Positions 1 to 64,000 of a DNA stretch of 64,000 bases are shown here, in pieces. Position 1 is the stretch's first letter. The number at the start of each line of letters is the position of its first letter. The notes below the pieces were generated by a model. It made no database searches. It was not told the origin of the DNA and worked only from the letters and a program-made list of their open reading frames with translations. The DNA is from Streptomyces sp. NBC_00335 (lineage in GTDB: Bacteria; Actinomycetota; Actinomycetes; Streptomycetales; Streptomycetaceae). The position numbers and the translations under genes are program-made. The DNA lies in the NCBI RefSeq assembly GCF_036127095.1, contig NZ_CP108006.1:2480001-2544000 (forward strand), read 5' to 3'.

Positions 1-9
1 TATAGCCCA
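1..9 (-). tRNA. tRNA-Gln, 5' end only (cut by left edge)
   Basis: Read on the minus strand the first nine bases are TGGGCTATA, identical to the first nine bases of the complete tRNA-Gln at 267-338 (acceptor arm plus the following TA). The remainder would lie outside the window to the left. This is inferred from the short match and the clustered tRNA context. Confidence 0.5.
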
Positions 10-33
10 AAGGTCTAGACCAACTAGACACCG

Positions 34-106
34 TACCCCCGACCGGATTCGAACCGGCGCTACCGCCTTGAGAGGGCGGCGTGCTAGGCCGCTACACAAC
101 GGGGGC
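34..106 (-). tRNA. tRNA-Glu (anticodon CTC), copy 1
   Basis: The minus strand folds as a 73-nt tRNA: acceptor GCCCCCG pairs with CGGGGGT (the first pair is G-T), the D arm contains AGCGGCCTAG, the anticodon stem CCGCC/GGCGG encloses loop CTCTCAA with anticodon CTC (reads GAG), and the T arm carries GGTTCGAATCC. No CCA is encoded. The body is identical to the copy at 168-240. It is the substrate of the GluRS encoded nearby. Confidence 0.95.
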
Positions 107-167
107 CCTAGCGATCCTGCATCAAAACATCCGGGTGCGACCCTGGAAATCTCGCGGGAAGGATCTG

Positions 168-240
168 TACCCCCGACCGGATTCGAACCGGCGCTACCGC
201 CTTGAGAGGGCGGCGTGCTAGGCCGCTACACAACGGGGGC
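168..240 (-). tRNA. tRNA-Glu (anticodon CTC), copy 2
   Basis: A second 73-nt tRNA with the same acceptor, D, anticodon (CTC) and T arms as the copy at 34-106. The two lie head to tail with a 61-nt spacer, which suggests a local duplication. Confidence 0.95.
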
Positions 241-266
241 AAGCACTGCGTCACTACTGAACTGCG

Positions 267-338
267 CTGGGCTACCAGGACTCGAACCTAGAATAAGGGA
301 ACCAGAAACCCTCGTGTTGCCAATTACACTATAGCCCA
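267..338 (-). tRNA. tRNA-Gln (anticodon CTG)
   Basis: The minus strand folds as a 72-nt tRNA. Acceptor TGGGCTA pairs with TAGCCCA, followed by discriminator G. The anticodon loop is TTCTGGT (anticodon CTG), with a T-T pair closing the stem as is common in tRNA-Gln. The T arm carries GGTTCGAGTCC. Streptomyces are expected to charge this tRNA with glutamate first (non-discriminating GluRS) and then amidate it with GatCAB. Confidence 0.93.
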
Positions 339-375
339 CCAAAACTCAAGACCCTGAGGGACTTTCGTTCGGTTA

Positions 376-413
376 GCGCCTCCGGCCCGGCCTTTCGGCC
401 CGCTCGGGCGGCG
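376..413. terminator. Imperfect GC-rich hairpin between tRNA-Gln and the HAD gene
   Basis: The inner stem GGCC/GGCC around a TTTC loop and the outer GCGCC/GGCGC pairs form an imperfect hairpin just after the HAD stop codon. It may end the DUF4241-HAD transcript. There is no U tract and the pairing is interrupted, so this is tentative. Confidence 0.35.
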
Positions 414-424
414 CAGAAAGAACA

Positions 425-1153
425 TTACCGGATGCCTGACCGTGCTCCAAAACGGGTATCCCCGGCCAGCACCTGCGGGAGCCGGTCGAGTCCGGCGATT
501 CGGTGCACGCCCTCCGGCCCGGGACCGCGCGATCCGTCACGGTCGAGCCACACGGCCGTCAGCCCGGCGTCACGGGCGCCGCGCGCGTCGATCTCCGGCT
601 GGTCTCCCACGTAGACCACTTCCCCCGGCTCCAGCCCCATCTCGGCGCACGCGGCGAGGAAGGCGCCGGCCTCGGGCTTGCTGACGCCCAGCTCCACGGC
701 GCACACCAGGACCTCGAAGCGGTCGCGCAGGCCGAGGTGGCGCAGCTTGGGGTCCTGGTTGGCCACGGAGGAGTTGGAGAGCACCCCGTGCCGGTAGCCG
801 CCGGCCAGGGCGTCCAGTACGGGCACCACGTCGGGGAAGAGCTCCCAGGCGGCCGTGTAGTGCTCCACGTACCGCCCGAACCAGTCGTCGGCCTGTGCAT
901 CGCTCATGTCGGGCTCCCCGAGGAACTCCCGCACCCGGTCGCGGCGCTGCCCCTGGAAGGTGCCCTCCCCGGCCGCGAACCGCTCCCAGTGGCGGTCGGT
1001 GATCCGCCGCCACAGCGCGAGCGCCTCGCGCGGAGCCCCGTACCGCTCCGCGATGCCCTCGTCGGCCAGGTGCGCCGCGAGCCCGGCCCGATCGGCCCCG
1101 GTGTAGTCGAAAAGGGTGTCGTCGATGTCCCAGAGCACCGCACGGATCGCCAT
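425..1153 (-). CDS. HAD-superfamily hydrolase (phosphatase-like)
   Basis: This 242-residue protein carries the four HAD motifs. Motif I is D9-I-D11-D-T, giving the Asp nucleophile and general acid. Motif II is the Ser in GVLSNSS near residue 126. Motif III is the Lys in VSKPEAGAF near residue 159. Motif IV is VGDQPEID near residue 181. Residues between motifs I and II form a helical C1-type cap. The family hydrolyses small phosphate esters in the cytoplasm; the substrate cannot be read from sequence. The start lies only 10 nt after the stop of the DUF4241 gene, so the two are probably one transcript. A pyrimidine-nucleotide or haloacid substrate is possible but unproven. Confidence 0.88.
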   Translation of the reverse strand: MAIRAVLWDIDDTLFDYTGADRAGLAAHLADEGIAERYGAPREALALWRRITDRHWERFAAGEGTFQGQRRDRVREFLGEPDMSDAQADDWFGRYVEHYTAAWELFPDVVPVLDALAGGYRHGVLSNSSVANQDPKLRHLGLRDRFEVLVCAVELGVSKPEAGAFLAACAEMGLEPGEVVYVGDQPEIDARGARDAGLTAVWLDRDGSRGPGPEGVHRIAGLDRLPQVLAGDTRFGARSGIR

Positions 1154-1163
1154 ACGGCCGACC

Positions 1164-1835
1164 CTACGCCGGGGCCCCGTCCGCCGGGGGCACGACGAAG
1201 AAGTCCGTCAGGAAGCAGGTCACCTCGCCGGCCTCGTCCCGTCCCACCCAGGTCGGATAGACGCCGTCACCCCAGCCCGAGGTGAAGCCCGCGAGCGTGT
1301 CTCCGTCCGGGCCCGTCGCCAGGAACACCTCGGGGCCGTCCCCCACGGTCTCCATCGCCGCCCACACCGGGCCCTCCTCGTCCTCCGTCCCGGGGAAGGA
1401 CCCGTCGGCGGACGCGTCGTAGAAACAGCCGGTGCCCGCGTCCACCCCGTAGCCGAAGAACTCGTCGTCGCCGAGCCGCGCGATGTCCTGCCCGTCCTGG
1501 AGCGCGAGCTCCCAGGTCACGGCCGGTACGTCCCGGATCACGAGGCGCGCGGCGGCGACCCGCGTGTGCGGACTCGCCGCCGGCGCCTCCCCCGGCCTGG
1601 TCAGCGTGGCTATCGCGGCCTCCACCCGGTACCGGCCCGGGGACACCTGCGTGGTGAACGGGGCGATGTCCCCCGAACCCAGGTAGACGAAGGGGTCACA
1701 GGCCACGACCCGGCCCGTGGGCAGGGACAGTTCGCCCACGGGGGCCAGGGAGAGAACCCCCCTCTGCCCGCTCTCGTACGCGAAGGAGTGGCCCGGCGTG
1801 AAGTGCAGGGCGTAGTCGGGTGCGGTCATCGGCAT
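1164..1835 (-). CDS. DUF4241 domain protein
   Basis: A 223-residue protein starting MPMTAPDYALHF. The ATG at 1835 has GGAGGG eight bases upstream; further upstream the frame is open but low in coding character, so this start is preferred. Visible features are a beta-rich body, GVLSLAPVGELSLPTGRVVACDP-like opening strands typical of DUF4241, an acidic centre (DEFFGYGVDAGTGCFYD) and a hydrophobic end. No catalytic motif, signal peptide or membrane segment is seen. The family function is unknown. It is the first gene of a likely two-gene transcript with the HAD hydrolase. Confidence 0.8.
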   Translation of the reverse strand: MPMTAPDYALHFTPGHSFAYESGQRGVLSLAPVGELSLPTGRVVACDPFVYLGSGDIAPFTTQVSPGRYRVEAAIATLTRPGEAPAASPHTRVAAARLVIRDVPAVTWELALQDGQDIARLGDDEFFGYGVDAGTGCFYDASADGSFPGTEDEEGPVWAAMETVGDGPEVFLATGPDGDTLAGFTSGWGDGVYPTWVGRDEAGEVTCFLTDFFVVPPADGAPA

Positions 1836-1899
1836 GGTGCGGGCCCTCCGGGGAGCGTGTGATCGACTCCGCGGACCGTAACGCCCGGCACCGACAACG

Positions 1900-1938
1900 C
1901 CGTAGGGGCGGCAGCCGGTTCGGCTGCCGCCCCTACGG
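1900..1938. terminator. Terminator of gltX (18-bp perfect stem)
   Basis: Arms 1900-1917 and 1921-1938 are perfectly complementary around loop GTT. The hairpin lies 12 nt beyond the gltX stop codon. There is no U tract, as is usual for Streptomyces terminators. Confidence 0.85.
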
Positions 1939-1950
1939 GGGATGTGCGGG

Positions 1951-3426
1951 TCAGGCGGTGAGCTTCGCCAGGGTCGCGTCGATGCGGGACAGCGAGCGGT
2001 CCTTGCCCAGGATTTCGAGGGACTCGAAGAGCGGCAGTCCGATCGTGCGGCCGGTGACGGCGACACGGACCGGGGCCTGGGCCTTGCCGAGCTTGAGGCC
2101 GTGGGCCTCGCCGGCGGTGAGGACCGCCTGCTTGAGGGACTCGGGGTCCGACCAGTCGGCGGCGGCGAGGTTCTCGCGGGCCGTGGTGAGGAGGGCCGCC
2201 GGGTCGCCCTTCATCGCCTTGTCCCACGCGGCCTGGTCCTCGACCGGCTCCTTCAGGAACAGGAAGTCGACGTTGGCCGTGATGTCGGACAGGACCGTGA
2301 CGCGGGTCTGGGCGTACGGCGCGATGCGCTCCCAGGCGGCGGCGTCGAAGTCCTCGGGCGCCCAGTTGGCGTGCGGGGCCTGGAGCCACGGGGCGCAGCG
2401 GTCCGCGAAGGCCTTCGGGTCGAGCAGGCGGATGTGGTCCGCGTTGATCGACTCGGCCTTCTTGAGGTCGAAGCGCGCCGGGTTGGCGTTGACGTCCGGG
2501 ATGTCGAACTTCTCCACCATCTCCTCGATCGAGAAGATGTCCTGGTCCTTGGAGAAGGACCAGCCGAGCAGCGAGAGGTAGTTCAGCAGGCCCTCGGGGA
2601 GGAAGCCGCGCTCGCGGTACAGGTTGAGCGAGGCCTCGGGGTCGCGCTTGGAGAGCTTCTTGTTGCCCTCGCCCATCACGTACGGCAGGTGGCCGAAGGC
2701 TGGCACGGCCTTGGCGATGCCGAGCTCGATCAGGGCCCCGTAGAGCGCGATCTGGCGCGGGGTGGAGGACAGCAGGTCCTCGCCGCGCAGGACGTGGGTG
2801 ATCTCCATCAGCGCGTCGTCGACCGGGTTGACGAGCGTGTAGAGCGGGGCGCCGTTGGCCCGGACGATGCCGAAGTCCGGCACGTTGTCGGGGGTGAAGG
2901 TCAGCTCGCCGCGGACCAGGTCCGTGAAGGTGATCGGACCGTCGGGCATCCGGAAGCGGACGATCGAGGTGCGGCCCTCGGCCTCGTACGCGGCCTTCTG
3001 CTCCGCGGAGAGGTCGCGGCACTGGCCGTCGTAGCCGGAGGGCTTGCCGGCGGCGCGGGCCGCGTCGCGGCGGGCGTCCAGCTCCTCGGTGGTGCAGTAG
3101 CAGTGGTAGGCGTAGCCGCCGTCCTGGAGCTTCTGCGCGACGTCCTTGTAGATGTCCATGCGCTCAGACTGGCGGTACGGGGCGTGCGGGCCCCCGACCT
3201 CGGGGCCCTCGTCCCAGGTGAAGCCGAGCCAGCGCAGCGAGTCGAGCAGCTGGCCGTAGGACTCCTCGGAGTCGCGGGCCGCGTCGGTGTCCTCGATGCG
3301 GAAGACGAACGTACCGCCGTGGTGGCGGGCGAACGCCCAGTTGAAGAGGGCCGTGCGGACCAGACCCACGTGGGGGTTGCCGGTCGGGGACGGACAGAAA
3401 CGTACGCGGGGGGTCGCGTTAGCCAC
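1951..3426 (-). CDS. gltX: Glutamyl-tRNA synthetase
   Basis: A 491-residue class I aminoacyl-tRNA synthetase. The N-terminal Rossmann catalytic domain has the ATP signature [12 protein letters not shown] (HIGH equivalent H19-V-G-L22), and the KMSKS equivalent KKLSKRD lies near residue 258. The C-terminal helical domain is the anticodon-binding part. It attaches glutamate to tRNA-Glu. Streptomyces are known to lack GlnRS, so this enzyme is expected to be non-discriminating and also to make Glu-tRNA-Gln for GatCAB. Its ATG overlaps the stop of the upstream FAH-family gene by 8 nt (3419-3426), so translation is probably coupled. The matching tRNA genes lie about 1.6 kb downstream on the same strand. 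Confidence 0.97.
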
Positions 3427-4210
3427 GCTTGATCACCTTGTTGGTGAGAGTGCCGATGCCTTCGATGGTGACGGCGACCTCGTCGCCGACGTTCAGGGGG
3501 CCGACTCCGGCCGGGGTCCCCGTGAGGATGACGTCGCCCGGGAGCAGCGTCATGGCCTCGGTGATGTGCACGATCAGGTCCTCGATGGAGCGGACCATCT
3601 GGCTGGTGCGGCCGAGCTGGCGCTGTTCGCCGTTGACGGTGCACTGGATGGTCAGGTCGCCGGGGTCGAGGTCCGTCTCGATCCAGGGGCCGAGGGGGCA
3701 GGAGCCGTCGAAGCCCTTGGCCCGGGCCCACTGCTTCTCGCGCTGCTGGACGTCGCGCGCGGTGACGTCGTTGGCGCAGGTGTAGCCGAGGATGACGTCC
3801 TTGACGCGCTCGCGCGGGACCTCGCGGCACATGCGGCCGATGACCACGGCGAGCTCCGCCTCGTGGTGGAGGTCCTGGGAGAAGGACGGGTAGGCGATCG
3901 GGTCGCCCGGGCCGATCACCGAGGTGGAGGGCTTGAAGAAGGTGATCGGGACGTCCGGGACCTCGTTGCCCAGCTCCGCCGCGTGCTCCGCGTAGTTGCG
4001 GCCGATGGCCACGACCTTGTTCGGGAGCACGGGCGGCAGCAGCCGGACCTTGCTCAGCGGGACCTTCGTGCCCGAGAGCTCGAAGTCCGCGAACGGGATG
4101 CCCTTGATGATGTCGAGGACGAGCTCACCTTCGGACGCCGCGAGGGCAGTGCTGCCCTCGACCGCGCCGAACGCGACATTGCCGTCGATCGAGAACCTGG
4201 CGATGCGCAC
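3419..4210 (-). CDS. Fumarylacetoacetate hydrolase (FAH) family protein
   Basis: A 263-residue protein beginning at GTG 4210 (V-R-I-A-R-F-S). The longer frame upstream lacks family similarity and the family is usually about 260 residues. The FAH C-terminal fold is evident: [13 protein letters not shown], the metal-binding E-x-E in [10 protein letters not shown] near residue 112, [12 protein letters not shown], and [13 protein letters not shown] near the end. Members hydrolyse or decarboxylate beta-diketo or hydroxy-oxo acids (for example acylpyruvate hydrolase or oxaloacetate decarboxylase); the substrate here is not determinable. It shares an 8-nt overlap with gltX, an unusual but conserved-looking coupling of a metabolite-repair-type enzyme to GluRS. 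Confidence 0.9.
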
Positions 4211-4311
4211 GTGTTGCGTCTGCCCCTCTGTATTTCCGCTGGCTGGAGTCTGCGGGCTCCAGGCTAACGCGGTGGGGGCCGACGCTTCGCGCGGCTTTCG
4301 CCGGACACCCC

Positions 4312-4497
4312 CTACTGCGCGGCGGTGGCGACCGGCGCGTTCATGAGGATGGTGCGGCGCGGGTTCGCGGTCTGGGTCGGCAGCTCGACGGTGTGCTCCG
4401 GGACCGGCACCGCCTGCAGCTCCTCGGCGTCCTTGAGGTGCGCGAGGGTGGTGCGGCGCGGGTTGGCTATGTTGCGGAACATCATCGTCGTCTTCAT
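4312..4497 (-). CDS. Small hypothetical protein with repeated NPRRT motif
   Basis: A 61-residue ORF starting MKTTMMFRNIANPRR. It contains the block A-N-P-R-R-T-T-L near residue 11 and again A-N-P-R-R-T-I-L near residue 47. The DNA is repeated too: AACCCGCGCCGCACCA occurs twice. No signal peptide or cysteines are present. The start is uncertain: no good ribosome-binding site precedes the ATG at 4497, and an in-frame GTG lies 24 nt further upstream. It lies 101 nt before the FAH-family gene on the same strand and may share its transcript. I do not recognise the family. A regulatory leader peptide or RiPP-like precursor is possible but unsupported by a nearby modifying enzyme. Confidence 0.5.
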   Translation of the reverse strand: MKTTMMFRNIANPRRTTLAHLKDAEELQAVPVPEHTVELPTQTANPRRTILMNAPVATAAQ

Positions 4498-5099
4498 CGG
4501 AGTGCGAAGCCCTCGGCTCACTAGGTCGGATGGTGGCGGCGGGTGCCGCCGGAATGCCTTCGGAGTGCCGCTTGTCGCTCGCGGCAACCCTGTAAAGCTC
4601 AAGGCTAAACATCTGAATCCCCCGCCGAACCGGGAAGTAATGGCCACGGCTATGTGAGTTTGCTCACCAGCGGCCAGGCATTACGGGCATAACGGGCAGT
4701 CAATTCTGCCCTACAAAACGGACATTGCGCCACTGAATGCGCCATTCCGCTCCCGATCATCGCGACTGGGACAGCATGCCAGGCGCGGGGTTTGGGCGGC
4801 GTAAGTCCGATTCCGTATGAATTGGCACGCACGACGGGTAGTGCACGCGTCACCAGACGTGACCGACTGTCCAGGGCGGGACTCGCACCTTGTTGGAGAT
4901 CCGCCTCTGTGCTGGAATTCGCGGGACCGCCGCGGGAATCAGCCGGCGCGCAGATGGCGCGAGACAGCGCCGAGCGCGGCGGCAACGGAGAGGGAGACGC
5001 GCCGGTCACCGACGACCACCATGGGGCGCATTGCCCCACGACTCGACACCGTCCCACCGGTCGCCCGGCGGGACGCCTGGTCCAGAGGTTGCGACGCTA
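4498..5099. other. Intergenic region between divergent small ORF and first conservon
   Basis: About 600 nt without a convincing gene. It is less GC-rich than its surroundings around 4570-4760. It holds an inverted repeat GTGAG-TTTG-CTCAC (4654-4667). It must carry the promoters of the small ORF/FAH/gltX transcript and of conservon 1. No clear -35/-10 pair could be assigned to either side. AGAGG at 5084-5088 is the likely ribosome-binding site of cvnA. Confidence 0.6.
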
Positions 5100-8000
5100 G
5101 TGCAGGGACGATTCAAGAGGGATGACAAGGGGTCTCCCCAGGCCCGTCAGGGCCGTGGGGAAGCCGCGCCGGAGCAGGACCCGCGCGGCGGGACCGACCG
5201 TGGCTCCTCGCCCCAGCACGCCCAGAACCGCGGGCCGGCTGTCGAGAGCGGGGGCCCCGACGGCTCCGCCCCGGCGAAGCCCAAGGGCCGGGCCAAGCCC
5301 AAGGCCGGCGCCAAGGCCGACGACGAGTCGGGCAGCCGCGACGTCGCGATACCCCAGACCTCCCGCGGGTCCGGTTCACGCCTGGCCATGCAGAACTGGC
5401 GCATCAGTACGCGACTGGTGTCGCTGCTGACCCTGCCGGTCGTCGCCGCCACCACCCTCGGTGGCTTCCGCATCAACGACTCGCTCAACGACATCGCGCA
5501 GCTGGAGCACATGCAGCTGCTGACGACCATGACGCGGCAGGCCACCCACCTGGCCGCCATGCTCCAGGCCGAGCGTGACAACTCCGCCGGCCCGCTGTCC
5601 GTCGACCGCTCCGGGAAGCCCAGCAGCCTCGTCACGGGCGTCCGCGAGTCGACCAACACCGCCGTCAAGGCCTTCGCCGCAGCGACCGACAAGGTCGACG
5701 TCGCCGAGGGCAACGACGAGACGCTCAGGTCGATCCGCAACAACATCCTGCAGATCGCCCACGGGCTCAACAACCTCGAAGAGATCCGCAAGGGCGCGTA
5801 CCAGAACGGCGCCCAGCAGACCGTCACCGAGTACAACGCGCTGGTCGTCTCGCTGCTCTCGCTCTCGCAGGAAATGGCGCAGGCCACCTCGAACCCCGAG
5901 ATGATCAAGCGCACCCGCGCCCTGGCCGCGTTCTCCTCCGCCAAGGAGTACGCCTCCATCCAGCGCGCGATCATCGCCGCCGCGCTCCCGGCCGACCCCA
6001 CGAAGCCCGGCAACCTCAGCGAGAACGACCGGCTCTACGCCCGCTCCGCGCAGAACAGCGAAGAGCAGGCGCAGAAGACCTTCGAACTCGCCTACCAGGG
6101 CAAGCCCGAGGAGCTCCTCGCCTCGCTCGGCGACGGCAACCAGGAGATCGCCGACGCCGACGGCTACGCGCGCCGCGTCCTCGGGAACAAGGACCAGTTC
6201 GCCAAGGAGAAGAACCGCTCCTGGATGAACTGGTACGACTCGGACGACGTCAAGCTCCAGGCCATGGAGATCATCGAGATCACCCTGCTCGAGGACATGG
6301 AGCAGAAGGCCCGCGAGCTCAAGAACGAGTCGCAGCGCGACGCCATCATCAACGGTGCGCTGATCCTCCTCGTCCTCGGTGTCTCCCTCGTCGGCGCCTT
6401 CGTCATGGCCCGCTCGATGATCCGCTCCCTGCGCCGCCTCCAGGACACCGCGACCCGCGTCGCCCAGGACCGGCTGCCCGAGCTCGTCAAGCAGCTGTCC
6501 GAGTCCGACCCGCAGGACGTGGACACGACGGTGGAGTCCGTCGGTCTGCACACCCGCGACGAGATCGGCCAGGTGGCGGCGGCCTTCGACGACGTGCACC
6601 GCGAGGCCGTCCGCCTCGCCGCCGAGCAGGCCCTCCTGCGAGGCAACGTCAACGCGATGTTCACCAACCTCTCGCGCCGTTCGCAGGGCCTCATCCAGCG
6701 CCAGCTCTCGCTCATCTCCGAGCTGGAGTCGCGCGAGGCCGACCCGGACCAGCTGTCCTCGCTCTTCAAGCTCGACCACCTCGCGACCCGCATGCGCCGT
6801 AACGGCGAAAACCTCCTCGTCCTCGCGGGCGAGGAGCCGGGCCGCCGGTGGACCCGCCCCGTCCCGCTCGTCGACGTGCTCCGTGCCGCGGCGTCCGAGG
6901 TGGAGCAGTACGAGCGCATCGAACTCTCGTCGGTGCCCGGCACCGACGTCGCCGGCCGCGTCGTCAACGACCTCGTGCACCTGCTCGCCGAGCTGCTGGA
7001 GAACGCCACCTCGTTCTCCTCCCCGCAGACCAAGGTCAAGGTCACCGGGCACGCGCTGCCCGACGGCCGTGTGCTCGTCGAGATCCACGACACCGGTATC
7101 GGCCTCTCCCCCGAGGACCTCGCCGCGATCAACGAGCGGCTCGCGTCGCCGCCGACCGTGGACGTCTCCGTCTCCCGCCGCATGGGTCTGTTCGTGGTCG
7201 GCCGCCTGTCCCTGCGACACGGCATCCGCATCCAGCTCCGCCCCTCCGACTCGGGCGGTACGACGGCCCTCGTCATGCTCCCGGTGGACGTCGCCCAGGG
7301 CGGCAAGAAGCCGGCGCCGATGCCCGGTCAGGGCGGTCAGGGTTCCCCCGGCGCCCCCGGTCAGGGTGGCCCCGGCGGCCAGGCGCAGGGCTCGGTCCCC
7401 GCTCCCGGCGCGCGTCCCCCCGTGGGCGCCGCCCCGCAGCGCGGCCAGGTTTCCGCCGGCAGCCAGCGCGCGGCCCTGCCGGGCCGCGACGGCGGCCCCG
7501 GCGGTCAGCCCCAGGGCCCCGGCCCGCAGGGCGGACGGCCCCCGCAGCAGCAGGGCCCCGGCGGCCAGACCCAGAGCGCCTTCGGTTCGGGTGCTCCGCT
7601 GCCCGGCCGCGGCCCGGTCTCCGGTCCCGGCGGCCCGGGCGGCTTCGGCGGTCCGCAGGCCCGTCCGGCCGGCGCCCCCACGGCGTCCGGTCCCGGCGGC
7701 TTCCCGCAGGGCAACGGCTTCGAGCGCCCGCAGCAGCCGCAGCAGCCGCAGGCTCCGTACCAGCCCCAGCAGCAGGGTCAGGGGCAGCAGCAGTCCGGCG
7801 GCCCGGCCGCCCGCGGCCCCCGGCCGCAGCTTCCGCCGCGCGGTGGCGCTCCCCGTCCGGAGCTCCCGGGCGCGGTCGGCGGACCCGCCGCGATGCCCCA
7901 GACCACCAGTTGGGGTGCGGGCCAGCGCGGGCACGACGAGCCGCGCGGCCACGACGAGCTGTCGGGTCCGGGCTCCACGTCCGAGTTCCCCCGCCCCGAC

Positions 8001-8837
8001 TTCAATGCCCCGGCCCCGCAGGCCGGCGGCAACGGCGGCCAGGCCGGCCTCGAAAACGGCGCCACGAGCCAGTTCGCCCGTCCCGACTTCGGCGACCCGG
8101 CCTCCACCACCGGCCAGTTCGCCCGCCAGGACTTCCAGGCCCAGCGGCCCGGCGGCCCCGGTGTCGGCGGCTACGCCCAGCCCGGCCAGGCCCCGCAGCC
8201 CCAGGGCCGGCAGGCCCCCGTACCGCCTGCGCGCGCCGAGGCTCCGCGGCTGCCGCAGGCGCCCCGTCCGGAGGCCCTGCCCCCGGCCGGTCCGGGCACC
8301 GGCGAGGGCCGCAGCCCGATCTTCGACACGCTGGAGTCGAACTGGTTCCGCCAGGAGGCCGCCCAGGCCCCCGCGCCGGCGCCGGTAGTGCCCCAGCAGC
8401 CGCAGCAGTCCGCTCCGGCGATCGCGGCTCCCGCCTCCCCCCAGCGTCCGCAGCAGCACCAGCTGCCGCAGCGCGGCCAGGAGCAGGCTCCGGCCGAGAC
8501 CGCGCAGACGGCCACCGGCGCCGTGCCGACCGTGAGCTGGCGCTCCTCTCCGAACGACGAGCTGATGCGGCAGGCCGAGCGCGTGCGCCAGCCCGCCGCC
8601 GGCGGTATCACCACGTCGGGTCTGCCCCGCCGGGTCCCTCGGGCGAACCTCGTGGCCGGCACCGCGCAGCAGCAGGCCGAAGCACAGGCCGGCCCCCAGG
8701 TTTCGCGGTCCCCGGACGATGTCCGCGGCCGTCTCACCAACCTCCGACGCGGTATCCAGCAGGGTCGGCAGGCCGGCACCACCGGCCCGGCCACCGGCAG
8801 TTACCACATCGACCCCACTTACCAGCAGGAGCGATAG
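5100..8837 (+). CDS. cvnA: CvnA, conservon 1 sensor histidine-kinase-like protein
   Basis: A 1245-residue membrane protein that heads a conservon. The GTG at 5100 (V-Q-G-R-F-K-R) is chosen because AGAGG precedes it with 11-nt spacing, the same layout as the second cvnA. Order of parts: a basic disordered N-terminus to about residue 100; TM1 near 105-123; an extracytoplasmic NIT-type sensor region to about 415; TM2 near 416-440; HAMP; a DHp-like helix with KLDHLATRMRRNGENLL near 565; and a GHKL ATPase with N box LLAELLENATSF near 630 and G1 EIHDTGIGL near 662. A Pro/Gln/Gly-rich tail of about 500 residues ends in GLPRRVPRANLV and QVSRSPDDVRGRL. Conservon kinases are thought to form a membrane complex with CvnB, C and D, analogous to a G-protein-coupled receptor. 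The ligand is unknown. Confidence 0.93.
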   Translation: MQGRFKRDDKGSPQARQGRGEAAPEQDPRGGTDRGSSPQHAQNRGPAVESGGPDGSAPAKPKGRAKPKAGAKADDESGSRDVAIPQTSRGSGSRLAMQNWRISTRLVSLLTLPVVAATTLGGFRINDSLNDIAQLEHMQLLTTMTRQATHLAAMLQAERDNSAGPLSVDRSGKPSSLVTGVRESTNTAVKAFAAATDKVDVAEGNDETLRSIRNNILQIAHGLNNLEEIRKGAYQNGAQQTVTEYNALVVSLLSLSQEMAQATSNPEMIKRTRALAAFSSAKEYASIQRAIIAAALPADPTKPGNLSENDRLYARSAQNSEEQAQKTFELAYQGKPEELLASLGDGNQEIADADGYARRVLGNKDQFAKEKNRSWMNWYDSDDVKLQAMEIIEITLLEDMEQKARELKNESQRDAIINGALILLVLGVSLVGAFVMARSMIRSLRRLQDTATRVAQDRLPELVKQLSESDPQDVDTTVESVGLHTRDEIGQVAAAFDDVHREAVRLAAEQALLRGNVNAMFTNLSRRSQGLIQRQLSLISELESREADPDQLSSLFKLDHLATRMRRNGENLLVLAGEEPGRRWTRPVPLVDVLRAAASEVEQYERIELSSVPGTDVAGRVVNDLVHLLAELLENATSFSSPQTKVKVTGHALPDGRVLVEIHDTGIGLSPEDLAAINERLASPPTVDVSVSRRMGLFVVGRLSLRHGIRIQLRPSDSGGTTALVMLPVDVAQGGKKPAPMPGQGGQGSPGAPGQGGPGGQAQGSVPAPGARPPVGAAPQRGQVSAGSQRAALPGRDGGPGGQPQGPGPQGGRPPQQQGPGGQTQSAFGSGAPLPGRGPVSGPGGPGGFGGPQARPAGAPTASGPGGFPQGNGFERPQQPQQPQAPYQPQQQGQGQQQSGGPAARGPRPQLPPRGGAPRPELPGAVGGPAAMPQTTSWGAGQRGHDEPRGHDELSGPGSTSEFPRPDFNAPAPQAGGNGGQAGLENGATSQFARPDFGDPASTTGQFARQDFQAQRPGGPGVGGYAQPGQAPQPQGRQAPVPPARAEAPRLPQAPRPEALPPAGPGTGEGRSPIFDTLESNWFRQEAAQAPAPAPVVPQQPQQSAPAIAAPASPQRPQQHQLPQRGQEQAPAETAQTATGAVPTVSWRSSPNDELMRQAERVRQPAAGGITTSGLPRRVPRANLVAGTAQQQAEAQAGPQVSRSPDDVRGRLTNLRRGIQQGRQAGTTGPATGSYHIDPTYQQER

Positions 8838-9260
8838 TTGAGTTCGATGAGCCAGGCGGCACAGAACCTGAACTGGTTGATCACGAACTTCGTGGACAAC
8901 ACCCCCGGTGTGTCCCACACCGTGGTGGTCTCCGCCGACGGCCTCCTTCTGGCAATGTCCGAAGGCTTCCCCCGCGACCGGGCCGACCAGCTCGCCGCGG
9001 TGGCCTCCGGGCTGACCTCCCTCACCGCGGGCGCGTCCCGCATCTTCGAGGGTGGCGCCGTCAACCAGACGGTGGTGGAGATGGACCGCGGATTCCTCTT
9101 CCTGATGTCCGTCTCCGACGGATCCTCGCTGGCCGTACTGGCGCACCCCGAGTGCGACATCGGCCTGGTGGGGTACGAGATGGCCCTCCTCGTAGACCGC
9201 GCCGGCAGTGTCCTCACCCCGGACCTGCGCGCGGAACTGCAGGGAAGCCTGCTCATCTGA
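8838..9260 (+). CDS. cvnB: CvnB, conservon 1 roadblock/LC7 protein
   Basis: A 140-residue roadblock/LC7 protein. The TTG at 8838 follows the cvnA stop directly and has AGGAG six bases upstream; the ATG at 8847 (MSQAAQNLNWL) is the alternative. The roadblock fold is clear (GVSHTVVVSADGLLLA, then SLTAGASRIFEGG and FLFLMSVSDGSSLAVLA). Roadblock proteins of this kind act as GTPase-activating or scaffold partners of MglA/CvnD-type GTPases. It is almost identical to the CvnB of the second conservon, differing only at the third residue and near the C-terminus. Confidence 0.93.
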   Translation: MSSMSQAAQNLNWLITNFVDNTPGVSHTVVVSADGLLLAMSEGFPRDRADQLAAVASGLTSLTAGASRIFEGGAVNQTVVEMDRGFLFLMSVSDGSSLAVLAHPECDIGLVGYEMALLVDRAGSVLTPDLRAELQGSLLI

Positions 9261-9411
9261 CTGCCGCTCTCCCGGCCGGACGGTACTGCCGGCCGGGGGA
9301 CCGGGGCCGCAGCCCCGGAACCCAGTACCACCACCAGGCCGTCATACCGTCCCCCCACCGGCCGCCCCGTCAGACGGCACGCTGACCTTTGCTGTCCAGC
9401 CCGGAGGATCA

Positions 9412-9804
9412 ATGACCCCGCCCCCCGCCTATTCCGATCAGTACGGAGATTCGTACTCGGAAGGCGACCAGCCGCTGGTTCGTCCGTATGCGATGACCGG
9501 TGGCCGGACCCGACCGCGCTACCAGCTCGCCATCGAGGCCCTGGTCAGCACCACGGCCGATCCGATGCACCTGTCCGGGCTGCTCCCGGAACACCAGCGC
9601 ATCTGCACCCTGTGCCGTGAGGTCAAGTCGGTCGCGGAGGTCTCCGCGCTGCTGAACATGCCGCTCGGTGTCGCCCGGATCCTCGTCGCCGACCTGGCGG
9701 AGGCCGGCATGGTGGCCATCCACCAGCCGGGCAATGGAGAGGCCGGCGGAACGCCGGATGTAACGCTGCTCGAGAGGGTTCTCAGTGGACTTCGCAAGCT
9801 CTAA
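9412..9804 (+). CDS. cvnC: CvnC, conservon 1 DUF742 protein
   Basis: A 130-residue protein starting at ATG 9412 with GGAGG five bases upstream. After a short acidic/aromatic N-terminus comes the DUF742 signature RPYAMTGGRTRPRYQLAIEA. A winged-helix-like body follows (LPEHQRICTLCREVKSVAEVSA) with PLGVARILVADLAEAG as the likely recognition helix region. In conservons this is the third component and is thought to bind CvnA/CvnB or DNA. Its last 20 nt overlap the start of cvnD. The 151-nt gap after cvnB is the largest inside the operon. Confidence 0.92.
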   Translation: MTPPPAYSDQYGDSYSEGDQPLVRPYAMTGGRTRPRYQLAIEALVSTTADPMHLSGLLPEHQRICTLCREVKSVAEVSALLNMPLGVARILVADLAEAGMVAIHQPGNGEAGGTPDVTLLERVLSGLRKL

Positions 9805-10372
9805 TGGTGGAGCGGCTCCTGCTCGCTCCACCACCTCCGCGAAGATCGTGGTGGCGGGTGGCTTCGGCGTGGGCAAGACCACGTTCGTCGGCGCCGTCTC
9901 CGAGATCAATCCGCTGCGCACCGAGGCCGTGATGACGTCCGCGAGTGCGGGCATCGACGACCTGACCCACACCGGGGACAAGACGACCACCACGGTCGCC
10001 ATGGACTTCGGCCGCATCACCCTGGACCAGGACCTGATCCTGTACCTCTTCGGTACCCCCGGTCAGGACCGCTTCTGGTTCATGTGGGACGACCTCGTGC
10101 GCGGCGCCATCGGGGCGATCGTCCTGGTCGACACGCGGCGCCTGGCCGACTGCTTCCCGGCCGTCGACTACTTCGAGAACAGCGGCCTGCCGTTCGTCGT
10201 GGCGCTCAACGGCTTCGAGGGGCACCAGCCCTACACCCCGGAGGAAGTCCGCGAGGCCCTGCAGATCGGCCCGGACGCCCCCATCATCACCACCGACGCC
10301 CGCCACCGCGCGGACGCCAAGAGCGCGCTCATCACGCTCGTCGAGCACGCCCTGATGGCGCGGCTCAAGTAG
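9785..10372 (+). CDS. cvnD: CvnD, conservon 1 small GTPase
   Basis: A 195-residue Ras/MglA-like GTPase starting at GTG 9785 inside the end of cvnC. The P-loop is G25-G-F-G-V-G-K31-T, a Thr run at 67-70 is switch I, and the G3 motif FGTPGQDRF is at 89-97. The guanine-specificity motif is N142-G-F-E145, where the canonical last position is Asp (the second conservon has Asp here). CvnD is the output GTPase of the conservon complex at the inner membrane face. It differs from the second CvnD at only four residues. Confidence 0.93.
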   Translation: MDFASSNGGAAPARSTTSAKIVVAGGFGVGKTTFVGAVSEINPLRTEAVMTSASAGIDDLTHTGDKTTTTVAMDFGRITLDQDLILYLFGTPGQDRFWFMWDDLVRGAIGAIVLVDTRRLADCFPAVDYFENSGLPFVVALNGFEGHQPYTPEEVREALQIGPDAPIITTDARHRADAKSALITLVEHALMARLK

Positions 10373-10408
10373 GGGCTGCGCGGGGCGAGGGCTTCACCGG
10401 CTGGTTTT

Positions 10409-10445
10409 GGGGGGCGGGCTGTGTCATGCGACACGGCCCGCCCCC
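10409..10445. terminator. Terminator after conservon 1
   Basis: GC-rich hairpin with arms GGGGGCGGGC-TGTGTC and GACACG-GCCCGCCCCC around loop ATGC, located 37 nt after the cvnD stop. Confidence 0.8.
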
Positions 10446-10552
10446 TTCGTTCATAACGTTTCGACAGAGAATTGCCGGTAGTTGGCGACAGGGTGCGTTC
10501 GCCCGGTGTCACTGCGCTCACAACTGGCCCCGCTTTTGCCGCAGGACGCTCT

Positions 10553-10578
10553 TTATGTCCGATTTATGTGGGACATAA
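10553..10578. promoter_or_regulatory. Inverted repeat upstream of conservon 2
   Basis: TTATGTCC (10553-10560) and GGACATAA (10571-10578) are perfect inverted arms around a 10-nt spacer that itself repeats TTTATGT. The element is about 100 nt upstream of the second cvnA in an otherwise AT-richer promoter region. It is a candidate operator for an unknown regulator; nothing comparable was seen before conservon 1. Confidence 0.45.
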
Positions 10579-10679
10579 GGCTCTAGGAATGGCCGATTTC
10601 AACTGTTTGGAACACGGCCGTTAACCGTGCTGGAATTCAACGAACTAGCTAGTAGCACCGCCGAGAGGTTGTTGGTCGA

Positions 10680-13600
10680 GTGAGGCGAAGCAACTCGAGC
10701 CCCGCGGATGAACCCGCGCGCGGCAACTTCACCCCGCCGCCGCGCGCGGCCGCGTCATCCTTTGACGTACCCGTGGAACCATCCGTGAGCGGTGGCAGCA
10801 CCAGCAGGTTCTCGCCCCGCAACTGGCGCGTGCCGACCCGTCTGAACGCCATCCTGCTCGTCCCGGTCCTCGTCGGACTGGTGATGGGCGGCTTCCAGGT
10901 GAAGGGGTCCATCGACACCTGGGACGAGGCCAAGGACGCCGAGCAGACCGCCGTCATCGTCCAGGCCGCGGCCGAATACGGCCAGGCGCTCCTCAACGAG
11001 CGCGACCTGACCGCCGAGGCCCTGCTCAAGGGCCAGCGCGATTCCGAGCCGGTCCTGAAGGCTTACTCCGCCACCGACGCGGCCAAGGCGAAGTTCGCCG
11101 AGGTCGCGAAGGAGCTGCCCGAGGGCCAGGGCCTGGAGCGCCGCCTGGAGCTCTTCCGCCAGGAGGAGCCGAAGCTGGAGCAGGTCCGCAAGACGGCCTA
11201 CGTGAAGGACTTCGAGACGCCGAAGAAGGCCCTCCCGAAGGCGATGGGCCCGATCCCGACCGAAGAGGGGTACGTGCTGGTCCAGCACTACCTCATGCAG
11301 TTCTCGAACGAGCTGGGACTCGGCACCGGCAACGTGACCTCGTACGGCCGCATGGTCTACGCGCTCGAACTGTCCAAGGCCGCGAACTCGCTGCAGCGCT
11401 CGGTGGGCACCCACCTGCTGGTGCGGCCGAGCGAGAACGACGACATCCGCAAGGCCCAGCTCGTCGCCTTCTCCTCGTACGCGTACCTCGAAGAGATCGC
11501 CATCGGCGAGTACGTCGCCGCCGGCACCGACGAGGACGTCGCGCGCCTCAAGGACATCATGGGCGCGAAGTCCGCGGAGGGCGCCCAGAAGCTCGTCGAC
11601 GCCAAGAAGGCGGCCGAGGAGGCGGGCACCGTCTTCCGGGCCCCGCCGGTGGTCAACAACTCCGCGCTCACCGGTATGACCGAGGCGATAGCCAGCGGCG
11701 CGAAGCCGGCCGCCCTCGCCAACGGCGGAACCACCCCGGCGGCCTGGCAGGCCGCCGCGACCGCCAAGTTCGACGGCTACAACCAGCTCGAGAAGGAACT
11801 CCTCGACAAGGCCCTCAAGGACGCCGTAGCCGTCTCCGACGAGGCCCGCAACGACGCCATCCTGACCGGCGCCATCGTGGTCGTGGCCCTGCTCGCCGCC
11901 TTCATCCTGGCCGGCATGATGGCCCGCCAGATGAGCAAGGCGATGCGCCGGCTGCGCAACGGCGCCTTCGACGTCGCCGAGCAGCGCCTGCCGATGCTCG
12001 TCGACCAGCTCTCGCGCACCGACCCGGGCAAGGTCGACACCCGGGTGGTGCCGATCCCGATCGACTCCCAGGACGAGATCGGCGAGGTCGCCCGCGCCTT
12101 CGACCAGATCCACCGCGAGGCCGTCCGGCTCGCCGCCGAGCAGGCCCTCCTGCGGGGCAACGTCAACGCGATCTTCACGAACCTCTCCATGCGCAACCAG
12201 TCGCTGATCGAGGGCCAGCTGAGCCTGATCACCGAGCTGGAGAACAACGAGGCCGACCCGGACCAGCTGGAGAACCTCTTCCGCCTGGACCACCTGGCCA
12301 CCCGCATGCGCCGCAACGGCGAGAACCTCCTCATCCTCGCGGGTGAGGAGCCGGGCCGCCGCTGGGACCAGCCGGTCCCCCTGGTCGACGTCCTGCGCGC
12401 CGCCTCCTCCGAGGTGGAGCAGTACGAGCGCGTCGAGCTGTCGGGCGTCTCCGAGGCCGAGATCCACGGCCAGGCCGTGACCGACCTCGTGCACCTGCTC
12501 GCCGAGCTGCTGGAGAACGCCACCACCTTCTCCTCCCCGCAGACCAAGGTCCGGGTCAACGCGACGCGTCTGCCCGACGGCCGGGTGATGGTCGAGATCC
12601 ACGACAAGGGAATCGGCCTGACGGCCGAGGACTTCGCGGACATCAACCACAAGCTCGCCAACCCGCCGACCGTGGACGCCGCGATCTCGCAGCGCATGGG
12701 TCTGTTCGTGGTCGGCCGGCTGGCCGACCGGCACGGCATCCGCGTCCAGCTGCGCCCCTCGGGCGAAGCGGCCGGCACCACCTCGCTGGTCATGCTCCCC
12801 GACGCCATCACCCACGGTGGCGGTGGCGAGGAGATCCCGGCGGACGACTTCACCGTCTCCCAGATGATCCCGCGCCAGCAGGCCCAGCAGCCGGCCCCGC
12901 TGCGCACCGCCGCCGAGCTCGGCTTCGACGACTCGCGCTACGAGGTCCACCGGGCCGACCAGCCGGGTTACGAAGAGCCCGCCGCCGACCCGGTCGGCCG
13001 GTCCCTGGGCCGTGAGGAGCGCCGGGCCGCGCTGGAGGCGCAGGTCGGCTACCCGCAGGCGCAGCCCCAGCCGCAGTCGCAGTACGACGAGCCCGCGGCG
13101 GACTATCCGGAACCTCAGCCGGAGCACGCGTACCAGCCGTACCAGGGCTACGAGCAGCAGCCCGTGCAGGGCTACGACCTCGGTTACGAATCCGCTCAGG
13201 CCGGGCAGGGATACGACGCGTACACCCAGCAGGATTACGCGTATCCGGAACCGGAGTACACGGATCAGCGACAGGAACTCCCGGCCTACGACGGTGGGTA
13301 CGATTCCCCTTCCACAGCGGCAGAGTGGCCCCAGCAGAACACCTACTCGGGCTCCTACCAGCAGGGATACGGGACCGAATCGGAATCACCGGCCGCTCCC
13401 GAACCGGCCCCGGAGCGCGTAGGCTTCGACCGTCCGGGCGCCACGGCCGACGCCGGTCACCAGGTGACCGGGGCGGGCCTGCCGCGACGCGGCAGCCAGC
13501 CGCAGCAGCGGCCGGGACAGCAGGAAACGGAGTCCTCCGGTTCCCTCTTCGAGCAGCGGCCGCAGCGTCAGCAGCAGCCCGCGGCACCGGAGCAGGCCAC

Positions 13601-13895
13601 CGGGGAGACGGAAGGCCCCGCCGACTGGCGCTCGAACAACGACGAGCGCTGGCAGCAGGCCGCCAAACTCCGTGAGCCGAAGGCGGGCGGGGTCACCCCG
13701 TCCGGTCTCCCTCGGCGGGTGCCCAAGGCCAACCTGGTCGAGGGTGCCGCAGAGACGACTCCGCAGGGCGGCCCCCAGGTCTCCCGGGCCCCGGAGGACG
13801 TCCGTGGCAGGTTGAGCAACCTGCGACGCGGCGTCGAGCAGGGCCGCAACGCGGGATCCGAGCAGTCAAGTAACAGCTATGACCAGGAGCGTTAG
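10680..13895 (+). CDS. cvnA: CvnA, conservon 2 sensor histidine-kinase-like protein
   Basis: A 1071-residue paralogue of the first CvnA. The GTG at 10680 (V-R-R-S-N-S) has GAGAGG 11 nt upstream. TM1 is near residues 54-74 and the sensor region extends to about 390. TM2 near 392-414 is followed by HAMP, a DHp-like RLDHLATRMRRNGENLL segment, and a GHKL ATPase with LLAELLENATTF and EIHDKGIGL. The Tyr/Gln/Pro-rich tail (about 715-1071) is shorter and differs in composition from the first copy, but ends with the same two blocks (GLPRRVPKANLV, QVSRAPEDVRGRL). The sensor regions of the two CvnAs are clearly divergent, so different ligands are likely. Confidence 0.93.
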   Translation: MRRSNSSPADEPARGNFTPPPRAAASSFDVPVEPSVSGGSTSRFSPRNWRVPTRLNAILLVPVLVGLVMGGFQVKGSIDTWDEAKDAEQTAVIVQAAAEYGQALLNERDLTAEALLKGQRDSEPVLKAYSATDAAKAKFAEVAKELPEGQGLERRLELFRQEEPKLEQVRKTAYVKDFETPKKALPKAMGPIPTEEGYVLVQHYLMQFSNELGLGTGNVTSYGRMVYALELSKAANSLQRSVGTHLLVRPSENDDIRKAQLVAFSSYAYLEEIAIGEYVAAGTDEDVARLKDIMGAKSAEGAQKLVDAKKAAEEAGTVFRAPPVVNNSALTGMTEAIASGAKPAALANGGTTPAAWQAAATAKFDGYNQLEKELLDKALKDAVAVSDEARNDAILTGAIVVVALLAAFILAGMMARQMSKAMRRLRNGAFDVAEQRLPMLVDQLSRTDPGKVDTRVVPIPIDSQDEIGEVARAFDQIHREAVRLAAEQALLRGNVNAIFTNLSMRNQSLIEGQLSLITELENNEADPDQLENLFRLDHLATRMRRNGENLLILAGEEPGRRWDQPVPLVDVLRAASSEVEQYERVELSGVSEAEIHGQAVTDLVHLLAELLENATTFSSPQTKVRVNATRLPDGRVMVEIHDKGIGLTAEDFADINHKLANPPTVDAAISQRMGLFVVGRLADRHGIRVQLRPSGEAAGTTSLVMLPDAITHGGGGEEIPADDFTVSQMIPRQQAQQPAPLRTAAELGFDDSRYEVHRADQPGYEEPAADPVGRSLGREERRAALEAQVGYPQAQPQPQSQYDEPAADYPEPQPEHAYQPYQGYEQQPVQGYDLGYESAQAGQGYDAYTQQDYAYPEPEYTDQRQELPAYDGGYDSPSTAAEWPQQNTYSGSYQQGYGTESESPAAPEPAPERVGFDRPGATADAGHQVTGAGLPRRGSQPQQRPGQQETESSGSLFEQRPQRQQQPAAPEQATGETEGPADWRSNNDERWQQAAKLREPKAGGVTPSGLPRRVPKANLVEGAAETTPQGGPQVSRAPEDVRGRLSNLRRGVEQGRNAGSEQSSNSYDQER

Positions 13896-13896
13896 T

Positions 13897-14319
13897 GTGA
13901 GCGCGATGAGCCAGGCGGCACAGAACCTGAACTGGTTGATCACGAACTTCGTGGACAACACCCCAGGGGTGTCTCACACGGTGGTGGTCTCCGCCGACGG
14001 CCTCCTTCTGGCAATGTCCGAAGGCTTCCCCCGCGACCGGGCCGACCAGCTCGCCGCGGTGGCCTCCGGGCTGACCTCCCTCACCGCGGGTGCCTCGCGC
14101 ATCTTCGAGGGTGGCGCCGTCAACCAGACGGTGGTGGAGATGGACCGCGGATTCCTCTTCCTGATGTCCGTCTCCGACGGATCCTCGCTCGCGGTGCTCG
14201 CTCACCCCGAGTGCGACATCGGCCTCGTGGGGTACGAGATGGCCCTCCTCGTGGACCGCGCCGGCAGTGTCCTCACCCCGGACCTGCGCGCGGAACTGCA
14301 GGGCGGACTTCTCAACTAG
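13897..14319 (+). CDS. cvnB: CvnB, conservon 2 roadblock/LC7 protein
   Basis: A 140-residue roadblock/LC7 protein. The GTG at 13897 (V-S-A-M-S-Q) follows the cvnA stop by one base and has AGGAG upstream, matching the TTG start of the first copy. From MSQAAQ to the last few residues it is identical to the first CvnB, and most third codon positions match as well. Role as for the first copy: partner or GAP-like regulator of CvnD. Confidence 0.93.
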   Translation: MSAMSQAAQNLNWLITNFVDNTPGVSHTVVVSADGLLLAMSEGFPRDRADQLAAVASGLTSLTAGASRIFEGGAVNQTVVEMDRGFLFLMSVSDGSSLAVLAHPECDIGLVGYEMALLVDRAGSVLTPDLRAELQGGLLN

Positions 14320-14412
14320 CAGACAGGCAGTGCGTTTCGCGTCACTGCACCATAGGGTGCGGTGGCGCGGTTCCACAGGGAGTACCGCGCACTTGGAGTC
14401 GGAGGAGGAAAC

Positions 14413-15018
14413 GTGACAACACCCGGAGGACATCCCTATGGCGGCTCGCAGCAGCCGCAGGGTGGGCACGACCAGAACCGCTTCAACTTTCCTTCCGCTC
14501 CCAGCAACCGGCCCTCGCCGGAGCACGACCCGGCCTCCGGGCAGCCGTACCAGCGGCAGCCCTACCCGCAGCAGCAGCAGCCGCAGTACGGCCAGCCGCA
14601 GCAGCAGCCCGGCCAGTCGTCCTACCGGTCCCCGCAGCAGCCTCCGCGCGGCGGGCGCCCGCAGGCTCCGCAGGCGCACAACCCGCTGGTGCGCCCGTAC
14701 GCCATGACCGGCGGCCGGACCAGGCCGCGCTACCAGCTCGCCATCGAGGCACTGGTCAGCACCACGGCCGATCCCGCGCGTCTGCAAGGGCAGTTGCCCG
14801 AGCACCAGCGCATCTGCCTCCTGTGCCAGGAGATCAAATCCGTCGCGGAGATCTCGGCACTTCTCTCCATTCCTCTTGGCGTAGCCCGGATCCTCGTCGC
14901 CGACCTGGCAGAGGCCGGCCTCGTAGCCATCCACCAGCCCGGCGGCGACGAGTCCGCCGGCGGCCAGCCAGATGTGACACTGCTCGAAAGGGTGCTCAGT
15001 GGACTTCGCAAGCTCTAA
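14413..15018 (+). CDS. cvnC: CvnC, conservon 2 DUF742 protein with long N-terminal extension
   Basis: A 201-residue DUF742 protein. The GTG at 14413 is preceded by GGAGGAGG at 14401-14408. Residues 1 to about 95 form a Gln/Pro/Tyr-rich disordered segment that is absent from the first CvnC. The DUF742 core then follows (RPYAMTGGRTRPRYQLAIEA, PLGVARILVADLAEAG) and is about four-fifths identical to that of the first copy. The end overlaps cvnD by 20 nt exactly as in conservon 1. Confidence 0.92.
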   Translation: MTTPGGHPYGGSQQPQGGHDQNRFNFPSAPSNRPSPEHDPASGQPYQRQPYPQQQQPQYGQPQQQPGQSSYRSPQQPPRGGRPQAPQAHNPLVRPYAMTGGRTRPRYQLAIEALVSTTADPARLQGQLPEHQRICLLCQEIKSVAEISALLSIPLGVARILVADLAEAGLVAIHQPGGDESAGGQPDVTLLERVLSGLRKL

Positions 15019-15586
15019 CGGCGGAGCGGCTCCTGCTCGCTCCACCACCTCCGCGAAGATCGTGGTGGCGGGTGGCTTCGGCGTGGGCAAGACCACGTTC
15101 GTCGGCGCCGTCTCCGAGATCAACCCCCTGCGCACCGAGGCCGTCATGACGAGCGCCTCCGCCGGCATCGACGACCTGACCCACACCGGGGACAAGACGA
15201 CCACCACGGTCGCCATGGACTTCGGCCGCATCACCCTGGACCAGGACCTGATCCTGTACCTCTTCGGTACCCCCGGTCAGGACCGCTTCTGGTTCATGTG
15301 GGACGACCTCGTGCGCGGCGCCATCGGCGCCGTGGTCCTCGTCGACACCCGCCGTCTCGCCGACTGCTTCCCCGCCGTCGACTACTTCGAGAACAGCGGC
15401 CTGCCCTTCGTCATCGCCCTCAACGGCTTCGACGGGCACCAGCCCTACACCCCGGAGGAAGTCCGCGAGGCCCTGCAGATCGGCCCGGACGCCCCCATCA
15501 TCACCACCGACGCCCGCCACCGGGCCGACGCCAAGAGCGCGCTCATCACCCTGGTCGAGCACGCCCTCATGGCCCGCCTGCGGTAG
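14999..15586 (+). CDS. cvnD: CvnD, conservon 2 small GTPase
   Basis: A 195-residue Ras/MglA-like GTPase, GTG start. It has P-loop G25-G-F-G-V-G-K-T, G3 FGTPGQDRF, and the guanine motif N142-G-F-D145 with the canonical Asp. Differences from the first CvnD are I112V, V139I, E145D and K195R. It is the last gene of conservon 2, followed by a strong terminator. Confidence 0.93.
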   Translation: MDFASSNGGAAPARSTTSAKIVVAGGFGVGKTTFVGAVSEINPLRTEAVMTSASAGIDDLTHTGDKTTTTVAMDFGRITLDQDLILYLFGTPGQDRFWFMWDDLVRGAIGAVVLVDTRRLADCFPAVDYFENSGLPFVIALNGFDGHQPYTPEEVREALQIGPDAPIITTDARHRADAKSALITLVEHALMARLR

Positions 15587-15633
15587 CCGTCCCCGGCCTT
15601 GCACGCCCGGTCGTACGCGCCCGGTCGTACGCG

Positions 15634-15669
15634 AAAGCCCCCCGCACTCCGAGGAGTGCGGGGGGCTTT
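15634..15669. terminator. Bidirectional terminator between conservon 2 and accB-accE
   Basis: AAAGCCCCCCGCACTCC and GGAGTGCGGGGGGCTTT form a long perfect stem around GA. A's precede and T's follow it, so it can work for both converging transcripts. Confidence 0.92.
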
Positions 15670-15697
15670 GCACGTGGTGCGGGCGGGGCTTGTCGTA

Positions 15698-15901
15698 CTA
15701 GCCCTGCCAGCTGCGCGGGCCGCGGAAGCCGGGGGTGCGCTCCAGGCGGCGCCAGCCGGCCTGGGAGCTGGCGGCGGCGGCCGAGGTCTCCTCGGGGGCG
15801 GCCGCGGCGCGGGCGAGCAGGATCGCGGTGATCGCGGCCAGCTCCTCGGGCTCGGCGTTGCCCTTTTCTACCTTCAGCAGTGTGCCGGTGGCGTCGCTCA
15901 T
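15698..15901 (-). CDS. accE: Acyl-CoA carboxylase epsilon subunit
   Basis: A 67-residue protein (MSDATGTLLKVEKGNAEPEE) with the PccE/AccE-like pattern. Its N-terminal half holds the motif K-x-E-x-G-x-A-x-P-E-E-L-A-A-I-T-A-I-L, and a W-R-R-L-E-R-T segment is near the C-terminus. Epsilon subunits are specific to actinobacterial acyl-CoA carboxylases and stimulate the alpha-beta complex. It lies 23 nt downstream of the beta subunit gene in the same transcript. Confidence 0.88.
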   Translation of the reverse strand: MSDATGTLLKVEKGNAEPEELAAITAILLARAAAAPEETSAAAASSQAGWRRLERTPGFRGPRSWQG

Positions 15902-15924
15902 CGGTGGCAGGTCTCCTTCGACGT

Positions 15925-17508
15925 CTACTGGGGCGGGTTGCCGTGCTTGCGCGACGGCAGGTCGGCGTGCTTGTTGCGGAGCATCGCGAGTGCGGCGACG
16001 AGGACCTCGCGGGTTTCCGCGGGGTCGATGACGTCGTCGACGAGGCCTCGCTCGGCCGCGTAGTAAGGGTGCATCAGCTCGGACTTGTACTCCTTGACCA
16101 TGCGCGCACGCATGGCCTCGGGGTCTTCGGCGTCCGCGATCTGCTTGCGGAAGATGACGTTGGCGGCGCCCTCGGCGCCCATTACGGCGATCTCGTTGGT
16201 CGGCCAGGCGTAGGTGAGGTCGGCGCCGATGGACTGGGAGTCCATGACGATGTACGCACCGCCGTAGGCCTTGCGCAGGATCAGCGAGATCCGCGGCACG
16301 GTCGCGTTGCAGTACGCGTACAGCAGCTTGGCGCCGTGGCGGATGATGCCGCCGTGCTCCTGGTCGACGCCCGGCAGGAAGCCGGGGACGTCCAGGAGGG
16401 TGATGATCGGGATGTTGAAGGCGTCGCAGAGCTGGACGAAGCGCGCCGCCTTCTCGGAGGCGTGGATGTCCAGGACGCCGGCGAGGTGGCCGGGCTGGTT
16501 GGCGACGATTCCGACGACCTGGCCGTCCATCCGCGCGAGCGCGCAGATGATGTTGCGGGCCCAGCGCTCGTGGATCTCCAGGACGTCGCCCTCGTCGACG
16601 AGCTCCTCGATGACCTTGAGCATGTCGTACGGGCGGTTGCCGTCGGCGGGCACCAGGTCCAGCAGGACGTCGGACCGGCGGTCGGCCGGGTCGCTGGTCT
16701 CGTGGACCGGGGGGTTCTCGCGGTTGTTGGAGGGCAGCATCGTGATGAGGTAGCGGACCTCGGAGATGCAGGTCTCCTCGTCGTCGTACGCGAAGTGCGC
16801 GACGCCCGAGGTCTCGGCGTGCACGTCCGCGCCGCCGAGGCCGTTCTGGGTGATCTCCTCGCCGGTCACCGCGCGGACCACGTCCGGGCCGGTGATGAAC
16901 ATCTGCGAGGTCTCCCGGACCATGAACACGAAGTCCGTCAGCGCCGGGGAGTAGGCCGCGCCGCCGGCGCAGGGGCCCAGCATCACCGAGATCTGCGGGA
17001 TGACGCCCGAGGCCCTGGTGTTGCGCTGGAAGATGCCGCCGTAGCCGGCGAGCGCGGAGACGCCCTCCTGGATGCGGGCGCCGGCGCCGTCGTTGAGGGA
17101 GACCAGCGGGGCACCGGCCGCGATGGCCATGTCCATGATCTTGTGGATCTTCTGGGCGTGGGCCTCGCCCAGGGCGCCGCCGAAGATCCGGAAGTCGTGT
17201 GCGTAGACGAAGACCGTACGGCCCTCGACCGTGCCCCAGCCGGTGATGACACCGTCGGTGTAGGGCTTCTTGGCCTCCAGGCCGAACCCCGTCGCCCGGT
17301 GGCGGCGCAGCTGCTCGACCTCCTTGAAGGAACCTTCGTCGAGCAGCAACGCGATCCGCTCACGGGCGGTGAGCTTGCCCTTGGCATGCTGCGCTTCGGT
17401 CGCCCGGTCGCTCGGGCCGCGCCGCGCCTGCTCGCGCAGGTCGTGCAGCTCGGCCACGCGCCCGCGGGCGTCCGTCGGCTCGCTCGGAATCTGGTCCACA
17501 ACGGTCAT
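15925..17508 (-). CDS. accB: Acyl-CoA carboxylase beta (carboxyltransferase) subunit
   Basis: A 527-residue carboxyltransferase of the AccB/PccB type with tandem crotonase folds. The oxyanion-hole motifs are GPCAGGAAYSPAL near residue 180 and KAYGGAYIVMDS near 415. ARERIALLLDEGSF lies near the N-terminus. It transfers carboxyl from biotin to acetyl-CoA and/or propionyl-CoA, supplying malonyl- or methylmalonyl-CoA for fatty acids and polyketides. The biotinylated alpha subunit is not in this window. The gene order accB-accE matches the S. coelicolor acetyl-CoA carboxylase locus. AAGG lies eight bases before the ATG. Confidence 0.95.
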   Translation of the reverse strand: MTVVDQIPSEPTDARGRVAELHDLREQARRGPSDRATEAQHAKGKLTARERIALLLDEGSFKEVEQLRRHRATGFGLEAKKPYTDGVITGWGTVEGRTVFVYAHDFRIFGGALGEAHAQKIHKIMDMAIAAGAPLVSLNDGAGARIQEGVSALAGYGGIFQRNTRASGVIPQISVMLGPCAGGAAYSPALTDFVFMVRETSQMFITGPDVVRAVTGEEITQNGLGGADVHAETSGVAHFAYDDEETCISEVRYLITMLPSNNRENPPVHETSDPADRRSDVLLDLVPADGNRPYDMLKVIEELVDEGDVLEIHERWARNIICALARMDGQVVGIVANQPGHLAGVLDIHASEKAARFVQLCDAFNIPIITLLDVPGFLPGVDQEHGGIIRHGAKLLYAYCNATVPRISLILRKAYGGAYIVMDSQSIGADLTYAWPTNEIAVMGAEGAANVIFRKQIADAEDPEAMRARMVKEYKSELMHPYYAAERGLVDDVIDPAETREVLVAALAMLRNKHADLPSRKHGNPPQ

Positions 17509-17576
17509 GTAATGACCTTACGAAGCCGGACCCCAAAAACCCTCCGTCGAATCCACACAGTGTCGGGTGTCTTCCG

Positions 17577-17593
17577 CTGTCCGTCCCGGACAG
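17577..17593. promoter_or_regulatory. Perfect inverted repeat upstream of accB
   Basis: CTGTCCG-TCC-CGGACAG lies 69-85 nt upstream of the accB start. The perfect 7-bp arms and short spacer make it a candidate operator for the carboxylase genes. No regulator can be assigned from the sequence. Confidence 0.4.
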
Positions 17594-17713
17594 AACCGCC
17601 GGGGGTGCAGCCGGGCCCACCAGGCAGGACCTTGGTCCATTGTCGGTTTCCCACAAAACTCCCGCCAAGCCGCCTCCAAGGCACCGCCAAGCCACGCGCA
17701 AGAAACCCAGAGG

Positions 17714-17763
17714 TTGAAATTTGAACGGAATGGGTCTAGCGTCGTTGTTGTTGAAAGTTCAAC
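17714..17763 (+). promoter_or_regulatory. yceI promoter with overlapping operator
   Basis: A -35 box TTGAAA (17714-17719) and a -10 box TAGCGT (17737-17742) are 17 nt apart. A perfect palindrome GTTGAA-AG-TTCAAC (17750-17763) covers the expected start of transcription, and a near-copy GTTGAAATTTGAAC covers the -35 box (17713-17726). This arrangement is typical of repression by a MarR-type dimer; the regulator is not adjacent. Confidence 0.65.
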
Positions 17764-17805
17764 GAGTGCCGGACATCGAGCGGCACCCCCCACCAAGGAG
17801 CAGTC

Positions 17806-18417
17806 ATGGGTCTCTTCACCCGCCGCACGCAGGACACCGCCAACACCGCCGTCGCCACCCTCGACGTGGACCCGGCCCTCGCCGCACTCACCGGCGACTA
17901 CGTCATCGACGCCTCCCACAGCAGCATCGGCTTCACCGTCCGCCACGCGATGGTCACCAACGTGCGCGGCTCCTTCGCCGACCACGAGGGCACCCTGCAC
18001 CTGGACGGTGCCGACCCCTCCCGCTCCACCGCCTCCATCGACGTGAAGATCGCCTCCATCGACACCGGCATCGGCGACCGCGACGGCCACCTGCGCTCCG
18101 GGGACTTCTTCGACGCGGAGACCTTCCCGCTGATGACCTTCCGCTCCACCGAGGCGCAGCAGCTCGGCGGCGACAAGTACCGCATCACCGGCGAGCTGAC
18201 CATCAAGGACGTCACGCGCCCGCTCTCCATCGACCTGGAGTTCGGCGGCTCGGCCACCGACGTCTACGGCAACGAGCGCGTCGGGTTCGAGGGCTCGGCC
18301 GAGATCCTGCGCTCCGACTGGGGCCTGACCTGGAACGCGGCGCTGGAGACCGGCGGCGTGATGGTCAGCGACAAGGTGAAGCTGACCTTCGACATCTCGG
18401 CGATCAAGCAGGCGTGA
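17806..18417 (+). CDS. YceI family lipocalin-like protein
   Basis: A 203-residue YceI-family protein. The signature YVIDASHSSIGFTVRHAMV begins near residue 28, followed by the repeated beta strands of the lipocalin-like barrel, with DGHLRSGDFFDAETFP near 90-105. YceI proteins bind long isoprenoid or amphiphilic molecules. The N-terminus (MGLFTRRTQDT) has no signal peptide, so this copy is probably cytoplasmic, as is common in actinomycetes. The palindromic operator in its promoter suggests induction by a small molecule or oxidative signal. Confidence 0.92.
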   Translation: MGLFTRRTQDTANTAVATLDVDPALAALTGDYVIDASHSSIGFTVRHAMVTNVRGSFADHEGTLHLDGADPSRSTASIDVKIASIDTGIGDRDGHLRSGDFFDAETFPLMTFRSTEAQQLGGDKYRITGELTIKDVTRPLSIDLEFGGSATDVYGNERVGFEGSAEILRSDWGLTWNAALETGGVMVSDKVKLTFDISAIKQA

Positions 18418-18438
18418 CCCCGGGCGGGGCCGGGGCGG

Positions 18439-19812
18439 CTAGAAGTCGCCCCCGCCGAACCCGCCACCGCCGTCGAAGCCGCCTCCGCCTCCGAAGTCCC
18501 CGCCGCCGAAGTCGGACGGGTTGAAGTCGGCCCCGGAGACGTCGCCGCCGTCGAAGCCACCGCCTCCACCATCGAATCCGTTGCCGCCTCCGAAGTCGGA
18601 GGCGTAGGCCGGACTGGACATCATCGAACCGAGCATCGTGCCCATGAGCAGGCCGGGCAGGATGCCGCCCCCGAAGTAGCCGCCGGCCCAGGGACCGTAC
18701 GCCGGGCCGGCGTCGTAGTAGGGGCGCGGACCGTGCTCGGTGTCGACGGTGCGGACCGCCGGGTCCTGACCGTCGCGCAGCCGGACGGCGTCCGCCGCGC
18801 AGACCGGGACCGTACGGGCGGCCCCGCCCGACGGGGCCCAGGCGGCGTCCTCGGTGCTCGGCCCGTGGCGCGGGTCGAAGAAGCAGGGTGCGCGGCGCTC
18901 GGGCAGCGGGCGGCCCTGCCGGCGCGCGTCGAGGCGGGCCAGCGCGAACCGGCCGTCTTCGAGGGCCTGGGTGACCCCCTTGACCTCCTCCGGATGCTGC
19001 ACGGAGGCCATGATCTGCTTGGCCTTCTCGTACGAGTCGAGGCCCTGCTCGTAGTCCGCGCGCATGGCGTCGTCGGCGCCGGGCTCACCGGGGTGGAAGT
19101 CGAGGCGCTCCAGCTCCTCGCCGAAGGCCGTGATGTCCTCGTCGACGACCACGCTCAGCCGGGCGATGGACTCGCGCCGGAGCTCTTCCTTCTTCTTTCG
19201 GTTGCGCTTGACCAGCGCGTACGCCCCGCCACCGCCGACGGCGGCCACCACGCCGAGCCCGATCAGGGCGCCCACCGGGGCCCCGCTGTCGGTGCTCGCA
19301 GTGCCCCAGGAGGCGGGGGCCTTGCCCTTGGCCTGGGCGAGGGCCTGGTCCACGAAGGCGTTGAGCTCGGTGTTCGCGTCCGTAGCCCCGCCCGCCTTGA
19401 CGGCGTCGACCAGGTTGCGGACCGCGTTGCTCGGCATGACGGCCCGGTCGGCGCCGGCGTTGAAGCCTTCCCCGAGCCGGATCGCGTAGAGCCCGGTGAT
19501 GCCGGTCTCGGTACGGACCGTCTTGAGCACGCTGGCGGCCGGGAACTCGGCGGTGGCGGGCAGCACCGCCACGAACACCGGCTTCCCGGCGTCCTTGATC
19601 TTCTGCGCGAGCGCGTCCGCCTGCGCGGGCGACAGCTGCGCCTCGGCGCGGGGGTCCACGTAGACCGGGCCCTTCTTGAGGGCCTGGGCCACGGTGGTGG
19701 TCCCGTCCGCCGCCGACGCCTGCGGGGCGACCAGCAGCGCGGTCGCCGACAGCGCCAGCAGCAGAGCGGCCAGCAGCGATCCCATACGTACGGATATAAG
19801 CCTGGTCCTCAT
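18439..19812 (-). CDS. TPM-domain membrane protein with Gly/Asp-rich tail
   Basis: A 457-residue protein. It has a signal peptide (about residues 1-34, cleaved after ASA), a TPM-like domain from about 38 to 160 and a TM helix near 190-212 followed by basic residues. A charged helical cytoplasmic region follows, then a C-terminal tail made of Phe, Gly and Asp repeats such as FGGGGGFDGGGG. TPM domains occur in photosystem repair and in many bacterial envelope proteins of uncertain role. The ATG at 19812 is chosen over the one at 19818 because a TAGCGT box lies seven bases upstream, indicating a leaderless transcript. It converges with yceI. Confidence 0.82.
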   Translation of the reverse strand: MRTRLISVRMGSLLAALLLALSATALLVAPQASAADGTTTVAQALKKGPVYVDPRAEAQLSPAQADALAQKIKDAGKPVFVAVLPATAEFPAASVLKTVRTETGITGLYAIRLGEGFNAGADRAVMPSNAVRNLVDAVKAGGATDANTELNAFVDQALAQAKGKAPASWGTASTDSGAPVGALIGLGVVAAVGGGGAYALVKRNRKKKEELRRESIARLSVVVDEDITAFGEELERLDFHPGEPGADDAMRADYEQGLDSYEKAKQIMASVQHPEEVKGVTQALEDGRFALARLDARRQGRPLPERRAPCFFDPRHGPSTEDAAWAPSGGAARTVPVCAADAVRLRDGQDPAVRTVDTEHGPRPYYDAGPAYGPWAGGYFGGGILPGLLMGTMLGSMMSSPAYASDFGGGNGFDGGGGGFDGGDVSGADFNPSDFGGGDFGGGGGFDGGGGFGGGDF

Positions 19813-19819
19813 ATCCATG

Positions 19820-19825
19820 ACGCTA
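19820..19825 (-). promoter_or_regulatory. -10 box of leaderless TPM-protein gene
   Basis: TAGCGT on the minus strand ends seven bases before the ATG at 19812, so transcription is expected to begin at the A of the start codon. No ribosome-binding site is present. Confidence 0.55.
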
Positions 19826-19923
19826 CCCGAACGGGTGCAATCCTGTGTGAGCTGGACATAAGGGCTATCGGCCCGCGCCGGTCAGACGTTCGACCTATGC
19901 TCCCGATCCAGGGGGTGGGGCCG

Positions 19924-20409
19924 GTGCGGCGCGGACTACTGATGGGACTCGCACTACTGAGTGGCGGACTGCTGACGGCATGCAGCCCGCCCACGTACGA
20001 CCTCGCCGGGGTGTACAAGGACGACTCGGGGCAGCTCATGGTGGAAGCCGGGCGATGCAGCAACGAAGGGGAGATCACCGGGTTCTATCTGGCCGGCCCC
20101 CCGGTGGAGGGGTCGCCCTCCACGACCCGGACCACGGGCCATGTCCGCGGGGACAGCCGCCCGGGGCCGTTTCCCCTCCTCGCCCCGGTCCCGGGTCGGA
20201 ACGGGGAGCCCGGGGCTCCGCCGTCCTTGGACGCGGGCAGCTATTACCTCAGCTTCGATGTGCTGGAGGACGGCCACTGGGTCCTGTACTCCTCCGCCAC
20301 CTTGTTCGAGAGCAGGGACATCCAGGCCCTGGGCCCCGGACAGGTCTGGGCCGACGGCGAGGCCATGAGCCGCAAGCGCTTCCGCGCATACATCAGGGAT
20401 GCCTGCTGA
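19924..20409 (+). CDS. Putative lipoprotein
   Basis: A 161-residue secreted lipoprotein. The GTG at 19924 gives V-R-R-G-L-L-M-G-L-A-L-L-S-G-G-L-L-T-A-C, a basic start, hydrophobic core and lipobox LTAC near residue 20; GGGGG upstream can serve as ribosome-binding site. An ATG at 19897 in the same frame is the alternative start. The mature part begins SPPTYDLAGVYKDDSGQL and is beta-rich with a closing Cys. I do not recognise a named family. It faces away from the TPM gene, so the two promoters share about 110 nt. Confidence 0.72.
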   Translation: MRRGLLMGLALLSGGLLTACSPPTYDLAGVYKDDSGQLMVEAGRCSNEGEITGFYLAGPPVEGSPSTTRTTGHVRGDSRPGPFPLLAPVPGRNGEPGAPPSLDAGSYYLSFDVLEDGHWVLYSSATLFESRDIQALGPGQVWADGEAMSRKRFRAYIRDAC

Positions 20410-20437
20410 CGCGGAAGCGTCCCAAGGGCGGCCGGGC

Positions 20438-22087
20438 CTACTCCGCCGGTTCCACGCCCGCGTGGAGGAGGCCGTAGGTGAAGGCGTCTTCCAGGGCCTG
20501 CCAGGAGGCGGCGATGACGTTCGGGGCGACGCCCACCGTGTTCCACTCGCGGGTGCCGTCGGTCGTGGTGACCAGGACCCGGGTCGTGGACGACGTGCCG
20601 TGTGCGCCCTCCAGGATGCGGACCTTGTAGTCGATCAGCTCGAACTTCGCGAGCTGGGGGTAGAAGCGCTCCAGGGCGACCCGCAGCGCGCGGTCCAGCG
20701 CGTTGACGGGGCCGTTGCCCTCCGCCGTCGCGACGATCCGCTCGCCCTTGGCCCACAGCTTCACCGTCGCCTCGTTGGCGTGCGTGCCGTCGGGGCGGTC
20801 CTCGACGATGGCCCGCCAGGACTCGATGCGGAAGTACTTGCGCGCCCGGCCCTCGGCCTCGGCGCGCAGCAGCAGCTCGAAGGAGGCGTCGGCGGCTTCG
20901 TAGGTGTAGCCCTGGAGCTCGCGCTCCTTGACCCGCTCCACCACCCGGGAGACCAGCGCGCGGTCCCCGCCGAGGTCGACTCCGAGCTCCTTGCCCTTGA
21001 GCTCGATGGAGGCCCGGCCGGCCATGTCGGAGACGAGCATCCGCATGGTGTTGCCGACGCGCGCGGGGTCGATGTGCTGGTACAGGTCCGGGTCGACCTT
21101 GATGGCCGAGGCGTGCAGGCCCGCCTTGTGCGCGAAGGCGGAGACGCCGACGTAGGGCTGGTGCGTGGAGGGGGTGAGGTTGACGACCTCCGCGATGGCG
21201 TGGGAGATGCGGGTCATCTCGGCCAGCGCGCCCGCCGGGAGGACCGTACGGCCGTACTTGATCTCCAGCGCGGCGACGACCGGGAAGAGGTTGGCGTTGC
21301 CGACCCGCTCGCCGTAGCCGTTCGCGGTGCACTGCACGTGGGTGGCGCCCGCGTCCACGGCGGCCAGCGTGTTGGCCACGGCGCAGCCGGTGTCGTCCTG
21401 GGCGTGGATGCCCAGGCGCGCGCCGGTGTCGGCCAGTACGGTCGCCACGGTCGCGGTGATCTGCGCGGGCAGCATGCCGCCGTTGGTGTCGCAGAGGACC
21501 ACGACGTCGGCGCCGGCCTCGTGGGCGGCGCGCACGACGGACTTCGCGTACTCGGCGTTGGCCCGGTAGCCGTCGAAGAAGTGCTCGCAGTCGACGAAGA
21601 CCCGGCGGCCCTGGGAGACCAGGTGGGCGACGGTGTCGCGGACCATCTCCAGGTTCTCGTCGAGGGTGGTGCGCAGGGCCAGCTCGACGTGCCGGTCGTG
21701 GGACTTGGCGACCAGGGTGATCACCGGGGCGCCGGATTCCAGCAGGGCGCGGACCTGCGGGTCGGTGGCGGCGGAGCCGCCCGCCCGGCGGGTCGCGCCG
21801 AAGGCGACGAGCTGGGCGTGCTTGAAGTCGATCTCCGCGCGGGCACGCGAGAAGAACTCCGTGTCGCGCGGGTTGGCGCCGGGCCAGCCGCCCTCGATGA
21901 ACCCCACCCCGAAGTCGTCCAGGTGCCGGGCGATCGTCAGCTTGTCCGCGACCGTGAGGTTGATGCCCTCACGCTGGGCACCGTCGCGCAGGGTCGTGTC
22001 GAAGACGTGGAACCCATCTTCGACACCGCCGGGATCGCCGGGGCCCGAAGCCGGCGCAGTCGGCTCGGTCGCCTCTGTCGTCGTCAT
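20438..22087 (-). CDS. cimA: (R)-citramalate synthase
   Basis: A 549-residue enzyme of the LeuA/CimA family. The ATG at 22087 has AGGAG ten bases upstream. The catalytic TIM barrel starts FDTTLRDGAQREGINL (Arg and metal-binding Asp) and includes VQCTANGYGERVGNANL. A C-terminal LeuA-type regulatory dimer domain begins near residue 430. It condenses pyruvate and acetyl-CoA to citramalate, a threonine-independent route to isoleucine. The usual metal motif H-x-H-N-D reads H-A-Q-D-D here, so the second His ligand is Gln. Its neighbours leuB, ilvE and ilvBNC in this window belong to the same pathway. A terminator 117 nt upstream may control it. Confidence 0.9.
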   Translation of the reverse strand: MTTTEATEPTAPASGPGDPGGVEDGFHVFDTTLRDGAQREGINLTVADKLTIARHLDDFGVGFIEGGWPGANPRDTEFFSRARAEIDFKHAQLVAFGATRRAGGSAATDPQVRALLESGAPVITLVAKSHDRHVELALRTTLDENLEMVRDTVAHLVSQGRRVFVDCEHFFDGYRANAEYAKSVVRAAHEAGADVVVLCDTNGGMLPAQITATVATVLADTGARLGIHAQDDTGCAVANTLAAVDAGATHVQCTANGYGERVGNANLFPVVAALEIKYGRTVLPAGALAEMTRISHAIAEVVNLTPSTHQPYVGVSAFAHKAGLHASAIKVDPDLYQHIDPARVGNTMRMLVSDMAGRASIELKGKELGVDLGGDRALVSRVVERVKERELQGYTYEAADASFELLLRAEAEGRARKYFRIESWRAIVEDRPDGTHANEATVKLWAKGERIVATAEGNGPVNALDRALRVALERFYPQLAKFELIDYKVRILEGAHGTSSTTRVLVTTTDGTREWNTVGVAPNVIAASWQALEDAFTYGLLHAGVEPAE

Positions 22088-22467
22088 GCTGATCTGACTC
22101 CTGTCGGATGGGTGGTTCCGGATGCCCGCCCTCGGGCAGGCCGACGCCACTGCCCCCATCATCGCGCGCTGCCCGATCCCGGCATGTTCGTGGCCGGAAA
22201 ACGAAAAAACCTCTCGCGGGTGCGAGAGGTCTGCGCGCGGGTCTGAGGCACGGTGGCCGCCTCCGCGAAGTTCTTCCGCGGCTCAGCGGCCACTGGGGAC
22301 CGGCGCGCTGCTGTCCATAATCATGAGCTGAGCAGGCACGTCGGCAGTCTGCCATACCGCATGCCGCGGGTGGACAGGAATCTCAGCATGCGGGCACGTC
22401 TGTCCGAGGGCCGGAGGGCGGGGCGAGCGCGGGGCCAGGGGCGGGGCCGCCGTCCCGGGCCGCGATC
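22088..22467. other. Leader region between tetR and cimA
   Basis: About 380 nt without a convincing gene. It contains the terminator at 22204-22229. Further upstream on the minus strand is a 13-codon ORF (M-I-M-D-S-S-A-P-V-P-S-G-R) that has no ribosome-binding site and no isoleucine/leucine/valine run. A promoter may lie near 22345-22380 (a TATGGC-like box), but this is weak. Confidence 0.5.
22204..22229 (-). terminator. Rho-independent terminator upstream of cimA
   Basis: The minus strand reads CCTCTCGC-ACCC-GCGAGAGG followed by TTTTTT, a perfect 8-bp stem with a U tract, unusually canonical for this genome. It lies before cimA and in its direction. It is either an attenuator in the cimA leader or the end of the urease-agmatine-tetR transcript. 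Confidence 0.85.
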
Positions 22468-23088
22468 TCAGGCTCCGGCACCCGGGGTCAGCGCCTCGCT
22501 GAGGAACTCGCCGACGTGCTCCAGGATGTCGCCCCGCCCTATCCCGGGCAGGCCGACGGCGACCTGGATGCTGAACCCGTCGAGCAGGGCCCGCAGCCGG
22601 GCCGCGAAGCGGTCCGGGTCGACCGGGCGGAACTCTCCGCGCGAGATGCCCTCGGCGAGCAGGGCCACCAGGTCGCGGTGCCAGGCGCCCTCGATGGCCC
22701 CCTGGCGGTCCCGCTCCCCCGGTCCCGCGTTCTGCGAGCGGTTCCAGACCTCCAGCCACAGGGTCCAGTGCGGATCCCGGGCGCCCTCGGGCACGTACAG
22801 GTCCACGTACGCCTGCAGGCGCTCGCGCGCCGGTCCGCGGCGGGACAGCAGGGCGCGGCGCCGGGTGCCGAGCGCCGCCTCGCTCCACTCCAGGGTCTGC
22901 AGCAGGAGCTCGTCCTTGGTGCGGAAGTAGTAGAGGAGGTGGCCGCTGCTCATGCCGACCTGGCGGCCGAGGCCGGCCATGGTCAGACCGTCCAGGCCGC
23001 GTTCGGCGATGGTGGCCATGGCGGCGACCAGTACGTCCTCGCGCGGCGGCGCGTTCTTGCGCGCGGCACGTACCTCACCCGCCACCAT
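22468..23088 (-). CDS. TetR-family regulator
   Basis: A 206-residue TetR protein. The ATG at 23088 has GAGGAG six bases upstream. The N-terminal helix-turn-helix spans about residues 15-60 (AAMATIAERGLDGLTMAGLG, then GMSSGHLLYYFRTKDELL). The C-terminal domain (HWTLWLEVWNRSQ, then DGFSIQVAVGLPG) resembles the BetI-like C-terminal group of TetR regulators. It is the last gene of the urease-agmatine deiminase operon, 32 nt after aguA, and probably represses it and the divergent NCS1 permease through the 19-bp palindrome at 26745. Confidence 0.88.
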   Translation of the reverse strand: MVAGEVRAARKNAPPREDVLVAAMATIAERGLDGLTMAGLGRQVGMSSGHLLYYFRTKDELLLQTLEWSEAALGTRRRALLSRRGPARERLQAYVDLYVPEGARDPHWTLWLEVWNRSQNAGPGERDRQGAIEGAWHRDLVALLAEGISRGEFRPVDPDRFAARLRALLDGFSIQVAVGLPGIGRGDILEHVGEFLSEALTPGAGA

Positions 23089-23120
23089 GGCCCACTCCTC
23101 GTCCCGGCCGCCCTCTCGGG

Positions 23121-24164
23121 TCAGACCTTCGGCTGCTGCTGGGTGATGCAGTGGATACCGCCACCCCCGGCGAAAATCGTACGTGCGTCGACGAGCGTCA
23201 CGGTCCGCTCGGGGAACAGACCGCGGAAGATCTCCGCGGCCTCCTCGTCGCGCGGGTCGTCGAAGGCGCACAGGACCACGCCGCCGTTGCACAGGTAGTG
23301 GTTGATGTAGGAGTAGTCGACCCACTCCCCGTCCTCTTCCAGCACGGTCGGCGCCGGGATCTCCACGACCTGGAGCTGGCGCCCCCGGGCGTCGGTGGAG
23401 GCGCGCAGGATGGCGGCGATGGTCTTGCCGCGCTCGTGGTCCGGGTGGGCCGGGTCGGGCTGGCTGTGGACCATGACCACACCGGGGCGGGCGAAGGCCG
23501 CGACGATGTCCACGTGGCCCTGGGTGCCGTAGGTGCCGTAGTCGCCGGCCAGGCCGTACGGGAGCCAGATCGCCTTGGTGGTGCCCAGGTGGGCGTGGAT
23601 CTCGGCCTCGACCTGCTCGCGGGTCCAGTCGGGGTTGCGGCCCTTGCCGAGCTGCACGGTGTCGGTGAGGAGCACGGTGCCCTCGCCGTCCACGTGGATG
23701 GCGCCGCCCTCGTTGACCAGCGCGGTGCTGTAGGTGCGGGTCCCGGCGAGGCCGGAGATCTCCCGGGCGATCTTCGAGTCGTGGTCCCAGCGGGCCCACT
23801 CCTGGGCGCCCCAGCCGTTGAAGGTCCAGTCGACGGCGGCCAGCTCGCCGGCGTCGTTGGTGACGAAGGTCGGGCCGATGTCGCGCATCCAGGCGTCGTC
23901 GAGCTCGCGCTCGACCAGCTTGATGTCATCGCCGACGACGGCGCGGGCGCTCTCCGCGTCACCGGGCGAGACCACCAGGGTCACCGGCTCGTACGAGCGC
24001 ACCGCGCGGGCGACGGCGCCCCAGGCCTCGCGGGCTTCGGCGAGCTCCTGCTCGTTGGTGAAGGTGGGGTTGGGGCTGGGCCAGGCCATCCAGGTGCGCT
24101 CGTGGGGCGTCCACTCGGCGGGCATCCGGAATCCGTTGTCTACCGGCTTGGCGGCGTTGCTCAT
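23121..24164 (-). CDS. aguA: Agmatine deiminase
   Basis: A 347-residue member of the guanidine-group-modifying superfamily. Family marks are RMPAEWTPHERTWMAWP at the start, DDAWMRDIGPTFV near residue 88, VDWTFNGWG, NEGGAIHVDGEGT, and the C-terminal GGGGIHCITQQQP with the catalytic Cys near residue 340. It converts agmatine to N-carbamoylputrescine and ammonia. It lies 18 nt after the urease alpha gene and 32 nt before tetR, so it is co-transcribed with a urease. The link between agmatine and urea metabolism is inferred from this order. Confidence 0.95.
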   Translation of the reverse strand: MSNAAKPVDNGFRMPAEWTPHERTWMAWPSPNPTFTNEQELAEAREAWGAVARAVRSYEPVTLVVSPGDAESARAVVGDDIKLVERELDDAWMRDIGPTFVTNDAGELAAVDWTFNGWGAQEWARWDHDSKIAREISGLAGTRTYSTALVNEGGAIHVDGEGTVLLTDTVQLGKGRNPDWTREQVEAEIHAHLGTTKAIWLPYGLAGDYGTYGTQGHVDIVAAFARPGVVMVHSQPDPAHPDHERGKTIAAILRASTDARGRQLQVVEIPAPTVLEEDGEWVDYSYINHYLCNGGVVLCAFDDPRDEEAAEIFRGLFPERTVTLVDARTIFAGGGGIHCITQQQPKV

Positions 24165-24182
24165 GGCAGGGGTCCTTAAGGC

Positions 24183-25916
24183 TTACAGGAAGTACAGGCG
24201 GTTGAGGGAGACCGATTCGGCGGCTTCGGAGCGCAGCGGTTCCCCGTCGAGGGAGACGAGTCCGCTGCGCGCGTCCACATCGACCGCGCCCACCCGGGAG
24301 TTGAGGAGCAGGTCGCCGGGACCGATGCCCCGGGTGCCGCGGACGGCGACCCGGCGCCTGCGGGTCGGCATCTCGTCGCTGCCCAGGGCCGCCGCGGCGG
24401 CCGAGACGAAGGCGACGGAGATATCGGCCGCGGTGGCCCCGTACGAGCCGAACTGCGGGCCGAGGACCAGCGGTTCGCAGGTGTCGGTGGCGGCGTTGGG
24501 GTCGCCGGTGACCCCGTAGGCCGGGAAGCCGGACTTGAGGACCAGCTGCGGCTTGGCGCCGAAGAACTGGGGGCGCCACAGAACGATGTCGGCGAGCTTG
24601 CCGACTTCGATGGAGCCGATCTCGTGGGACAGGCCGTGGGCGATGGCCGGGTTGATGGTCAGCTTGGCCATGTAGCGCAGGACGCGGGCGTTGTCGTCGC
24701 CCTCGCCGTCGCCGGCCAGCGGTCCCAGCTCGCCCTTCATCTTGGCGGCCATGGCGAAGGTGCGGCGGATGGTCTCGCCGGCGCGGCCCATGCCCTGGGC
24801 GTCGGAGGAGGTGATGCCGATCGCGCCGAGGTCGTGCAGGACGTCCTCGGCCCCCATCGTGCCCGCGCGGATCCGGTCGCGGGCCATGGCGGCGTCGCCG
24901 GGGAGGTCCGGCTTGAGGTCGTGGACGGAGACGATCATCCCGTAGTGCTCGGCGACCGCGTCCCGGCCGAAGGGCAGGGTCGGGTTGGTGGAGGAGCCGA
25001 TGACGTTCGGGACGCCGGCCATCTTCAGGACGTTGGGGACGTGGCCGCCGCCGCAGCCCTCGATGTGGAAGGCGTGGATGGTCCGGCCGTCCAGCACCCG
25101 CAGGGTGTCCTCGACGGACAGGCACTCGTTGAGGCCGTCGCTGTGCAGGGCGACCTGGACGTCGTGCTCCTCCGCGACCCGCAGGGCGGTGTCCAGGGCT
25201 CGGGTGTGCGCGCCCATGTCCTCGTGGACCTTGAAGCCGGAGGCGCCGCCTTCGGCGAGGGCCTCGATCAGCGGGGCCGCGTCCGAGGAGGAACCGCGGG
25301 CCAGGAAGCCGATGTTGACGGGCCACGCGTCGAAGGCGTTGAAGGCGTGCTTCAGCGCCCACGGCGAGTTGACCCCGACGCCCCAGACCGGGCCGAACTC
25401 CTGGCCGATGATCGTGGTGACGCCCGCGGCGAGCGAGGCCTCCATGATGCGCGGGGAGAGCAGGTGCACGTGGGTGTCGACGGCGCCGGCGGTGGCGATC
25501 ATGCCCTCGCCGGAGACGATGCTCGTCCCCGTGCCGACCACGACGTCGACCCCGTCGAGGGTGTCGGGGTTGCCGGCCCGGCCGATCGCGTGGATGCGGC
25601 CCTCGCGGATGCCGATGGAGACCTTGCGGATGCCGAGGACGGCGTCGATGACCAGCACGTTGCTGATCACCACGTCGCAGGTGTCGCGGACGGCGGCGGC
25701 CTTCAGGTGCAGTCCGTCGCGGGCCGTCTTGCCGAAGCCGGCCAGGAACTCGTCCCCGGGCCTCTGCGAATCGGACTCCACGCGGACGGTCAGCCCGGAG
25801 TCGCCGAGCCGGACGCGGTCCCCGGCCCGGGGGCCGAAGACGGAGGCGTACTCGTGCGGGTCGATGTGCCGGCTGCCGGGTGCGCAGTGGTCACTGTGGC
25901 GGGTCTGCTTGCTCAC
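24183..25916 (-). CDS. ureC: Urease alpha subunit (divergent type)
   Basis: A 577-residue urease alpha subunit. The GTG at 25916 overlaps the stop of the gamma/beta fusion gene (GTGA). Nickel ligands are present: DTHVH, the carbamylated Lys and a His in GFKVHEDMG, the His in VALHSDGLNE, the His in HIEGCGGGH, and the Asp in SSDAQGMGR. The mobile-flap motif, normally MVCHHLD, reads IVSVHDL: the flap His is kept but the flap Cys is Val and the next His is Asp. GGGTGPAHGT is also changed to IIGQEFGPVWG. No accessory genes (ureD, E, F, G) are in the window, so maturation would depend on another locus. Urea hydrolysis is likely but not certain; another amide or guanidine-type substrate is possible. 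Confidence 0.88.
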   Translation of the reverse strand: MSKQTRHSDHCAPGSRHIDPHEYASVFGPRAGDRVRLGDSGLTVRVESDSQRPGDEFLAGFGKTARDGLHLKAAAVRDTCDVVISNVLVIDAVLGIRKVSIGIREGRIHAIGRAGNPDTLDGVDVVVGTGTSIVSGEGMIATAGAVDTHVHLLSPRIMEASLAAGVTTIIGQEFGPVWGVGVNSPWALKHAFNAFDAWPVNIGFLARGSSSDAAPLIEALAEGGASGFKVHEDMGAHTRALDTALRVAEEHDVQVALHSDGLNECLSVEDTLRVLDGRTIHAFHIEGCGGGHVPNVLKMAGVPNVIGSSTNPTLPFGRDAVAEHYGMIVSVHDLKPDLPGDAAMARDRIRAGTMGAEDVLHDLGAIGITSSDAQGMGRAGETIRRTFAMAAKMKGELGPLAGDGEGDDNARVLRYMAKLTINPAIAHGLSHEIGSIEVGKLADIVLWRPQFFGAKPQLVLKSGFPAYGVTGDPNAATDTCEPLVLGPQFGSYGATAADISVAFVSAAAAALGSDEMPTRRRRVAVRGTRGIGPGDLLLNSRVGAVDVDARSGLVSLDGEPLRSEAAESVSLNRLYFL

Positions 25917-26716
25917 GCCTGGTCTCCGTCCGTGGCGTCGGTTCCATCGGTCGCGTCGGCTCCGTCGGTCGCGCCGGTGCCGTCGGTCGCGCCGGTGCCG
26001 TCGGTCGCGCCGGCTCCATCGGTCGCGCCGGTGCCGTCCGTGCCGAGGTAGCCGCAGGCGGCCGCGCGGCGCAGGGCTTCGGCCTTGGCGCCCGGGGCGT
26101 CCAGCGGTCCGTCGACCAGCCCCGCGAAGCCGATCGCGATGCGGTCCCCGCCGATGGGGACGAGGCCGACCTCGCCCTCGCCGTGCGGGTCGAACCGTAC
26201 GGACGAGCCCGCCGGCACGCACAGCCGCATGCCGTACGCCGCCGCGCGGTCGAAGTCGAGGCGCGGGTTGGCCTCGAAGAAGTGGAAGTGGGAGGTGACG
26301 CTCACCGGCACCGCGGCGGTGTTGCGCACGTGCAGGTGGACCACGGGCTCCGGCTGGGGGGCTCCGGGGCCGGGTACGACCGCGCCCGGGGCGTCCTCGC
26401 CCAGGCCGACGGCGCCCCGGATCGGGGACGAGACCACCGCGAGGCGGGATCCGTCGTCGAAGACGGCCTCCACGTGCACCTCGGTGACCACGTCGCTGAC
26501 GCCGGGCAGCACGTCGGCGGGGCCCAGCACGGAGCGGGCCTCCTCGATGGCCTCCGCCAGCCGCTTGCCGTCACGCGCGGCCTCGCAGACCGTGTCCGCG
26601 ATGAGCGCGGTGGCCTCCGGGACGTTGAGTTTGAGTCCGCGGGCCCGTCGGGCCCTGGCCAGTTCCGCAGCGCTGCGGAGAAGCAGCCGGTCGCGCTCCG
26701 TAGGGGTCAGCCGCAC
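25913..26716 (-). CDS. ureAB: Urease gamma-beta fusion protein with repeat tail
   Basis: A 267-residue fusion of the two small urease subunits. Residues 1 to about 100 are gamma (MRLTPTERDRLLLRSAAELA, then LNVPEATALIADTVCEAARDG and VTEVHVEAVFDDGSRL). Residues of about 100-225 are beta (VTSHFHFFEANPRLDFDRAAAYGMRL, with PAGSSVRFDPHGE). The tail from about 226 is a Gly-Thr-Gly-Ala-Thr-Asp hexapeptide repeated six times with small changes, encoded by an 18-bp tandem repeat. The repeat tail is not part of known urease folds and is likely disordered. It is the first gene of the urease-agmatine deiminase-tetR operon. Confidence 0.9.
   Translation of the reverse strand: MRLTPTERDRLLLRSAAELARARRARGLKLNVPEATALIADTVCEAARDGKRLAEAIEEARSVLGPADVLPGVSDVVTEVHVEAVFDDGSRLAVVSSPIRGAVGLGEDAPGAVVPGPGAPQPEPVVHLHVRNTAAVPVSVTSHFHFFEANPRLDFDRAAAYGMRLCVPAGSSVRFDPHGEGEVGLVPIGGDRIAIGFAGLVDGPLDAPGAKAEALRRAAACGYLGTDGTGATDGAGATDGTGATDGTGATDGADATDGTDATDGDQA
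25925..26040. repeat. 18-bp tandem repeat in the ureAB tail
   Basis: About six copies of an 18-bp unit (consensus GTCGGTCGCGCCGGTGCC on the plus strand) encode the hexapeptide G-T-G-A-T-D with G/T/A substitutions. Such minisatellites can change copy number between strains. Confidence 0.85.
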
Positions 26717-26744
26717 GCCGATCCACCACCCTTTGAGTCGATGG

Positions 26745-26763
26745 GTTAGAGCATCACTCTAAC
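26745..26763. promoter_or_regulatory. 19-bp palindrome, candidate TetR operator
   Basis: GTTAGAG-CATCA-CTCTAAC is a perfect 7-5-7 palindrome. It lies 29 nt upstream of the ureAB start, between the urease operon and the NCS1 permease. Size and symmetry fit a TetR dimer, and the operon encodes a TetR protein. Confidence 0.65.
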
Positions 26764-26788
26764 TCTTCATTTCCCTGCAATGAAGCAT

Positions 26789-26830
26789 TGACCTGAGACC
26801 AAGGCTTAGGTCACATTGAGTGTCGCTCAA
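26789..26830. promoter_or_regulatory. Two further inverted repeats before the NCS1 permease
   Basis: TGACCT-N13-AGGTCA (26789-26813) is followed by TTGAG-TGTCG-CTCAA (26816-26830). Both lie in the AT-richer divergent promoter region. They could be sites for a second regulator (for example nitrogen control) or permease promoter elements; no assignment is possible. Confidence 0.4.
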
Positions 26831-26872
26831 ACATTGCGTTGCCACCCCCCGCCCTGCCAAGGGAGTCCCCCC

Positions 26873-28294
26873 ATGCCCATCGAACAGCGCGGAGTCGACA
26901 CCATTCCGGAGGAGGAACGGACGAGCGGTCCCCGTGACCTGATCTCGATCCTCCTCGGCTCCAATCTCTGCCTCGGTGTGATCGTCTTCGGCTGGCTGCC
27001 CCCGTCCTTCGGACTGGGTCTGTGGCCGTCGGTCACCGCCATCGTGACCGGCACCCTCGTCGGCATCGCCTTCACCGCGCCGCTGGCGCTCGTCTCCCTG
27101 CGCACGGGGACCAACCTGTCCACCTCCAGCGGCGCCCAGTTCGGCGTCCGCGGCCGGCTCGTCGGCTCGGTGGTCGGGCTGCTGCTCTCCCTCGGCTACA
27201 CCGCGCTGACCCTGTGGATAGGCGGCGACGTGATGGTCGGCGCCCTGTCCCGGCTCACCGGGCTGCCGGACACCGGCGTCTCCCGGGCCGTGATGTACGG
27301 CGTGCTCGCCGCGTGCACCGTGGTCGCGGCCGTCTTCGGCTACCGGCTGCTGCTGCGCATGAGCAAGGTGCTCTCCATCGGCATGGTGCTGCTGCTGGCC
27401 GTCGGCGTGTTCGCCTACGCACCCGACTTCACCACCGCCGCCCCGCCCGACACCGCGTACCTGCTCGGCTCCTTCTGGCCGACCTGGCTGCTCGCCGCCG
27501 TCGCGGCCGGGCTCAGCGGGCCCGTCGCCTTCATCACCCTGCTCGGCGACTACACCCGCTACGTCTCCCCGCGCCGGCACAGCTCCCGCAAGGTGCTCTG
27601 GTCCACCGGGCTCGGCCTGCTCATCGGGCTGCTGATCCCGCAGCTCTTCGGCACCTACACCGCGCTCGCCGCCCGGGCGGGCACCGAGTACGCCGGGCCG
27701 CTGGTCGGCGCCGCGCCGTTCTGGTACCTGGTTCCGCTGCTGGTCGCCGCGGGGGCCGGATCGGTCGGCAACGCCGGGCTGATGCTCTACTCCATGGGCC
27801 TCGACCTCGACGCCATCGTCCCCAAGGCCACCCGCACCACGGCCACCGTGATCGCCGCGGCCGTGGCCACCGCGTTCGTGTTCGTCGGCTCCTTCTCGTG
27901 GGACGTACAGGCCGCGATGACCTCGTTCGTGCTGCTGCTGACCGCGATCGGCACCCCGTGGGCCGTGATCACCCTCATCGGCTACGTCCGCTGCCGCGGC
28001 CACTACGACGCCGAGGCCCTCCAGGTGTTCAACCGGCGCGCCAAGGGCGGGATCTACTGGTTCCGCGGCGGCTGGAACATCCCGGCCACCCTCTCCTGGG
28101 CCGTCGGCGCGGGCATCGGCCTGCTCGCCGTGACCACCCCGTTCTACGAGGGCCCGCTGCTGGCCCTGACCGGCGGCGTGGACTGCTCCTTCGTCCTCTC
28201 CGGCCTGACCGGCGGCCTGCTCTACGCGGCCCTGACTGCCCGTACCGCCCCCGCCCCGGCGGCGGAGGCCGTCGAGGAGCCGGTGGCCGCCTGA
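26873..28294 (+). CDS. NCS1-family permease (cytosine/purine/allantoin/hydantoin type)
   Basis: A 473-residue membrane transporter starting at ATG 26873, with GGGAG eight bases upstream. About twelve hydrophobic segments are visible. NCS1 features include the N-terminal LISILLGSNLCLGVIVFG, GPVAFITLLGDYTRY in the middle, and GNAGLMLYSMGLDLDAIVPKA. The family imports nucleobases and related ureides by cation symport. Being divergent from a urease-agmatine deiminase operon, it probably imports the nitrogen compound that feeds that pathway. The C-terminal Ala/Pro/Glu tail is cytoplasmic. Confidence 0.92.
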   Translation: MPIEQRGVDTIPEEERTSGPRDLISILLGSNLCLGVIVFGWLPPSFGLGLWPSVTAIVTGTLVGIAFTAPLALVSLRTGTNLSTSSGAQFGVRGRLVGSVVGLLLSLGYTALTLWIGGDVMVGALSRLTGLPDTGVSRAVMYGVLAACTVVAAVFGYRLLLRMSKVLSIGMVLLLAVGVFAYAPDFTTAAPPDTAYLLGSFWPTWLLAAVAAGLSGPVAFITLLGDYTRYVSPRRHSSRKVLWSTGLGLLIGLLIPQLFGTYTALAARAGTEYAGPLVGAAPFWYLVPLLVAAGAGSVGNAGLMLYSMGLDLDAIVPKATRTTATVIAAAVATAFVFVGSFSWDVQAAMTSFVLLLTAIGTPWAVITLIGYVRCRGHYDAEALQVFNRRAKGGIYWFRGGWNIPATLSWAVGAGIGLLAVTTPFYEGPLLALTGGVDCSFVLSGLTGGLLYAALTARTAPAPAAEAVEEPVAA

Positions 28295-28387
28295 GCCGCC
28301 GATCAACCCTTCGGCCCGCCGTGGCGTCTCCCCGTACAGCGGTGGCCGAACAGGACACGGCCGCCACCAACGACACGGAGGGGCGTC

Positions 28388-28540
28388 GTGGAAGAACTCG
28401 CATACGTGGCGGGAAGGATCGTCAAGGGAGTCGCGGGCCTGGCCTACGTCTTCGGTGAGGCCCTGGTGGGCCTCGGCCCGGAGGGGAAGAACCAGGAGCC
28501 CAAGAAGAAGCGCGAGGGCGAGGCGGACGAGAAGGGCTGA
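28388..28540 (+). CDS. Small hypothetical protein (50 residues)
   Basis: The GTG at 28388 is preceded by GGAGGGG at 28378-28384, a strong ribosome-binding site. The 50-residue product has a hydrophobic, small-residue helix (AGRIVKGVAGLAYVFGEALVG) at residues 7-27 and a highly charged Lys/Glu-rich tail. It could lie at the membrane as an amphipathic helix. It is 93 nt after the permease and followed by a terminator. Family not recognised. Confidence 0.65.
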   Translation: MEELAYVAGRIVKGVAGLAYVFGEALVGLGPEGKNQEPKKKREGEADEKG

Positions 28541-28577
28541 CCACGCCCCTCCCGTCGCCCCTCGCATCCGAAAACCC

Positions 28578-28610
28578 GAAGGCCCCCCGCGCGATGCGCG
28601 GGGGGCCTTC
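28578..28610. terminator. Bidirectional terminator before ilvE
   Basis: GAAGGCCCCCCGCGC and GCGCGGGGGGCCTTC form a perfect 15-bp stem around GAT between converging genes. Confidence 0.92.
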
Positions 28611-28632
28611 AATCCGTTCGGGACGGGACGGA

Positions 28633-29721
28633 CTAGCCCAGCGGGTGCATCCAGCCGTGGGTGTCGGCCTTGTGGCCGGTCTGGAGGTCCAGGAGGGCCT
28701 TGCGGAGCTTCATGGTGACCTCGCCGGGCTCACCGGTGCCCTGGGTCCAGTTCGCGCGCTCCGACTTGACGGAGCCGACCGGGGTGATCACGGCGGCCGT
28801 ACCGCAGGCGAAGACCTCGGTCAGGGTGCCGTTCTCGTTGTCGCGCTTCCAGTCCTCGGTGGTGATGCGGCCCTCTTCGGCGGTGTAGCCGAGGTCGCGG
28901 GCGATCGTGAGGAGGGAGTCGCGGGTGATGCCGGGCAGGAGCGAGCCGGTGAGCTCGGGGGTGACGATGCGGTCGCCGTACACGAAGTACAGGTTCATCC
29001 CGCCCATCTCCTCGATCCAGCGGTGCTCGACGGCGTCGAGCCAGACCACCTGGTCGCAGCCGTGCTCGGCGGCCTGGGCCTGCGCGACGAGGGAGGCCGC
29101 GTAGTTGCCGCCGGTCTTGGCGGCGCCGGTGCCGCCCTTGGCGGCGCGGACGTACTCCTCGGAGAGCCAGACGGAGACGGGCTTGACGCCCCCGGGGAAG
29201 TACGCGCCGGCCGGGGAGGCGATGACGATGAAGAGGAACTCGTTGGCCGGGCGGACGCCGAGGCCGACCTCGGTGGCGAACATGAAGGGCCGCAGGTAGA
29301 GCGAGGCCTCGCCGGAGTCCGGCACCCAGGCGCGGTCCTGCTTGATCAGCGCGTCACAGGCCTCGATGAACAGCTCGGTCGGCAGCTCCGGCATCGCCAT
29401 GCGGCGGGCGGAGGCCTGGAAGCGCTCGGCGTTGGCCTGCGGGCGGAAGGTGGCGACGGTGCCGTCGGGCTGCTTGTAGGCCTTGAGGCCCTCGAAGATC
29501 GTCTGCGCGTAGTGCAGGGTCATGTTCGCGGGGTCCATGGACAGCGGCGCGTACGGAACCAGCTCCGCGTCGTGCCAGCCGCGGCCCTCGGTCCACTTGA
29601 TCGTCACCATGTGGTCGGTGAAGTGGCGGCCGAAGCCGGGGCTCACCAGGATCGCGTCGCGCTCCGCGGCGGACAGGGGGGTCGAGGAGGGCTTCAGCTC
29701 GATCGTGGGCGTCGTCGTCAT
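28633..29721 (-). CDS. ilvE: Branched-chain amino acid aminotransferase
   Basis: A 362-residue fold-type IV PLP aminotransferase. The ATG at 29721 ([11 protein letters not shown]) has AAGGA nearby. The PLP-binding Lys lies in [14 protein letters not shown] near residue 200; [20 protein letters not shown] and [12 protein letters not shown] are typical of bacterial BCAT. It makes leucine, isoleucine and valine from their 2-oxo acids using glutamate. It is next to leuB on the same strand but separated by a terminator, so it probably has its own promoter. Confidence 0.96.
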
Positions 29722-29898
29722 GAGTGCTTGTCCTTCACCGGTTTTGTAGGGCGGACCGCGCTCACGGCGTACTAGGACGTCCGAGCTTCCCCGTTTTCCA
29801 CGGCCTCGCGTTCGATTATCGCGCGCGAGGGGCACTTCGGTGCAACGGGGTGAATGCGGCCCAGGGGAGATGGTGACACCCGGGGCCGCACAGGAAAA

Positions 29899-29930
29899 GC
29901 CGCCGGGTGCGGTGGTCGCGACCCGGCGGC
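29899..29930 (-). terminator. Terminator of leuB
   Basis: GCCGCCGGGT and ACCCGGCGGC form a perfect 10-bp stem with a 12-nt loop, followed on the minus strand by TTTT. It lies 24 nt after the leuB stop. Confidence 0.87.
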
Positions 29931-29953
29931 TTCCTGGAGGTGGGGCTACCGGG

Positions 29954-30994
29954 TCAGCCGGCTACTCGCGCGGCGAGGGCGTCGCCGATGGCGTCGGTGG
30001 AGCGGAAGGTGCCGTCGCGCTCGGCCAGGTCGGCGGAGACCGCGTCCTCGATGCGGGCGGCCTGGGCCTCGTAGCCGAGGTGGCGCAGCAGGAGGGCGAC
30101 CGAGAGGATCGTCGCGGTCGGGTCGGCCTTGCCGGTGCCGGCGATGTCCGGAGCAGAGCCGTGGACGGGCTCGAACATGGACGGGAAGGCGCCGGTCGGG
30201 TTGATGTTGCCCGAGGCGGCCAGGCCGATTCCGCCGGTCACGGCGGCGGCCAGGTCGGTGAGGATGTCACCGAAGAGGTTGTCCGTGACGATGACGTCGA
30301 AGCGCTCCGGCTGGGTGACGAAGAAGATCGTCGCGGCGTCGACGTGCAGGTAGTCGGTGGTGACCTCGGGGTACTCCTGGCCGACCTTGTCGAAGATGTT
30401 CTTCCACAGGTGACCGGCGTAGACGAGGACGTTGTTCTTGTGGACCAGCGTCAGCTTCTTGCGCGGGCGGCCGTTGGCACGCTCGTACGCGTCACGGACC
30501 ACGCGCTCGACGCCGTACGCCGTGTTCAGGCTGACCTCGGTGGCCACCTCGGCCGGGGTGCCGGTGCGCAGGCTGCCGCCGTTGCCGGTGTACGGGCCTT
30601 CGGTGCCCTCGCGGACCACGACGAAGTCGATCTCCGGACGGCCGGCGAGCGGGGTGGCCGTGTTGGGGAAGAGCTTCGACGGGCGCAGGTTGATGAAGTG
30701 GTCGAAGGCGAAGCGGAGCTTCAGCAGCAGACCGCGCTCAAGGACGCCCGACGGGACCGAGGGGTCGCCGATGGCGCCCAGCAGGATCGCGTCGTGGTGC
30801 TTGAGGGCCTCCAGCTCCGCGTCCGGGAGGGTTTCACCGGTGCGGTGCCAGCGCTGGGCGCCGAGGTCGTATTCCTTGGTCTCCAGCTTCACATCCTGGG
30901 GCAGGACCGCGGTAAGGACCTTGAGGCCCTGAGCCACGACTTCCTGGCCGATGCCATCACCGGGGATCACTGCGAGATTGATGCTGGTCGACAT
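29954..30994 (-). CDS. leuB: 3-isopropylmalate dehydrogenase
   Basis: A 346-residue beta-decarboxylating dehydrogenase of the short actinobacterial LeuB type. The ATG at 30994 has AGGAG about 11 nt upstream. Visible are [14 protein letters not shown] at the N-terminus, [14 protein letters not shown] near residue 125, and the metal-binding signature [21 protein letters not shown] near 245. It oxidises and decarboxylates 3-isopropylmalate in leucine synthesis. CimA-pathway organisms also use it on 3-methylmalate, the next steps after the citramalate synthase of this window. A long inverted repeat lies 32 nt upstream. Confidence 0.96.
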
Positions 30995-31025
30995 GGTGGA
31001 ACCGTACTCCTTGTCCCATCCCTCA

Positions 31026-31060
31026 GACATATCGCGTCCACCATGTGGACGCGATATGTC
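31026..31060. promoter_or_regulatory. 16-bp perfect inverted repeat in the leuB leader
   Basis: GACATATCGCGTCCAC (31026-31041) and its exact complement (31045-31060) flank the loop CAT. The hairpin sits 32-66 nt before the leuB start and lacks a U tract in the minus direction. It may be a repressor operator, an RNA element in the leuB leader, or the end of the small upstream gene. Confidence 0.6.
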
Positions 31061-31089
31061 CCGGGCCGGAGGGACGCTCAGCGGCGGGT

Positions 31090-31158
31090 CAGTGGCTGGT
31101 CAGCGGCCGGGCGGCAGCTGGTCGACGACCGGGCCGCAGCTGGTCAGTGACCGGTCGA
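31090..31158. repeat. Imperfect 22-25 bp tandem repeats upstream of leuB
   Basis: Three adjacent units share CTGGTC-N-G-N-GACCGG-like sequence: 31090-31114, 31115-31136 (CAGCTGGTCGACGACCGGGC) and 31137-31158 (CAGCTGGTCAGTGACCGGTC). The last unit encodes the C-terminus of the small ORF at 31144-31278. Confidence 0.6.
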
Positions 31159-31278
31159 GCCGCCGTTGTCGCGGCGGTCCAGCGCGCGCTGGAGGGCGGC
31201 GGCGGCGTTCTTGCGGTCCGCGTCGGCGGCGGCGGAGCGGCGGACGCGGCGGGCGGTGGTGGAGGGGGTGTGCGTCAT
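31144..31278 (-). CDS. Small hypothetical basic protein (44 residues) upstream of leuB
   Basis: The ATG at 31278 has AGGAG nine bases upstream. The product starts M-T-H-T-P-S-T-T-A-R-R-V-R-R and continues with an alanine-rich helical segment ending in C-terminal STGH; it has many Arg and Ala. The frame is short but has strong Streptomyces codon bias and a good ribosome-binding site. It precedes leuB by 150 nt on the same strand and may be its first cistron. Family unknown. Confidence 0.6.
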   Translation of the reverse strand: MTHTPSTTARRVRRSAAADADRKNAAAALQRALDRRDNGGSTGH

Positions 31279-31538
31279 GGTGATCGACTCCTTGAGATCA
31301 CGGCGTGGCGGGGCCACGGATGAGGGGTTCCTTCAAGGCGCCGGAAGAGGCGGGGAGCGGTGCGCGGCAGGGGTTGCCTGCCATGGGGCGCGCGCTCTCG
31401 ACCGCCATTCGCCGGATCGGCGAGACGTTCGGCTTCTACAACGTAGGCCAGCTCCCGCTGTATGTCTCCGCAATTACTCGGACTTCCTACTATCTGAGAC
31501 GCCGTACGGCCCGAAAGGCCCCTGCGCGGGCTCCGATT

Positions 31539-32420
31539 TCAGCCGCCTACGGCACGAAGTTCCCTGATCAGAGCCCGTACGGCGAGGGTGGCGGCGGATT
31601 CCGGTGTGGTGACGTACCCCACGCGCCTCACCGGCCCCTCGGGGCCCAAACCGGTGACGTCGACCGCTCCGGTCGCCTCCCTGAGCGACAGCTCGGGCAT
31701 GATCGCCATCCCGAGCCCCCGGCCGACCATGGTCAGCACCATCGCGTCGTCCTCCGCCTTGACGGTCGCCCGCGGGATCCAGTCCTGCGCCAGCCACCAG
31801 GTGCGGGTGTGGGAGCCGCAGTTCTCGTCCCAGTCCATCAGGGGCAGCGCCTTCGGGTCGGGATGCCCGGCCGGATGCACCAGGGCGTACGCCTCCTCCA
31901 CGAGCACCCCGCTCAGCAGGCCGGGCGGCAGCCCCCGCGCCACGCCCAGCGTCGCGATGCCGAGGTCCGCGCGGCCCGCGGCCACCTCCCCGGCCGCGCC
32001 CGCGCCGAGCTCGCGCACCACCCGGACCTCGGGGCGGATGCCGGGGTGGCGGGAGGTGAGCCGTTCCAGGGCGGGCGGCAGCAGGTGCAGGGCCGCACTG
32101 CGGAACGCGGCGATCCGCAGCACGCCGTCCAGTGCCACCGGATCGGCGGCCCGGCCCGCGCCCCTCGTCTCCGAGCCCATGACCTCGTAGAGCCGCAGGA
32201 TCCGGCGGGCGTGCCCGACGGCCCGCTCCCCCGCCGGGGTGGGCGAGGCGCCGGTCCGGCCGCGCTCGAAGAGCACCGCGCCGAGCTTGGCCTCGCTGCC
32301 GCGCACCGAGTGCGAGACGGCCGACTGGGTGAGGCCCAGCGAGGCGGCCGCGGCGGAGAACCCGCCGCGCTCGGCGACGGCCACCAGCACCCGCAGTTCC
32401 TGCGGGAGGAGCTCGGCCAC
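31539..32420 (-). CDS. LysR-family regulator
   Basis: A 293-residue LysR regulator starting at GTG 32420 after GAGGTGAGG. The winged helix-turn-helix covers residues 5-62 (AVAERGGFSAAAASLGLTQSAVSHSV). The effector domain follows (LRIAAFRSAALHLLPPALE near 95, HTRTWWLAQDW near 200, VGRGLGMAIMPELSL near 225). It is divergent from an MDR-type oxidoreductase and probably controls it and itself through the ATGA-N7-TCAT element between them. The inducer is unknown. Confidence 0.92.
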   Translation of the reverse strand: MAELLPQELRVLVAVAERGGFSAAAASLGLTQSAVSHSVRGSEAKLGAVLFERGRTGASPTPAGERAVGHARRILRLYEVMGSETRGAGRAADPVALDGVLRIAAFRSAALHLLPPALERLTSRHPGIRPEVRVVRELGAGAAGEVAAGRADLGIATLGVARGLPPGLLSGVLVEEAYALVHPAGHPDPKALPLMDWDENCGSHTRTWWLAQDWIPRATVKAEDDAMVLTMVGRGLGMAIMPELSLREATGAVDVTGLGPEGPVRRVGYVTTPESAATLAVRALIRELRAVGG

Positions 32421-32438
32421 GGGGCCTCACCTCGTTCT

Positions 32439-32453
32439 ATGAGCGTCGTTCAT
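32439..32453. promoter_or_regulatory. Candidate LysR box
   Basis: ATGA-GCGTCGT-TCAT (32439-32453) is an interrupted palindrome of the size and position expected for a LysR regulator binding between its own gene and the divergent target. A second half-site-like CATGA follows at about 32468. Confidence 0.5.
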
Positions 32454-32506
32454 GGGCCTGCGGCTTCCATGAGCCAAACCCCCTGCCCGGCCCGGCGATT
32501 CCCTCC

Positions 32507-32512
32507 TAGCGT
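32507..32512 (+). promoter_or_regulatory. -10 box of leaderless oxidoreductase gene
   Basis: TAGCGT ends seven bases before the ATG at 32520. No Shine-Dalgarno sequence is present, so a leaderless mRNA is likely. Confidence 0.55.
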
Positions 32513-32519
32513 CCTCGCC

Positions 32520-33533
32520 ATGACCACGAACACCGCTCACGCCGTCCACCAGATCGCCCGGCCGGCCGGCTTCCCCGCCGCCGGCGACTTCGCCTACGTG
32601 CAGAGCCCCGTGCCCCGGCCGGGGCCCGGCACCGCCCTGGTGGAGAACCTGCTGCTCTCCGTGGACCCGTACCACCGCGGCCTGATGGACGGTGACGAGG
32701 GCGGCTTCGCACTCGGCGCCCCGCTGGAAGGCCGCTCGGTGGGCCGGGTCATCGCCTCGCGCGACCCCGGCCTCGCCGAGGGCGACCTGGTCTTCCACCG
32801 CGAGGGCTGGCGCACCCACGCCCTCGTCACCCTGGGCGCCGGCGGCACCCGCAAGCTGCGCGGCCACGAGGGCGTCCCGCTGGAGGCGTACCTCTCCGTC
32901 CTCGGCGGCACCGGCCTGACCGCGTACGCCGCCCTGACCCGCACCGCGAGCCTGCGCGAGGGCGAGGACCTCTTCGTCTCGGCCGCGGCGGGCGGGGTCG
33001 GAACGGCCACCGGCCGCATCGCCCGGCTGCTCGGCGCCCGCCGGATCGTCGGCAGCGCCGGGTCGGCGGCGAAGGTCCGCCACCTCACCGGGGTCCTCGG
33101 CTTCGACGCGGCCTTCGACTACCACGACGGGCCGGTCGGCGAGCAGCTGGCGCAGGCCGCACCGGACGGCATCGACGTCTACGTGGACAACGTCGGCGGT
33201 GACCACCTGGAGGGGGCGATCGGCGCGCTGCGCGAGTACGGGCGGATCGCCTGGGTCGGCGGGATCTCGATGTACAACGGCGACCGCTCCCCCGCAGCGC
33301 CCCGCAACCTCTTCGAGGTCGTACACAAGTCGCTGCGCCTGGAAGGGGTATTGGTTCGAAATCACACCAATCTGCAGGACGAGCTGGAGGACTTTCTCGT
33401 CCCCCACCTGCGCAGCGGCCGGATCGGTACCGACACCACCGTTGTACAGGGGTTTGATCACACGGTGGAGGCCTTCCGGGGCATGCTCCGAGGGGAGAAT
33501 CTGGGCAAGATGCTCGTACGGGTCGACGGCTGA
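32520..33533 (+). CDS. NADP-dependent medium-chain oxidoreductase (alkenal/curcumin reductase-like)
   Basis: A 337-residue zinc-free MDR protein. It begins MTTNTAHAVHQIARPAGFPA. Marks are LLSVDPYHRGLMDG near residue 45, the Rossmann motif AAAGGVGTATGRIARLLGAR near 160, DAAFDYHDG, and DVYVDNVGGDHLEGAI near 220. Relatives (leukotriene B4 dehydrogenase, CurA, YncB groups) reduce the C=C bond of enones with NADPH. The start codon follows a TAGCGT box directly. Control by the divergent LysR regulator is likely. Confidence 0.9.
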   Translation: MTTNTAHAVHQIARPAGFPAAGDFAYVQSPVPRPGPGTALVENLLLSVDPYHRGLMDGDEGGFALGAPLEGRSVGRVIASRDPGLAEGDLVFHREGWRTHALVTLGAGGTRKLRGHEGVPLEAYLSVLGGTGLTAYAALTRTASLREGEDLFVSAAAGGVGTATGRIARLLGARRIVGSAGSAAKVRHLTGVLGFDAAFDYHDGPVGEQLAQAAPDGIDVYVDNVGGDHLEGAIGALREYGRIAWVGGISMYNGDRSPAAPRNLFEVVHKSLRLEGVLVRNHTNLQDELEDFLVPHLRSGRIGTDTTVVQGFDHTVEAFRGMLRGENLGKMLVRVDG

Positions 33534-33549
33534 ATCCAGCCAACCGGAT

Positions 33550-33582
33550 GTTCACCGAGTTCTTACCGCACGGATGTAGACC
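33550..33582 (+). promoter_or_regulatory. Possible PHO box and promoter of phospholipase C gene
   Basis: Two 11-nt direct units, GTTCACCGAGT (33550) and TCTTACCGCAC (33561), resemble the Streptomyces PhoP direct-repeat unit. A -10-like TAGACC follows at 33577-33582, so the repeats cover the -35 position as expected for activation. The second unit is weak. Confidence 0.42.
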
Positions 33583-33652
33583 TTTGGCGCTGCTGCCGCC
33601 ACTCTTGCCGTCAATGTGCCAGCGGGGCACTTGAGTTGGAGGCGAGCAGCCA

Positions 33653-35683
33653 GTGACACCTATCAGCCGCAGAGGATTCGTGGGGATCGGCGCCGGGCTG
33701 ATGGCAGGGGCGACCCTGCCCGCGATCGCGCCGACCTCGGCGGCCGCGGCCACCGCGTCGGGCACGATCACCGACGTGAAGCACGTGGTGATCCTGATGC
33801 AGGAGAACCGCAGCTTCGACCACTACTTCGGCAGGCTGAAGGGTGTCCGCGGTTTCGGTGACCGCGCGGCCGGCAACATCCCGGGCGGCTGGGGCATGTT
33901 CAACCAGCCGAACTGGGGCGGCCGCCAGTACCCGTGGAAGCTCAGCTCCACCCCGCCGGCGGGCGGGGTCGACGGCGAGACCCTCGCCCAGTGCAACGGC
34001 GACCTCCCGCACAGCTGGACCTCGCAGCACGCGGCCTGGAACAAGGGCCGCATGGACAACTTCGTCACCGGCGTCGGCAACACCCGCACCCTGGGGTACC
34101 TCGACCGCGGCGACATACCGTTCCACTACGGCCTCGCCGACAACTACACCATCTGCGACGCCTACTTCTGCTCCACCCTGAGCGCGACCGGCCCCAACCG
34201 CACCTTCCTGTGGAGCGGCAAGATCGACGCCTCCAGCAAGGACGGCGGCGACGAGTCCGGGCTGACCTGGGAGACGTACGCGGAGGCCCTGCAGCGCGCC
34301 GGGATGAGCTGGAAGGTGTACCAGAACGCCCAGGACAACTACGGGGACAACGGGCTCGCCTACTTCAAGAAGTTCACGGACGCCGCCCCCGGCAACCCGC
34401 TGTGGGACCGCGGCATGGGCTCCGTCCCCAAGGTCACCGGCTCCACCCCCGACGACATCGCCGCCGCCATCCGCGCGGACGTCGTCGCCGGCACCCTCCC
34501 CCAGGTCTCCTGGGTCGTGGCGAACGAGGCCTTCTCCGAGCACCCGTACGCCCCGCCCGGCGACGGCGCGCACTTCGTGGACCTGGTCTACCGCGCGCTC
34601 TCGGCGAACCCGGAGGTCTTCGACTCCACCGTCCTCTTCCTCAACTACGACGAGAACGACGGCTTCTTCGACCACGTCCCGCCGCCGGTCGCCCCGCCCG
34701 GCACCGCCGGCGAGTACCTCGACGGCGTCCCGATCGGTCTCGGCTTCCGCGTCCCGATGATCGTGATGTCCCCGTGGACCCGCGGCGGCTGGGTGAGCTC
34801 CGAGGTCTTCGACCACACCTCCGTGCTGCGCTTCATGGAGAAGTGGACGGCCGCGCTGGGCACCCCCGCGAACTGTCCGAACATCAGCGCGTGGCGCCGC
34901 AAGGTCACCGGCGACCTGACGGGCGTCTTCGACTTCGCGCACCCGGTCTACGGGGTTCCCGCGGGTCTGCCCTCCACGGCCAAGGTCATCGGCCAGTCGA
35001 CCTGCGGCCCGCTCCCCAACCCGGTTCCGCAGGACAACGCGCAGCCGGCCCAGGAGGCGGGGACGCGGCCCGCCCGGGCCCTTCCATACCAGGTCAACGG
35101 GAACCTGGACCGCTTCGAGTTCGGGTCGGGCGGCAAGATCCTGGCCTGGTTCTCGATGACGAACGCGGGCGCCGAGGCGAAGCAGGCGGCCCACTTCTCG
35201 ATCCACCCGCACCAGCACCGGGACACAGCCGCCTGGCAGTACACGGTGGACGTCGGCGCCACGTCGACGGACTACTTCAACATCGGCACCGGCAGCGGCT
35301 CCGGCAAGTACGACATCTCGATGTACGGGCCGAACCGCTTCCTGCGGCGCTTCATCGGCGACGCGTCGAAGGCGGGCAAGTCGATCGAGGTCGCGTCCCG
35401 CTTCGCGGTGGAGCCGGGCACCGGCAAGACGGCGCTCTACCTCAAGATGACGAACGCCTCGGCCTCGCCGGTCACCTTCACGATCCGCGCGAACGCCTAC
35501 CGCACGGACGGCCCGTGGACGTACACCGTGCCGGCGAACTCCTCGCGCGAGGACTACTTCAACGCCGTCGCCTACAACAACGGCTGGTACGACCTCACGG
35601 TGCTCGCCGACTCCGACGGCACCTGGTCGCGCCGCTACACGGGCCACATCGAGACGGGCGCCCCGAGCATCAGCGGCAGCTAG
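33653..35683 (+). CDS. Phosphocholine-specific phospholipase C, Tat-exported
   Basis: A 676-residue secreted enzyme starting at GTG 33653, with GGAGG ten bases upstream. The N-terminal twin-arginine signal (SRRGFVGIGAGLMAG) ends in ASAAAA-like small residues near 35. The phosphoesterase domain spans about 42-430 (HVVILMQENRSFDHYFG near 44 with the metal-binding EN, NYDENDGFFDHVPPP near 330). Two beta-rich C-terminal repeats of the bacterial PLC type follow, near 485-570 and 585-670. It releases phosphocholine from phosphatidylcholine outside the cell. The stop codon TAG interlocks with that of the convergent acetyltransferase gene. Confidence 0.93.
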   Translation: MTPISRRGFVGIGAGLMAGATLPAIAPTSAAAATASGTITDVKHVVILMQENRSFDHYFGRLKGVRGFGDRAAGNIPGGWGMFNQPNWGGRQYPWKLSSTPPAGGVDGETLAQCNGDLPHSWTSQHAAWNKGRMDNFVTGVGNTRTLGYLDRGDIPFHYGLADNYTICDAYFCSTLSATGPNRTFLWSGKIDASSKDGGDESGLTWETYAEALQRAGMSWKVYQNAQDNYGDNGLAYFKKFTDAAPGNPLWDRGMGSVPKVTGSTPDDIAAAIRADVVAGTLPQVSWVVANEAFSEHPYAPPGDGAHFVDLVYRALSANPEVFDSTVLFLNYDENDGFFDHVPPPVAPPGTAGEYLDGVPIGLGFRVPMIVMSPWTRGGWVSSEVFDHTSVLRFMEKWTAALGTPANCPNISAWRRKVTGDLTGVFDFAHPVYGVPAGLPSTAKVIGQSTCGPLPNPVPQDNAQPAQEAGTRPARALPYQVNGNLDRFEFGSGGKILAWFSMTNAGAEAKQAAHFSIHPHQHRDTAAWQYTVDVGATSTDYFNIGTGSGSGKYDISMYGPNRFLRRFIGDASKAGKSIEVASRFAVEPGTGKTALYLKMTNASASPVTFTIRANAYRTDGPWTYTVPANSSREDYFNAVAYNNGWYDLTVLADSDGTWSRRYTGHIETGAPSISGS

Positions 35684-36225
35684 AGCACATCGCCCTCGCG
35701 CCAGTCGAAGGACAGCGGCCCGGCGGTGGGATCGAGCAGCACCCCACCGCCGGGCGGCGTCCACACGTACGTCGACCCCTCCTCCTCGGGCAGCCGCTCG
35801 GGCCCGCGCGGCCCGAGCACCCCGATCTCCCCGCCCCACACCCGCCAGCCGCGGCCCGCGTACAGCCGGGCCCCGTCGGCGGAGGCGCTGAGCGCCCCGA
35901 GCACGTAGGCCCGCTCGACGACCCCCTCGACCGCCTCCATCACCACGCCGCCGAGCCCGCGCCGGCGCCGGTCGGCCCGTACGGCCACGGCCTCGACGTA
36001 GCCGGTGCGCAGCGCCCGCCCCCGGTGCAGCACCCGCCGCTGCACGACGCTCCCGTGCGCCACGAGCTCCCCGCCCTGGTGCACCAGCACGTGCATCCCG
36101 CCCAGCGCGTGCTCGAAGTCCTCGTCCCCGAAGTCCCCCTCGAAGGCCCCGCCGAGCAGCTCCCGCACCCGCCGCAGCTCCCCCTCGGCCAGCTGCGCGG
36201 TGTGGCGCAGCGATACCTCGTTCAC
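35680..36225 (-). CDS. Aminoglycoside 2'-N-acetyltransferase family protein, AAC(2')-I type
   Basis: A 181-residue GNAT enzyme starting at GTG 36225, which overlaps the upstream stop codon (GTGA). Length and sequence landmarks match AAC(2')-Ic of mycobacteria: GAFEGDFGDEDFEHALGGMH near residue 28, VQRRVLHRGRALRTGYVEAV near 60, acetyl-CoA loop RADRRRRGLGG near 85, YVLGALSASADGARLYAGRGW, and a final FDWREGDV. These enzymes acetylate the 2'-amine of aminoglycosides such as gentamicin or tobramycin, and the chromosomal copies may have another native substrate. No aminoglycoside biosynthesis genes are nearby. Confidence 0.9.
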   Translation of the reverse strand: MNEVSLRHTAQLAEGELRRVRELLGGAFEGDFGDEDFEHALGGMHVLVHQGGELVAHGSVVQRRVLHRGRALRTGYVEAVAVRADRRRRGLGGVVMEAVEGVVERAYVLGALSASADGARLYAGRGWRVWGGEIGVLGPRGPERLPEEEGSTYVWTPPGGGVLLDPTAGPLSFDWREGDVL

Positions 36226-36785
36226 GCCTGCCCCTCCAGCCATCCGGTGTACCAGGTACGGAAGTCGGGGCTCTCCGGCGTACGGCTGCCGAAGTCCTGG
36301 TCCAGGAACCAGACCTCGCCGGTCAGCGGTCCGTTGACGACGAGCCGGGAGTACATGCCGCAGCCGTGGTCGGCGAGCACCAGCGTGCCCAGCGTCAGGC
36401 CTTCGTCCGGGTCGTACCTCAGTCCCTCGTCGAACGGCCGGGGCTCCCTCATGGGGCAGGGGGCGGCCAGCCGGCCCGGCCTCCGGTCGTCCGCCCACTC
36501 CCCCTCGGCGGCCCCGTCCTCGTCAGTGGACGGGTGCGGGGTCACGAGCGGCATCAGTCCGTACGCGGGACCGGCGGGACCGTCACCCACGCGGGCGACG
36601 AAGGAGCGGTACTCCGGGGGCAGCCGGCATCCGTGCTCCTCCTCGAAGGCACGGATCTCGGCCTCGGGAAGCGGCGGAGCCAGCTCGTACCGGTGATTGC
36701 GGGCGCCGTGGCGCAGGGCCCCCGGGTCCTGCGCAGCCATCTGCCGCAGCCTCGTCCGTACGGCTCGCGCGTCCCATTCGCCCAT
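36222..36785 (-). CDS. SMI1/KNR4 family protein
   Basis: A 187-residue protein (MGEWDARAVRTRLRQMAAQD). The SMI1/KNR4 (SUKH-like) fold is visible: PLPEAEIRAFEEEHGCRLPPEYRSF near residue 45, RVGDGPAGPAYGLMPL, and VLADHGCGMYSRLVVNGPLTGEVWFLDQDFG near 140. SUKH proteins are often immunity proteins against secreted toxins, but many stand-alone copies exist. No toxin gene is adjacent. Its stop overlaps the start of the AAC(2')-type gene, so the two are translationally coupled. A TACGGT box six bases before the ATG and no ribosome-binding site indicate a leaderless mRNA. Confidence 0.87.
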   Translation of the reverse strand: MGEWDARAVRTRLRQMAAQDPGALRHGARNHRYELAPPLPEAEIRAFEEEHGCRLPPEYRSFVARVGDGPAGPAYGLMPLVTPHPSTDEDGAAEGEWADDRRPGRLAAPCPMREPRPFDEGLRYDPDEGLTLGTLVLADHGCGMYSRLVVNGPLTGEVWFLDQDFGSRTPESPDFRTWYTGWLEGQA

Positions 36786-36791
36786 GGCGCG

Positions 36792-36797
36792 ACCGTA
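36792..36797 (-). promoter_or_regulatory. -10 box of leaderless SMI1/KNR4-acetyltransferase operon
   Basis: TACGGT on the minus strand ends six bases before the ATG at 36785; there is no Shine-Dalgarno sequence. Confidence 0.5.
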
Positions 36798-36824
36798 GCA
36801 AGCGCCGTCCCCCCACCGCTCGTA

Positions 36825-36837
36825 TCCGCTATGCGGA
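36825..36837. promoter_or_regulatory. IclR-like inverted repeat between SMI1 gene and nitroreductase
   Basis: TCCGC-TAT-GCGGA is a perfect 5-3-5 palindrome of the kind bound by IclR-family regulators (TTCCGCNNNGCGGAA-like). It lies midway between the two divergent starts. No IclR gene is in the window. Confidence 0.45.
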
Positions 36838-36903
36838 CATGAAATATCGCCCACCGGCCGGATTGGGCCGACGCGGCTCTGGCGGTCTGGACCATTGGCT
36901 CGG

Positions 36904-36909
36904 CAGACT
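36904..36909 (+). promoter_or_regulatory. -10 box of leaderless nitroreductase gene
   Basis: CAGACT ends seven bases before the ATG at 36917. No ribosome-binding site is present. Confidence 0.42.
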
Positions 36910-36916
36910 CGGCCCC

Positions 36917-37618
36917 ATGTCTCCCGATACCCAGCAGTGGACCCCGATCCACGGCCAGCCGTACCGTCCCGCGCCCTACCGCCCCGAGCGGATGCCGAGC
37001 GGGGAATCCCTCGCGCGGGCCGCCGAGTTGCGGACGCGGATGGACGAGCGCAGGACCGTACGCCACTTCTCCCCCGACCCGGTGCCCGAGCAGGTGGTCC
37101 GGGACGCCATCGCGTGCGCCGCGACCGCGCCCTCGGGGGCGCACCAGCAGCCGTGGACCTTCGTCCTGGTCAAGGACCCCGCCGTACGGGAGCAGATCCG
37201 CGCGGCCGCCGAACAGGAGGAGCAGCTGTCCTACGACGGCCGGCTCGGCGACGAGTGGCTGGCGGCCCTGCGCCCGATCGGCACGGACGCCGTGAAGACC
37301 CACCTCACCGACGCCCCGGCCCTGATCGTGGTCTTCCAGCAGCGCTACTGGCTCGGCGAGGACGGCACGAAGCACAAGCACTACTACGTCGACGAGTCGG
37401 TCGGCATCGCGGTCGGCATGCTCCTGTCGGCCCTCCACCTCTCCGGCCTGGCCGCCCTGATCCACACCCCGAGCCCGATGCGCTTCCTCTCCCACGTCCT
37501 GAACCGCCCCGAGAACGAGAAGGCCTTCGCGGTCATCCCGGTCGGCTACCCGTCGGACGACTGCGAGGTCCCGGACCTGATCCGCAAGTCCCTGGACCAG
37601 GTCATCGTCGAGGTCTAG
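36917..37618 (+). CDS. Nitroreductase family flavoprotein
   Basis: A 233-residue FMN-dependent nitroreductase-fold protein (MSPDTQQWTPIHGQP). The FMN phosphate site R-R-T-V-R-H-F is near residue 44, followed by CAATAPSGAHQQPWTFVLV near 70 and ESVGIAVGMLLSALHLSGLAAL near 160. The arrangement is close to the iodotyrosine deiodinase/BluB-like branch rather than classic NfsB. The substrate is unknown. The first ATG with family similarity follows a -10-like box directly. Confidence 0.9.
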   Translation: MSPDTQQWTPIHGQPYRPAPYRPERMPSGESLARAAELRTRMDERRTVRHFSPDPVPEQVVRDAIACAATAPSGAHQQPWTFVLVKDPAVREQIRAAAEQEEQLSYDGRLGDEWLAALRPIGTDAVKTHLTDAPALIVVFQQRYWLGEDGTKHKHYYVDESVGIAVGMLLSALHLSGLAALIHTPSPMRFLSHVLNRPENEKAFAVIPVGYPSDDCEVPDLIRKSLDQVIVEV

Positions 37619-37636
37619 GCGGACCGCCGGACATGA

Positions 37637-37682
37637 AACCGCCCCCGCTCCGGACTTGGGGGTACCGGAACGGGGGCGGGGT
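37637..37682. terminator. Terminator between nitroreductase and pruA
   Basis: AACCGCCCCCG-C-TCCGG pairs with CCGGA-A-CGGGGGCGGGGTT around a loop of about 11 nt, between converging genes. Confidence 0.85.
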
Positions 37683-37697
37683 TCAGCGGGGCTGGGA

Positions 37698-39329
37698 TCA
37701 GCCCATGTGGGGGTAGCCGTAGTCGGTCGGGGCCACCAGGGTCTCCTTGATGGAGCGGGTCGAGGTCCAGCGCATCAGGTTCGAGGCCGCGCCGGCCTTG
37801 TCGTTGGTGCCCGAGGCGCGGCCGCCGCCGAAGGGCTGCTGGCCGACGACAGCGCCGGTCGACTTGTCGTTGATGTAGAAGTTGCCCGCGGCGAAGCGGA
37901 GCTTCTCCATCGCGTCGGCCGCCGCGTAGCGGTCCTGCGCGATGACGGCGCCGGTCAGGGCGTACGCCGAGACGGACTCCATCTGGGCGAGCATCGCGTC
38001 GAAGTCGGCGTCCTCGTAGACGTGAATCGCCAGGATCGGGCCGAAGTACTCGGTCGTGAAGACCTCGTTCTCCGGGTCCGTGCACGCGATGACGGTCGGG
38101 CGGACGAAGTAGCCCTCCGAGTCGTCGTACGTGCCGCCCGCGACGATCTCGCAGGTCGGGTCCGCGATGGCGCGGTCGATCGCGGCCTTGTTCTTCGCGA
38201 AGGAGCGCTCGTCGATGACCGCGCCGATGAAGTTCGTCAGGTCGCGGACGTCACCCATGGTGATGCCGTCGACCTCGGCCGCGAAGGCCTCCTTGAAGCC
38301 GTCGTTCCAGATCGAGGCCGGGACGTAGGCGCGCGAGGACGCCGAGCACTTCTGGCCCTGGTACTCGAAGGAGCCGCGGGTCAGGGCGGTCTTCAGGATC
38401 GCGCGGTCCGCGGACGGGTGCGCGACGACGAAGTCCTTGCCGCCGGTCTCGCCGACCAGGCGCGGGTAGGACTTGTACGTCTCGATGTTGGTGCCGACGG
38501 TCTTCCACAGGTACTGGAAGGTCTTGGTCGAACCGGTGAAGTGGATGCCCGCGAGCTCGGGGTGGGTCAGCGCCACCTCGGAGACGGCGATGCCGTCGCC
38601 CGTCACGAGGTTGATGACGCCCTTCGGCAGGCCGGCCTCCTCCAGGAGCTCCATGAGGAGGACCGCGGAGTGGGTCTGCGTCGGGGACGGCTTCCACACG
38701 ACCACGTTGCCCATCAGGGCCGGGGCGGTGGGCAGGTTGCCCGCGATGGCCGTGAAGTTGAAGGGGGTGATCGCGTAGACGAAGCCTTCGAGCGGGCGGT
38801 GGTCGCTGCGGTTCCACACGCCGGCGGAGTTCGCGACCGGCTGCTCGGCCAGGATCTGGCGGGCGAAGTGGACGTTGAAGCGCCAGAAGTCGACGAGCTC
38901 GCACGGGGTGTCGATCTCGGCCTGCTGCGCGGTCTTCGACTGGCCCAGCATGGTGGAAGCGGCCAGCTTCTCGCGCCACGGGCCGGACAGCAGCTCGGCG
39001 GCGCGCAGGATGATCGCGGCGCGGTCGTCGAAGGACATCGCGCGCCAGGCCGGGGCGGCGGCCAGCGCGGTGTCGACGGCTTCCTGGGCGTCGGCCTGCG
39101 TGGCGTTCGCGTAGGTGCCGAGGACCGACTTGTGGTCGTGCGGCTGCACGACGTCGAAGCGCTCGCCGCCGCCCATCCGCTTGACGCCGTTGATCGTCAT
39201 CGGGAGTTCGATCGGGTTCTCGGACAGCTGCTTCAGCTGCGTTTCGAGACGCGCGCGCTCCGGGGTGCCGGGGGCGTACGAGTGGACCGGCTCGTTGACC
39301 GGCACGGGGACCTGGGTTACAGCGTCCAT
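37698..39329 (-). CDS. pruA: 1-pyrroline-5-carboxylate (glutamate-semialdehyde) dehydrogenase
   Basis: A 543-residue aldehyde dehydrogenase of the P5C type. Catalytic Cys is in YQGQKCSASSRAY near residue 322, and the general-base Glu is in LVGETGGKDFV near 288. The NAD region includes NFTAIAGNLPTAPALMGN and the adenine-binding FTGSTKTFQYLW. It oxidises glutamate-gamma-semialdehyde to glutamate. It is 33 nt downstream of putA, forming a proline-to-glutamate operon. Confidence 0.96.
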   Translation of the reverse strand: MDAVTQVPVPVNEPVHSYAPGTPERARLETQLKQLSENPIELPMTINGVKRMGGGERFDVVQPHDHKSVLGTYANATQADAQEAVDTALAAAPAWRAMSFDDRAAIILRAAELLSGPWREKLAASTMLGQSKTAQQAEIDTPCELVDFWRFNVHFARQILAEQPVANSAGVWNRSDHRPLEGFVYAITPFNFTAIAGNLPTAPALMGNVVVWKPSPTQTHSAVLLMELLEEAGLPKGVINLVTGDGIAVSEVALTHPELAGIHFTGSTKTFQYLWKTVGTNIETYKSYPRLVGETGGKDFVVAHPSADRAILKTALTRGSFEYQGQKCSASSRAYVPASIWNDGFKEAFAAEVDGITMGDVRDLTNFIGAVIDERSFAKNKAAIDRAIADPTCEIVAGGTYDDSEGYFVRPTVIACTDPENEVFTTEYFGPILAIHVYEDADFDAMLAQMESVSAYALTGAVIAQDRYAAADAMEKLRFAAGNFYINDKSTGAVVGQQPFGGGRASGTNDKAGAASNLMRWTSTRSIKETLVAPTDYGYPHMG

Positions 39330-39362
39330 GATGCGGGGTGCTCCTTGAGCTAGTGGGAGGGC

Positions 39363-40289
39363 CTAGTTCTTGGTGATCATCGAGCGGAGGAAGAAGAGCA
39401 GGTTGGCGGGCTTCTCCGCGAGGCGCCGCATGAAGTAGCCGTACCAGTCGGTGCCGTACGCCGTGTAGACGCGCATGCGGTGGCCCTCGGCGGCCAGCCG
39501 CAGGTGCTCCTCGCCGCGGATGCCGTACAGCATCTGGAACTCGTACTCGTCCAGCTTGCGGCCCGCCTTGCGGGCGAGCTCCTGGCCGATGGCGATCAGG
39601 CGCGGGTCGTGGGACCCGATCATCGGGTAGCCCTCGCCCTCCATCAGGATCTTCAGGATGCGGACGTACGCCTTGTCGATCTCGGCCTTGTCCTGGTACG
39701 CGACCTCGGCGGGCTCCTTGTAGGCGCCCTTCACGATGCGCACGCGGCTGCCGGCCGCGGCCAGGCGGCGGGCGTCGGCCTCGGTGCGGAACAGGTACGC
39801 CTGGATCACGCAGCCGGTCTGCGGGAAGGTGCGGCGCAGCTCCTCGTGGATGGCGAACATCGAGTCGAGGGTGGTGTGGTCCTCGGCGTCCAGGGTCACG
39901 GTGGTGCCGATGGCGGCGGCGGCCTCGACGACCGGGCGGACGTTGGCGAGGGCCAGCTCGTGGCCGCCTTCCAGCGCCTGGCCGAACATGGACAGCTTCA
40001 CCGACATCTCGACGGTCTCGCCGAGGCCCAGGTGCGCCAGCTGCTCGATGAGCTGGAGGTAGGCGTCACGCGCGGCGTGGGACTGCTCCACCGTGGTGAT
40101 GTCCTCGCCGACGACGTCGAGGGTCACCTCCAGGCCCTTGCCCGTCAGGTCCTCGACGATCGGGATGACCTGGTCGACCGTCTCACCGGGGATGAACCGG
40201 TTCACCACGGGCTTGGTCACCGGGGCGGCAGAGACGATTCGGCGCATCTTGTCGCTGCGCGAGGCGGCGAGGATCGCGGGACCCAGCAC
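39363..40289 (-). CDS. putA: Proline dehydrogenase (monofunctional)
   Basis: A 308-residue FAD-dependent proline dehydrogenase. The GTG at 40289 (V-L-G-P-A-I-L-A) has GGAGGT five bases upstream. Marks of the beta/alpha barrel are VTLDAEDHTTLDSMF near residue 140, RIVKGAYKEPAEVAY near 195, and the C-terminal WYGYFMRRLAEKPANL that binds proline and FAD. It oxidises proline to P5C, which pruA next in the operon converts to glutamate. Regulation by the divergent PucR-type protein is expected. Confidence 0.95.
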   Translation of the reverse strand: MLGPAILAASRSDKMRRIVSAAPVTKPVVNRFIPGETVDQVIPIVEDLTGKGLEVTLDVVGEDITTVEQSHAARDAYLQLIEQLAHLGLGETVEMSVKLSMFGQALEGGHELALANVRPVVEAAAAIGTTVTLDAEDHTTLDSMFAIHEELRRTFPQTGCVIQAYLFRTEADARRLAAAGSRVRIVKGAYKEPAEVAYQDKAEIDKAYVRILKILMEGEGYPMIGSHDPRLIAIGQELARKAGRKLDEYEFQMLYGIRGEEHLRLAAEGHRMRVYTAYGTDWYGYFMRRLAEKPANLLFFLRSMITKN

Positions 40290-40490
40290 GGGGTACCTCC
40301 AACGGGGGCGGACAGAAGGAGACATTCAGCCCGCGCCGGGACGACGGAGGCCATAAGGAAAACGCAAGTAAAACCACCGTGAAACCTAGGGATCTCCCCG
40401 ATCCTCTGCCATCGACAGCTGTCACGCATCCGTGGCCCGGATCTCATACATCTGTCTGAAGAGCGGCTTCGGGGGTGGGAGAATGTGCGA

Positions 40491-41762
40491 GTGAAAGGCG
40501 ATTACCAGGACCTGGTGGACGAGATTTCGGCGCTGCTCGGCGCTCCGGCGACGCTGGAGAACCGGGACTTCCGCCTCATCGCCTTCGGCGCGCACGACAG
40601 CGATGACGATCTGGTCATGGATCCGGTACGGACCCGCTCGATCCTGACCCGCCAGTCGACGGCGGCCGTCCGGGCCTGGTTCGAGGGCTTCGGCATCGCC
40701 CGCGCCACCGGCCCGGTCCGGATCCCGGCCGCCCCGGACGCGGGCGTCTTCCGGGGGCGGATCTGCCTGCCGGTGCGCCACCGCGGGATCGTCCAGGGCT
40801 ACGTATGGCTCCTCGACCAGGAGCCCGGCCCCGACGCGGAGTCCCTGGCCGCCGCCATGGAGGTGGCCCAGCGGATCGGGCTGCTGCTCGCGGAGGAGGC
40901 CCGGGCGGGGGCAGACCTGTCCCGGGAGTTCCTCGCCGTGCTCACCGCCGGGCGCGGCTGGCACCAGGACATGGCCGTGGCCGCGCTACGGGCGGCACTC
41001 GGCCCGGGCGCCGAAGGACCGCACGCCGCGGTCTGTGTGAGCCCGTGGTCCGGCGAGGCCCCGGCTTCGGTCCCGGGAGCGGCGGCCGTGTGCGTGGCGC
41101 CGGCGCGGGGGGCCGGCGAGCAGGAGCCCCGCCCGGGCGGCGGCGGGCCCGCGGGGCAGTCCCTCGCGGTGCTGATCAGGCTGCGCGGCGCGGACCCGCT
41201 GGCTCCGGCCCTCACGGCGATCTCCCGCCTGATGCCCCGCACGGCAGCCGGGGCAACCGCGGCGGCCGCGTCCGGCGGGGCGGCCGGAGCGGCCGGAGCG
41301 GCCGGGCCGCGCGGCGGCAAAGCAGCCACCCCCGGGGCCGCCACCGGAGTGACCGCCGGGGTGTCCGACCCCGTGCGGGCGCTCACCGAACTGCCCGCCG
41401 CCTGGCAGCAGGCCACCGCCGCCGCCCGGGCCGCCGCCGCCGGGCCGAGGCTCGGGCCGGTCGCGCAGTGGTCCGCGATCGGGCCGTACCGCATGCTGGC
41501 GTCCGTCGCCGAGGAGGCCCTGGACGACCCGGTGGCCCGCGCCCTGCGCGGCCCGGCCAATCCCGAACTGGCCCGGACCGCCGAGGTGTTCCTGGACTGC
41601 GCCGGCCAGGCGGGCCGCGCGGCGGCGGCCCTGGGGATCCACCGCCAGACCCTGTACTACCGGCTGTCCCGGGTGGAGCAGCTGACCGGCCTCGACCTGG
41701 ACGAGGGCGAGGACCGCCTGCTCCTGCACATGGCCCTCAAGGCCGCCCGCCTGCACGGCTGA
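40491..41762 (+). CDS. PucR-family transcriptional regulator (likely of put genes)
   Basis: A 423-residue CdaR/PucR-type regulator. The GTG at 40491 (V-K-G-D-Y-Q-D-L) has GGGAG nine bases upstream; the GTG at 40485 is too close to that site. The N-terminal half is a PAS/GAF-like sensor ([16 protein letters not shown], then [13 protein letters not shown]). The middle carries a low-complexity Ala/Gly/Pro segment (about residues 180-305). The C-terminal PucR helix-turn-helix is [29 protein letters not shown] near 370-400. Its position divergent from putA-pruA suggests it activates proline use. GACAGCTGTC at 40414-40423 is a possible site. Confidence 0.88.
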
Positions 41763-41796
41763 CCGGGCCCCCGGCGGCGGGCCCCCTCAGCCCCCC

Positions 41797-42669
41797 TCAG
41801 CCCCCCGAGTACCCCAGCGCACGACCCGACACCGCGTCGATCAGGACCCGGTTCCCGAGCGGCCGGGTCAGCGTCACGGGGACCGTGGCCTTCAGCAGGA
41901 TCGCCGGACACGCCGCGCCCTTCGGATGCTTCTCGGAGGGCAGGATGCGGGCGCCGAGGACCACCGTGTCGGCGCCTTCCAGGACTTCGACGGCGACTCC
42001 GCCGTCGCAGGCCCCGTGTCCGGATTCCACGGTGAAGGCGGCGCCGGTGGGGTCCACCACTCCGTGGCCGAACACCTCGGCGACGCCCCCGTCGAAGGGC
42101 TGCCGGGGTTCGATCGGCGGCCCGGGGGGCTCCGCGTTCGCCAGGGCGACCCGGGCGAGCGGTTCGGTGTACCCCTCCAGCTCGAAGAACCACACCGGGA
42201 CGAGGGCGGGCCCCCGGCTGGTGTTCAGGGTCAGCTCGCCGGAGCGGGCGCCCGTGACGGTCAGAGGGCGTTCACGGGTGGGCGCCCGGCCGGTGAGCGC
42301 CTCGTACGTCGCGGTCGCGCTCAGCGTCGTGACGTCGAGGCCCGTGCCGTCGGACCAGCGGATCCGGACGGACTGCCCGGGCCGCGCGGGCAGTTCGCCG
42401 CGCAGGGCGAAGTTGCGCTCCGCGTAGGCGGTCTTGTCGTACCCGTCGCGGAAGGCGCCGGACGGCAGCCGCACGGGGTCCTCCAACAGGTGGAACCCCT
42501 CGCGCCACTCCTTCAGCGCCGCCGAACCCTCCCAGGCCCGCGCCACCTCCGCCATCCGCGTACGGAGGCCGGGCGCGCCGCCCCGCGCTCCGCCCGCGCT
42601 CCCGCAGCCGGCCACCGCCACCGCCACCGCAAGGAAGAACACCACCGCCGCGCTCACCGTACGTCTCAC
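41797..42669 (-). CDS. Putative lipoprotein, function unknown
   Basis: A 290-residue lipoprotein. The GTG at 42669 (V-R-R-T-V-S-A-A-V-V-F-F-L) has GGAGG seven bases upstream. The lipobox is AVAGC near residue 21. The mature region has EWREGFHLLEDPVRLPSG, several beta strands, and two Cys residues (GHGACDGG and GAACPAI) that could form a disulfide. No named family is recognised. It lies 68 nt downstream of tetR on the same strand and may be read through from it. Confidence 0.75.
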   Translation of the reverse strand: MRRTVSAAVVFFLAVAVAVAGCGSAGGARGGAPGLRTRMAEVARAWEGSAALKEWREGFHLLEDPVRLPSGAFRDGYDKTAYAERNFALRGELPARPGQSVRIRWSDGTGLDVTTLSATATYEALTGRAPTRERPLTVTGARSGELTLNTSRGPALVPVWFFELEGYTEPLARVALANAEPPGPPIEPRQPFDGGVAEVFGHGVVDPTGAAFTVESGHGACDGGVAVEVLEGADTVVLGARILPSEKHPKGAACPAILLKATVPVTLTRPLGNRVLIDAVSGRALGYSGG

Positions 42670-42737
42670 AACTCCCCCTCCACCCGGTCTGGTTCGGGAG
42701 TGGGACGGGGCCGGCGCGGCGGCGGTTCCGACTCCGC

Positions 42738-43340
42738 TTACGCGTCCCCGGCCGGCCCGTCCGAGACCTTCGCCTTCCCCATCGCCGCCACCGCCCGCCG
42801 CATCCCCTCCGTCAGTTCCGCCGGGGTCGCGGCCGACGCGGGGTCGAAGAGCCACTGGAGCATGAACCCGTTCAACAGGGCCTGGTAGAAGGCGCCCGCG
42901 GTCCGCAGGTCCTCCTCCGTCAGGTCCTCCTCGGGCAGGCCGGTGAACATCGAGACCAGCCCCTTGCGCCCCTCCCCCTGCGAGGCGGCGAGCATCGACC
43001 GCAGCTGCGGCATCCGGTCCCCGGCGAGGGCGATCTCCATGCTGGCCGACCAGACCGGCCCGGATGCCTCGTGACTGGCGTGCACTCCGTCCCATACCGA
43101 GCGGAAGCGCTCCAGCGAACCCCCCTCGCCCTCCACCCCGGCCGTGAACTGGTCACCCCATTCCTGGATGACGGCGATGTAGGCCTCCGTCATGAGGGCG
43201 TCCTTCGAGCCGTAGTGGTAGCCGATCGAGGCCAGGTTCGCGCCCGAGGCCTTGACGATGTCGCGGGCCGTCGTGCCCACGAAACCCTTCTCGACCAGGC
43301 ACTTCTTGGCGCCTTCCAGCAAGTCTTCGCGATGTCCCAT
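42738..43340 (-). CDS. TetR-family regulator of the adjacent MFS exporter
   Basis: A 200-residue TetR regulator (MGHREDLLEGAKKCLVEKG). The helix-turn-helix is at about residues 20-48 (TTARDIVKASGANLASIGYHYGSKDAL). The ligand domain contains DGVHASHEASGPVWSASMEIAL and GFMLQWLFDP. It is divergent from an MFS exporter gene, the classic layout for a drug-responsive repressor. The promoter is leaderless: TTGTCT, 17 nt, TACCGT, six bases, ATG. Five 13-bp direct repeats fill the gap between the two genes. Confidence 0.92.
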   Translation of the reverse strand: MGHREDLLEGAKKCLVEKGFVGTTARDIVKASGANLASIGYHYGSKDALMTEAYIAVIQEWGDQFTAGVEGEGGSLERFRSVWDGVHASHEASGPVWSASMEIALAGDRMPQLRSMLAASQGEGRKGLVSMFTGLPEEDLTEEDLRTAGAFYQALLNGFMLQWLFDPASAATPAELTEGMRRAVAAMGKAKVSDGPAGDA

Positions 43341-43346
43341 GCCGTC

Positions 43347-43375
43347 ACGGTAGCCAAGACACCCGTCCAAGACAA
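43347..43375 (-). promoter_or_regulatory. Leaderless promoter of tetR
   Basis: On the minus strand, -35 TTGTCT (43370-43375) and -10 TACCGT (43347-43352) are 17 nt apart, and the ATG begins six bases after the -10 box. The -35 box lies within iterons 1-2. Confidence 0.65.
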
Positions 43376-43419
43376 ACGTCCTACACAATCGTTCTATACA
43401 GCCGTACTAGACAGGTGTT
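43355..43419. repeat. Five tandem 13-bp iterons between tetR and the MFS gene
   Basis: Successive 13-mers start at 43355, 43368, 43381, 43394 and 43407: CAAGACACCCGTC, CAAGACAAACGTC, CTACACAATCGTT, CTATACAGCCGTA, CTAGACAGGTGTT. The shared core is C-W-A-N-A-C-A-N-N-Y-G-T. A sixth, degenerate unit may start at 43420. The array covers both -35 boxes, so a protein binding it would control both genes. Each unit contains a quasi-palindrome ACANNYGT. Confidence 0.78.
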
Positions 43420-43436
43420 TATGACGCTTGTACATT
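43408..43436 (+). promoter_or_regulatory. Leaderless promoter of the MFS exporter gene
   Basis: -35 TAGACA (43408-43413) and -10 TACATT (43431-43436) are 17 nt apart; the ATG at 43444 starts seven bases after the -10 box. The -35 lies inside iteron 5. Confidence 0.65.
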
Positions 43437-43443
43437 GCTGCTC

Positions 43444-44994
43444 ATGACGAACCCCCAGAACCCCGCAGCGCGTCTCGCCGGTCGCAGGGAATGGACCGCC
43501 TTCACCGTTCTCCTGCTCCCCCTGCTCCTGGTCTCGATGGACGTCTCCGTCCTCTACTTCGCCATCCCGGCCATCACCCGGGAGCTGGACCCCAGCGCCA
43601 CCCAGCAGCTCTGGATCTTCGACAGCTACGCCTTCGCCCTCTCGGGCCTGCTCATCACGATGGGCTCGCTCGGCGACCGGATCGGCCGCCGCAAGCTGCT
43701 GCTGGCCGGCGCGGCCGCCTTCGGACTCGCCTCCGTCGCCGCCGCCTACGCCTCCAGCGCCGAGATGCTCATCGCGGCCCGGGTGCTGCTCGGTATCGGC
43801 GGCGCGACCCTGATGCCGTCCACGCTCGCCCTCGTGCGCAACCTCTTCCAGGACGAGCGGCAGCGCGGCAAGGCCATCGCGCTCTGGTCCGGCGCCATGA
43901 CCGGCGGCGTCGCCCTCGGCTCGGTCATGAGCGGAGTGATGCTGAACCACTTCTGGTGGGGCTCCGTCTTCCTGATCAACGTGCCCGCGATGCTGCTCCT
44001 GCTGGTCCTGGTCCCCGTGCTGGTCCCCGAGTTCAAGGACCCGGCGCCCGGCCGCTTCGACCTGCTGAGCGTGCCGCTGTCGATGGCCGCCGTGCTGCCG
44101 GTGGTCTACGGCCTCAAGGAGATCGCCGCCGAGGGCTTCGGCCCGCTCCACGCCGGCTGCCTCGCCGCCGGCCTGGCCTTCGGCTGGCTCTTCGCGCGCC
44201 GCCAGCGCACCCGCGGCGACGCCATGGTCTCCCGGACCCTCTTCCGGGGGCGCGGCTTCGGCGCCGGCATCGGCCTGAACACCGTCGCCGCCTTCGCCAT
44301 GATGGGCTCGGCCTACTTCACCACCCAGTACCTGCAGTCGGTGCTCGGCATGGACACCCTGGAAGCCGCCCTCTGGAGCCTCGCCCCCTCGCTCCTCATC
44401 GGCGCCGCCGCCCCCGTCGGTGCGGCCCTCGCCCAGAAGACCGACCGGGCCTACGTCGTCTCGGGCGGCTTCGTCCTCGCCGCCGCCGGGTTCGCCCTGA
44501 TCAGCCTGGTGGACACCGACTCGCTGTGGCTGCTGCTGACCGGAGCCGGGGTCCTCGCCTGCGGCATCGTCACCGTGATGGCCCTGGTCTCCGACATGGC
44601 GCTCGGCTCCGCCCCCGCCGAGAAGGCCGGCTCGGCCGCCTCCCTGCTGGAGACCGGCCAGGAGTTCGGCGGCGCCCTCGGGATGGCCGTCCTGGGCAGC
44701 CTGGGCACGGCCGTCTACCGCTCCGACCTGGCCGGCTCCGAGCCCGCCGTGCGGGAGACCCTCGGCGGGGCCGTGGCCACCGCGCAGGAGCTCGGCGGCG
44801 CGGCCGGCGGGCAGGTCCTGACGGCAGCCCGGGAGGCCTTCGTACACGGAATGCAGTACGCGGCCTGGGGCGGTACGGTCCTGCTCCTCGCGGCGGCGGT
44901 GCTCGCCACGGCCCTGCTCCGGGGACGCGGAGCCCCGGCCCCCGCCCCGGCTCCGGCGGAGCCGGCCCCGGCCGGCGAAGCGCTCGCGCGCTGA
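43444..44994 (+). CDS. MFS exporter, DHA2 (14-TM) type
   Basis: A 516-residue major facilitator protein (MTNPQNPAARLAGRREW). About 14 hydrophobic helices are visible. Motif A is GSLGDRIGRRKLL near residue 77; the early helix has the D1 motif LLLVSMDVSVLYFAIPAI near residue 27; motif C-like GGVALGSVMSGVML is near 155. DHA2 members export cationic dyes, disinfectants and antibiotics by proton antiport. It is divergent from a TetR regulator. A Pro/Ala-rich cytoplasmic tail ends the protein, and a strong terminator follows. Confidence 0.93.
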   Translation: MTNPQNPAARLAGRREWTAFTVLLLPLLLVSMDVSVLYFAIPAITRELDPSATQQLWIFDSYAFALSGLLITMGSLGDRIGRRKLLLAGAAAFGLASVAAAYASSAEMLIAARVLLGIGGATLMPSTLALVRNLFQDERQRGKAIALWSGAMTGGVALGSVMSGVMLNHFWWGSVFLINVPAMLLLLVLVPVLVPEFKDPAPGRFDLLSVPLSMAAVLPVVYGLKEIAAEGFGPLHAGCLAAGLAFGWLFARRQRTRGDAMVSRTLFRGRGFGAGIGLNTVAAFAMMGSAYFTTQYLQSVLGMDTLEAALWSLAPSLLIGAAAPVGAALAQKTDRAYVVSGGFVLAAAGFALISLVDTDSLWLLLTGAGVLACGIVTVMALVSDMALGSAPAEKAGSAASLLETGQEFGGALGMAVLGSLGTAVYRSDLAGSEPAVRETLGGAVATAQELGGAAGGQVLTAAREAFVHGMQYAAWGGTVLLLAAAVLATALLRGRGAPAPAPAPAEPAPAGEALAR

Positions 44995-45018
44995 GCGGCG
45001 TAACGGGGCGGGACACAC

Positions 45019-45050
45019 GAAAGGGCCCGGGGTCTCCCCCGGGCCCTTCG
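45019..45050. terminator. Bidirectional terminator between MFS gene and serA
   Basis: GAAAGGGCCCGGGG and CCCCGGGCCCTTTC form a long perfect stem around a 4-nt loop, with A's and T's at the ends. Confidence 0.92.
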
Positions 45051-45070
45051 CTCTGTCCGCTGCCGCAGCG

Positions 45071-46660
45071 TCAGCCGAGGCTGACCGTACGGGCCGAGAC
45101 GGCGCCGATCTCGGTGGCGATGTCCGCGAGGACGTTCACCGGGGCCTCGGCGTCGACGGTGAGGACCGCGAGGGCCTCGCCGCCCTCTTCGGCGCGGGCG
45201 ACCTGCATGCCCGCGATGTTGAGGCCGGCCTCGCCGAGGATGCGGCCGACGGTGCCGACCACGCCCGGGCGGTCGGCGTAGCGCAGGACGATCATGTGCT
45301 CGGCGAGCGCCAGGTCCACGTCGTAGTCGCCGATGCCGACGATCTTCTGCAGGTGCTTCGGGCCCACGAGCGTGCCGGAGACCGAGACCTCCTGGCCGTC
45401 CGACAGGGTGCCGCGGACGGTCACCACGTTGCGGTGGTCCGGGGACTCCGAGGAGGTGGTCAGGCGGACCTCGACACCGCGCTCCTGCGCGAAGAGCGGG
45501 GCGTTGACGTAGGAGACCGTCTCGTCGACGACGTCCTCGAAGACACCCTTGAGCGCGGAGAGTTCGAGCACCTTGACGTCGTGCTGGGTGATCTCGCCGT
45601 AGACCTCGACGTCGAGGCGGACCGCGACCTCGCCCGCCAGCGCGGTGAAGATGCGGCCGAGCTTCTCGGCGAGCGGCAGGCCCGGACGGACGTCCTCGGC
45701 GATGACGCCGCCCTGGACGTTGACCGCGTCGGGCACGAGCTCGCCGGCGAGCGCGAGGCGCACCGACTTGGCGACCGAGACACCGGCCTTCTCCTGGGCC
45801 TCGTCCGTGGACGCGCCGAGGTGCGGGGTGCAGACGACCTGGTCGAGCTCGAACAGCGGGGAGTCCGTGCAGGGCTCCTTCGCGTACACGTCGAGGCCGG
45901 CGCCGGCCACGCGGCCTTCCTTGATGGCCGAGTACAGCGCGGCCTCGTCCACGATCCCGCCGCGGGCGGCGTTGACGATGCGGACGGACGGCTTGACCTT
46001 GTGCAGGGCCTCGTCCCCGATGAGACCGAGGGTCTCGGGGGTCTTGGGCAGGTGCACGGTGATGAAGTCGGCGACCTCGAGCAGCTCGTCGAGCGTCAGC
46101 ATCTTGACGCCCATCTGGGCGGCGCGCGCGGGCTGCACGTAGGGGTCGTACGCGACGATCTTCATGCCGAAGGCCGACATGCGCTGGGCGACCAGGACGC
46201 CGATGCGGCCGAGGCCGACGACGCCGAGGGTCTTCTCACTGAGCTCGACACCCGTGTACTTGTTCCGCTTCCACTCGCCGTTCTTCAGGGCGGTGTTGGC
46301 CTGCGGAATGTTGCGGGCCGTCGCGACGAGCAGGCCACAGGCCAGCTCGGCGGCGGTGACGATGTTGGAGGTCGGCGCGTTCACGACCATCACGCCGGCC
46401 TTGGTGGCGGACGAGACGTCGACGTTGTCGAGACCGACGCCCGCACGGGCGACGACCTTCAGCTTCTTGGCCGCGGCGATGGCCTCGGCGTCGACCTTGG
46501 TCGCGGAGCGGACCAGGATCGCGTCGACGTCCACGATCGCGGGGAGCAGCTCCGCGCGGTCGGCACCGTTGCAGTGCCTGATCTCGAAGTCCGGGCCGAG
46601 CGCCTCGACAGTGGCGGGCGACAGCTCTTCGGCAATGAGTACGACAGGTTTCGAGCTCAC
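45071..46660 (-). CDS. serA: D-3-phosphoglycerate dehydrogenase
   Basis: A 529-residue long-form SerA. The GTG at 46660 (V-S-S-K-P-V-V-L-I) has GAGG nine bases upstream; the ATG at 46669 has none. The substrate/nucleotide domains carry VARAGVGLDNVDV near residue 75, GVVGLGRIGVLVAQR near 145, the catalytic Arg in VNAARGGIVDE near 233 and His in HLGASTDEAQEKAG near 280. An intervening domain (about 315-450) and a C-terminal ACT domain (HMIVLRYADRPGVVGTVG near 460) allow serine feedback inhibition. It starts serine synthesis from glycolysis. It lies downstream of ilvC but is separated from it by a terminator. Confidence 0.96.
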   Translation of the reverse strand: MSSKPVVLIAEELSPATVEALGPDFEIRHCNGADRAELLPAIVDVDAILVRSATKVDAEAIAAAKKLKVVARAGVGLDNVDVSSATKAGVMVVNAPTSNIVTAAELACGLLVATARNIPQANTALKNGEWKRNKYTGVELSEKTLGVVGLGRIGVLVAQRMSAFGMKIVAYDPYVQPARAAQMGVKMLTLDELLEVADFITVHLPKTPETLGLIGDEALHKVKPSVRIVNAARGGIVDEAALYSAIKEGRVAGAGLDVYAKEPCTDSPLFELDQVVCTPHLGASTDEAQEKAGVSVAKSVRLALAGELVPDAVNVQGGVIAEDVRPGLPLAEKLGRIFTALAGEVAVRLDVEVYGEITQHDVKVLELSALKGVFEDVVDETVSYVNAPLFAQERGVEVRLTTSSESPDHRNVVTVRGTLSDGQEVSVSGTLVGPKHLQKIVGIGDYDVDLALAEHMIVLRYADRPGVVGTVGRILGEAGLNIAGMQVARAEEGGEALAVLTVDAEAPVNVLADIATEIGAVSARTVSLG

Positions 46661-46907
46661 GTGGGTCATCCTCACAAGTCCAGTGCGGACGGCCGTCCCG
46701 ACGGCCGCAGGCGGTGGAGGGGGGTAGCCGCGTGGAAGACGCACGACACTGTGGGCCTGACGCGTTGTGTTGAGCAGTGTAGTGGCGGATCCGGAAGGGA
46801 ATTCCGCCTGTACGGAAGGATCACCCGCACGAGATTGGCCGGGGTGGACAAGCGGTCCCCCGGAACCCGGTCGGGGCCCCCGTCGTACGGGTGCCTGAGC
46901 CGATGTG

Positions 46908-46942
46908 CCGCGGGGCCGGGACGCACCGTCCCGGCCCCGCGG
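46908..46942. terminator. Terminator of ilvBNC (16-bp perfect stem)
   Basis: CCGCGGGGCCGGGACG and its exact complement flank loop CAC, nine nt after the ilvC stop. Confidence 0.9.
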
Positions 46943-46951
46943 CGGAGCGGA

Positions 46952-48076
<1,125 letters not shown>

Positions 48077-48094
48077 TCACCGGCCCGGCCGGTC

Positions 48095-48619
48095 TCAGGC
48101 GCTGCGGTCGAGCGCGCGCAGGCTGCGGTCCGTGATGGACCGGCCGCCGCGCCCTATGGCGATCGTCCCGGACTGGACGAGCTCCTTGATGCCGAAGGGC
48201 TCCAGCATCTTGAGCATCGCGCCCAGCTTGTCGGTGCCGCCGGTGGCCTCGATGGTGACGGCCTCCGGGGAGACGTCGACGGTCTTGGCGCGGAACAGCT
48301 GGACGATCTCGACGATCTGCGAGCGCGTCTCGTTGTCGGCGCGGACCTTCACCAGAACGAGTTCGCGCTCGATGGCGTTAACGTGCTCCAGCTCGACGAT
48401 CTTGAGCACGTTGACCAGCTTGTTGAGCTGCTTGGTCACCTGCTCCAGCGGGAGGTCCTCGACGTTCACGACGATGGTGATGCGCGAGATGTCGGGGTGC
48501 TCGGTGACACCGACCGCGAGGGAGTCGATGTTGAACCCGCGTCGGGAGAACAGTGCGGCGATCCGGGCGAGGATGCCGGGCGTGTTCTCGACCAGGACGG
48601 AGAGCGTGTGCTTGGACAT
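48095..48619 (-). CDS. ilvN: Acetolactate synthase small (regulatory) subunit
   Basis: A 174-residue ACT-domain protein (MSKHTLSVLVENTPGILARIAALFSRRG). The ACT fold with LVENTPG and the valine-binding region near residues 8-35 is followed by the C-terminal domain that activates the catalytic subunit (IERELVLVKVRAD near 85, TDKLGAMLKMLEPFGI near 140). It confers feedback inhibition by branched-chain amino acids. It lies 32 nt after ilvB and 141 nt before ilvC. Confidence 0.96.
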   Translation of the reverse strand: MSKHTLSVLVENTPGILARIAALFSRRGFNIDSLAVGVTEHPDISRITIVVNVEDLPLEQVTKQLNKLVNVLKIVELEHVNAIERELVLVKVRADNETRSQIVEIVQLFRAKTVDVSPEAVTIEATGGTDKLGAMLKMLEPFGIKELVQSGTIAIGRGGRSITDRSLRALDRSA

Positions 48620-48651
48620 GTGAGTCGTTCTCTCTCTCAGGCTCTCTCGGC

Positions 48652-50535
48652 TCAGTCGTCTTCGTTGTCGCCGAAGTCGGGGCGGACGCCCCGTGCGGCC
48701 ATGACCTCGTCGTTCGAGGTGCCGGCGGCGACCATCGGCCACACCATGGCGTCCTCGTGGACGATGAAGTCGATGACGACCGGACGGTCGTTGATCGCGT
48801 TGGCCTCGGCGATGACCTTGTCCAGGTCGGCCGGGTCCTCGCAGCGCAGTGCCACGCAGCCCATGGCCTCGGACAGTTTGACGAAGTCCGGGACGCGGGT
48901 GCCCATGCGGGGGGCGGCCGACTCACCGAGCTGGGAGCCGACGGCCGTGTCGGTGCCCGTCTCGCCCGCGTGCAGCACGGTGTTCGAGTACCGCTGGTTG
49001 TAGAACAGGGTCTGCCACTGGCGGACCATGCCCAGCGCACCGTTGTTGATGATCGCGACCTTGATCGGGATGTTGTTCAGGGCGCAGGTGGCCAGTTCCT
49101 GATTGGTCATCTGGAAACAGCCGTCGCCGTCGATCGCCCAGACGGTGCGCTCCGGCATGCCGACCTTGGCGCCCATCGCGGCGGGGACCGCGTAGCCCAT
49201 GGTTCCGGCGCCGCCGGAGTTCAGCCAGGTGCGGGGCTCTTCGTAGTTGACGAAGTGCGAGGCCCACATCTGGTGCTGGCCGACGCCGGCCGTGTAGATG
49301 GTGCCCTTCGGTGCCAGCTGGCCGATCCGCTCGATGACCTGCTGGGGGGAGAGCGTGCCGTCCTCGGGCAGGTCGTAGCCCAGCGGGTACGTGTCGCGCC
49401 AGCGGTTGAGGTCCTTCCACCAGGCGGTGTAGTCGCCGGCGTTGCCGTCGTTGACCTCGGCCTGGACGGCCTGGATCAGGTCGGCGATGACCTCGCGGGC
49501 GTCACCGACGATCGGGACGTCCACGGCGCGGTTCTTGCCGATTTCGGCCGGGTCGATGTCCGCGTGGATGACCTTGGCGAAGGGGGCGAAGCTGTCCAGC
49601 TTGCCGGTGACCCGGTCGTCGAAGCGGGTGCCGAGCGCGATCAGCAGGTCCGACTTCTGGAGCGCGGTCACGGCGGTGACGGCACCGTGCATGCCGGGCA
49701 TGCCGACGTTCTGCGGGTGGCTGTCCGGGATGGAGCCCAGGGCCATCAGGGTGGTGACGACCGGGACGCCGGTGAGCTCGGCGAGGACCTTCAGCTCGGC
49801 GGTCGCGCCGGCCTTCATGACGCCGCCGCCGACGTAGAGGACCGGCCGCTTGGCGGCGGCGATCATCTTGGCGGCCTCGCGGATCTGCTTGGCGTGCGGC
49901 TTGGTCACCGGCCGGTAGCCGGGGAGGTCCTGGGTCGGCGGCCACGAGAAGGTGGTCTTCGCCTGCAGGGCGTCCTTGGCGATGTCGACCAGGACCGGGC
50001 CCGGGCGGCCGGTGGAGGCGATGTGGAAGGCCTCGGCGATGGTCCGGGCGATGTCATCGGCCTTGGTGACCAGGAAGTTGTGCTTGGTGATCGGCATGGT
50101 GATGCCGACGATGTCCGCCTCCTGGAAGGCGTCGGTGCCGATCGCCTTGGAGGAGACCTGGCCGGTGATCGCGATCAGCGGCACGGAGTCCATGTGCGCG
50201 TCGGCGATCGGCGTCACCAGGTTCGTGGCCCCCGGACCGGAGGTGGCCATACAGACGCCGACCTTTCCGGTGGCCTGCGCGTAGCCGGTGGCGGCGTGGC
50301 CGGCGCCCTGCTCGTGGCGGACCAGGATGTGGCGGACCTTCTTGCTGTCCATCATCGGGTCGTACGCCGGGAGGATGCAGCCTCCCGGAATGCCGAAGAC
50401 GGTGTCGCACCCCACCTCTTCGAGAGAGCGGATGAGGGACTGCGCACCCGTGACGTGCTCAACTGCGGCGGTCTGGTGTCCGCCGGAACGGGGCCGCGGC
50501 TGCGGATGGTGGGCCCCGGTGGCCTGCTCGGTCAT
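48652..50535 (-). CDS. ilvB: Acetolactate synthase large (catalytic) subunit
   Basis: A 627-residue ThDP- and FAD-dependent enzyme. The ATG at 50535 ([10 protein letters not shown]) is preferred because AGAG lies seven bases upstream; an ATG at 50541 is in frame. Catalytic Glu is in [19 protein letters not shown] near residue 80; the ThDP-binding [15 protein letters not shown]...NN pattern is near 490. It makes acetolactate from pyruvate, or acetohydroxybutyrate with 2-oxobutyrate from the citramalate route. It heads ilvBNC, controlled by the attenuator 71 nt upstream. Confidence 0.97.
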
Positions 50536-50605
50536 CGGCATTCTCTTCTCGAAGCTGAGGGTTTTGCGAGGAGTGTTTTACGAGATTCGACGTTGCCAGT
50601 GCAAC

Positions 50606-50639
50606 AAAAAACCCCTCGTGCCGGGAGGCAAGCGAGGGG
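50606..50639 (-). terminator. Attenuator terminator in the ilvB leader
   Basis: On the minus strand CCCCTCG, a 14-nt loop and CGAGGGG are followed by TTTTTT. It lies between the leader peptide and ilvB. Ribosome stalling on the Ile-Leu-Val-Leu codons of the leader is expected to prevent this hairpin. Confidence 0.85.
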
Positions 50640-50681
50640 AGCGCGTCGGGTGCGTTGAGCGGGGACATGCTGGTCCCAGCT

Positions 50682-50723
50682 TCAGCCGACGCGCTTTCCA
50701 AGTACGAGAATTCGGGTGCGCAT
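50682..50723 (-). CDS. ilvB leader peptide
   Basis: A 13-residue peptide M-R-T-R-I-L-V-L-G-K-R-V-G, with four consecutive branched-chain codons (ATT, CTC, GTA, CTT) including codons rare in this genome. GGAGGGAGGG precedes the ATG with eight-base spacing. It lies upstream of a terminator with a U tract, the classic arrangement of transcription attenuation. Low charged branched-chain tRNA would stall the ribosome and let ilvBNC be transcribed. Confidence 0.85.
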   Translation of the reverse strand: MRTRILVLGKRVG

Positions 50724-50730
50724 GGCATTG

Positions 50731-50752
50731 ACCCTCCCTCCGGCGGGAGGGT
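50731..50752 (-). promoter_or_regulatory. Hairpin covering the leader-peptide ribosome-binding site
   Basis: ACCCTCCC and GGGAGGGT form a perfect 8-bp stem around a 6-nt loop, four bases after the GGDEF/EAL gene stop. The 3' arm is the ribosome-binding site of the ilvB leader peptide. It may end the upstream gene or hide that site. Confidence 0.55.
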
Positions 50753-50756
50753 GATG

Positions 50757-53660
50757 TCAAGCGGGTGGGACGGGCGTCTCATTATGTGAGCCTCTGTGGA
50801 TAACCATCGAGCCCCCTGGGGAACCACCGGCCAACGCGGGTTGGGCCGCGCCGCCCGGTACTGGGAACGTACCGCGCACGAGCGCTCGCCGCAGCCTGTA
50901 CTCGTCCAGGGGTCCGGAGAAGGCCATTCCCTGCCCATGGCTGCAGCCCATCGCGCGCAGTGCCATGACCTGCTCCGGGAGGTCCACGCCCTCCGCCACC
51001 GACTGCATGCCGAGGTCGTTTGCGATCCGCAACAGACCCGCGGTGATCTTGTGCAGCCGGGGGGACTCCACGACCCCCTCGACCAGCCCGCGGTCGAGCT
51101 TGAGCATGTCCACGGGGAGCCGGCGCAGCGCGCTGATGGCCGCGTAACCGCTGCCGAAGCCGTCCAGGGCGATCAGTACCCCGAGCCGGCGCAGTGCCGC
51201 CAGGCGGCGCTCCAGGTCGTCGAAGGGCACCCTGGGGTCGGAGACGGCGAGCTCCAGGACGAGCGCGCCCGACGGCAGCCCGTTGCGGGTCAGCAGGGCC
51301 TCCACGGAGCCCAGCGGCATCGACCGGTCCAGCAGCCGCTGCGCGGTCATCCGTACGGCCACGGGGACGTCGTGCCCGGCCCGGTGGCGCTCGGCGGCCT
51401 GCCCGACGGCCTCCTCCAGCAGCCAGCGCCCCAGCTCGGCGGTGCGGGAGGCGTCCGGCACGGCCGGATGCCCGCCCTCGCTGTACTCGGCGACCCGCAG
51501 GAACTCGGCGGGGGTGAACAAGATCCCCTGGGCGGAACGCCACCGGGCCTGCGCCACCACGGCCGAGATCTCCCCCGAGGCCAGGGAGACCACGGGCTGG
51601 TGCAGCAGGGCGAACTCTCCGTCGTGCAGCGCGGTGCGCAGCCGCCCCGCCAGCTCGGCCTTGCGGACGACCTCGGCCTGCATCTGGGGCGCGTACATCT
51701 CGACCCGGTCCTTGCCGGCCGCCTTGGCCCGGTACATCGCGAGATCCGCGTTGCGCATCAGGTCCGAAGGGGTGATGCCGGGGTCCGCGAAGGCCACGCC
51801 GATGCTGGCGGCGACCCGGACCTCGCTGCCGGCGATCCGGTAGGGCTGGGCGAGGGTGGTGCGCAGCCGGTCGGCGATCTCGTGGACCTGGTACTCGCGG
51901 GCGCTGCGGTCGCGGTTGCCGTCGCCCAGGATCAGTGCCGCGAACTCGTCGCCGCCGAGGCGGGCCGCGGTGTCCCCGGCGCGGACCGAGTCCTGGAGCC
52001 GGCGGGCGGCTTCGATGAGCAGCTCGTCGCCGGCCTGGTGGCCGATGGTGTCGTTGACCGCCTTGAACCCGTCGAGGTCGATGAAGAGCACGGCGGTGCT
52101 GTGGTCCCCGGCCCGTCGGCCGCTGAGGGCCTGGCGGACCCGGCGGGTGAACAGGGCCCGGTTGGGGAGGTCGGTGAGCGGGTCGTGCTCGGCACTGTGC
52201 TGGAGCTGGGCCTGGAGCCGGACCCGCTCGGTGACGTCGCGGCTGTTCAGGATGAGGCCGCCCTGGTGGCGGTTGACGGTGGACTCCACATTGAGCCACT
52301 CGCCGTCGCCCGATCTGAACCGGCACTCGATGCGGGTGGTCGGCTCCTCGGCAGGCGGCGCGGCCAGGAAGCGGCGCACCTCGTGGACGACGCGGCCCAG
52401 GTCCTCCGGGTGGATCAGGGTGGCCAGCTCGGTGCCGACCAGCTCCTCCGCCTCGCGGCCGTAGACCCCGGCGGCGGCGGGGCTGACGTAGCGCAGGGTG
52501 CCGGTGGGCGCGGCGATCATGATGACGTCGCTGGAACCCTGGACCAGGGAGCGGAAGTGGTTCTCCTTCTGGGCCAGTTCCTGGGTCAGCGCGATGTTGT
52601 CGAGCAGCATGATGCCCTGGCGGATGACCAGGGCGAGCACGACCGTGCAGCCCGTGAAGACGACGACCCGGTCGACCTTCCGGCCGTCCACCACGTTGTA
52701 GAGGATGCCGAGGGTGCAGACGGCCGCCGCGAGGTACGGGGTGAGGGCGGGCAGGGAGCCGGTGATGGGGCGGCTGTGCGGCCGCTCGACGCGCGCGTGG
52801 GCGACGGGGTCGTGGCCGGAGCCGGGGCCGGGGTGCATGCGGCGGGCGCCCCAGGGCGCGTACGCGAGGAGGAGCGAGCCGGCGAACCAGCCGGCGTCGA
52901 GGAGCTGGCCCGACTGGTACTCGGCGCTGAGCAGCGGCGAGGTGAACAGCGCGTCGCTCAGCACGGTCAGGGCGAGGGCCGCGATGGCGGTGTTCACGGC
53001 GGAGCGGTTGGTCTCGGAGCGGCGGAAGTGCAGCACCAGCACCATCGAGACGAGCGCGATGTCCAGGAGCGGGTAGGCCAGCGAGAGGGCCGCGCGCGGG
53101 ACGCTGCCGGGGGCGCCGGACTGGGCGGTGCGCGCGGCGTGCGCGAGGGCAAGGCTCCAGGAGAGGGTGAGCAGGGAGCCGCCGATGAGCCAGGAGTCGA
53201 GGCCGAGGCAGACCCAGCCCGCTCGGGTGACGGGGCGCTTCGCGAGGACGAGCAGGCCCACGATGGCGGGCGGCGCGAAGCAGAGGAAGGCGAAGTCGGC
53301 GAGCGAGGGCTTCGGCACGGCCTCGCCGAGGACCACCTCGTACCAGCCCCAGACCGCGTTGCCGCAGCAGCCCATGAGCGAGGAGAACGCGAACAGCAGC
53401 CAGGCCGGACGCTCCCGGCTGTCGATGGCGCGGGCGTAGGTGAAACAGGAGACGGCGGCCAGCAGGCCGGCGGCGCTGAGCCCGAAGTCGCCCATGATCT
53501 CGGCGAGTTCCTCGGAGCCCCAGCCGAGGGCGGCGCCGACGGCGTACCCGCTGCTGACCACCGCGAGGAGGAGCTGCATCGCCAGCGCCTTGCCGCTACT
53601 GCCACCACCGCCGCCGGTGAGGGGCCTGCGGGTCAGCAGCGCCGCCCCCGGGGTGCTCAC
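50757..53660 (-). CDS. Membrane GGDEF/EAL protein (diguanylate cyclase, degenerate EAL)
   Basis: A protein of 967 residues from GTG 53660, which has GAGGGG five bases upstream; an in-frame ATG at 53747 would add 29 residues. About eight to nine TM helices occupy residues 20-370 (MASE-like sensor). A PAS domain follows (NHFRSLVQGSSDVIMIA near 385). The GGDEF domain near 530-690 has an intact ARLGGDEFAAL. In the EAL domain near 700-950, EAL reads V-A-Q, the N of the N-x-S motif is Arg, and DDFGTGYSS reads L-D-G-F-G-S-G-Y. It should make c-di-GMP but not cleave it, so the EAL may only bind. In Streptomyces c-di-GMP controls development through BldD. The gene resembles the S. coelicolor protein known as CdgF, by position. 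Confidence 0.87.
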   Translation of the reverse strand: MSTPGAALLTRRPLTGGGGGSSGKALAMQLLLAVVSSGYAVGAALGWGSEELAEIMGDFGLSAAGLLAAVSCFTYARAIDSRERPAWLLFAFSSLMGCCGNAVWGWYEVVLGEAVPKPSLADFAFLCFAPPAIVGLLVLAKRPVTRAGWVCLGLDSWLIGGSLLTLSWSLALAHAARTAQSGAPGSVPRAALSLAYPLLDIALVSMVLVLHFRRSETNRSAVNTAIAALALTVLSDALFTSPLLSAEYQSGQLLDAGWFAGSLLLAYAPWGARRMHPGPGSGHDPVAHARVERPHSRPITGSLPALTPYLAAAVCTLGILYNVVDGRKVDRVVVFTGCTVVLALVIRQGIMLLDNIALTQELAQKENHFRSLVQGSSDVIMIAAPTGTLRYVSPAAAGVYGREAEELVGTELATLIHPEDLGRVVHEVRRFLAAPPAEEPTTRIECRFRSGDGEWLNVESTVNRHQGGLILNSRDVTERVRLQAQLQHSAEHDPLTDLPNRALFTRRVRQALSGRRAGDHSTAVLFIDLDGFKAVNDTIGHQAGDELLIEAARRLQDSVRAGDTAARLGGDEFAALILGDGNRDRSAREYQVHEIADRLRTTLAQPYRIAGSEVRVAASIGVAFADPGITPSDLMRNADLAMYRAKAAGKDRVEMYAPQMQAEVVRKAELAGRLRTALHDGEFALLHQPVVSLASGEISAVVAQARWRSAQGILFTPAEFLRVAEYSEGGHPAVPDASRTAELGRWLLEEAVGQAAERHRAGHDVPVAVRMTAQRLLDRSMPLGSVEALLTRNGLPSGALVLELAVSDPRVPFDDLERRLAALRRLGVLIALDGFGSGYAAISALRRLPVDMLKLDRGLVEGVVESPRLHKITAGLLRIANDLGMQSVAEGVDLPEQVMALRAMGCSHGQGMAFSGPLDEYRLRRALVRGTFPVPGGAAQPALAGGSPGGSMVIHRGSHNETPVPPA

Positions 53661-53942
53661 CGGTCCCCCTCGCTGGCTGGTTCCGGCGCGGTCCAGTCCC
53701 GGCACCGTCGCCTCCGGCGGCTTCGCCGCATCGGATCCTTCGTCCATTGGCCGTGCATCGCCCGTCGCCCCCCAAAGTGTCCGATCACTCCCCAGCGCCA
53801 GACGTTCGTGGCGCAGCCCCTTGTTCCGGACGATACACCACTTTCGTCACTCAGGGACATAGTTTCTCTACGCTCCGTCACCAACAGGGGAGTTGGGCCC
53901 ACGGAGCGCATCCGGACGAACGCGGAGCGTGCGCGTCGCGCG

Positions 53943-54899
53943 CTATTCCGTGATCAACACCGTGTTGTCCACGGGCTCTCCGGCGGCGAACTTCCGGAGC
54001 TGACGGGCCACCAGGCGCTTGGCCCGCGGCTCGAACGCCGAGCTGCTTCCGCCCACATGGGGTGTGATCAGGACCCCCGGAGCATGCCAGAGCGGATGGC
54101 CTGAAGGCAGCGGTTCCGGATCGGTGACGTCCAGCGCGGCGCGCAGCCGGCCCGACTCCACCTCCGCGAGAAGGGACTTGGTGTCGACGACGGGTCCGCG
54201 GGCCACGTTCACGAGCAGCGCGCCGTCCTTCATGCGGCCGAGGAACTCCGCGCCCGCGAGCCCCCTCGTCTCCTCCGTGAGAGGTGTGGAAAGGATCACC
54301 ACGTCGGCCCCGGGCAGGAGTTGGGGCAGCTCGGCGAGGGCGTGCACCGGCCCGCGCGCCGTGGTGCGCGCCGTCCGCGCGACCCGGACGATCCGCTCGC
54401 ACTCGAAGGGGGCGAGCCGGTCCTCGATGGCCGCGCCGACCGCTCCGTAGCCGATGATCAGTACGGACTTGTCCGCGAGGGCCTCGTAGAACCCGAAGCG
54501 CCACTCCTCGCGGTCCTGGCCGCGCACCATGCCGGGGATCCCGCGCAGGGAGGCCAGGATCAGGGTGAGGGTGAGCTCGGCGGTGCTCGCGTCGTGGACG
54601 CCCTTGGCGTTGCACAGCCGTACGCCGGGGGCCAGGTCACCGAGGCCGCCCAAGACGTGGTCGACCCCGGCGGTCAAGGTCTGGACGACCCGCAGGTGCG
54701 GCATCGCGGGCAGCGGGCGCAGGGTGACGGCCGGGGACTTCATGTACGGGGTGACGTAGAAGACGCAGGCGGCCGGATCGGCCGGGAAGGTCTCCTCACC
54801 GTCCCACTGCCGGTAGCGGAAGGAATCGGGCAGTCCCTCGACCTCCTCGGCGGGGAAGGGGAGCCAAACGTCGAGGGTCTCGGGAATCTCTGCGGTCAT
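53943..54899 (-). CDS. D-isomer-specific 2-hydroxyacid dehydrogenase
   Basis: A 318-residue NAD(P)-dependent dehydrogenase (MTAEIPETLDVWLPF). VVQTLTAGVDHVLGGL is near residue 72 and the Rossmann motif LIIGYGAVGAAIEDRL is near 147. The catalytic Arg is in VNVARGPVVD near 233, the Glu lies in the following ALDVTDPEPLP, and the His is in TPHVGGSS near 285. It reduces a 2-oxo acid; the substrate (glyoxylate, hydroxypyruvate or a larger acid) is unknown. A TAGCCT box seven bases before the ATG and the absence of a ribosome-binding site suggest a leaderless mRNA. It is divergent from an aldo/keto reductase. Confidence 0.92.
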   Translation of the reverse strand: MTAEIPETLDVWLPFPAEEVEGLPDSFRYRQWDGEETFPADPAACVFYVTPYMKSPAVTLRPLPAMPHLRVVQTLTAGVDHVLGGLGDLAPGVRLCNAKGVHDASTAELTLTLILASLRGIPGMVRGQDREEWRFGFYEALADKSVLIIGYGAVGAAIEDRLAPFECERIVRVARTARTTARGPVHALAELPQLLPGADVVILSTPLTEETRGLAGAEFLGRMKDGALLVNVARGPVVDTKSLLAEVESGRLRAALDVTDPEPLPSGHPLWHAPGVLITPHVGGSSSAFEPRAKRLVARQLRKFAAGEPVDNTVLITE

Positions 54900-54906
54900 G
54901 ATCAGG

Positions 54907-54912
54907 AGGCTA
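54907..54912 (-). promoter_or_regulatory. -10 box of leaderless hydroxyacid dehydrogenase gene
   Basis: TAGCCT on the minus strand ends seven bases before the ATG at 54899; no Shine-Dalgarno sequence is visible. Confidence 0.45.
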
Positions 54913-54978
54913 TGCCAGGGGATCCGGATCGAGCCGTTAGTTTGTGTGCCGGACCGGGAGGACCAGGGGGGACGCACG

Positions 54979-55980
54979 GTGGAGCGCAGGTCGATCGGGG
55001 CGGGGGCGCTGACGGTGGGTGCCGTCGGCCTCGGCTGCATGCCGATGAGCGGGGCGTACGCGCCTTCGCGAAGGCGGCGCGAGGACTCGCTGCTCACCGT
55101 GCACACGGCCCTCGACCTGGGGGCGAACCTGCTCGACACCGCCGATCTGTACGGCCCCTACACCAACGAGCTGCTGCTCGGCCGGGTGCTGCGCGAGCGC
55201 CGCGCCGACGCCTTCGTGTCCGCGAAGGCGGGGCTGCGGGCCGACGGGGTGCACGTGGTGGCCGACGGGCGCCCCGGGTACCTGCGGCGGGCCTGCGACG
55301 CCTCGCTGCGGCGGCTGCGCACCGACGTCATAGACCTGTACCAGCTGCACCGGGTGGACCCGGACGTGCCGGTCGAGGAGTCCTGGGGCGCGCTGGCGGA
55401 GCTGGTGGGCGCGGGGAAGGTGCGGGCGCTGGGCTTCTGCGCGCTGGGGGCGGGCACCGGGCCGGGCGCGGGGCGGCGCGGGGACCCCGCGTACGAGACG
55501 ACCGTGCGGCACCTGGAGCGGGCGCAGCAGGTGTTCCCGGTGAGCGCGGTGCAGGCGGAGCTGTCGGTGTGGTCGCCGCAGGCGGCGTGGCGGCTGCTTC
55601 CGTGGTGCGCGGCGCGGGGGGTGGGTTTCCTGGCGGCGATGCCGCTGGGGAGCGGGTTCCTGACCGGGACGCTGGTCCCGGGCGAGGGGTTCGAGCCCGA
55701 GGACGTACGGGCCAGGCATCCGCGGTTCACGGCGTACGCGATGGCGGCGAACCAGGTGCTGGTGGCGGGGCTGCGGCGGGTCGCGCGGCGGCACGGGGAC
55801 GGGGTCACGGCGGCGCAGGTGGCGCTGGCGTGGGTGCTGGCGCAGGGTCCGCAGGTGGTGCCGGTGCCCGGGGCCGGGCAGGCGCGCTGGGCGGCGGAGA
55901 ACGCGGGGGCGGCACAGGTGCGGCTGACCGCCGAGGACCTGGTGGAGCTGGCGGAGCTGCCGGTGCCGATGGGGGCCTGA
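54979..55980 (+). CDS. Aldo/keto reductase
   Basis: A 333-residue AKR barrel starting at GTG 54979 (V-E-R-R-S-I-G), with AGGGGG eight bases upstream. The catalytic tetrad is visible: Asp and Tyr in DTADLYGPYTNELL near residue 50, Lys in VSAKAG near 83 and His in YQLHRVD near 118. The NADP phosphate-binding part VPVPGAGQARWAAENAGA is near 295. It reduces aldehydes or sugars; substrate unknown. It is divergent from the hydroxyacid dehydrogenase. Confidence 0.92.
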   Translation: MERRSIGAGALTVGAVGLGCMPMSGAYAPSRRRREDSLLTVHTALDLGANLLDTADLYGPYTNELLLGRVLRERRADAFVSAKAGLRADGVHVVADGRPGYLRRACDASLRRLRTDVIDLYQLHRVDPDVPVEESWGALAELVGAGKVRALGFCALGAGTGPGAGRRGDPAYETTVRHLERAQQVFPVSAVQAELSVWSPQAAWRLLPWCAARGVGFLAAMPLGSGFLTGTLVPGEGFEPEDVRARHPRFTAYAMAANQVLVAGLRRVARRHGDGVTAAQVALAWVLAQGPQVVPVPGAGQARWAAENAGAAQVRLTAEDLVELAELPVPMGA

Positions 55981-56078
55981 ACCACTCGATCGAGTGTACG
56001 AGTGGCGGAACTTGGGGCATGGTCGGCGCTGTTGAGTCGTGTGAGGGCACGATCGGAGGACCGGAGGGGAGTACGGCG

Positions 56079-57392
56079 ATGCGATACGGACACGAGCAGG
56101 GACAGGGACAGGGACGGGAACCGGAGGGGGCGGGGCCGGACCTGGAGCGGGTGCAGGGTCGGGCGGGGGCGCCGATGCGGTCGTACGGCGCCCCGCGCGG
56201 CCGGGCCCGTGGGGTACTGGCGGCGTTCGCCCTGGCGGGATGCGGGGCGCTGCTGGCGGCGGGGTGCGCCCCGCCGAACGGCGCCGGAGCCCGGCCGAGC
56301 GATGCGCCACCGGGCACGAAGGCGGGCTCCGCGCCGCCGGCGGCCTCGGGCGCTCCCTCCGCCTCCGCTTCGGCCGCGGGGCCGCCGGCGCCGCCTGCAA
56401 AGGGCCAGGTGACGGTGACCGGCGTGGCCGCCCAGGGCCTGGAGTCCCCGTGGGGGGTGGCTCCGCTGCCCGACGGGAACCTGCTGGTCGCCTCGCGGGA
56501 CAAGGGCACGATCAGCCGGGTCGACGTGGGCACGGGCGCCGTGACCCCCGTCGGCAAGGTGCCCGGGGTGGCCCCGGGCGGCGAGGGCGGGCTGATGGGC
56601 CTGGCCCTGTCCCCTTCCTTCGCCTCGGACCTCATGGTGTACGTCTACTTCACCACCGAGTCCGACAACCGCATCGCCCGGCTGCGCTATGACGAGAAGA
56701 GACCGGCCGGCGAACAACTGGGCGCGCCCGACACGGTGTTCAGGGGGATCCCCAAGGGGCTCATCCACAACGGCGGACGGATCGCCTTCGGCCCGGACAA
56801 GATGCTCTACGCCGGGACGGGCGAGACCGGGGAGACCGGGCTGGCCCAGGACAAGAAGTCGCTCGGCGGAAAGATCCTGCGGATGACCCCGGACGGGGAG
56901 CCGGTGCACGGCAATCCGGAGGCCGACTCGGTCGTCTACTCGTACGGGCACCGCAATGTGCAGGGCCTCGCCTGGGACAAGGACAAGCGGCTGTGGGCGG
57001 CCGAGTTCGGGCAGAACACCTGGGACGAGCTGAATCTGATCGAGCCCGGCGCGAACTACGGCTGGCCGGAGGCCGAGGGCAAGGCGGGCAAGCCGGGGAT
57101 GCGCGATCCGGTGGCGGTGTGGAAGACCGACGAGGCCTCACCGAGCGGGATCGCCTGGGCGCAGGGCTCCGTCTGGATGGCCGGGCTGAGGGGGCAGCGG
57201 CTCTGGCGGATTCCGCTGGCCGGGGCGGAGCCGGCGGCTCAGCCCGAGGCGTTCCTGGCGGGCGAGTACGGCCGGCTGCGCACCGTGGTGCCCCTCGGTG
57301 GGGACAGATTGCTGCTGGTCACGAGCGAGACGGACGGGCGCGGGTCGCCGGAAACCGGCGACGACAGGATCCTGACACTGACGGTGCGATGA
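56079..57392 (+). CDS. PQQ-dependent sugar dehydrogenase-like lipoprotein
   Basis: A 437-residue secreted protein. A basic, Gln/Gly-rich N-terminus of about 45 residues precedes a lipoprotein signal with lipobox LLAAGC near residue 65; an internal ATG near residue 33 could be the true start. A Pro/Ala/Ser linker runs to about 108. A six-bladed beta propeller of the soluble glucose/sorbosone dehydrogenase family follows: LESPWGVAPLPDGNLLV, GGEGGLMGLALSP, the catalytic His in IHNGGRIAFGPD near 230, YSYGHRNVQGLAWD near 285, and AAEFGQNTWDELN. It would oxidise a sugar at the cell surface using PQQ. No PQQ biosynthesis genes are in the window. Confidence 0.88.
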   Translation: MRYGHEQGQGQGREPEGAGPDLERVQGRAGAPMRSYGAPRGRARGVLAAFALAGCGALLAAGCAPPNGAGARPSDAPPGTKAGSAPPAASGAPSASASAAGPPAPPAKGQVTVTGVAAQGLESPWGVAPLPDGNLLVASRDKGTISRVDVGTGAVTPVGKVPGVAPGGEGGLMGLALSPSFASDLMVYVYFTTESDNRIARLRYDEKRPAGEQLGAPDTVFRGIPKGLIHNGGRIAFGPDKMLYAGTGETGETGLAQDKKSLGGKILRMTPDGEPVHGNPEADSVVYSYGHRNVQGLAWDKDKRLWAAEFGQNTWDELNLIEPGANYGWPEAEGKAGKPGMRDPVAVWKTDEASPSGIAWAQGSVWMAGLRGQRLWRIPLAGAEPAAQPEAFLAGEYGRLRTVVPLGGDRLLLVTSETDGRGSPETGDDRILTLTVR

Positions 57393-57425
57393 CCGGCGGG
57401 CCCCGGCAGGGGGACGAAAGGTGCG

Positions 57426-57608
57426 GTGGACGCGATGTTCAACATGATCGAGGAGCTGTTCAGTCCGGGGCGCAAACACACGGACGAGGAGAAGAAGCGG
57501 CTGGAGCTTTCCCGGATCGACGTGAATGACGGCGACCCGGGAAAGGGTCCGATAGACCTGGACTCCGGCAAGGTGCTCATACGCCCGAAGGAGCACCCGG
57601 CGGCCTGA
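57426..57608 (+). CDS. DUF6191-type small protein
   Basis: A 60-residue acidic/basic protein (MFNMIEELFSPGRKHTDEE). It starts at GTG 57426 with AAAGG upstream, or at the ATG 57435. The pattern ELFSPGRKHTDEE followed by DVNDGDPGKGPIDLDSGKV looks like the DUF6191 family of small actinobacterial proteins. It is soluble with no Cys. It lies 33 nt after the sugar dehydrogenase gene, in the same direction. Confidence 0.75.
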   Translation: MDAMFNMIEELFSPGRKHTDEEKKRLELSRIDVNDGDPGKGPIDLDSGKVLIRPKEHPAA

Positions 57609-57672
57609 GGCCTGATGCCTGATGCCCAGCGGGACGTCGCCTGTACCTACACCTTCGCCTTCACCGTTGCCA

Positions 57673-60600
57673 TCACCGCGTCCCGGCCGGCTGGTGGGCG
57701 GCGGGGCCGAAGAGCCGTAGCCGGTGGGCCAGGGCGGCGGCCTCGCCGCGGCCCGCGACGCCGAGCTTCGCCAGGATGTTCGAGACGTGAACGCTGGCCG
57801 TCTTCGGGGAGATGAAGAGCTCCTCGGCGATCTGGCGGTTGGTGTGGCCCGCCGCGACCAGGCGCAGCACGTCCCGTTCGCGGCTGGTCAGGCCCAGCGC
57901 CTCGACCGGGTCGGCCTCCGGAGCGAGCAGGGCCTTGGCTGCGGCGTCCACGGGGATGAGGGGCAGCCTGGCGCGCTGCGCGAGCAGGGCCAGGTCCTCG
58001 CGGAGCCTGCGGGCGCCGAGCTGCTCCGAGGCGGCGTAGGCCTCCTGGAGCAGTCCTGCGGCGGCCTCGCGGTCCCCGCCGGCCGCCAGCAGAGACTCCA
58101 CGAGCCGGTACCGGGCCCTGGCGAGCAGGTAGGGGCGCTCCAGGGGGCGTACGGCCGCTTCCACGGCCGTCCAGTCGGCGACGGTGTCCCGGGCCTCGGC
58201 CCGCAGCAGCTCGGCCCTGAGGTACTCGGAGTGGGCGGTCCACACCGGGGCCGGGGTGGCCAGGGTCCGGGCTGCGGCGCGCAGCACCGTCAGTGCCTCC
58301 TCGCGGCCGGCCTCCGCGACCGGCAGGCCACGGGCCTCGGCTTCGGCCGAGGCGGCGGCGAGCAGCAGCGGCCAGGCGTAGCGGTGGTTGCCGAGCGGGA
58401 AGCCGTAATCGATGACGGCGGCCACCTCGCTGCGGACGTCGGCCATCCGGCCCTCCCCCGCCGCGACGCCGATCGCGAGGCGGAACAGCGGGATCCGGTG
58501 CTGGGGCTGGCCGTCGTGGGACCCGAAGTGGGCGCGGGCGGCGGTGAGCTGGCCGGCGGCCTCGGCGAGTTCGCCGCGGGCCAGGGCCAGGTAGGCCAGC
58601 CGTACGACGGCTGCGGCGCGCGGGGCGGCGCTGCTGACGAGGGTCAGGGTGCGCCGGGCCTGCGTCGCGGCCTCCTCCCACCGGCCGACGCTGTACAGGC
58701 TCTCCGCCAGGTTCCCCCGGATGTAGGCCTCGGAGTCCATCAGATGGGAGTTCTTGACCAGCTCGGCACCTTGTTCGGCCAGTTCCACGGCTTCGCGGGA
58801 CCGGCCCAGGCCTTCCAGATGAGAGGTGAGGTTCACGTGCGCACGTCCCACCAGCATGGCGAGTCCGAGTTCGGCGGCCCGGTCCTTGACCGCGTACATC
58901 TCGGCGAGGCCGCGCTCGGGGTCCCCCGAGTCGACGAGCAGGCTGCCGACGGTGATCCGGGCGTTGAGCTCGGTGTCCTCGGCACCGACCATCCGCGCGT
59001 ACTCCACGGCGCGTTCGGCGGCGACCAGGTTGTCGGGCCCCGGCTTGTGGAGCATGCCCCAGCTCGCGGCCCGGACCAGGACGTCGGCGTGCACCTGGGA
59101 CGGGGGCAGCCCGCGGACGAGCTCCTGCGCCTTGGCGAGCTCCTCCCAGCCGTCGCCGCGGGCGAGGCTGGCGATCATCCGGGAGCGTTCGGTCCAGAAC
59201 CAGGCGGCGCGCAGTGGGTCGTGGCCGTCCTCAAGGAGCCGCAGGGCCGTCTTGGTCAGCTTCAGCGCGCGTTCGCGCTCGCCGCCGAAGCGGGCCGCGA
59301 CGGTGGCTTCGGCCAGCAGGTCGAGGCGTTGCAGTGGGGTGGTCGCCGGGTCGCAGCCGCAGGGCGGGTAGACCTCGGTGTAGTCCGCCGGGCGCAGTTC
59401 GGTGCGCACGTCCTCCGGTACGGCCTCCCACAGCTCCATGGCCCGCTCCAGCAGGCGCAGCTGCTCGGAGTAGGCGTGCCGGCCCCGGGCGGCCACCGAG
59501 GCCGCGAGCACGGCGGGCAGGGCCTTGACCGCGTCGTTGGCGTAGTACCAGTAGGTGGCGAGGCGGATGACCCGCTCCTCCGCGCGGATCAGCGAGTCGT
59601 CCTGTTCGAGCTCCTCGGCGTAGCGGCGGTTGACGCGGGCGCGCTCGCCGGGCAGCAGGTCGTCCGAGACGGCCTCGCGGACCAGGGAGTGGCGGAAGCG
59701 GTAGCCGTCGCCGTCGGAGGTGGCGAGGAGGATGTTGGCGCCGACCGCCGCGCGCAGGGCCTCGATCAGTTCGTCCTCGGTGAGCCGGGTGACGGCGCGC
59801 AGCAGGGGGTACTCCACGGTGGAGCCGCCCTCGGCGACGATGCGCACGACGCGCTGCGCGGCGTCCGGGAGGACTTCGACGCGGACGAGGAGCAGGTCGC
59901 GCAGGGATTCGGTGAGGCCGGTGAGGCAGCCACTGGCGCGGGAGGCGACGAGTTCCTCGACGAAGAAGGCGTTGCCGTCGGAGCGGTCGAAGACCGATTC
60001 GACGAACTCCTCGTCGGGCTGCGAGGCGAGGATCCCGGCGAGCTGGCGGCGCACTTCGGCCCGGTTGAAGCGGGACAGCTCGATGCGCTGGACGGTGCGC
60101 AGCCGGTCGAGCTCCGCGAGGAGCGGGCGCAGCGGGTGGCGGCGGTGTACGTCGTCGGCGCGGTAGGTGGCGACCACGACGAGCCGGCCGCTGCCGAGCG
60201 CGCGGAAGAGGTAGGAGAGCAGGTGCCGGGTGGAGGTGTCCGCCCAGTGCAGGTCTTCCAGGACCAGGACGACGGTGCGGTCGGCGGCGAGGCGTTCCAG
60301 CATCCGGGCCGTCAGTTCGAAGAGCCGGGCGGTGCTCTCCTCGTCGTGCGGGCCGCGCGGGGTCTCGCCGAGTTCGGGGAGGATGCGCGCGAGTTCGTCC
60401 TCCTGGCCGACGGCTGCTGCGGCCAGTTCGCCGGGGAGCAGGCGGTGCAGGGTGCGCAGCGCCGTCGAAAACGGGGCGAAGGGAAGTCCCTCCGCCCCGA
60501 TCTCCACACAGCCTCCGACGGCTACGACCGCGCCGCGGCGGTCGGCCTCGCAGAGGAACTCCTCGGTGAGGCGGGTCTTCCCGACCCCGGCCTCGCCGCC

Positions 60601-60774
60601 TATGAGCAGTGCCTGCGGCTCCTGGCCGGCGGCGCGCGTCAGGGCGTCGGTGAGTACGGCCAGTTCGTCGGCTCGGCCGACGAACACCGGGCTGACAGAT
60701 CTGGTCTCCACGTCGCCGAGCATCGCACAGAGGCCCTGGCCATCGGCACTGGATATTGCTGCGCTTCTCATCAC
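57673..60774 (-). CDS. LuxR-type LAL ATPase regulator
   Basis: A regulator of about 1033 residues. The P-loop GGEAGVGKTRL is near residue 58 and the Walker B motif VVLVLEDLHWAD is near 166, forming a STAND-type AAA ATPase. A long TPR-like helical region follows (about 400-950), and the C-terminal LuxR helix-turn-helix is LTSRERDVLRLVAAGHTNRQ near 955 with KTASVHVSNILAKLGV. LAL proteins activate genes in response to an inducer bound by the TPR part, with ATP hydrolysis. The start is uncertain: GTG 60774, ATG 60771 and ATG 60723 (M-L-G-D-V-E-T) are in frame and none has a good ribosome-binding site. Targets are unknown. Confidence 0.88.
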   Translation of the reverse strand: MMRSAAISSADGQGLCAMLGDVETRSVSPVFVGRADELAVLTDALTRAAGQEPQALLIGGEAGVGKTRLTEEFLCEADRRGAVVAVGGCVEIGAEGLPFAPFSTALRTLHRLLPGELAAAAVGQEDELARILPELGETPRGPHDEESTARLFELTARMLERLAADRTVVLVLEDLHWADTSTRHLLSYLFRALGSGRLVVVATYRADDVHRRHPLRPLLAELDRLRTVQRIELSRFNRAEVRRQLAGILASQPDEEFVESVFDRSDGNAFFVEELVASRASGCLTGLTESLRDLLLVRVEVLPDAAQRVVRIVAEGGSTVEYPLLRAVTRLTEDELIEALRAAVGANILLATSDGDGYRFRHSLVREAVSDDLLPGERARVNRRYAEELEQDDSLIRAEERVIRLATYWYYANDAVKALPAVLAASVAARGRHAYSEQLRLLERAMELWEAVPEDVRTELRPADYTEVYPPCGCDPATTPLQRLDLLAEATVAARFGGERERALKLTKTALRLLEDGHDPLRAAWFWTERSRMIASLARGDGWEELAKAQELVRGLPPSQVHADVLVRAASWGMLHKPGPDNLVAAERAVEYARMVGAEDTELNARITVGSLLVDSGDPERGLAEMYAVKDRAAELGLAMLVGRAHVNLTSHLEGLGRSREAVELAEQGAELVKNSHLMDSEAYIRGNLAESLYSVGRWEEAATQARRTLTLVSSAAPRAAAVVRLAYLALARGELAEAAGQLTAARAHFGSHDGQPQHRIPLFRLAIGVAAGEGRMADVRSEVAAVIDYGFPLGNHRYAWPLLLAAASAEAEARGLPVAEAGREEALTVLRAAARTLATPAPVWTAHSEYLRAELLRAEARDTVADWTAVEAAVRPLERPYLLARARYRLVESLLAAGGDREAAAGLLQEAYAASEQLGARRLREDLALLAQRARLPLIPVDAAAKALLAPEADPVEALGLTSRERDVLRLVAAGHTNRQIAEELFISPKTASVHVSNILAKLGVAGRGEAAALAHRLRLFGPAAHQPAGTR

Positions 60775-60804
60775 GTGCCGGTTCGCACGGTCTCGCGACG
60801 CGGG

Positions 60805-60972
60805 CTACGCGGCGCGGGTGAACCGGCCGCGCTGCCCTCTCACCGACCCCTCCGGTTCCTGGCTCCGGGAGAAGGAACGGCGGGCCTTCTTCGCTTCCCG
60901 GACCAGACGGTAGGCGTCGGCCTCGCGGATGAGGTCTTCGCGGCGGGCGGTGGCGATCTCGTACTCGAACAT
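60805..60972 (-). CDS. Small conserved-type protein (55 residues) upstream of LAL gene
   Basis: The ATG at 60972 has GGGAG six bases upstream. The product (MFEYEIATARREDLIREADA, then YRLVREAKKARR) is a single charged helix with a basic C-terminal tail. It resembles the many short MFEYE-type actinobacterial peptides of unknown function. It lies 30-80 nt before the LAL gene on the same strand and may be co-transcribed. Confidence 0.72.
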   Translation of the reverse strand: MFEYEIATARREDLIREADAYRLVREAKKARRSFSRSQEPEGSVRGQRGRFTRAA

Positions 60973-61161
60973 CTCGTGCTCCCTGGTTCGCGTTTCTCGG
61001 ACACCTCGTTCGGTGTGATCCAAGATTCGCGCCCCAGGGGGTGCCGGCACATCGGGAGCATGCCGCATCTGCGGGAGCCGGGGGGCCTTAGGCCGGGACC
61101 CGAGGTCCCTGAGGTGGCCTAAGGCAGTACCTAGGCGGACCGCCGGACGGCAGCGAACGGA

Positions 61162-61755
61162 CTAGGCGGCGGGGGCCGTCGGGAGGGCGAGGACGTACAT
61201 GAACGCGAAGGCGATCACGCCGATGGCGGCGACGACGACGGCCGCCCAGGACACGGAGCGGACCCAGGCCGGGAGGGTGCGGCCGGGGGTGCCGAAGGCC
61301 GGGCGGGCCAGCACGAAGACGGCGATGAGCAGCGCGATCGTCGACAGGACGCCGTTGAACAGGGCGGTCATGTGCCAGGCGTTGCCGTACAGCGCCTCGA
61401 TCTTGTCCTCGGTGGTGGTGGCGGTGGCGGAGCTGATCTGGCCCTTCAGGGTCTCGCGCTCGCCTATGACGCGGGAGGTCCAGCTGCCGCTGAGGGCGAC
61501 CAGGCCGAGACCGGCGGCGACGATCGCGGAGGCTCCGGAGGCGACACCACTGCTCGGCTCCTCGTCGGCCGCGGCATCGAGTTCGTCGAACTCGGCGTCG
61601 AGGTCGGCGGCGAGCTCCTCGCCCTGGACCTCCTCGGCGGCGGCGGCGGTGTCCGCGGCGGCCGGGGCGGTCGTCTCGTCGGTGGCGGCCTTCTTCAGGT
61701 CGGCCGGGGAGTCCGCCTCGGGAGCGGTCGGGGCGGGGGTCTTCGTGGTGTCCAT
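61162..61755 (-). CDS. Small membrane protein with acidic N-terminus
   Basis: A 197-residue protein (MDTTKTPAPTAPEADSPADL). Residues 1 to about 70 are Ala/Glu/Asp/Thr-rich and disordered. TM segments are near 75-95 (weak), 135-155 and 165-190. Between them lies GERETLKGQISSATATTTEDKI. No named family recognised. It resembles envelope-stress-regulated membrane proteins in layout. A TACGGT box seven bases before the ATG and lack of a ribosome-binding site indicate a leaderless transcript, with a direct-repeat element just upstream. Confidence 0.75.
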   Translation of the reverse strand: MDTTKTPAPTAPEADSPADLKKAATDETTAPAAADTAAAAEEVQGEELAADLDAEFDELDAAADEEPSSGVASGASAIVAAGLGLVALSGSWTSRVIGERETLKGQISSATATTTEDKIEALYGNAWHMTALFNGVLSTIALLIAVFVLARPAFGTPGRTLPAWVRSVSWAAVVVAAIGVIAFAFMYVLALPTAPAA

Positions 61756-61762
61756 GCGGGGC

Positions 61763-61768
61763 ACCGTA
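61763..61768 (-). promoter_or_regulatory. -10 box of leaderless membrane-protein gene
   Basis: TACGGT on the minus strand ends seven bases before the ATG at 61755; there is no Shine-Dalgarno sequence. Confidence 0.55.
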
Positions 61769-61778
61769 GGCGGCTTTT

Positions 61779-61800
61779 CTGAGAGGTTCCTGAGAATCCG
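61779..61800. promoter_or_regulatory. 11-bp direct repeat, response-regulator-like site
   Basis: CTGAGAGGTTC (61779-61789) is followed without gap by CTGAGAATCCG (61790-61800). A tandem 11-bp repeat over the -35 position is typical of OmpR-family response-regulator activation. No two-component genes are in this part of the window. Confidence 0.5.
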
Positions 61801-61816
61801 GCCGGGCAGCGGGCGG

Positions 61817-61855
61817 CGCCCCGCCCCGGTCCCCCGGGAGAACCGGGGCGGGGCG
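61817..61855. terminator. Terminator after the GNAT gene
   Basis: CGCCCCGCCCCGGT and ACCGGGGCGGGGCG form a perfect 14-bp stem with an 11-nt loop, 24 nt after the GNAT stop. Confidence 0.8.
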
Positions 61856-61879
61856 GGGGCGAGCGCGCGCGGGGGGTGG

Positions 61880-62434
61880 TCAGGCGGGGCGGGCCGCGGA
61901 CCACTCGTGGGTGAGGAGCGCCCAGATCTCGGTGTCCTGGCGGACGCCCCGGTGCAGGTGGTTCTGGCGCAGGACGCCTTCGCGGCTCATGCCGAGGCGC
62001 TCGGCCACGGCGAGGCTCTTCTTGTTGCCGGTGGCGGCGTGCCATTCGACGCGGTGCATGCCGCGCTCGCCGAAGGCGTAGTCGATCAGGACGCGGCAGG
62101 CCTTCGTCACCAGGCCGCGGCCGGCCGCGGCGGGCTCCAGCCAGCAGCCGATCTCGCAGTTGCCCGTCCCCGCGTCGAACGCCGGGAAGAGCACCCCGCC
62201 CACGAGGGTGCCATCGAGCCGGATCCCGAAGAACCGCGCGCCGTCCTCCCCCGCCGTGAGCGCGTACTTGGCCAGCAGGGCCCGGGCGGACTCCAGGTCG
62301 GACGACCGGTCCGGGAAGCCGACGTACTGGCCGATGAACTCGCGTCCGCGTTCGATGTGGGCGAAGAACTCCTCCGCGTGCCGGGCTTCCAGCGGGAACA
62401 GCTGGGCGTCGTCGGCGAGGTCTATCGAGAACAT
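61880..62434 (-). CDS. GNAT acetyltransferase, RimJ/RimL type
   Basis: A 184-residue acetyltransferase (MFSIDLADDAQLFPLEARHAEEFF), ATG with GGAAG seven bases upstream. The RimJ/L-type GNAT fold is clear: FFGIRLDGTLVGGVLFP, CEIGCWLEPAAAGRGLVTKACR with the acetyl-CoA loop near residue 108, HRVEWHAATGNKKSLAVAERLG near 130, and EGVLRQNHLHRGVRQD. Family members acetylate N-termini of ribosomal proteins or small amines. It lies 39 nt after the MMPL transporter gene and is probably in its transcript. Confidence 0.92.
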   Translation of the reverse strand: MFSIDLADDAQLFPLEARHAEEFFAHIERGREFIGQYVGFPDRSSDLESARALLAKYALTAGEDGARFFGIRLDGTLVGGVLFPAFDAGTGNCEIGCWLEPAAAGRGLVTKACRVLIDYAFGERGMHRVEWHAATGNKKSLAVAERLGMSREGVLRQNHLHRGVRQDTEIWALLTHEWSAARPA

Positions 62435-62473
62435 GCGCGTTCTTCCTTGGCTATCGAGCGGCGGGTGGCCGGA

Positions 62474-64000
62474 TCACCGGGAGCTGGTCGCGGGCTCGGC
62501 CGCGTCCTCGCTCGTGGCGGGGTCCGCGCCGGGCCGCTGCAGGGGAAGTTTCGCATGCGGGCGGCGTTCCGGGGGCTCGATGCTGATCTTCGGGAGCCGG
62601 CGGTCCAGCCAGGCCGGCAGCCACCAGTTGGCTCCGCCGAGCAGGTGCATCAGGGCCGGGACGAGGAGGGTCCGCAGGACGAAGGCGTCCAGGGCCACGG
62701 CCGCGGCGAGCGCGATGCCGAACATGGCGATGATCCGGTCACCGCTGAGTACGAAGGCCAGGAAGACGGAGATCATGATGACGGCCGCCGAGTTGATCAC
62801 CCGGCTGGTCTCGGCGAGGCCGACGCGCACCGCCCGCTTGTTGTCCCCCGTCTCCAGCCACTCCTCGTACATCCGGCTGACGAGGAAGACCTGGTAGTCC
62901 ATGGACAGCCCGAAGAGCACCGAGACCATGATCACCGGCAGGAAGGGCTCGATCGGGCCCGCGCTGCCCAGCCCCAGGGGTTCGCTGCCCCAGCCCCACT
63001 GGAAGATCGCGACGACGACTCCGAAGGAGGAGGCGACGGCGGCGACGTTCATGGCGGCCGCCTTGACCGGGATGCCTATGGAGCGGAAGGCCAGCAGCAG
63101 GAGCACACAGCCGAGTGCGATGACCACCCCGACGAAGAGCGGCAGCTTGCCGACGATGACCTCGGCGAAGTCGTCGTACCCGGCGGTCACGCCGCCGACG
63201 TGCACCTGCATGGAGCTGTCCTGGCCGGCGCGCGGGATGACGTCCTCGCGCAGCCTGTCGACCAGCTCGCTCGTGGCCCGGGACTGCGGGGAGGAGTCCG
63301 GTATGACGGTGACGACGGCGGTGTCGCCGCTGCGGTTGAAGACCGCCGGCCCGGCAGCGGCCACGCCCCTGGTCGTACGGAGCGACTCGGCCAGCGCGTC
63401 CACGGCGACCCGGTCGCCGGCCCCGCCCAGGCGGGCGACGACGGTCAGCGGGCCGTTCATCCCCGGGCCGAAGCCCTCCGCGAGCAGGTCGTAGGCCTTG
63501 CGGGTGGTGGACGTGGCCGGGTTGTTGCCCTGGTCGGAGGTGCCGAGGTGGAGGGAGAGCGTGGGCAGTGCCAGTACCACCATGACCGCCGTGGCGACCA
63601 GGCCGAGCAGCTTCGGGTGGCGCTCGACGAAGGCCGACCAGCGGGCGGCGAAGCCGGTGACCGCCTCGGGCCGCGGACCCTCGGCGGCCAGCTTGCGGCG
63701 CTCGCGGCGGGACAGCGCGCGCATGCCGATGTACGAGAGGAGCGCGGGCAGCAGGGTCACCGAGGCGGCGACGGTCAGGACCACGGTGAGGGAGGCGGCG
63801 ATGGCGACGCCGTTGAGGAAGTTCAGCCGGAGCACCAGCATGCCGAGCAGCGCGATGCAGACGGTGGCCCCGGCGAAGACCACGGCCCGGCCGGTGGTGG
63901 CGACGGCGCTTTCGGCGGCTTCCGCGACCGGGAGCCCGCGCTGGAGGCCCTTGCGGTGGCGGGTGACGATGAACAGCGCGTAGTCGATGCCCACCCCGAG
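62474..64000 (-). CDS. MMPL/RND-family transporter (5' end missing)
   Basis: The last 508 codons of an MMPL-type transporter; the start lies beyond the right edge. The visible part holds the end of the first TM bundle (GVGIDYALFIVTRHRKG, with the proton-relay Asp-Tyr), a basic loop, an extracytoplasmic domain, then a second TM bundle with the matching motif LFGLSMDYQVFLVSRMYEEW. A short cytoplasmic tail rich in Pro and Ala ends the protein. MMPL proteins export lipids, siderophores or drugs. A full-length protein would be about 700 residues. Confidence 0.92.
   Translation of the reverse strand, partial: LGVGIDYALFIVTRHRKGLQRGLPVAEAAESAVATTGRAVVFAGATVCIALLGMLVLRLNFLNGVAIAASLTVVLTVAASVTLLPALLSYIGMRALSRRERRKLAAEGPRPEAVTGFAARWSAFVERHPKLLGLVATAVMVVLALPTLSLHLGTSDQGNNPATSTTRKAYDLLAEGFGPGMNGPLTVVARLGGAGDRVAVDALAESLRTTRGVAAAGPAVFNRSGDTAVVTVIPDSSPQSRATSELVDRLREDVIPRAGQDSSMQVHVGGVTAGYDDFAEVIVGKLPLFVGVVIALGCVLLLLAFRSIGIPVKAAAMNVAAVASSFGVVVAIFQWGWGSEPLGLGSAGPIEPFLPVIMVSVLFGLSMDYQVFLVSRMYEEWLETGDNKRAVRVGLAETSRVINSAAVIMISVFLAFVLSGDRIIAMFGIALAAAVALDAFVLRTLLVPALMHLLGGANWWLPAWLDRRLPKISIEPPERRPHAKLPLQRPGADPATSEDAAEPATSSR

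Follow-up and report, generated by a model that had tools for sequence, protein, structure and literature searches.

What reads a row of short, evenly spaced repeats that fills the gap between two divergent genes, and does the row belong to the regulator on one side or to the efflux pump on the other? The question arises in a 64,000-nucleotide stretch (the window) of the 9.0 Mb genome of Streptomyces sp. NBC_00335, where a tetR gene and an MFS gene are separated by 103 bp. An earlier note on this DNA had described five 13-bp 'iterons' in the gap, with a possible degenerate sixth, and had proposed that they load the TetR protein at helically offset positions or serve a second regulator.

Six 13-bp units in the tetR/MFS gap

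The region contains the following features, given in window coordinates.

42738–43340, minus strand: tetR, 200 aa, ATG at 43340 (protein 42741–43340; open reading frame and Pfam)
43347–43352, minus strand: tetR -10 box TACCGT, 6 bp before the ATG (TAnnnT conserved in relatives)
43354–43366, plus strand: unit 1, CCAAGACACCCGT
43367–43379, plus strand: unit 2, CCAAGACAAACGT
43370–43375, minus strand: possible tetR -35 box TTGTCT, weak, in unit 2 (read by position, not by scan)
43380–43392, plus strand: unit 3, CCTACACAATCGT
43393–43405, plus strand: unit 4, TCTATACAGCCGT
43406–43418, plus strand: unit 5, ACTAGACAGGTGT, with the MFS -35 box inside
43408–43413, plus strand: MFS -35 box TAGACA, within unit 5 (promoter scan)
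43419–43431, plus strand: unit 6, TTATGACGCTTGT, between the MFS -35 and -10 boxes
43431–43436, plus strand: MFS -10 box TACATT, 7 bp before the ATG (promoter scan)
43444–44994, plus strand: divergent MFS (DHA2-like) efflux gene, 516 aa, ATG at 43444 (Pfam MFS_1, E 3.2e-46)

The six units span 43354–43431 and all carry ACRNNYGT in exact register, with cores starting at 43359, 43372, 43385, 43398, 43411 and 43424. The repeats reported earlier are therefore real and were slightly understated in number; their spacing of exactly 13 bp stands, whereas the coordinates given for them were off by one base in frame. A two-unit pattern occurred five times in the 64-kb window, always in this gap, against a mean of 0.04 and a maximum of one in 100 dinucleotide shuffles. 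At lag 13 the 103-bp gap matches itself at 50 of 90 positions, and in 2000 dinucleotide shuffles of its sequence none attained this best lag fraction (0.556, lags 5–39). Tandem Repeats Finder reported units 1–3 only. The description as direct repeats is correct but incomplete, as every unit (6/6) is also a dyad, ACR-NN-YGT; the array can therefore be read as ordinary palindromic operators placed in tandem.

The tetR product matches Pfam TetR_N (PF00440, the helix-turn-helix; E 2.2e-09, 37.4 bits against a cut-off of 24) and TetR_C_6 (E 3.8e-07), giving a BetI-type C-terminal domain, and its structure was modelled with nine helices at a mean pLDDT of 87.8. Foldseek against the PDB yielded TetR-family matches at a query TM of at most 0.69 and 14–25% identity (50 matches listed), and a single-protein sequence search yielded 17 matches (best E 2.1e-09); these searches revealed no near relative of known function. 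No entry named EthR appeared among the 60 matches listed of the 144 PDB sequence matches to the TetR profile. The nearest NCBIfam models for the MFS protein are QepA, LfrA and SmvA, all scoring below their cut-offs (LfrA 378.6 against 825 bits, QepA 387.5 against 1075 bits). Judged by these scores, the pump is a relative of the LfrA and QepA efflux pumps, not a member of either group.

Two further repeats were noted in the window. A GC-rich inverted repeat at 45021–45048 follows the MFS gene immediately and may be a terminator that also serves the convergent gene at 45071–46744, which resembles serA (labelled by eye). At 25925–26041 lies a tandem repeat whose period is 54 bp, with a sub-period of 18 bp.

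Conservation of the array and its promoters in Streptomyces

The TetR protein was found at E <= 1e-40 in 201 of the 295 genomes of the genus. Upstream sequence was read at 176 loci, made up of sets of 30, 39, 80 and 27 (L151–L177); the set of 80 was hand-chosen among the matches listed (the next 60, plus 20 near the end of the list) and is not a random sample. In 25 loci of the set of 39, from 24 Streptomyces and Actinobacteria bacterium OV450, the TetR is 68–88% identical. Removal of 19 non-Streptomyces or unrelated starts, 15 duplicates, 12 loci without a divergent MFS match and five missed by the -10 pattern left 125 distinct Streptomyces loci, which as related sequences are not independent of one another. 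Relatives that keep both genes also keep the repeats, the opposite of what the earlier note had named as grounds for dropping its proposal: they occur throughout the 125 loci and are visible by eye in the five that the promoter pattern missed. L131 and L136, which have GTG at the start in the slices, were not counted with the Streptomyces loci; they show no array and are either true non-carriers or loci with misplaced starts.

Across the 125 loci, 608 of 613 cores fall in the dominant phase of their own locus, and a single phase runs through 122 arrays, the exceptions being L118, L123 and L132. The number of units spanned varies: three in four loci, four in 20, five in 70, six in 21 and seven in 10. 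On a quick tree of the N-terminal part of the MFS protein, unit number changes at least 37 times, compared with 44–55 in 200 label shuffles. The array of L123 is split by an insertion, with cores at 23, 36 and 49 and then at 135, 148 and 161 from the tetR start; both halves hold the 13-bp phase, and six cores plus one variant can be seen by eye. This locus was counted among those with three units and labelled with seven for the tree.

In the window, the two boxes of the MFS promoter are 17 bp apart. The 125 loci were selected for a -10-like box 5–9 bp before the start, so the presence of that box is by construction while the exact distances are not: the MFS -10 lies 7 bp before the ATG in 122/125 loci, and the last core stands 7 bp ahead of that box in 122/125, one of the three exceptions being L123, where the distance was taken from the first part of the interrupted array. 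The sixth unit, previously a possible degenerate copy, is on this evidence genuine. The -35 at 17-bp spacing is TAGACA in 116 loci of the 125, and the second-last unit, which holds it and is the counterpart of unit 5, is the most conserved across 122 arrays. Together, the last two units make up the MFS promoter. On the other side, TAnnnT stands 6–8 bp before the tetR ATG in all 125 loci; the promoter scan that found the MFS promoter returned none for tetR at its threshold. The earlier claim that the array overlaps both -35 boxes is accordingly firm for the MFS side and not for the tetR side, where the -35 is weak. With -10 boxes sitting just before the ATG in relatives, both genes look leaderless, judged by position only.

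Association of the array with TetR

We then compared loci in which the divergent gene differs. All 12 distinct loci without a divergent MFS match within 900 bp retain at least two in-phase cores. A class-wide search of 394 genomes from 137 genera found a TetR match at E <= 1e-20 in 88 of the genomes and 24 of the genera; from the matches listed we took a further 40, mostly the strongest (36 from other families and four Streptomyces paralogs), of which 38 were readable (L206 and L215 were not), and 13-bp arrays are present in many. Among 10 divergent proteins of distant relatives that were scanned, six are FAD-binding oxidoreductases (L187, L188, L189, L191, L193 and L195), and the others comprise an ABC ATPase (L183), a GNAT acetyltransferase (L211), an alpha/beta hydrolase (L178, a paralog in the source genome) and one protein with no family match (L209). 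At least two phased units were found in 112 of the 124 distinct loci with a TetR sequence, Streptomyces included; L188 is among the 12 without.

A search in the opposite direction used a site-only model of three units plus the -10, built from 30 loci, which gave 38 matches in 35 of 61 Streptomyces genomes. The TetR (E <= 1e-40) was present in 34/35 site-positive and 6/26 site-negative genomes (compared by hand; Fisher 6.7e-10), the training loci having been drawn partly from the same 61 genomes. By coordinates, the site lies beside tetR in 24 of the 35; for the other 11, no place for the TetR was among the matches listed, and these include the one site-positive genome, G037, in which the TetR was absent at this threshold. 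Genome G014 has a second, weaker site on another contig (E 0.0015). In the source genome, BLAST and the site model found no target other than this gap up to E 10, the model having scored 150 of 664 first-look candidates, so that single weak operators would escape. Taken over these genomic comparisons, the array is linked to TetR rather than to the pump.

The half-sites also vary with the protein. With Leu at residue 36, which lies in the recognition helix, the first half-site letter is A in 373/390 units for the 5' half and 352/390 for the 3' half; with Met36 it is G in 30/41 and 22/41, and with His36 it is C in 7/7 for both halves (two loci). Half-site letter and residue 36 therefore co-vary in the sequences compared, a pattern that may reflect only two switches, one in a Met clade and one in a His clade.

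Some loci depart from the common layout. The source genome encodes a second TetR of the subfamily (L178, G000:C1:4560155-4560706; 37% identity, Met36 class), whose array has three 13-bp units with half-sites GCR, ACR and GCR and whose divergent hydrolase gene appears to have a leader. In L169, L170, L171 and L173, all without a divergent MFS match, the 60 bp immediately upstream of tetR hold a two-unit array with an inverted repeat on either side of it; this repeat takes in the tetR -10 region (by eye; in L169, for instance, it reads ACCCGGCAT...ATGCCGGGT). In Nocardiopsis-type relatives some sites are spaced 12 to 16 bp apart (by eye), so beyond the Streptomyces loci the 13-bp period does not hold strictly. 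These relatives (L057–L068 and L212–L214), most of them with His35 in the helix, use ACGTACGT sites, and several of their MFS promoters read TTGACG, 17 bp, TACGAT, a layout as in Streptomyces (by eye).

Probable tandem operators, their register and related systems

We conclude that the six units are probably tandem operators of the neighbouring TetR-family repressor, in one dyad register or the other. The helically offset TetR array suggested in the earlier note gains from three observations: the register is kept while copy number varies, the link to tetR holds whatever the target gene, and the half-sites co-vary with the helix.

Given a tandem TetR array, the register within units is weakly favoured. 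A dimer could alternatively sit across each unit boundary (YGT-NCWAN-ACR), in which case n units would provide n-1 complete sites, with an unpaired half-site left over at either end; this register is one form of the operator reading, with which its likelihood overlaps, and we consider it possible but rather doubtful. The distance between half-site centres is 5 bp inside a unit and 8 bp across units, and the larger value is the better fit to the 31–38 angstrom between recognition helices in TetR-family dimers, as given in excerpts of PMC4150764. With two flanking bases per side, the boundary site would also be 15 bp long, the length of the tet operator (PMC3511530, PMC4150764, in excerpts), and CGA, a variant half-site, precedes the first unit in many more distant Streptomyces loci (by eye). 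Against this, half-site letters of the Met36 class agree within units (29/39) and not across boundaries (7/28), a within-unit agreement reached by 15 of 5000 shuffles, or 120 of 5000 with two near-duplicates dropped. The window array, moreover, opens with a complete ACR and closes with a complete YGT, with no YGT ahead of unit 1, and the SCO7222 operators TGGAACGNCGTTCCA likewise have ACG/CGT near their centre (PMC3511530, in excerpts). Compensating changes were seen at neither dyad centre in 122 Streptomyces arrays, several pairs being rarer than in shuffles. Separately, the two spacer bases of the dyad are complementary to each other in 40 of 381 interior units, fewer than the shuffle mean of 84.

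It is highly improbable that the repeats arose as a side effect of promoter motifs and slippage and have no function of their own. The unit does include TAGACA, which resembles a -35 box, and changes in unit number are frequent. However, A6, C7 and G12 are 100% conserved at each of the six unit positions compared in 122 arrays, even though the inner units of an array were assigned by their place between its outermost cores, and 28 of the 625 units lack a core match (597 cores); the phase survives changes in unit number, and arrays persist without the MFS promoter. Slightly less probable still is a second regulator reading the array, the other proposal of the earlier note, which had argued that direct arrays are unusual for TetR proteins. 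Genome G037, with a site and without this TetR at E <= 1e-40, is one case of 61 in its favour. The array nevertheless stays with tetR where the divergent MFS match is absent or the divergent gene is another, and the site-only search agrees with the presence of this TetR; we reject a second regulator on the tetR linkage together with the tracking of half-site letter by helix residue. Replication iterons, as the earlier label implies, do not fit and are rejected: the neighbouring genes are tetR and MFS, with no replication initiator gene beside the repeats.

In the tandem-operator model with the within-unit register, the dyad of each 13-bp unit would lie within an operator of roughly 14 bp, which would make adjacent operators abut. 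Dimers, presumably one per unit, would wind round the DNA, each rotated by 85.7 degrees and shifted by 44 angstrom from the last (taking 10.5 bp per turn). Those on units 5 and 6 would cover the -35, the spacer and the edge of the -10 and block the MFS promoter, while those on units 1 and 2 would cover the upstream part of the tetR promoter and hinder it; as bound dimers would cover both promoters, TetR would be expected to repress both genes. A ligand, probably a substrate of the pump, would release TetR and free both genes, and binding may be cooperative among the dimers.

More tentatively, we suggest that an actinobacterial TetR subfamily is organized on a 13-bp lattice as a helical row of dimers, in which the number of units (three to seven in Streptomyces loci with the pump) might provide an evolvable control of both repression strength and the steepness of the switch, and residue 36 (Leu, Met or His) might reset specificity at constant period. 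Multi-operator TetR proteins are already known, with SCO7222, EthR and QacR/CprB as examples. The excerpts of PMC5895659 make no mention of a regular 13-bp array of variable copy number for EthR or LfrR, and neither do the passages drawn on below for SCO7222, EthR and the QacR group. A search of open-access literature (titles and abstract openings) returned no fixed-period, variable-copy array across a TetR subfamily; confined to open-access literature, this is weak evidence of novelty. The loci provide a natural series of promoters with three to seven near-identical putative repressor sites, so that leak, steepness and ligand response can be measured directly as functions of copy number. They may also offer a first code relating recognition helix to half-site for one TetR subfamily.

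The operator of EthR lies between divergent genes. EthR of Mycobacterium tuberculosis, also of the TetR family, binds a 55-bp operator cooperatively as a homo-octamer (PMC9210681, in excerpts), a length that works out at about 14 bp for each dimer; that operator, however, consists of two long direct and two inverted repeats and, as described there, is no uniform 13-bp array (PMC9210681). QacR, CprB, CgmR and Ms6564 bind as pairs of dimers, QacR and CprB cooperatively (PMC4150764, in excerpts). They resemble the arrangement predicted here in that a single long operator carries at least two dimers, and differ in having 22–32 bp operators with two dimers, as against three to seven sites with predicted steps of approximately 86 degrees; the CprB dimers sit on opposite sides of the DNA without contact (PMC4150764). 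In Tn10 tet, two operators likewise lie between divergent repressor and efflux genes and control both promoters, as two separate 15-bp palindromes (PMC3511530, in excerpts). SCO7222/SCO7223 of Streptomyces coelicolor differs in its divergent gene, a monooxygenase, and in having three discrete protected regions with 15-bp palindromes and, in the passages drawn on, no abutting 13-bp array (PMC3511530). It shares with the present locus a divergent TetR-family gene, ACG/CGT arms near the operator centre and several operators in one intergenic region, its three palindromes giving three complexes in EMSA (PMC3511530).
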